A stretch of DNA of 22,494 bases, taken from positions 1 through 22,494 of IMG/VR virus record IMGVR_UViG_3300007725_000030, one strand, 5' to 3'. The DNA is from a virus. Under the pieces are notes generated by a model, which worked only from the letters and a program-made list of their open reading frames with translations, did no database searches and had not been told where the DNA came from. Of the stretch, positions 1-22,494 are shown in pieces; the first letter of the stretch is position 1; every line of letters starts with the position of its first letter. The translations under genes and the position numbers were made by a program.

Positions 1-1246
1 TCAAATATTGATTGTAGATTCTTTCAAACTCATCACCAAATGTTCCAATTAGATCAGGCGTGTCCTTTGGATCAAACAACGTAATTTCTTCATCCTTAAT
101 AACTGCGTCAATGAAGTGGTTGTTTAATTTAATTGCGTATTGCAATCCACGTGCACGGTTTTCATCAGTTCCGCCATTTGATTTCAACGACAAAATATCA
201 AATACATCTAGGTGCCACCAATTGAAGTAAATTGCTAAAGCGCCTGGGCGTTTGCCACCTTGGTTCCATGCTTTCATGATAGACTCAAAGAACTTCATAA
301 AGGGCACTGGACCAGAAGAGTATCCTTGTGTTCCTTCGATGTAACCACCTTTAGCACGCATTGCACTAATATCACAAGCAGTTCCGCCTTTGAACTTAGA
401 GTAAATACCTAAATTTTTACCTGTATCTAGAATTGAGTGCGAATCGTCATCTAGAGTGTTCAAAACACAAGAACTTAGCTGTTGGCCGGGTGTCAATGCA
501 TTCAAGATTATAGGTGTTGCAACTGTATATTGGTGCTGTGAAATCGCATCGTAAAGTTCAATTACACGTTTTACTTTATCTTGTTCTTCAACCATTAACG
601 CCATAGCTACACGCATATAAGAATGCTGAGGCAATTCAAGCTTTTTAGTCTTTGAATAGTTCAAACAATACTTATCAAAGAAAGTTACTAGACCTTTATA
701 ATTGAATAAATGATCACGTGAAGGATCTATCGCATCGTTAATTTGCTCAATCTCTTGCGCTGTATAACGTGATACGGTTTTGCGATCATAAATTTTGTGT
801 TCTAGACCTTTTGCAAGAACATCTCTCAAGTGCGGGTAATCTTTTTCGTTAGAAATGTTATACGTTTCTTTGTAGAGACCCATTAACTCAAGTTTGGCAG
901 CAACATCTTCCCACATGGGCTGAAGCATGCTTATTTTATTCACAGCAGTAATGATTAGCTGCTGATACATATCCTTGATATGAATCTCTTTATGCAACTT
1001 AATCTCAGTGTCACGAATAAGTTCGTCAGCCATAAATTCTTTGTCATCACAGGCCCACATCAAAAGCTTCTGCATCTTTTGTGGATTGAATGGCTCTTTG
1101 CGACCATCTCTTTTAATGATCGTAATTTTATTCGCGTTCATCGTATCTTGGTTAGAAATATCGATTTTTTCTTTACCTTGGATTGCTGCTGCAAGGTTTT
1201 CAAGAGGTACTCGATTGTACCTCTTTTGCTTATTATTTTTCGCCAT
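1..1246 (-). CDS. nrdA: Ribonucleoside-diphosphate reductase large subunit (class Ia), N-terminal 415 residues, cut by window edge
   Basis: The catalytic subunit reduces ribonucleoside diphosphates to dNDPs together with NrdB, supplying phage DNA synthesis. The reading frame is open from 1246 to the left edge and gives 415 residues; T4 and E. coli NrdA have about 750-760, so roughly 45 % is missing. After a basic N-terminal extension of about 40 residues comes an ATP-cone-like domain (about 41-125, with ITIIKRDGRKEPFNP). The barrel follows: LSSCVL places Cys260 at the E. coli Cys225 redox position, then KGGTACDISAMRAKGG and WHLDVFDILSLKSN. The thiyl-radical Cys/Glu loop and the radical-transfer tyrosines lie beyond the edge. 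Two in-frame ATGs adjoin (1249 and 1246). The second has the better spacing from AAAGGTGA. The gene begins 9 bp after the nrdB stop, so the two are co-transcribed. No intein or intron is visible in this part. Confidence 0.95.
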   Translation of the reverse strand, partial: MAKNNKQKRYNRVPLENLAAAIQGKEKIDISNQDTMNANKITIIKRDGRKEPFNPQKMQKLLMWACDDKEFMADELIRDTEIKLHKEIHIKDMYQQLIITAVNKISMLQPMWEDVAAKLELMGLYKETYNISNEKDYPHLRDVLAKGLEHKIYDRKTVSRYTAQEIEQINDAIDPSRDHLFNYKGLVTFFDKYCLNYSKTKKLELPQHSYMRVAMALMVEEQDKVKRVIELYDAISQHQYTVATPIILNALTPGQQLSSCVLNTLDDDSHSILDTGKNLGIYSKFKGGTACDISAMRAKGGYIEGTQGYSSGPVPFMKFFESIMKAWNQGGKRPGALAIYFNWWHLDVFDILSLKSNGGTDENRARGLQYAIKLNNHFIDAVIKDEEITLFDPKDTPDLIGTFGDEFERIYNQYL

Positions 1247-1255
1247 CATTCACCT

Positions 1256-2347
1256 TTAAAAGTTTAATTCTAAAATACCGCTAGGTACGTCGTTTTTCAT
1301 AATTCCTATACTATATACTGCTAGATCTGATTCCTGAAGAGCTGCGTTATCAAGATTCAAGTTCTTGTAAGTATTGAACCATTGTACCACATCTGTCTTC
1401 TCTTGTGAATAGATTTTTTCCATTCCGATCATATTTAAACGAACGTCAACGTAGTATTTCAAGAATCCTTCAACTACTGGCATTGTCAATGAAGGGATTG
1501 GTCCTATTTCTAGCAAGTATTGTGCCCATTCTTTTTCATCTTCATAAACTTTTTTGAATGTATTTTGCACCATTTCCTTATACCAATCTGAAGACATAAT
1601 TTCTGTGAATCCTTCATTGGTTTCAGTCGACAAAATTTTAAGAAGTCCTGCACTCATGCTAGTGTGTAAGTCTTCATCAAAGTTAATTAGTTTGATGATA
1701 CGTGTAGCGCCTTGAATTTTATTGTTATAGGCATTGTTAACAATGTATGTTACCAAGAACGATACATAAAATTTTACACCTTCAAGAGCATAAATGTTTA
1801 CGAGCAGTTCAAGAACCAACTTTTTCTTTTCGTCAAGAGTTTCGAGTTTATTAATATTTTTAACTCTCGAATAGAGCTCGATTTCTTTGTCGATACGGTG
1901 TTGAATTTCCGGGTAATCTTTAATTTTGTCAAAAATCTTTGACGCGTCAGAGAAAATACCACGCAAAAGGTGTGAATATGATAAACTATGGATAAGTTCA
2001 AAATATCCCCATGTCTTGAACATTGCTTCAAATTCGGGATTTGTACAAAGTTCAGCCATAACTTCTTCAAGGCCTTTGTTTTGCCCTGAATCCATAAGAG
2101 TTTGGAATAACCAGATGCGAACCATGATTTCTTGCGCAAATTCAGGAAGTTCAAAAAACTTCTGTGCATCATTAACCATGGATATTTCGTTTGGATTCCA
2201 AAAAGCATTACGTTGTGATTCTTCCATCTTTACTGCGAATGCGTATGATGGATTATCATAGCGTTGAAATCCGCTATAACCACCAAAGAAAATCTTTTCG
2301 CTAGACTTCTCAGGCACTAAGTTATTGACGTCAATAATACTGTTCAT
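1256..2347 (-). CDS. nrdB: Ribonucleoside-diphosphate reductase small subunit (class Ia)
   Basis: This 363-residue protein forms the di-iron/tyrosyl-radical subunit that activates NrdA. Compared with E. coli NrdB, every metal ligand has a counterpart: Asp86 (QTLMDS), Glu117 and His120 (FELIHS), Glu189 (YALEG), Glu225 and His228 (FDEDLH). The radical tyrosine is Tyr124 (SLSYSH), and Trp50 (AFWNP) matches the E. coli Trp48 position. The C-terminal tail GILELNF is the expected NrdA-docking peptide. Length is close to T4 NrdB (388) and E. coli NrdB (376). AAAGGT lies 7 nt before the ATG. The gene lies downstream of the tail-fibre cluster, but a 128-bp non-coding gap with its own promoter-like sequence separates them, and there is no TATAAATA box before it. 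The enzyme looks fully functional. Confidence 0.97.
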   Translation of the reverse strand: MNSIIDVNNLVPEKSSEKIFFGGYSGFQRYDNPSYAFAVKMEESQRNAFWNPNEISMVNDAQKFFELPEFAQEIMVRIWLFQTLMDSGQNKGLEEVMAELCTNPEFEAMFKTWGYFELIHSLSYSHLLRGIFSDASKIFDKIKDYPEIQHRIDKEIELYSRVKNINKLETLDEKKKLVLELLVNIYALEGVKFYVSFLVTYIVNNAYNNKIQGATRIIKLINFDEDLHTSMSAGLLKILSTETNEGFTEIMSSDWYKEMVQNTFKKVYEDEKEWAQYLLEIGPIPSLTMPVVEGFLKYYVDVRLNMIGMEKIYSQEKTDVVQWFNTYKNLNLDNAALQESDLAVYSIGIMKNDVPSGILELNF

Positions 2348-2370
2348 AGATTATACCTTTATTTTAGAGA

Positions 2371-2396
2371 CTAGAAACCCTGCACCAGGGCTCTAG
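2371..2396 (-). terminator. Imperfect hairpin in nrdB leader, possible weak terminator or leader structure
   Basis: CTAGA...TCTAG and CCCTG-GTG-CAGGG form a two-part stem of 5 + 5 bp with a small internal loop. On the minus strand the GC-rich inner stem is followed by TTTCT, a poor U-tract, so it could be a weak intrinsic terminator or attenuator just before nrdB, or simply a leader structure. Confidence 0.3.
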
Positions 2397-2411
2397 AGAT
2401 TTGTATTTCGT

Positions 2412-2482
2412 CACCCTGAGTCGGGTGTGTAATGCTTTTACTTGGTAATTATATCAAGTAATGAGTTAACAAATGTTAACTC
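2412..2482. repeat. Three consecutive inverted repeats between the chaperone gene and nrdB
   Basis: Perfect short stems lie at 2412-2427 (CACCC/GGGTG, 6-nt loop), 2439-2460 (TACTTG/CAAGTA, 10-nt loop) and 2463-2482 (GAGTTAAC/GTTAACTC, 8 bp with a 4-nt loop). The last overlaps the stop codon of the chaperone gene at 2476. None is followed by a clear T-run on either strand. They may stabilise or process the 3' end of the fibre mRNA. They do not fold as a tRNA. Confidence 0.5.
2448..2456 (-). promoter_or_regulatory. Putative extended -10 (sigma70-type) promoter for nrdB-nrdA
   Basis: On the minus strand the sequence reads TGATATAAT, that is a TGn extension plus a perfect TATAAT hexamer at 2448-2453. 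No well-spaced -35 is evident: the nearest match, TTAACA, has a 20-nt spacer. A transcript starting about 7 nt downstream would have a leader of about 90 nt before nrdB. This would fit early host-polymerase expression of nrd genes, in contrast to the late-type boxes of the tail genes. It is an inference from the motif only. Confidence 0.4.
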
Positions 2483-2952
2483 GAGGGTTGAATTGGCATC
2501 GTTAACTGAAACGGGTCAGATGCCTGCTGTGGTAGATCACGCAACGCTTGACGATACGCCATCCATTCTTCTTTATCCGCGCCAGTGTATGACGCAAGTT
2601 CGTAAAAGTCAGTTTGTGCCAATGTCGTGTTACGCCAAAAGCGAATCCTTGACCATTTATTTTTAGCACGAACTTCTGCGACTTCTGAAGGAAGAGCAAC
2701 TAAATATGGAACACGGATCCAGTTTCCATCTACATCCTTTTCAACTCTTGTTCTTATAAAATCAGTAGCTGACTCCTTTATTCCATACTCTTCAAGATTT
2801 GGGAAAGGGAGTTCAACGACATTCAATTTTTCAAGAATTGACGGAGTAAGAATTTTAGGTATTGAAACATTTGAAAAACGTTGACGTAATTCTTGCTCAG
2901 TTAAAATATCTTCTTCTGCGATTGTGTCGTTTTTAATAATCCCGTATTTCAT
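2476..2952 (-). CDS. Tail (fibre) assembly chaperone, Phage_tail_APC-like
   Basis: The 158-residue protein has an N-terminal segment with LTEQELRQRFSNVSIPKILT, which I recognise from fibre-associated proteins. Its C-terminal region has the pattern WSRIRFWRNTTLAQTDFYEL ... EEWMAYRQALRDLPQQ (about residues 99-143), typical of the phage tail assembly chaperone family. It is the last gene of the fibre cluster, 11 bp after the 588-residue fibre gene, which is the usual place for a fibre chaperone. AGAGGATT precedes the ATG. Its likely job is to assist trimerisation or folding of a fibre here, and it may not remain in the virion. A GATAAATA (degenerate late-promoter) sequence lies 88 nt upstream, inside the preceding gene. 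The family assignment is from motif memory. Confidence 0.75.
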   Translation of the reverse strand: MKYGIIKNDTIAEEDILTEQELRQRFSNVSIPKILTPSILEKLNVVELPFPNLEEYGIKESATDFIRTRVEKDVDGNWIRVPYLVALPSEVAEVRAKNKWSRIRFWRNTTLAQTDFYELASYTGADKEEWMAYRQALRDLPQQASDPFQLTMPIQPSS

Positions 2953-2963
2953 TGTAATCCTCT

Positions 2964-4730
2964 TTAGCTAAATACACTGATGATTGTGCTTGATAGTGAA
3001 TCGGCAACTACATCAGCACCTGCTGCTGTTAATATACCATTATTTATCTCTGATGTTGAAGCAAGTGTGCTAATATCTAAACCTTTCAAAGAAATATCTG
3101 GGCTTGCAGATACATAACTATTAATAGCATTATCAATAGTAGGGCTCGAACTATCAGTATTAATAATGATGAATGTTTCTATATCACTAAATACAAGATC
3201 GGTATTTAATTGATTTAATTGAGCTAAGTAATCCGCTTCTGTAACACCAGCAGCTTTATCAGCCTTCGTTAAATTAATGATAATTGCGTGAATTTTTTCA
3301 TCGCCTAATGCTTGTTTCGCAAATAAAATTCGTTCAAACAGTTTATTATTAGTATATTGGAAAGTATCTTCAGAAGTTGGTGTATAACCGTTTGTTGCTG
3401 GTTCTTTTAACCACCATTCTAATCGTGTTCCCGGCACGGACACATTCATAAAGTTCACTGAGCCGAACCAAGACGATTTTTGACGTATGTATTTACCCAT
3501 TACACTATGGAAATTTCCTAATGGTGTCGTCATTGGTACTGCTAAAGGAGTAACGCTTGGAGAAACTGCAACTCTCCAATTTCCATTTGCATCCATATTA
3601 TAGACGTTCGGCGCACCAAAATAGTCATTCGACGGAACAGTATTCGCAGTTAAATCATCACCGATAATAAGAATATTTAGATTTTCGTTAAACCCGTACG
3701 TAGGTGCTAAGAAAGGATTAACGGTAGTGAATGTAGTTTCGAATACAGACGTCTTAATCGTTTGTTGCGAAGTAGTTTGTGTCCAGTCTGTAATATATGA
3801 CGTAGCTTGAGATGTTTGATACGTCGTAGTACCGAGATAAGATGTATCTAATGTTATATCCCACGATGTTGGTGCATTCGTTTCTCTGTCCGTCGTGAAA
3901 TCCCAAAATGATTCGTAATACGTTTTTATACTTGTCGTTTCCTGTTGCAATGAATCTCTAAACGTATCGAAGTCAGTGGTAACTTTGTATGTATACGTAT
4001 CTTCGTAAGGAAGGTAGACATATATACTGCCTGCATTAAGTACGCCTGCATTATTACCTGAACCATAACCCGTACCACTATATGTAGCTCTCCATGTTGG
4101 TTCATTCGCAGTGCCGGTGAATCTAACAATACTGTTTGTATCTACCGTCCAAGTCCCTGAAATCGTTATGCTGCTGTATGCGACAGCCCAAGTTCCGCCG
4201 CCTGCGCCATTACCTAGATCATACGTAATATCCCAACCGCCGTACCATGGTCCGAAAGTCGCGCCATGTACATTGATTGCATTCATTGTCATCGTACCTT
4301 CCGGTAAGAAGTTGCCGGAGGCATCTTTACTTTGTGTGAATGTACCCGTAAAAGAGTCGGCATCGTATGTCTCGCGCGTAGTTGTTGCAGTGTAATCAGT
4401 GTTCCAATATGAAGTAAATGGAACAGAAACTTCTACATAGTAAGGATAATCTGTAAACGCGTCAGTAGTTCTTTGATATTCGGTATCGTAATATGTGTCG
4501 AAAAATGTGGTATTGCCCGTTGTAATCGTATATTCACTAGTCTTATATGTTTCGTGTGAAGTATTCCAATTTGATGAATAATTGGTCACCTCGGCCGTGT
4601 CAAACGACCAATTCGTATCAACGAGCGTTTCGACAGATGTATCAAAAACCTGCGCACCATAAGAGACTACTAAAGGAGTCTTTTTAAATGGCGTTCTTAC
4701 AAAGCCTTTTCCGAATAGATTATTTCTCAT
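2964..4730 (-). CDS. Tail fibre/adhesin with Tyr/Thr-rich repeats and a degenerate SGNH-hydrolase-like C-terminal domain
   Basis: 588 residues, unlike the three preceding fibre proteins at its N-terminus (MRNNLFGKGFVRTPFKKTP). Residues about 28-120 and 245-340 are low-complexity beta-type sequence rich in Thr, Tyr, Trp and Asp, with recurring T-x-aromatic pairs (for example TSYWNTDYTATTTRETYD). Between them is a Gly-rich region (about 125-240). From residue 351 the sequence resembles SGNH/sialate-O-acetylesterase domains: ILIIGDDLTA where GDSxT is expected, VSVPGTRLEWW near block II, INLTKADKAAG where a WxQGESD-type block is expected, and INNGILTAAGADVVADSL where DxxHLTxxG is expected. The catalytic Ser, Glu/Asn, Asp and His are all replaced, so it is probably a binding domain without enzyme activity. 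The ATG overlaps the stop of the upstream fibre gene (ATGA), so translation is likely coupled; AAAGGA lies 6 nt before it. The fibre role is inferred from position and composition. Confidence 0.7.
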   Translation of the reverse strand: MRNNLFGKGFVRTPFKKTPLVVSYGAQVFDTSVETLVDTNWSFDTAEVTNYSSNWNTSHETYKTSEYTITTGNTTFFDTYYDTEYQRTTDAFTDYPYYVEVSVPFTSYWNTDYTATTTRETYDADSFTGTFTQSKDASGNFLPEGTMTMNAINVHGATFGPWYGGWDITYDLGNGAGGGTWAVAYSSITISGTWTVDTNSIVRFTGTANEPTWRATYSGTGYGSGNNAGVLNAGSIYVYLPYEDTYTYKVTTDFDTFRDSLQQETTSIKTYYESFWDFTTDRETNAPTSWDITLDTSYLGTTTYQTSQATSYITDWTQTTSQQTIKTSVFETTFTTVNPFLAPTYGFNENLNILIIGDDLTANTVPSNDYFGAPNVYNMDANGNWRVAVSPSVTPLAVPMTTPLGNFHSVMGKYIRQKSSWFGSVNFMNVSVPGTRLEWWLKEPATNGYTPTSEDTFQYTNNKLFERILFAKQALGDEKIHAIIINLTKADKAAGVTEADYLAQLNQLNTDLVFSDIETFIIINTDSSSPTIDNAINSYVSASPDISLKGLDISTLASTSEINNGILTAAGADVVADSLSSTIISVFS

Positions 4731-5917
4731 CTAAAGTCCTTTCCAATGACCATTCCTTTCCACGTTACACCATTATTTGACGTATAGAAGCCAAGAATAT
4801 CTAAGCCTGTCGACAATTCCGGAGCTATACCGTTATCCCATATAATCGATTCATCAAAAGTGATTAGATAATCTGCACCACCAACAATCTCTAACGTCAT
4901 TGAAACAATCTCTTGACCAGCTGGAACGTTTTCAAATGTAATCGTCAGATCAGAAGTAGGTTCAATATGGAATACATCCGCTTGGCTTAAATCTAAAGCA
5001 CCAGAGGCACTTTCCATATAAATGTTAGAATATAATGCTTTGTCTTCAACGATAGTATTGAATGACATTACTGAAATTACTTGACCGGCCGTAGCGGGAG
5101 TCAATAACGTAATAATATAGCCATTGATGTCGTTTGTATAATCGACATCGCGTACAAGTTTAAGACCATCTAACCATACTGATTCAAAACCGGGCGAGTG
5201 TTTAATTTCAAATGTTTCTTGACCTTCAGTTGCGACAACATCTATTGATGTCGTTAAAATGTTGCTATTAACAGGTAATGCGTTATTATAAAGGATTACA
5301 ACATGTTGACTAGCCTTCAAAGGCTCATTCATTGTAATGCCAGATGCATGAATTACATAGTTATTAATATCATATAACATGCCATCAACGAATACTGACA
5401 CAGTAGTAATTTTTGATGCATCATCGAATACGAATTCGGTTTGACCGTCAGTTGCAAAGAAATCCTTGCGGAAAATGTCAAGGATTGCTGCAGTAGAGCC
5501 ATCACCAACACCTGTAGTGCCTGAGGCGTAAAGTTCGATTAATTCCCAAGACTGCGAACCAGTTTGAGGGAGATTGTCAACGTTATTATTCGTCGTTGAT
5601 TTCCAATTACTGCCGTTATGATTAACATAATCGCCAGCGGCGTAAGTAGTTGTTGAAACCCAAGAGCCTGGGTCATTACCTTTTAGAATTTCTAGAAGAA
5701 TGTGATGATCATCAACTTCACCCTCGTTGAAGATGATTCTCGCAGTCCATTCAGTTAATGCACTGTCTAAATCACTTTCAACTTGAGTGACGTGAACGTC
5801 TAATGCTTCGATATCAGATCTAAGTTGAATAGGAGCCGCGTTTAAATTTTCCGCGGTACCCCTATCACCATTTTCAAGTAACGTTTCTTGAAATTGTTGT
5901 AATGTACTTATCGCCAT
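4727..5917 (-). CDS. Tail fibre protein with carbohydrate-binding-type module and beta-sandwich repeats
   Basis: 396 residues. The N-terminal 45 or so match the two upstream fibres (MAI..., Asn-x-Ala-Pro-Ile-Gln-Leu near residues 26-32), probably a baseplate-docking module. Residues 85-128 have the signature of CBM5/12 chitin-binding-type modules: W86, TYAAGDYVNHNGSNWKSTT, W124. Two related beta units follow (about 153-212 and 227-288), each with (T/E)DGQ/EGQ-T-F, a V-DG or L-DG-L turn and a hydrophobic strand. The last 95 residues (LDLSQADVFHI ... NNGVTWKGMVIGKDF) look like a common fibre-tip fold. All point to a host-surface-binding fibre. TGAGGA is 8 nt before the ATG, and GATAAATA lies 25 nt upstream. 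The module names rest on motif recognition only. Confidence 0.8.
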   Translation of the reverse strand: MAISTLQQFQETLLENGDRGTAENLNAAPIQLRSDIEALDVHVTQVESDLDSALTEWTARIIFNEGEVDDHHILLEILKGNDPGSWVSTTTYAAGDYVNHNGSNWKSTTNNNVDNLPQTGSQSWELIELYASGTTGVGDGSTAAILDIFRKDFFATDGQTEFVFDDASKITTVSVFVDGMLYDINNYVIHASGITMNEPLKASQHVVILYNNALPVNSNILTTSIDVVATEGQETFEIKHSPGFESVWLDGLKLVRDVDYTNDINGYIITLLTPATAGQVISVMSFNTIVEDKALYSNIYMESASGALDLSQADVFHIEPTSDLTITFENVPAGQEIVSMTLEIVGGADYLITFDESIIWDNGIAPELSTGLDILGFYTSNNGVTWKGMVIGKDFR

Positions 5918-5942
5918 TGTTTATTCCTCAAGTATTTTATAC

Positions 5943-5950
5943 TATTTATC
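5943..5950 (-). promoter_or_regulatory. Near-consensus late promoter (GATAAATA) for the 396-residue fibre gene
   Basis: It differs from the T4 late box TATAAATA at one base and lies 25 nt before the ATG, the same spacing as the perfect boxes in this cluster. The TAA inside it (5948-5946) is the stop codon of the upstream fibre gene. Confidence 0.5.
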
Positions 5951-7550
5951 CACAGTGATAAGTACATGCAATCATTTTACATTTAACACCATTTACTTCG
6001 AAACAACCATTTTCACCAATAGTTTCGTTACCCCATACTACATCTTCCAATGCTTTAGCGACTGTGTAATTTGCTAAAAATTCAGAAGTTTGCTTCATAC
6101 CTTTACCTGGAGTATTGGAAGAAGTGATGTAGTCACCATTTTCAATGTCGCCATTTTCTTCACAAACATTGATACCACCTTCTCCTAATGCATTAATATG
6201 AACGTTTTCGATTCCATTATGTTCTGATACAAAGTTTTCGCCATCAGCATTAAGCAATGGACTGCCGTTTTCATCTAAAGCATTTAAATTTTTAAAGCAG
6301 AGAGCCATTTTTTCTACTGATTCAAATGGATTAATTTCTGAAATTACACCAACGACACGTTTATCATTTGCAGACGCAGATGTTTCAACTACAGGAATGC
6401 TATCTGTGACATTTAAAAGTACGCCTGTTTTATTAGATACAATATCACCGATTTGCATGCCAGATGTAGAGGCCGTTAGAGCATAGTGCAATCCGGTAAA
6501 TGGCGCGTAGCCATTCTCAGAAGTAACAACTGCTCCAGCGAAATATGCCGCATGATTTTTTGTACCAATACGTCCATATGTTGTGAAAGATGTGCCGTTT
6601 GTTCCTGCGGCATATACACCGAATATACCACCTTCTACTTGAGCTTTGGTCGATCCAATTACGCCGTTGCCTTGGCTAGCGTTAGTGTAAGCAGTTAATG
6701 CGTGACCAAATCCACTCGTGGCAGTATTATTGACGTTCAAAAGGTGAGCAGAAGAAGTAGAACCTTGCAATCTATAAAGAGCTGCACCACCAAGACTCCA
6801 AGATGCACTACTGTATGAATCTGGAAGATAATCGGTAGAGGTAGGTAAACTAGAAATAGTTGCATCTAATGAGTTAAACTTTTGCTGAATGTTTGTAGTA
6901 CATCCGTTCAACTGTCCAAGTTCAGAACTATCAATGTTTGAATTGTAAACCGTATCCAACCAGTTGATTCTTATTGCCGATGTAGTAATACCCAAATCAG
7001 CCAATGACGTGATTCCACCTCCACTTGAAAGTGTAGAAATAATACCATCAAACTCATCAATCTTACTTTGTACATTATCTGTTAGACCGTACAATTTAGA
7101 AATTTCGTCTGGACCAATAGCAGAGTTGAATGCGCTGTATAATGAAGCCGCCCAGTCTAATTGTGTTTCATCATAGGCAGGGTCTAAACCTAGATACTGC
7201 CAGTTAAGAGTTCCAGATAATTCACCAGCTACTGCGTCGTTGATCTGAGTTTGAATATCAGAAGTTACATTCGCCAAGAACGGTAATTTTTCGTGATATG
7301 TTGCTAAATTAACCATTGAATCTGGAACTATGGCGGCCCCGGCCAATGTGTTAATTTCTTCAGCAGTTGCGTTTATACCGAATGTTTCAAGAGAAAGTGC
7401 ACCATCTTCACCGCCTAAACCATCTGTGATAAGCTGGTCAATTTCAGTTTTAAGTTGTATAGCCGCTCTATTCAGGTTATCTTCATTGATAAACTCACCA
7501 TTTTTGATGATGTAGTTATCAATAAAGTTTTGTTTGCTTATAATTGCCAT
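5946..7550 (-). CDS. Tail fibre protein with NIQ-type repeats and CTYHCG C-terminal domain
   Basis: 534 residues, paralogous to the neighbouring 564-residue fibre. Domains: N-terminal module shared by three fibres (1-45); two or three shaft repeats with a core like ELGQLNGCTTNIQQKF (about 50-235); a beta-rich, Gly/Ala/Thr-rich middle (about 245-345); and a C-terminal domain (351-534) with FTGLHY, GDIV, INALGEGGINVCEENG, NGDYITSSNTPGKGMKQ and the terminal CKMIACTYHCG. I recall this terminal domain from structural proteins of marine phages and algal viruses, sometimes annotated as a peptidase-G2/intramolecular-chaperone domain. Whether it is cleaved cannot be judged here. AAGGT lies before the ATG, and a perfect late box lies 22 nt upstream. 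Fibre role is inferred from architecture and position. Confidence 0.8.
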   Translation of the reverse strand: MAIISKQNFIDNYIIKNGEFINEDNLNRAAIQLKTEIDQLITDGLGGEDGALSLETFGINATAEEINTLAGAAIVPDSMVNLATYHEKLPFLANVTSDIQTQINDAVAGELSGTLNWQYLGLDPAYDETQLDWAASLYSAFNSAIGPDEISKLYGLTDNVQSKIDEFDGIISTLSSGGGITSLADLGITTSAIRINWLDTVYNSNIDSSELGQLNGCTTNIQQKFNSLDATISSLPTSTDYLPDSYSSASWSLGGAALYRLQGSTSSAHLLNVNNTATSGFGHALTAYTNASQGNGVIGSTKAQVEGGIFGVYAAGTNGTSFTTYGRIGTKNHAAYFAGAVVTSENGYAPFTGLHYALTASTSGMQIGDIVSNKTGVLLNVTDSIPVVETSASANDKRVVGVISEINPFESVEKMALCFKNLNALDENGSPLLNADGENFVSEHNGIENVHINALGEGGINVCEENGDIENGDYITSSNTPGKGMKQTSEFLANYTVAKALEDVVWGNETIGENGCFEVNGVKCKMIACTYHCG

Positions 7551-7572
7551 TATTTTACCTTCTTTTTTGAAT

Positions 7573-7580
7573 TATTTATA
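7573..7580 (-). promoter_or_regulatory. T4-type late promoter for the 534-residue fibre gene
   Basis: A perfect TATAAATA on the minus strand, 22 nt before the ATG at 7550, in the 37-bp gap after the upstream fibre gene. T4 late promoters need only this -10 box, read by gp55 with gp33 and the sliding clamp. The leader would be under 20 nt. Confidence 0.75.
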
Positions 7581-7587
7581 CTGCCGA

Positions 7588-9282
7588 TTAACCGCAATGG
7601 TATGTGCATGAAATCATCTTGCATTTAACACCATCAACCTCAAAACATCCATTTTCACCAACGGTTTCAGTTGTCCAATCTACATTAGTAGACGATTTGG
7701 CAACAGTAAAGTTAGCTAGGTAATCTTCTGTTTGTTTCATACCTTTGCCAGCTACGTTTGATGTACAAATAAAATCACCAATTTCGATATTACCGTTTTC
7801 TTCACAGACGTTGATCATACCTTCACCTATAGCATTGACACCTTTAGCCGCATAGTTAGATGAGGTAAGAGAATCTCTAAGTGACAACCACTCTCCACGA
7901 AGTTTGCGGGCGGCTGGGGTCGATGGGTGTACTTCTACAGTTGTATCTTCTTCAGTTAATTCAGCATATTGATTAAGAAATTCATCAATATCGGTTTTAA
8001 CATCGCCGTTATAAACACCGTAAGATGCTTTTGATTTAGCAACAGAAGATTTAACTACGTAAGGAATAGAGTTATTAACACCTAATCCAATAGTTTCGGT
8101 AATGCACACAATGTCTCCGACGTCAACAGATTCATTTGAAAACGTGTAGTGAGATCCAGTGAAAGGATATGTAGAACCGCCTAAGTAACTCTGTGAGTTT
8201 GTGTAGAAGCCGTATACTCCCTCACCTTGAACGCCTACCCATCCCTCGGATGAACCTACAACACCTGCGGCACCTACGCTTGAGCCTGACGCTGCTGATG
8301 CGATACCCGGTTGATTAGACTTAGTGACACCAACCGCAATACCTATTGAAGAAGCTGATTTTACATACATACCCGCTGTGTACGAGGTTCCTGAAGATTG
8401 GTTAATACCAAACAAACCTCTCCACTGCCCTGAGGATGAGTAACTGGTACCTGGCCAACTAACGCCTGTTGCACCACCAAGTTCAATTGTTCCGCCAACG
8501 TTTCCAGAAACATAGTTGAGACCTTCAGTAATATCAGTAAAGTTTACAGTAGAAGATCCAGAAATTGAATTAATAGTAGTGTCTATTTCATCAAACTTAG
8601 CCTGAACGTTTGTAGTAAGACCGTTAATATGCTGTAGTTCAGTTGCCTGAATACGAGAATCATATAGATCACCAATCCAGTTTAACTGAATTGCATTCAC
8701 ATTTGTTAAATCGGTGATACTAGACACGGTAATTGCAGCGCCACCAGTTGAAATGTTAGTAATAGCGGTATTAATCGTATTTAACTGCGATTGGATATTG
8801 CCAGACAAGCCATTCAAATAAGATATTTCAGTACCGTCTACATTAGAACGGTTAAAGTCGTTTGCGATAATTGAAAGCCAGTTAATTTGAGCAGCAGTTG
8901 CGGTTAAACCAAGAGAAGCCAATGTAACTGCATCACCGCCAACAGCGTTAGACAACGTATTAATCTGATTTTGAATATCAGAAGTTACATTAGCTAAGAA
9001 CGGAATTTTAGTCCTATATGTTGGCAATAGGTTCAAATCTGAAGTAGAACCTGTAAATCCGCTTAGAGTATCAACTTCTGCAGCAGTTGCTGTAACATCA
9101 GTCAAATCAGCAAATGTCGATACGCCACCGCCCGAAATAACAACATTCTGTAATTCGTCTTTTAATTCGTTTATTTCTGTTTTTAGTTGAGCAGGTGCTC
9201 TATTAATCGTTGTTTCATTTGCAATCTCACCGTTTTTCACTAGATAAGTTGATGCAAATTCTGTCGTCGTAGTAATTGCCAT
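7588..9282 (-). CDS. Tail fibre protein, paralogue of the 534-residue fibre, with CTYHCG C-terminal domain
   Basis: 564 residues. The N-terminal module (1-45) resembles the next two fibres. The shaft (about 55-245) has at least three repeats of a unit such as TATAAQINWL ... TEISYLNGLSGNIQSQL, the repeat seen in many marine phage fibres with E-L-x-x-L-N/D-G-x-T. A Gly/Ser-rich beta region follows (about 255-370). The C-terminal domain (374-564) matches the neighbour from FTGSHY to CKMISCTYHCG but carries a different insert of about 60 residues (about 425-482, Glu/Asp-rich then HPSTPAARKLRGEW). AAGGAT lies 9 nt before the ATG, and a perfect late box lies 25 nt upstream. The two fibres may form different parts of one fibre or alternative receptor-binding proteins. 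Confidence 0.8.
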   Translation of the reverse strand: MAITTTTEFASTYLVKNGEIANETTINRAPAQLKTEINELKDELQNVVISGGGVSTFADLTDVTATAAEVDTLSGFTGSTSDLNLLPTYRTKIPFLANVTSDIQNQINTLSNAVGGDAVTLASLGLTATAAQINWLSIIANDFNRSNVDGTEISYLNGLSGNIQSQLNTINTAITNISTGGAAITVSSITDLTNVNAIQLNWIGDLYDSRIQATELQHINGLTTNVQAKFDEIDTTINSISGSSTVNFTDITEGLNYVSGNVGGTIELGGATGVSWPGTSYSSSGQWRGLFGINQSSGTSYTAGMYVKSASSIGIAVGVTKSNQPGIASAASGSSVGAAGVVGSSEGWVGVQGEGVYGFYTNSQSYLGGSTYPFTGSHYTFSNESVDVGDIVCITETIGLGVNNSIPYVVKSSVAKSKASYGVYNGDVKTDIDEFLNQYAELTEEDTTVEVHPSTPAARKLRGEWLSLRDSLTSSNYAAKGVNAIGEGMINVCEENGNIEIGDFICTSNVAGKGMKQTEDYLANFTVAKSSTNVDWTTETVGENGCFEVDGVKCKMISCTYHCG

Positions 9283-9307
9283 TTATTTAATCCTTTTTAT
9301 ATGTATA

Positions 9308-9315
9308 TATTTATA
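9308..9315 (-). promoter_or_regulatory. T4-type late promoter for the 564-residue fibre gene
   Basis: A perfect TATAAATA on the minus strand, 25 nt before the ATG at 9282 and directly abutting the stop codon of the 182-residue gene at 9316. Confidence 0.75.
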
Positions 9316-9864
9316 TTAAAAGTTGATTGTCCAAACGATAACAATCGCGACTGAATCATCTTTAATCTTACCCTTAAACGTTTTCATACTAAATATTTCA
9401 TCGTCTGCATACAACGCAGCCTCTGTAAAGATTGCTATTCCTGCGTCGTTTGCTTCTGCGTAAGGTATTTCAAATTGGTATTGAATACTACTAGGAGTTA
9501 ATTGTGTAACTTGAGCAGATGAACCACCAGTAACTGATCTACCAATACCGCTGAATGCGTCAATACTGAAGGTAATTGGAAAATTATATTCTCCAGATTC
9601 TTCTGAAAAGAGTTGAGTTCTATCAGATACGAAACCTTCTTCCTCAGTTTTAGGAATTAGTATATTCCCAGGAATATGTCCCTGGGTGCCTAATACGAGT
9701 TTGTTGATGTACGTACCGTTCAACCCGGAAATCATCTTTCCAACAATACTAGACGCAGTATTCATGATCAAGTTTTTTTCTTCGTAATGGTCAATCACTT
9801 CACCATTTTTATTAAGGCACTTTAGCTCAAAATGTCCTCGAATTTTATTGAAATTATCTAACAT
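9316..9864 (-). CDS. Probable baseplate/tail structural protein, 182 residues, function not recognised
   Basis: The protein begins with a beta-type segment (IRGHFELKCLNKNGEVIDHY, then EEKNLIMN) and ends with FTEAALYADDEIFSMKTF ... VAIVIVWTINF. I have seen this start-and-end pattern in small proteins lying between wedge genes and fibres of myoviruses and prophages, but I cannot assign a defined role. The position between the gp7/gpI-like wedge gene and the fibres suggests a baseplate-fibre connector. No signal peptide or membrane segment is visible. GAAGGT lies 7 nt before the ATG, and a perfect late box lies 23 nt upstream. The connector role is inference only. Confidence 0.6.
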   Translation of the reverse strand: MLDNFNKIRGHFELKCLNKNGEVIDHYEEKNLIMNTASSIVGKMISGLNGTYINKLVLGTQGHIPGNILIPKTEEEGFVSDRTQLFSEESGEYNFPITFSIDAFSGIGRSVTGGSSAQVTQLTPSSIQYQFEIPYAEANDAGIAIFTEAALYADDEIFSMKTFKGKIKDDSVAIVIVWTINF

Positions 9865-9887
9865 ATGTTACCTTCTTAGTTTTTTAT

Positions 9888-9895
9888 TATTTATA
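9888..9895 (-). promoter_or_regulatory. T4-type late promoter for the 182-residue gene
   Basis: A perfect TATAAATA on the minus strand, 23 nt before the ATG at 9864. The TAA within the box is the stop codon of the upstream 369-residue gene (9893-9891), so one short sequence serves as both stop and promoter. Confidence 0.75.
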
Positions 9896-11000
9896 CCTGC
9901 TCAGTATCAATAACTGCGCCTTCTATATCGAGTCTGTATATTCTTGTTACGTCAGAAAGACCGCCAAAGTATTCTTTTTCAAGCCCCACGACTGAAATTC
10001 CTTCGCCAATAATTGTTTGGATGTCTCCAACAACAAATCCGTAGTATTCGGCCAAATCCATGTTAATCATGGCTTTAACTCGTAAAACATTGTCGTATTG
10101 ATAACTTTTTCTTAGATCATATTCAGTATTTAAATACACTTTACCAAAGTTATTGTAACTCTTAATGATTGTAGGTGCAACGTTTTCACCATTATCTTGT
10201 TTATAGAACAATGTCCCTAAAGACACGTTATAGTCTAAGAAAGTACCATCATCAAAATATATTTGATTAATTATGTAATTACCAGCAGTTTGTACTTTAA
10301 CATCGCTTATGATTTTAAAATCAAACGATTCTATAAGGTTATCCGTTGAATCATACACGTCCAAGTTTTTGTTAATGAACGAATAAGTGAATAAGAAATT
10401 GTCTTCAATTGGAACCGTTACTGTATTAATATATTCTGTTAATAAGAAGCCTAGCGGCTGAGCTATTGGAGCAACTACTGATTGGTATAATGTCTTATCA
10501 ACTGCACCTTTCAATGTAAAAGTATATTTTGGTGCTAATTCGTCTTCCAATAATTCAAAAAATGTTTCTTCATCATAGTTAGTACTATCAGTATTCTTTT
10601 TAACTATTGAATACATATAATTCAGTGCGTCAAAAGTACCTTTATTTTCTTTAAAGTTCTTTATAACTAAGTAGTCATCTTCTGACATGTTTTTAGTAAC
10701 ATCTTTTAAACGCTCTACATTAATGTATTTTTCACGCAGTTCTGGTGTGAAATCTTTAAAGCGATTATATAGTTGTTCATTTGAATCAACTTTATTTATG
10801 TTTTCGTACAAATCCTTTAAAAATATTTTAGCCAATTGAACACGTATTATATCGTTTTCTATTGTATAAAGCTTTTTAATATCTGTAGAAAGTTGCGAAT
10901 TTTCCTCTAATAAAGCGACAAAAATATCCATTGCGTCTTGCACAATTGGAATATTTTTGATGTTTTCAGGAGTAATTGCCTCAAATATAGATTTTAACAT
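9891..11000 (-). CDS. Baseplate wedge protein, gp7/tail-protein-I-like
   Basis: 369 residues. The N-terminal third is helical and charged. Residues 120-132 (KGTFDALNYMYSI) match the KGT-x-x-A-hydrophobic pattern of P2 gpI and the related part of T4 gp7. Residues about 159-190 (YTFTLKGAVDKTLYQS, then PLGFLL) fit the next helix region of that family, where a P-x-GF motif recurs. The rest is beta-rich and unrecognised. It follows the gp6-like gene directly, the order J then I in P2-like tails and gp6-gp7 in T4 wedges, so it probably pairs with gp6 in the inner wedge ring. AAGGAG is close to the ATG. T4 gp7 is much larger (about 1030 residues), so this would be a minimal version. Confidence 0.65.
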   Translation of the reverse strand: MLKSIFEAITPENIKNIPIVQDAMDIFVALLEENSQLSTDIKKLYTIENDIIRVQLAKIFLKDLYENINKVDSNEQLYNRFKDFTPELREKYINVERLKDVTKNMSEDDYLVIKNFKENKGTFDALNYMYSIVKKNTDSTNYDEETFFELLEDELAPKYTFTLKGAVDKTLYQSVVAPIAQPLGFLLTEYINTVTVPIEDNFLFTYSFINKNLDVYDSTDNLIESFDFKIISDVKVQTAGNYIINQIYFDDGTFLDYNVSLGTLFYKQDNGENVAPTIIKSYNNFGKVYLNTEYDLRKSYQYDNVLRVKAMINMDLAEYYGFVVGDIQTIIGEGISVVGLEKEYFGGLSDVTRIYRLDIEGAVIDTEQV

Positions 11001-11010
11001 GAATTACTCC

Positions 11011-13278
11011 TTATGAGAACGTTACTGTATTTAATCTTGGAATCACATTCTTAATAAATTTAATATTATTGCTAGGGTATGTCACATTAAACGTAAGCTT
11101 ATCAAATATATCCATGTTTAATGCATAACTTCCGCCAACCGAATATCTTAAATCACCACAAATAATACCATCAATTTGATAAGAAGTGCTATCCGCTAAA
11201 CGACTAAATACGTTTTTGTCTCGTTCGATAGATGTAATTATTTGTGAAACATCGCATGTAGAGTCATCAAATATATACTGGTTCTTAGTTATTGTAAGAT
11301 CCCTGACGGCAGGTTGGAATACTATTGGTTTGTAGTAACCGATATATTTATTTGGCTCACCAATCGTGAACCATCCAGACTCACCTGATTCGTTGAATCT
11401 ATTGAGTGAAGTATATGTATTTTCAACAGTGAATAAGTCAATGAAAATAAATTTCTGATATACTTTGTTGATAATATTATAACGACCGACCTGAGATCCA
11501 TCAACCAATATTGGGAACGACAATGTTTCTTCGTCTTTTGCATTAGGAGTTTCGACGAAGTTAACCGTTACATCCATATTAGTGAATGCGCCAATTTCTC
11601 CACCGGCTGATGCAAACTCAGCAGCATTAACTGTGTCGAGTTTTGGTAGATTTTCAATATTTAAACTGCCGTCTGCGTTATAAATGCTTAAATAGGGCAT
11701 TGCTAATGGAATATAACAATGTTTTACATTATACTTCGTGTCATAAATAGAGTAGTTTTCCTTATTAAAATGTTTTGAAGTAAATGTGATGCTATTCTTA
11801 ACATTTAATGTAATACCAGAAATATCATCAATGTTTTCTGCTAATGCGATACGCTTTAGTAGTGAACTTTCAAAATACTCTGAATCAAAACTTTCTAAAA
11901 CTCTTTCTTCGTTTATGCCGAGGAAGTAATTATTGATAATATCAAATAATTCTTGATTAACAGTTTCTCTAGGTGTAATTAGATTGTATTTTGAAATCTT
12001 AACGTCAACGTCAAAATCAAAATATAACGGGTGTCTATGTGTAAATCCTAAACCTTGAACGGAATATTTCTTAACATAATCGAAAACACCTTCAGACTGT
12101 GTTTCATCAGAACGTTTAATTAGATCATCTTCTAAATACCAGTTCGTTAGATCATATGGCTTATCTAGTTGCCATTTTGTCTTAAATGAATCTGATAAAA
12201 ATGATCTTTCTAGTGTGTTAGGCGTAAAGCTGAACCAAATTTCGCCAGGAATTTTATAATAGTCGTCGTTGGCGTCCCAAGCTGATACTGAAGCAACAGA
12301 CTGATGACGACCAGCGATTGATACATAGTCTGACTTAGTTACCGCTCGGTTTGCTGCGTTATGGAATAATGGCGCGTTATTTTTAATACTTGCTATTGAT
12401 TCTACATCCGCACCTTGAGTAATCAATTTAGTGCTATCTGGAACAATAGTAGCATTTAAAAGTGATTCACACGTAACGCTTGTACCTATACCAATAACAC
12501 CTGCAGTTCCGCTTGTCTGAAGAATATTCGCGTTAACTTGCGTACCGATCGGAAGTGTTTTTCCGACTTCACCAATTCGGAAGTAAATTCTTGGTGTACC
12601 GTAATCAATATTCTCTATTCTTAAGAATTGTTTTAGCGAATAAAGATCCATGTCCTTATCAAGCGAGAATGTTTCTGATTTAGTCCACAAGCTATTAATG
12701 ACTGCGCCAGCACTATTGACATAACGTGTGAATATTTCTATTCCGTTTTCTTCAATGTTAGTGAACGGAATATCAACGTATTCGCTCGGGTTTCCGTCGT
12801 CTTTAGCTGTAATAATTGTCGTTAAAGAAGGATCAGAAGAATAGGATGTAAATGTACCTTCTTTAATACGTATTGTTAATTTATCGCCGGGGTTGTAAAC
12901 GTTGTTGATTGTTTCGCCGACGTAATAATATGTTTTGTCGCCTGCCTTAAACTCTGCCCAACGTGGAAGATAAAAATCCCCGCCCAACATTTCTAACTCG
13001 ATGCTATAAACATACGAGATCTTCTGTGAAGGTTCATAACCTAAGACTCGTGCAGACTGAAGAACATTAGCTCTTCGTGTAGCTAGAGGTAGTAATGTTT
13101 CGTTAATGTTTACAGCTGTATTGACATTTAGCATTGATGTCAAATACGCCATCGATGTGATTAGCTGAGAGGTGTTTGAACCTTCAGCAATGTCATAGCC
13201 TTTTTCTTCGAATTTATTCTGTAATGCAGCGTATAAATCGTCAAAATTAAAAGGAACTGTTTCTACTATATTGGCCAT
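11011..13278 (-). CDS. gp6: Baseplate wedge protein gp6-like (baseplate J family)
   Basis: 755 residues, against 660 in T4. The N-terminal region has SNTSQLITSMAYLTSMLNVN and LPLATRRANVLQSARVLGYE (about 35-80), matching the T4 gp6 segment in which the chain crosses itself and reads A-NLRSSVVQAAQDNGY. The central J-type region contains TKSDYVSIAGRHQSVASVSA (about 317-336), equivalent to VTATDYDTFV in T4 gp6. In T4, gp6 dimers form the continuous inner ring whose dilation triggers sheath contraction. It sits between gp25 and the gp7/gpI-like gene, the conserved wedge order. A late box lies 23 nt upstream. The C-terminal 200 residues are beta-rich and longer than in T4. Confidence 0.88.
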   Translation of the reverse strand: MANIVETVPFNFDDLYAALQNKFEEKGYDIAEGSNTSQLITSMAYLTSMLNVNTAVNINETLLPLATRRANVLQSARVLGYEPSQKISYVYSIELEMLGGDFYLPRWAEFKAGDKTYYYVGETINNVYNPGDKLTIRIKEGTFTSYSSDPSLTTIITAKDDGNPSEYVDIPFTNIEENGIEIFTRYVNSAGAVINSLWTKSETFSLDKDMDLYSLKQFLRIENIDYGTPRIYFRIGEVGKTLPIGTQVNANILQTSGTAGVIGIGTSVTCESLLNATIVPDSTKLITQGADVESIASIKNNAPLFHNAANRAVTKSDYVSIAGRHQSVASVSAWDANDDYYKIPGEIWFSFTPNTLERSFLSDSFKTKWQLDKPYDLTNWYLEDDLIKRSDETQSEGVFDYVKKYSVQGLGFTHRHPLYFDFDVDVKISKYNLITPRETVNQELFDIINNYFLGINEERVLESFDSEYFESSLLKRIALAENIDDISGITLNVKNSITFTSKHFNKENYSIYDTKYNVKHCYIPLAMPYLSIYNADGSLNIENLPKLDTVNAAEFASAGGEIGAFTNMDVTVNFVETPNAKDEETLSFPILVDGSQVGRYNIINKVYQKFIFIDLFTVENTYTSLNRFNESGESGWFTIGEPNKYIGYYKPIVFQPAVRDLTITKNQYIFDDSTCDVSQIITSIERDKNVFSRLADSTSYQIDGIICGDLRYSVGGSYALNMDIFDKLTFNVTYPSNNIKFIKNVIPRLNTVTFS

Positions 13279-13301
13279 CTTATATCCTATATTTTTATTA
13301 G

Positions 13302-13309
13302 TATTTATA
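13302..13309 (-). promoter_or_regulatory. T4-type late promoter for gp6
   Basis: A perfect TATAAATA on the minus strand, 23 nt before the gp6 ATG at 13278 and 7 nt after the gp25 stop. Confidence 0.75.
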
Positions 13310-13315
13310 CACCAT

Positions 13316-13669
13316 TTATTGTGCTAAATTTATTGTTGCTGAATCGTTAATCACTAAGCCTTTATCTTTGTAGCTATAATTAATAGTAGCAATTACCTTA
13401 TTAAATTCTGGGACATCTTCTACAATTACATCTTCTATGTTAATTCTTGTTTCCCACTTTCGTAGCGCTTCCTTTATATAGCGTTTAGTGATATCAATAG
13501 TAATATGATCTAACGGAGAAAACGGGATTCTATAAAGATTTGAACCAAATGTAGGTTTCCCAGGCATTGAACCGATAGGCGTCAATAGAATATTTCTAAT
13601 CGCATTATTGATAGCCCTATCGTCTATTACAGTTTCTTCTGCATTTTTATAATCTGTATAAAGTGCCAT
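13316..13669 (-). CDS. gp25: Baseplate wedge protein gp25 (GPW/gp25 family)
   Basis: 117 residues (T4 gp25 has 132; family members are usually 100-140). AINNAIRNILLTPIGSMPGK (about 19-38) followed by PTFGSNLYRIPF matches the family core, with the typical I-x-N-I/L-L-L-T-x-x-G. The EPR-type motif appears as WETRI (about 92-96), with Thr in place of Pro. gp25 is the sheath-like wedge subunit that sets sheath polymerisation and binds gp6 and gp53 in the inner baseplate. It lies directly before gp6, as expected. A perfect late box lies 23 nt upstream. Confidence 0.93.
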   Translation of the reverse strand: MALYTDYKNAEETVIDDRAINNAIRNILLTPIGSMPGKPTFGSNLYRIPFSPLDHITIDITKRYIKEALRKWETRINIEDVIVEDVPEFNKVIATINYSYKDKGLVINDSATINLAQ

Positions 13670-13692
13670 GTTGTTTCCTCATATTTTATGAC

Positions 13693-13700
13693 TATTTATA
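13693..13700 (-). promoter_or_regulatory. T4-type late promoter for gp25
   Basis: A perfect TATAAATA on the minus strand, 23 nt before the gp25 ATG at 13669 and 4 nt after the PAAR gene stop. Confidence 0.75.
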
Positions 13701-13704
13701 AATG

Positions 13705-13995
13705 TTATCCTCCAGCAAAAACATTTGGAGAACCGGCGGCAACTGATGTACATCCAGAAAGAGCATCGCCAACTCTTCCAGAACCTTTACTATTAACGAA
13801 CACAGTTGAGGAACCTGAGGCGATTGGCGCAGAATGCGGAGGACATGGATCACCTGGCAATAAATGACTAGTATTAGAATCTCCTTGTCTTGACCACGCG
13901 ATACTGTTTACAAAAACGTTCGGAGAACCTGCGGCTCTTGTCATACCCGAACAATGTGGTACATCTGCGTCGCCAATTCTAGTTGCTGCTGGCAT
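13705..13995 (-). CDS. PAAR-repeat spike tip protein (gp5.4-like)
   Basis: 96 residues from the chosen start. Two PAAR-type halves are visible: AAGSPNVFVNS with W34-x-R-x-GD, and ASGSSTVFVNS with GRVGD, ending SVAAGSPNVFAGG. His14, His44, His54 and Cys82 are candidates for the zinc site expected in this cone-shaped protein, which caps the central spike and pierces the outer membrane. T4 gp5.4 has 97 residues. The ATG at 13995 is preferred over an in-frame one at 14034 because GGGAGA precedes it at good spacing and the PAAR fold starts at once. It overlaps the end of the 72-residue gene by 17 bp. It lies just downstream of the spike gene, its structural partner. Confidence 0.92.
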   Translation of the reverse strand: MPAATRIGDADVPHCSGMTRAAGSPNVFVNSIAWSRQGDSNTSHLLPGDPCPPHSAPIASGSSTVFVNSKGSGRVGDALSGCTSVAAGSPNVFAGG

Positions 13996-14197
13996 AACGT
14001 TTCTCCCTTTTCTGTAGTGCTTTAAAATAATCATTTAATCTATGAAGTTCCTCATGCTCTTCTGGAGTATGGGGACCTTCTTTATAGTCAAAATTACAAG
14101 TGATTAAATCATCAAATTCTTGCGGAACATCTTCATAATTATTATACGTATGAAGAGTCCCGTCAATAAGAACTTGGAAAGTTCCTGTTAATATCAT
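13979..14197 (-). CDS. Small acidic protein of unknown function between spike and PAAR genes
   Basis: 72 residues, not recognised. The N-terminal half looks beta-type (ILTGTFQVLIDGTLHTYNNY), and the C-terminal half is a charged helix (TPEEHEELHRLNDYFKALQK). No signal peptide, membrane segment or cysteine motif. AGGAT lies before the ATG; it starts 8 bp after the spike gene stop, and its end overlaps the PAAR start. The tight packing and a convincing ribosome site argue that it is real. It might assist spike or PAAR assembly, but that is a guess from location. Confidence 0.65.
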   Translation of the reverse strand: MILTGTFQVLIDGTLHTYNNYEDVPQEFDDLITCNFDYKEGPHTPEEHEELHRLNDYFKALQKREKRYASSN

Positions 14198-14205
14198 CTT
14201 AAATC

Positions 14206-15324
14206 CTATGGGTTCAAGTCAATACGTGGAGCAATATGAGTGTAATTACCGCCATTAGTATTAGTCTGTGTTCCACCGCTATTGATTGTTATATTTGATC
14301 CAATGTCAAATTGTTGGTTTTCACCTACTAACCATCGAACATTTTGTCCGACGTTCCATTGAACATCACCACCAACTTGCCATATAACGTTACCATCTAC
14401 TTTTAAATGAAGATCGCCTTCGATATGTTCTTGAAGATTTTGTTTAATATTTCTCTTAACGCTTTTGTTAATGATTTCTTCTATATTGTCTTCTATGTAT
14501 CTTTTAACACCTTTAGCGACATGTTCTTGAACATCGCTCATATGTATATAATGAGACTCGGCGTCAGTATTGACACTTTTTTGAACAAACGTACCGTCAG
14601 GCCTAATTTCAATATACGAGCCAGATGTATGATAAACCCTAACCCTTTCGTTGCCTTCCGTGTCATCCAAAGTAATAACATGACCAGAATGAGTTTCAAT
14701 TACATTACTATTTGGATATTCAGTACTATCATCCAGAGAATTTGGTTCAATCTGTGAAACATCAACTATAACTTCGCCGTTTATTCCGTGTCCAGTTACA
14801 GTTTGGTCATCTTTTATTTCTTCCTGAATATCAACATTGTCGTTAATAATTTTATGAATTGTGTCGGTTGAACTATAAACAGATTTTTCGACATCATAAT
14901 ATTTGTCGCCAAGCTTTTCATTTCTTGCTAATCTGTTTTGATCAGCTTCGTCGATACGCGAATCAAAAGGATAAACACCATCTTTATCGTTGAAACCAAG
15001 ACCGTCCTCGTACTTATCTCGCTCATTTACTTTCCCAATGATCGTACCCATAACAATTGGCATATTGGGATTACCGTGATTTAGTATGCACCATACCCAC
15101 GTGCCCTGTCTTAATACTGTCGAAATACCGACACCATTAATTAAACCAAAGTCAGTTCCACCCATAATCTCAGCCCAGGGTAACTGATCTGTTTGAATCC
15201 ATTCAAATTCTTCTTCAGAATTTTCGTTTTTGTCGGTATGTAAACCAAAGATTCTTACTTTGACTCTACCTAATTTTTCTGGATCGTTGTTATCTTCTAC
15301 TACTGCTCTATAAAATTCCATCAT
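14206..15324 (-). CDS. gp5: Central spike protein, gp5-like, without a lysozyme domain
   Basis: 372 residues. Residues 1-100 form the OB-fold expected of gp5/VgrG spikes: EFYRAVVEDNNDPEKLGRVK, LPWAEIM and PIVMGTI. After a linker, residues about 208-250 (HSGHVITLDDTEGNERVRVY, then GSYIEI) are the gp5/VgrG beta segment leading into the needle. Residues 309-348 contain five octads of the V-x-G-x-x-x-x-x type (VDGNVIWQ, VGGDVQWN, VGQNVRWL, VGENQQFD, IGSNITIN), the signature of the trimeric T4 gp5 beta-helix. T4 gp5 is 575 residues and has a lysozyme domain after the OB-fold; none is present here. Two ATGs are adjacent at the start, and the first overlaps the hub stop (ATGA). The PAAR tip is encoded two genes on. 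Confidence 0.88.
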   Translation of the reverse strand: MMEFYRAVVEDNNDPEKLGRVKVRIFGLHTDKNENSEEEFEWIQTDQLPWAEIMGGTDFGLINGVGISTVLRQGTWVWCILNHGNPNMPIVMGTIIGKVNERDKYEDGLGFNDKDGVYPFDSRIDEADQNRLARNEKLGDKYYDVEKSVYSSTDTIHKIINDNVDIQEEIKDDQTVTGHGINGEVIVDVSQIEPNSLDDSTEYPNSNVIETHSGHVITLDDTEGNERVRVYHTSGSYIEIRPDGTFVQKSVNTDAESHYIHMSDVQEHVAKGVKRYIEDNIEEIINKSVKRNIKQNLQEHIEGDLHLKVDGNVIWQVGGDVQWNVGQNVRWLVGENQQFDIGSNITINSGGTQTNTNGGNYTHIAPRIDLNP

Positions 15325-16475
15325 GACTTCCTTACAAATCCAAAATCTACGCGGTGAAGACTAAGCTTCTGCACCAATTTATCGCCAACGAAACGATCCG
15401 ACAACGCAGTTACAAGATATTTTCCGCTGTGGAAAGTGTCGCCTTCTAAAGACGTTTGTTTAATCATTGGGTTACCTTTTAAATCAACTGAAACGATTTT
15501 TCCAATATCATTAATTTTAAAGTTTCCTGGAACAACTATTTCTAATATCGTGTTTGATCCATAAATTTCTTCTAACTCAAACTTATGCACAATTGGATCA
15601 ATTTCCGCTTGCGTAGTTAGTTTTTGTCCCGTCGTATGTTGCAATGTATCCATTGGCGTTTCATTTAATTCTATCGTTGAATAAACGTCGATTAGATTTT
15701 GAGTTGTGTAATCTTCTTTTTTATTAAAATCAAATTTTACATTCTTTTCAATTGGCTTAGACAAATTTCTTTCAAGAATTGCGTTATATTTCATTGAAAA
15801 ATCATGTATTTTCCAACCGTACATATCATTATCGGTGTTATTACTAAAAAATTCTTCTTGTTCTTCAAAAGAATTGAAATCGTCTTTCTTAAGTTTAACT
15901 GAATATCGTGTTTGATATAATCTAAAGCCTTTCTTTTTAAATTCACTAATAAAGAAATTTAATACATCAATATTAGCAGGCACGGCGAATGTATTTTTAT
16001 CTTCAGTGTCGTCAAAATCAATTTCAACGTTATTTGATTCAAGTATTTCTTTCGTTCCTGTGTGTTCAATATAAGACATTAATGCATTAGATTTTGTATC
16101 TTCAAAACTTTTGCTGATATAAGTATTAACCATGTTATAATAAAACATGTCGACAAACTTTAATTTATAAAATCTGAACCTTTCTTCATTTTGTTCTGGG
16201 TTTACATCAATAATTCTAAATTTTCTTTCGAAAATCTTATCATGAATATCCATTGCGTAAACAGTTAGCGTCGTTTCGCCATTCCAGATTTCCAAGTCTG
16301 ATAATTGGACATTATCGCTTATGACAACATTTCCATTAATAGGGAACGAAAACATCGAATATTTAATCTCAAGAGACTGGACATCCTCACGGCTCAATTC
16401 ATAGTCGTTAATTGAGACAGTAACGTTCTTTAATACAGTACTTCTATTAAATAATTTCGACCCGTTCGTACTCAT
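15321..16475 (-). CDS. gp27: Baseplate hub protein, gp27-like
   Basis: 384 residues, close to T4 gp27 (391). The N-terminal part has a tube-like beta domain (SLEIKYSMFSFPINGNVVIS, ... TLTVYAMDIHDKIFERKFRI). A middle region includes the hub-type segment FFISEFKKKGFRLYQTRYSV (about 180-199). The C-terminal part has IVVPGNFKINDIGKIVSVDL and HSGKYLVTALSDRF, typical of the gpD/gp27 second tube domain. The gp27 trimer connects the spike to the tail tube. Its ATG overlaps the gp53 stop, and its own stop overlaps the spike ATG (both ATGA), so gp53, hub and spike are probably translated in series. Identity rests on these patterns and on its place immediately before the gp5-like gene. Confidence 0.8.
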   Translation of the reverse strand: MSTNGSKLFNRSTVLKNVTVSINDYELSREDVQSLEIKYSMFSFPINGNVVISDNVQLSDLEIWNGETTLTVYAMDIHDKIFERKFRIIDVNPEQNEERFRFYKLKFVDMFYYNMVNTYISKSFEDTKSNALMSYIEHTGTKEILESNNVEIDFDDTEDKNTFAVPANIDVLNFFISEFKKKGFRLYQTRYSVKLKKDDFNSFEEQEEFFSNNTDNDMYGWKIHDFSMKYNAILERNLSKPIEKNVKFDFNKKEDYTTQNLIDVYSTIELNETPMDTLQHTTGQKLTTQAEIDPIVHKFELEEIYGSNTILEIVVPGNFKINDIGKIVSVDLKGNPMIKQTSLEGDTFHSGKYLVTALSDRFVGDKLVQKLSLHRVDFGFVRKS

Positions 16476-16975
16476 TTAAAGCATCCCATTTCGTAGCCTT
16501 TACGGATGAACTCAGTAATTTTTGTAGGTTCTACAATCTTTACTGCACGCAATAATTCGTTTTTGACATCCAATTCGTGCATGAATTCATCAAACAATTC
16601 TTGGTAACGTGTATTGTTTAAGCTCTTAACGTTGTCGTTGTAATAATTTAATTTTTCTTCTACGATTTCAGATCTAGCGTCAAAGGAATATGACATGTCG
16701 AATAAAGGATTTCTATCGTTTAATAGAATAAGAATATCCCAATATTTGGTTGTCCCATAAACATCGTGAGAGATTTTTTCTATTTTATCGCCATCAGCTG
16801 CTTGATACCATGAAAAGAAGTCTTCAGTGCATGTCTTAACAAACTCTTGCATTTTATTAAAATCAAATGAAGTGTAATCTTCTAAATCATACTGTACGCC
16901 GTTATATTCAAATTTTTCTCCTGTATCAGACCCCATTTGCTGGAAGTCAATTACAGAATTTGCCATAAATGCCAT
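16472..16975 (-). CDS. gp53: Baseplate wedge protein gp53-like
   Basis: 167 residues (T4 gp53 has 196). A LysM-like core is visible: DKIEKISHDVYGTTKYWDIL, then LNDRNPLFD (about 79-110), lined up with T4 gp53 ELANAIYGNPQLYWVLLMCND. The C-terminal region NELLRAVKIVEPTKITEFI parallels NEKLRQIKIIAKSDINSFM of T4. gp53 clamps neighbouring wedges together around gp6/gp7 and gp25. An in-frame second Met lies three codons later, but AAGGGG is better placed for the first. The gene starts 3 bp after the gp48/54-like gene and overlaps the hub gene by 4 bp. Confidence 0.85.
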   Translation of the reverse strand: MAFMANSVIDFQQMGSDTGEKFEYNGVQYDLEDYTSFDFNKMQEFVKTCTEDFFSWYQAADGDKIEKISHDVYGTTKYWDILILLNDRNPLFDMSYSFDARSEIVEEKLNYYNDNVKSLNNTRYQELFDEFMHELDVKNELLRAVKIVEPTKITEFIRKGYEMGCFK

Positions 16976-16978
16976 GTA

Positions 16979-17839
16979 TTATCCCCTTACGTAATCGTTT
17001 GCAGTCATCATTCTTCTTTCGGCGAAAGTAAGATCCATTTTAATGTATTTCGGAGTTCCATCTGGTAGGAATTGCATCGAACCATCAGCACCATAGTCTA
17101 AACCAATATTCTTTAAAACTAGACCTCGAACATTAGCGACACCTGAAATAATATCGTTACCAATCTTTAAATCAAAGAAATGCGGAGCAAATAATGATAC
17201 GCCACCTGGTGCCATTTCTGGAGAACCATACTTCTTTAGTGTCATAATAATTTCAATAATTGACTTTGCGTCCTGTGCCGATTCTGCGACTAAATCAAAA
17301 GAAAATGAAAATTCTCTTGGTTCAGAACCCGTATAATTCTGAAAGTAACCCGGATCGACCAATGGTTTTCTTAGGCCAGCGCTATTTGCGAATGATCCTA
17401 ATGCTTTACTCGCAGTAATTTCAGACATTCCTCCAAGATTTCCCATAGCAGCACCTGCACCGGGCAACGCTTTACCGACGATATCGGAAACTGATGTCGA
17501 TTCAAGAGCTCCACCTATAGTTCCCATAATACCCGTTTCAGTGTTCCATTGATGAGTTTGGTTATCGGTAAACGTATTAGGTAATGGCAACACGATAGTC
17601 TTAATTGTATTACCGTCAACCTGTTTATTATAATTTTCTTCGAGCGCTTTAATGTAATCTTTAGCACCTGCATTCTCAGAACCTGCTACAGCAGCGAATA
17701 TCGTTTTCGCCGAATCAGTAATTTTTTGCAGCGCTTCCTCTACACCATCGGCAAGAGATGGTTGCTGTATAATGTTTATGGTAAAACATCTATTTTTAAA
17801 AACCGGATCCGATAACTTTTCAGGATATACTATTTTCAT
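16979..17839 (-). CDS. Baseplate tube cap/initiator, gp48/gp54-like
   Basis: 286 residues (T4 gp54 has 320, gp48 has 364). A central Gly/Ala-rich stretch (about 103-160, with GTIGGALESTSVSDIVGKAL) precedes a tube-fold half: GSEPREFSFSFDLVAESAQD, then KSIIEIIMTLKKYGSPE (about 171-208), as in the gp48/gp54 family, then FFDLKIG and KYIKMDLTFAERR. These proteins form the rings on the hub on which gp19 starts to polymerise. Only one such gene is recognised here where T4 has two; the 176-residue protein at the right end could supply the other role. AAGGTT lies 8 nt before the ATG. A TATAAATA sequence lies 72 nt upstream inside the previous gene. Confidence 0.8.
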   Translation of the reverse strand: MKIVYPEKLSDPVFKNRCFTINIIQQPSLADGVEEALQKITDSAKTIFAAVAGSENAGAKDYIKALEENYNKQVDGNTIKTIVLPLPNTFTDNQTHQWNTETGIMGTIGGALESTSVSDIVGKALPGAGAAMGNLGGMSEITASKALGSFANSAGLRKPLVDPGYFQNYTGSEPREFSFSFDLVAESAQDAKSIIEIIMTLKKYGSPEMAPGGVSLFAPHFFDLKIGNDIISGVANVRGLVLKNIGLDYGADGSMQFLPDGTPKYIKMDLTFAERRMMTANDYVRG

Positions 17840-17849
17840 TTAATTAACC

Positions 17850-20165
17850 TTATGAGAACATGCTTAACAATCGTTCTTCATTTTGTGATTCAGCGATTGT
17901 GCTATTATTGTTATTTATACCCACCGCAACCGTTGGTTGGGCAGTTACCCGAGACGCAGTATCATATGTTTTTGTATTTGATACTAGTGATTGTGAATTA
18001 GCCATTGCAGTCTGTTCTTTAATATCTTTATTGACAAGTGCTGGGGCAACCGCGCTTGAACTTTCAGAAGTTGATTGTGTAGTTTCTTCAGAAGTTGCTG
18101 CTACTTCTGAAATTGGTCTTACACTGTAAGTGCCGGTTTTTCGTGTTTCAGCGATACCCGCTGTGTATATGATAGATGCATTATTAAGTGCTCTACCTTT
18201 AGTTTGTTTTGCGTATAAACTTCCTTGAATATTATTTGCAACAGTGACATAGTCTTTCTCTTCCAATGCTGCCATTGTGCTTGGCCATTTTTTATACCAA
18301 GTAGGACCCATATTATATGTCATATCAATTAATACTGCTTGAATTTCTTTAGGATGTTGTGAAAAGCTTGGAATTTTCTCAGCGGCTTTAACATGTTCAA
18401 TATAATCCTGTGCAAATAACGCATCAGCTTGTTCTTTAGTGATACCATTCATTAAATGTTTTTCATCTGGAAGTATTAAATGGCCGTATCCAATTGTTGG
18501 ATAACCGAGTGAATCATTATACGGTTGTAAACGCAAACCTTCATTTTTCTTAATGTATTCGACTAAAGAATCTCCGTTAAATCCATTTACACCATTAAAT
18601 GTAGGCATACTGCCATTTATGCCATTTGTACCATTTGTACCATTTATGCCATTTGTACCATTTATGCCATTTACAGGTTTTGCTGCTGTTGGATTAGATG
18701 TATTAGATTTTATTTGTGTTTTAAGTTCCTGTTGTTTAATCTTAACAGTTTCCATCCTTACAGCAAGTTCAGTAATAACAGAACTTTTTTCGTTAATGAT
18801 ATTAAGGAATTGCTGCATTGATTTTTCGTTACCAGATTCTTTAGCCAAATCATATTGTTTTTGCATTTGTTTAATAACTTCGATGTTAGCTTTCATCGCT
18901 TCCGTAATTTCATCTGCCTCATAATTGGCTTGTTTAAGATCTTGCTCTGCCTTTTCTTTCTTAGCTCTTTCTTCAACTGTTCCAAATGCAGCATCTCGTT
19001 GGATTGCCAAATCTAACATCTCTTTCATTCTTTCGAGATCTCTTTGTCTCCAATCATCAATATCAATGATTTTTTGTATGTCTTCTGGTGAAAGTTGCGA
19101 TAATTGTGCCCAATCTTCTACTTCTGACATACCAAACGTATCGTGATCTATGATACCGAGGTTTTCAAATTTTTCAATATCCGTATTATTAGTTAAATTT
19201 CGAAGTCCTTTTGCTGTTTCGCCACCATCAACTAAACCAAACGTTAGACCGCTTACGACCCCGCCCGCTCCAGCCGCGAACTTATCTGCTAGTGTTAAAT
19301 CTTTTTCGTCAATGCCTAACATTTCTCCGGCGTTATTAAAACCCTGGTATGCGTCATAAGCCGCAAATCCAAGAGACGCACCTATAGCGGCAATTTGACC
19401 AACAACTGGAATTCCGGCCAACGCTAATGCAGCACCTCTTTTACCAGCACCTAGAGCAGCTTTCTTTGCCACTGTTGCACCTGCATTAGTTGCAAGTTTT
19501 TTTGTACCTGCCTCAGCCGCTTCCTTAGCGGCTTTCTTAGATGCTTCTTTGGCAGCTTTTTCGGATGCTTCCTTAGCTGCTTTTTCTGCGGCCTTACGTT
19601 GCGCTGCCTTAGCTGCACGCTCAGCCTTTAATTTTTTAGCTTTCGCATCACGCTTAGCTTGTTCTGCTGCAGATCGTTGATCTAACGGAACACGTTTAGG
19701 CGTAGTCTTAGGTTTTGGTGTTCTTTTTGTACCTTTGTCTGATCTTATTTTGCGTTTTTTGACTAAATCGGTAGGATCTAAACCAAAATCAAAACCATTT
19801 GAAGTAACGGGCTTTTCTTTCGTTGTTTCTTGTTCAGATACTATTTTAAGAGAACCTTTACCATTACTTCTCTCGGGCATACGTATCTTAGTATCTTGTT
19901 CGTCATACATCGCCTCATAAATGTCTTTAAGAACACCTAAAATTTTCTGATTAACCTTAAGAATTTTTTCGGTGTAAGGACTTGGTTTAGACTTCTCAGC
20001 GACACCCTTTGATTGATTCTCAACAAGTTTCTGGATTTGCTCAGCCGCAACATCTTCTCCAGTTTTTTCCATATACTGGACTAATTTTTCATTAACTTCT
20101 TGAATTTTAGTGTCAGTTGCAGTATCGTAATTTATTTTTTCATTAAATTTGTCGTTTTGCTTCAT
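17850..20165 (-). CDS. Tape-measure/hub protein with C-terminal T4-type lysozyme (GH24) domain
   Basis: 771 residues. The N-terminal part is helical (1-100), followed by a basic stretch and an Ala/Lys/Glu coiled-coil-like region (164-240), a hydrophobic segment (about 241-275, ALALAGIPVVGQIAAIGASL), and further charged helices to about 485. A Gly-x-Asn repeat linker (about 499-530) leads into a lysozyme domain (about 533-680): NEGLRLQPYNDSLGYPTIGY gives Glu542, Asp551 and Thr557, with the same spacing (9 and 6) as catalytic Glu11, Asp20 and Thr26 of T4 lysozyme. A Ser/Thr-rich tail follows. Its place before the gp48/54-like gene matches T4 gene 29, the tail-length ruler, so it probably sets tail length and, once ejected, cuts peptidoglycan. 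The ATG overlaps the previous stop (ATGA). The lysozyme call is firm; the tape-measure call rests on length, composition and position. Confidence 0.85.
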   Translation of the reverse strand: MKQNDKFNEKINYDTATDTKIQEVNEKLVQYMEKTGEDVAAEQIQKLVENQSKGVAEKSKPSPYTEKILKVNQKILGVLKDIYEAMYDEQDTKIRMPERSNGKGSLKIVSEQETTKEKPVTSNGFDFGLDPTDLVKKRKIRSDKGTKRTPKPKTTPKRVPLDQRSAAEQAKRDAKAKKLKAERAAKAAQRKAAEKAAKEASEKAAKEASKKAAKEAAEAGTKKLATNAGATVAKKAALGAGKRGAALALAGIPVVGQIAAIGASLGFAAYDAYQGFNNAGEMLGIDEKDLTLADKFAAGAGGVVSGLTFGLVDGGETAKGLRNLTNNTDIEKFENLGIIDHDTFGMSEVEDWAQLSQLSPEDIQKIIDIDDWRQRDLERMKEMLDLAIQRDAAFGTVEERAKKEKAEQDLKQANYEADEITEAMKANIEVIKQMQKQYDLAKESGNEKSMQQFLNIINEKSSVITELAVRMETVKIKQQELKTQIKSNTSNPTAAKPVNGINGTNGINGTNGTNGINGSMPTFNGVNGFNGDSLVEYIKKNEGLRLQPYNDSLGYPTIGYGHLILPDEKHLMNGITKEQADALFAQDYIEHVKAAEKIPSFSQHPKEIQAVLIDMTYNMGPTWYKKWPSTMAALEEKDYVTVANNIQGSLYAKQTKGRALNNASIIYTAGIAETRKTGTYSVRPISEVAATSEETTQSTSESSSAVAPALVNKDIKEQTAMANSQSLVSNTKTYDTASRVTAQPTVAVGINNNNSTIAESQNEERLLSMFS
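17912..17919 (-). promoter_or_regulatory. T4-type late promoter sequence inside the tape-measure gene
   Basis: A perfect TATAAATA on the minus strand, within the last codons of the 771-residue gene and 72 nt before the gp48/54-like ATG at 17839. Spacing is longer than for the other boxes and the sequence is coding, so function is less certain; T4 does use intragenic late promoters. Confidence 0.5.
18613..18673. repeat. 9-bp tandem repeat encoding Gly-(Ile/Thr)-Asn triplets
   Basis: Six full copies and one partial copy of CCATTTATG or CCATTTGTA run head to tail. On the coding (minus) strand they read GIN or GTN triplets, forming the linker between the coiled-coil part and the lysozyme domain of the 771-residue protein. 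Copy number could change by slippage without breaking the frame. Confidence 0.9.
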
Positions 20166-20842
20166 TTAGCAAGATCCTCTCTTGTTTTATTCAGTAGACC
20201 AATTAATATTGCTCTTTCAAACGGATACAATGTATCAATATCTCGTTTACTATATTTTCCAAAGAATGTTAAATCATTATACGTTTGATACATACTAACA
20301 AGTGAATCTTCACTCATATTGTCTATTACATTTTGTGTAATATCAATTTTGTTTTCTTTCCTGCACTTAATACACTTAGTTGTTTTAATAAAATCAAATC
20401 GTGTTACGCAGTTTCTAACATTTTCTAAAATATTTTCATATTCATCAAAATCTAGTTCATCTACATCAACATTAAGAAATTCTTGGATGTTTAGTTGTGT
20501 AGGTATTTTAAACGCATCTTTTATTTTATCGTCGTTGATATCACTACTTTTAACGATATTATCTATTTCTATTTGTGCATCATTTGGATGCTTACAGTGA
20601 ATACACGAATATTTTAACGGAATCGTTTCCCCAACAGATACTGCTCTATATTTGTATAGCATAGCAATTTTCTCAGGTGTCGTTAGTGAATCAATCGTAT
20701 CTTCATCAACGCCGAGTAAATCTAAAACAGAATCATATGTCGCTGCTTCTAAATGCATTGAAACTAAAATATCTTTTTCAATGTCTGTTTTATAAGGCGT
20801 AATAAAAAATGTTTTACCACTATATTCGTATTTCACCTTCAT
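20162..20842 (-). CDS. Baseplate hub/tail assembly protein with two CxxC pairs, gp26/gp51-like (copy 2)
   Basis: 226 residues. Two CxxC pairs (Cys80-Ile-His-Cys83 and Cys157-Ile-Lys-Cys160) suggest a zinc ribbon. The C-terminal part has MSEDSLVSMYQTYNDLTFFG and PFERAILIGLL. It lies beside the 221-residue gene, with a similar length and cysteine arrangement, so both probably belong to the T4 baseplate-assembly group (gp26, gp51) that helps build the hub around the tape measure. In T4 these are catalysts and not major virion parts. AAGGG for this gene sits in the last codons of the previous gene, and its own stop overlaps the tape-measure ATG, so the three are likely translated together. Which T4 protein it matches best is uncertain. 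Confidence 0.65.
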   Translation of the reverse strand: MKVKYEYSGKTFFITPYKTDIEKDILVSMHLEAATYDSVLDLLGVDEDTIDSLTTPEKIAMLYKYRAVSVGETIPLKYSCIHCKHPNDAQIEIDNIVKSSDINDDKIKDAFKIPTQLNIQEFLNVDVDELDFDEYENILENVRNCVTRFDFIKTTKCIKCRKENKIDITQNVIDNMSEDSLVSMYQTYNDLTFFGKYSKRDIDTLYPFERAILIGLLNKTREDLAK

Positions 20843-20845
20843 GTT

Positions 20846-21511
20846 TTAACCCTTGAACCAATTTTCCGGAAAGAAACCCGGTAAAAAATCAAACTCGTAA
20901 GTTTCTAAATATCCACAATTAGGGCATTCAACGTCATGCAATATGTCTAAGGTGAACTGCATTTTATCCCACTGATTAAAAATTCCTTCAGCAGTATCAA
21001 TTTCAAGTTCGTTAAAGAAATCTATTAACTGATCGAACGAAAAGGCATCACTGTCATTTAATTCTTTTATATGCATTAAGAAATTCATTAAAGCGACTTG
21101 TTCTTTCGTTTCTGCTGCATCAATTATTTCGTCATAATATTTTTTATTAGCAATATTGCCCATTTTTACTGAGACATTATTATATTTTATTGTGCCGTAT
21201 TTCTCAAAACTAGGTTTAACGATAATGTCTAAATTAGATTCAAAAACAAATTCTTGATCACACCCACTACACTGTAAATTATAACTTGCAGTATCGCCAA
21301 TAGACGCTTGCCTAATTTTTACTAGCACATACTTAAACTCAGATTCAGATAAAGCTATATCGCTTTTTTCCAAGCAATCATAAACCAAAGATTCTTTTAT
21401 TAATGCTTTATCGTTGTTTCTTGTAGCTTCAAGAAATTTATTTTTATCCTTTACTTTCCATTTTCTAAATTTAAGTTTTCTGTCTCTTAACGTTAATGTA
21501 TAATCGTACAT
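20846..21511 (-). CDS. Baseplate hub assembly protein, T4_baseplate (gp26)-like, with two CxxC pairs (copy 1)
   Basis: 221 residues (T4 gp26 has 208). The start DYTLTLRDRKLKFRKWKVKD matches the opening of the T4 gp26-type family (beta strands, then R-x-W). Cys81-Ser-Gly-Cys84 and Cys196-Pro-Asn-Cys199 form a likely zinc ribbon. The ending ETYEFDFLPGFFPENWF carries the FFP typical of this family. Residues between are helical and probably bind the tape measure or hub. AAGGATAG lies before the ATG. It is 25 bp downstream of the tube-like gene and 3 bp before the second CxxC gene. Family assignment is from motif memory. Confidence 0.75.
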   Translation of the reverse strand: MYDYTLTLRDRKLKFRKWKVKDKNKFLEATRNNDKALIKESLVYDCLEKSDIALSESEFKYVLVKIRQASIGDTASYNLQCSGCDQEFVFESNLDIIVKPSFEKYGTIKYNNVSVKMGNIANKKYYDEIIDAAETKEQVALMNFLMHIKELNDSDAFSFDQLIDFFNELEIDTAEGIFNQWDKMQFTLDILHDVECPNCGYLETYEFDFLPGFFPENWFKG

Positions 21512-21536
21512 TTATCTATCCTTTATTATTTTTCAT

Positions 21537-22067
21537 TTACGCGTTTAAGTAAGGTTTTGTTGTTTTAAAGTTTACTGTAAATTCCGCAATCTGGTTTTCT
21601 GTTGTATTATTAAATTGTAATTGCGACACAGCTTCAATCATTGTTTCGTCAAAATAAAATAGAAGCTTTTCACCTTCTGAATAATAATCGCCATCCTTGT
21701 AAATCTCAACACCAAATTTGGCATTGTCTGGATATTGATCCTTTGTCACATTATACATTGTTACAAATTTTCTATATAGATCCATACGATTATGGTCCCT
21801 AAATGTAACAGAAAAACGATATAATTCGTCTCGCCCGTTATGAATAACCCACTTATTAGCAACGAATACTTCAATTGGCTGATTCGTGAATTGAGGCGTG
21901 TCTATGCTAACGATGTGCAGGTTGATGTCTTCGCCCTCTTCATTTTCATTCCAATTAGCGGCTTGCTTAAGTTTTGGCGTATTGTCGAAATTAAAGCGAA
22001 CTCTAAACGTATTGATATACGACCAACGCTTTTGATACGCCTTCTGTAAGCCATCAACAAATTTCAT
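21537..22067 (-). CDS. Tail-tube-like protein, gp19 family paralogue or tube initiator
   Basis: 176 residues. The sequence has the alternating beta pattern of tube proteins: NTFRVRFNF, HIVSIDTPQFTNQPIEVFVA, ELYRFSVTFRDHNRMDLYRK and a final IAEFTVNFKTTKPYL, the last typical of gp19-like folds. It is not the main tube gene, which starts on the other strand 69 bp away. It may form a tube-initiating or distal ring above the hub, a role T4 gives to gp54/gp48, or be a minor tube component. A strong AAGGAG lies 7 nt before the ATG, and a perfect late box lies 25 nt upstream. Confidence 0.6.
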   Translation of the reverse strand: MKFVDGLQKAYQKRWSYINTFRVRFNFDNTPKLKQAANWNENEEGEDINLHIVSIDTPQFTNQPIEVFVANKWVIHNGRDELYRFSVTFRDHNRMDLYRKFVTMYNVTKDQYPDNAKFGVEIYKDGDYYSEGEKLLFYFDETMIEAVSQLQFNNTTENQIAEFTVNFKTTKPYLNA

Positions 22068-22092
22068 TTAGATCTCCTTAATTATTTAACAA

Positions 22093-22106
22093 TATTTATA
22101 TAAATA
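22093..22106. promoter_or_regulatory. Palindromic divergent late promoter (two overlapping TATAAATA boxes)
   Basis: TATTTATATAAATA is a perfect 14-bp palindrome. Read on the minus strand, 22100-22093 is TATAAATA for the 176-residue gene (25 nt before its ATG). Read on the plus strand, 22099-22106 is TATAAATA for the tail tube gene (30 nt before its ATG). The boxes share 2 bp, so two late polymerases could not occupy both at once. Confidence 0.8.
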
Positions 22107-22136
22107 AACCAATATAGATTCAAAAAGAAGGTACTC

Positions 22137-22494
22137 ATGGCTACATTAATTCAGAACAAGTTTGATCATATACTCGGTGATGGTGCGCGAGCTTCAAAGT
22201 TTGACGTAAATATTGCCTTTAATAATGATCTGTACAATGATGCAGAAGCCCTAGCATTCATGGCAAAAGCAACGTCCTTCCCTGGGAAAAGCCATGATAT
22301 TATAGACCTTAAGTACAAAGGACGATCAATTCCTATTAAGGGGCAGACGAAATTTGAACAAACATGGGAATGTACTTTTTACTTGACACAAGACCATGTT
22401 CTCAAAAATGTATTCGAGACGTGGATTGAATCTATTGACCAACAACACAATTATTTTTACAAAGAATCTATTACCAAATTGAGAGACACGCAGA
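22137..22494 (+). CDS. gp19: Tail tube protein, gp19-like, N-terminal 119 residues, cut by window edge
   Basis: The gene starts with AGAAGG 5 nt before the ATG and runs off the right edge. The 119 residues contain ATSFPGKSHDIIDLKYKGRS (45-64), KFEQTWECTFYL (72-83) and HVLKNVFETWIESID (87-101), closely matching the T4 gp19 order KATALPAG ... GFMNRKINVAG ... TFDDWTVTVMND ... ARQKFVDWQ. T4 gp19 has 163 residues, so about three-quarters is present. It polymerises on the baseplate tube initiator to form the inner tail tube through which DNA and the tape measure leave. It is the only plus-strand gene seen and probably opens a second late operon running right. Confidence 0.88.
   Translation, partial: MATLIQNKFDHILGDGARASKFDVNIAFNNDLYNDAEALAFMAKATSFPGKSHDIIDLKYKGRSIPIKGQTKFEQTWECTFYLTQDHVLKNVFETWIESIDQQHNYFYKESITKLRDTQ

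Follow-up and report, generated by a model that had tools for sequence, protein, structure and literature searches.

A tail fibre of a marine T4-like phage ends in a diverged SASA-type SGNH domain with a replaced active site, a probable pseudo-esterase binding tip

The window analysed here is a stretch of viral DNA of 22,494 nt, on the minus strand of which an open reading frame (2964..4730) encodes a 588-aa tail fibre protein, intact and without stop or frameshift. Directly downstream, also on the minus strand (2476..2952), lies the gene of a 158-aa tail fibre assembly chaperone, recognized by Pfam Phage_tail_APC (E 2e-16) and by a PHROG for tail fibre assembly, and this virion gene context, with baseplate and fibre genes around and the chaperone after, is that of a phage tail fibre or receptor-binding protein. 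The 22.5 kb fragment holds T4-like baseplate genes (gp25-like, gp6-like, gp5 OB domain and PAAR), fibres and ribonucleotide reductase, and its source virus is a marine T4-like phage. The nearest named phages are the Vibrio phages Va1, phiKT1024 and SRILMA, with about 42% amino-acid identity in gp6 and about 74% nucleotide identity in the reductase genes only. Neither the baseplate (gp6) relatives (L011-L023) nor these Vibrio phages carry the SASA domain described below.

Other fibre genes are found within the window at 4727-5917, 5946-7550 and 7588-9282. The first (minus strand) encodes a fibre-like protein with a weak match to CBM5/12, a chitin-binding type (E 2.2e-4, under the cut-off), and is possibly a second receptor-binding element. 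The latter two (minus strand) are adjoining paralogous fibre proteins sharing 71% identity over 83 aa in their C-terminal module, and their N-termini are alike and their middles unlike, which suggests duplication with domain swapping. Moreover, a separate 771-aa baseplate/hub-region protein (17850-20165, minus strand) carries a lysozyme domain of phage type (PF00959, E 5.5e-14) beside an NGINGTNG-like repeat, while in T4 the lysozyme is within gp5; the gp5-like OB protein of this phage (14206-15324, minus strand) has no lysozyme domain.

The fibre itself can be divided into two parts. Residues 1-339 (3714..4730, minus strand) match no Pfam or PHROG family and contain Thr-rich repeats recognized by eye, such as T..TNW and T..T..Y, which lie on both sides of some 120 aa rich in Gly and Thr. 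Residues 340-588 (2967..3713, minus strand) form a C-terminal SASA/SGNH-fold domain, with a Rossmann-like core beginning at about residue 349. Three further IMG/VR contigs (L001-L003) carry a fibre that is 100% identical over their overlap, so that all four contigs have the same sequence and no sequence variants. A sequencing error behind the unusual residues of this domain is therefore unlikely, and was rejected also because it would take many base changes to turn these codons into catalytic ones.

Homology of the C-terminal domain was established through viral relatives retrieved with a DNA pattern of block II, which leaves the catalytic residues unconstrained. This pattern retrieved intact viral SASA proteins, including one of the same subfamily, the 541-aa fibre L055 (with its copy L050), and a further scan added L062, a 2116-aa repeat protein. 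The domain shares 28% identity with L055 over 244 aa (BLASTP 6e-19 for one comparison, 70 bits) and 33% with L062 over 153 residues (BLASTP, 68 bits). A profile of just two close relatives detects it at E 2.9e-22 and one of fourteen relatives, again built without it, at 3.7e-13, while none of 5000 composition-matched shuffles matched. When this domain is added to the set, the resulting profile retrieves from the PDB 1ZMB, 2APJ and a sialate O-acetylesterase. By Pfam, L055 (36.2 bits) and L062 (42.6 bits) both exceed the SASA gathering cut-off of 24.8, whereas the fibre domain scores 14.6 bits (E 0.025) and so does not reach PF03629 membership by itself. Nevertheless, its place in the SGNH superfamily is settled by the BLASTP and profile matches with L055 and L062, whose active sites are intact, and residues ~351-588 are a diverged SASA (PF03629, CE6-like) SGNH domain. 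Subfamily features away from the active site are retained, such as NVSVxGT and NNKLxER; indeed, 96 columns are identical in L055 and L062, and the domain keeps 39 of these, NV, V, GT, W and NNKL-ER among them.

Other searches returned little, and beyond the identical contigs no close homologue of the domain came to light. A tblastn search of 50,697 phage records for relatives gave none, exact-peptide scans gave the identical contigs only and nothing in bacterial and archaeal genomes, and a block I pattern (IIGDDLTA) matched the same virus and otherwise by chance, yielding no further dead relative. A search with G7C gp63.1 returned mainly N-terminal fibre modules. Matches to a polyphosphate kinase (E 0.17, phmmer of the domain against the PDB) and to a vacuolar saporin were dismissed as chance.

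The fold was predicted with AlphaFold2 from an eight-sequence alignment (A9), giving a model with pLDDT 71.3 and pTM 0.75; since the alignment held SGNH proteins, this model depends on the homology, and the sequence statistics are independent of it. A single-sequence model (pLDDT 37) was set aside. The best solved match in Foldseek was 2APJ (E 4.3e-5), and G7C gp63.1 (4QNL) matched at E 2.1e-3. Structural alignment with 2APJ gave Z 16.4 and an rmsd of 2.8 A over 187 residues, followed by the tailspike of cyanopodophage Pan3 (9vyh; Z 15.6 over 217 residues), 1ZMB (Z 14.9) and TesA (Z 14.2), and among the named viral matches SGNH fibres, tail proteins and esterases prevailed. The model thus assigns the domain to the flavodoxin-like alpha/beta SGNH fold. 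A sequence-only reading had proposed SGNH descent for residues ~351-588, to be checked by structure prediction and superposition; profiles and predicted structure bear it out, and the opposite outcome, an unrelated fold, was not what the prediction gave.

What the domain has lost is its active site. In alignment to intact relatives, GQS becomes GDD, HIGESD becomes NLTKAD and DxxH becomes NxxI, the motifs NILIIGDD, VPGTRLEWW and NNGILTAAG starting at residues 352, 432 and 563, respectively. In block I, Asp359 (3654..3656, minus strand) takes the place of the nucleophile Ser, which every relative covered there has. The register here comes from an alignment selected out of several MAFFT runs: A9 and A4 align Asp359 with Ser while A6, A7 and A8 shift the gap, and in all of them the domain lacks the Ser. 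The QGE block is occupied by Asn486-Leu487-Thr488-Lys489 (3264..3275, minus strand), where all nine representatives have G-E at 488-489, though Asp491, just after the lost GE, is retained. Asn563 (3042..3044, minus strand) replaces the catalytic Asp and Ile566 (3033..3035, minus strand) the catalytic His, each of which is present in 7/7 representatives covered. Wherever covered, the catalytic residues are kept in all 14 relatives examined. On the contrary, the block II glycine, Gly434 (3429..3431, minus strand), is kept, preceded by Pro433 where relatives mostly have Gly. With respect to the hallmarks of an SGNH enzyme, the domain has neither the Ser nor the Asp/His pair, nor an Asn/QGE-type block III (NLTK for HIGE/QGE), and it has the oxyanion-hole Gly of block II. 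The open reading frame, the motifs and the replaced residues (Asp359, Asn486 to Lys489, Asn563 and Ile566) all lie where the sequence-only reading had put them, while its claim that every catalytic residue was lost goes slightly too far, being right for the QGE block and for Ser, Asp and His of the triad but not for Gly434.

The changes are concentrated. Of the 27 columns that the domain covers and in which at least 75% of representative relatives agree, those of the active site (358, 359, 360, 433, 434, 488, 489, 563 and 566) are changed in eight cases out of nine, and the remaining conserved columns in 3/18 (496, 533 and 537); the one-sided exact p is about 6e-4, with the active-site set taken from the SGNH blocks and the columns counted after the alignment had been seen. 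This pattern bears on the idea that the domain is decaying, in which a different receptor-binding protein would serve the phage, and drift would have taken the catalytic residues before the domain is removed. The four identical contigs leave that idea some room, as they offer no variants by which selection could be gauged, but loss mostly confined to the active site with the structural columns kept, in a frame without stop or frameshift and unchanged in three other assemblies, makes decay most improbable.

It could also be speculated that the domain is still an enzyme, catalyzing hydrolysis or another reaction through other residues such as Asp358/Asp359 or Lys489. The pocket positions are indeed polar (D358, D359, N486, T488, K489 and N563), and the PDB entry 9h4u is, by its title, a deacetylase whose triad is a variant ("diluted") one. 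However, Ser, the G-E of the QGE block, Asp and His are all replaced, and no suitably placed His or Cys is at hand. The only His residues of the domain are 408 and 481, with none at the DxxH site or on its C-terminal side and nothing past 481, and Cys is absent altogether. A conventional triad at shifted positions, which was looked for in the sequence and not found, is therefore unlikely. We know of no SGNH enzyme that uses Asp as nucleophile, and given that the proposal has no positive support, catalysis by other residues appears very unlikely. No CE6 acetylesterase activity is predicted from the sequence, and the replaced residues lend good support to the predicted lack of esterase activity.

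Fibre tips with an SGNH domain are known from other phages, and influenza haemagglutinin is a known case of a viral attachment protein with a dead esterase domain. In phage G7C, the distal SGNH domain of gp63.1 binds a surface polysaccharide and deacetylates it, and the SGNH domains of two Klebsiella prophage fibres are active esterases (PMC13123978). What they have in common with the present fibre is that a tail fibre or spike carries the SGNH domain, directed (here presumably) at the receptor, but they are active enzymes, and gp63.1 is of GDSL-type and not SASA-type sequence. The Pan3 tailspike is likewise from an aquatic phage and similar in predicted fold, with only 15% identity. The SASA/CE6-like hydrolases (PF03629), such as At4g34215 (2APJ) and the Clostridium protein 1ZMB, resemble the domain in predicted fold, block order, block II (NVxVxGT) and the positions of loops and helices, whereas in profile alignment 2APJ has GQS, QGESD and DNLH against GDD, NLTKAD and NNGI in the fibre. 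The closest comparison is with L055 and L062, which belong to the same subfamily, share the (Y)xNNKLxER segment and 27-28% identity, and in L055 also the C-terminal position; they differ in having intact catalytic residues and other N-terminal scaffolds, and the gene neighbours of L055 are clearly different. The L055 fibre adjoins a phage tail fibre whose C-terminus appears to be of S74 type, and the L062 domain sits inside a large repeat protein, and such different scaffolds suggest that the SASA domain moves as a module.

Because the chemistry is lost while the fold and the distal position are retained, conversion to a binding tip is the best explanation, and we consider it probable, at roughly two chances in three, that the fibre ends in a pseudo-esterase serving as a non-destructive host-binding tip, plausibly for a glycan that may be O-acetylated. 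The predicted SASA (CE6-like) SGNH fold and the block II loop have been retained while the nucleophile, QGE block and Asp/His pair were replaced, and a surface ligand would be held, without hydrolysis, in the former substrate cleft or at its rim. Receptor or glycan binding by the domain is what we infer from this arrangement; relatives on other fibre scaffolds probably have other ligands. Alternatively, the dead domain may be only a rigid spacer or a folding/trimerization cap, with binding left to another part or another fibre, as several other fibre genes lie in the window, one with the sub-threshold CBM5/12-like match. In influenza haemagglutinin, too, sialic acid is bound by a part other than the vestigial esterase domain. 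That domain, as compared with the HEF/HE esterase, is esterase-derived and inactive within a viral attachment protein, as here, but it belongs to a eukaryotic virus and an unrelated protein context with a separate receptor-binding domain, so that it serves as an analogy only. Against the spacer or cap stands the location of this domain at the distal, C-terminal end of the fibre, the place at which SGNH domains of phages usually touch the receptor, and we regard such a role as unlikely.

The pseudo-esterase tip can tentatively be taken further, to an adhesin born of a receptor-modifying esterase that recognizes an acetylated surface glycan and leaves the acetyl group on. Such an adhesin would be the phage equivalent of the vestigial esterase in influenza haemagglutinin, and might represent an unrecognized class of pseudo-esterase fibre tips. 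None of the papers searched reports an inactive or triad-less SGNH domain on a natural phage fibre, although this says little about whether such a report exists. Tips of the SGNH kind tend to be annotated as deacetylases and assumed to act as such, and a tip with the fold but without the chemistry would mean that recognition can be uncoupled from hydrolysis in phage adsorption. Fold-based annotation would then overstate enzyme activity, and the domain is possibly a ready-made lectin. Moreover, the dead domain and the intact L055 make a direct pair for asking whether attachment needs catalysis.

The searches also brought up a separate viral clade (L034, L041, L045, L048 and L054), in which a WWQSN-type SASA domain with intact Ser and DGTH is followed by PKD-like repeats. 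A protein of Alteromonas phage PT11-V22 looks related to this clade.
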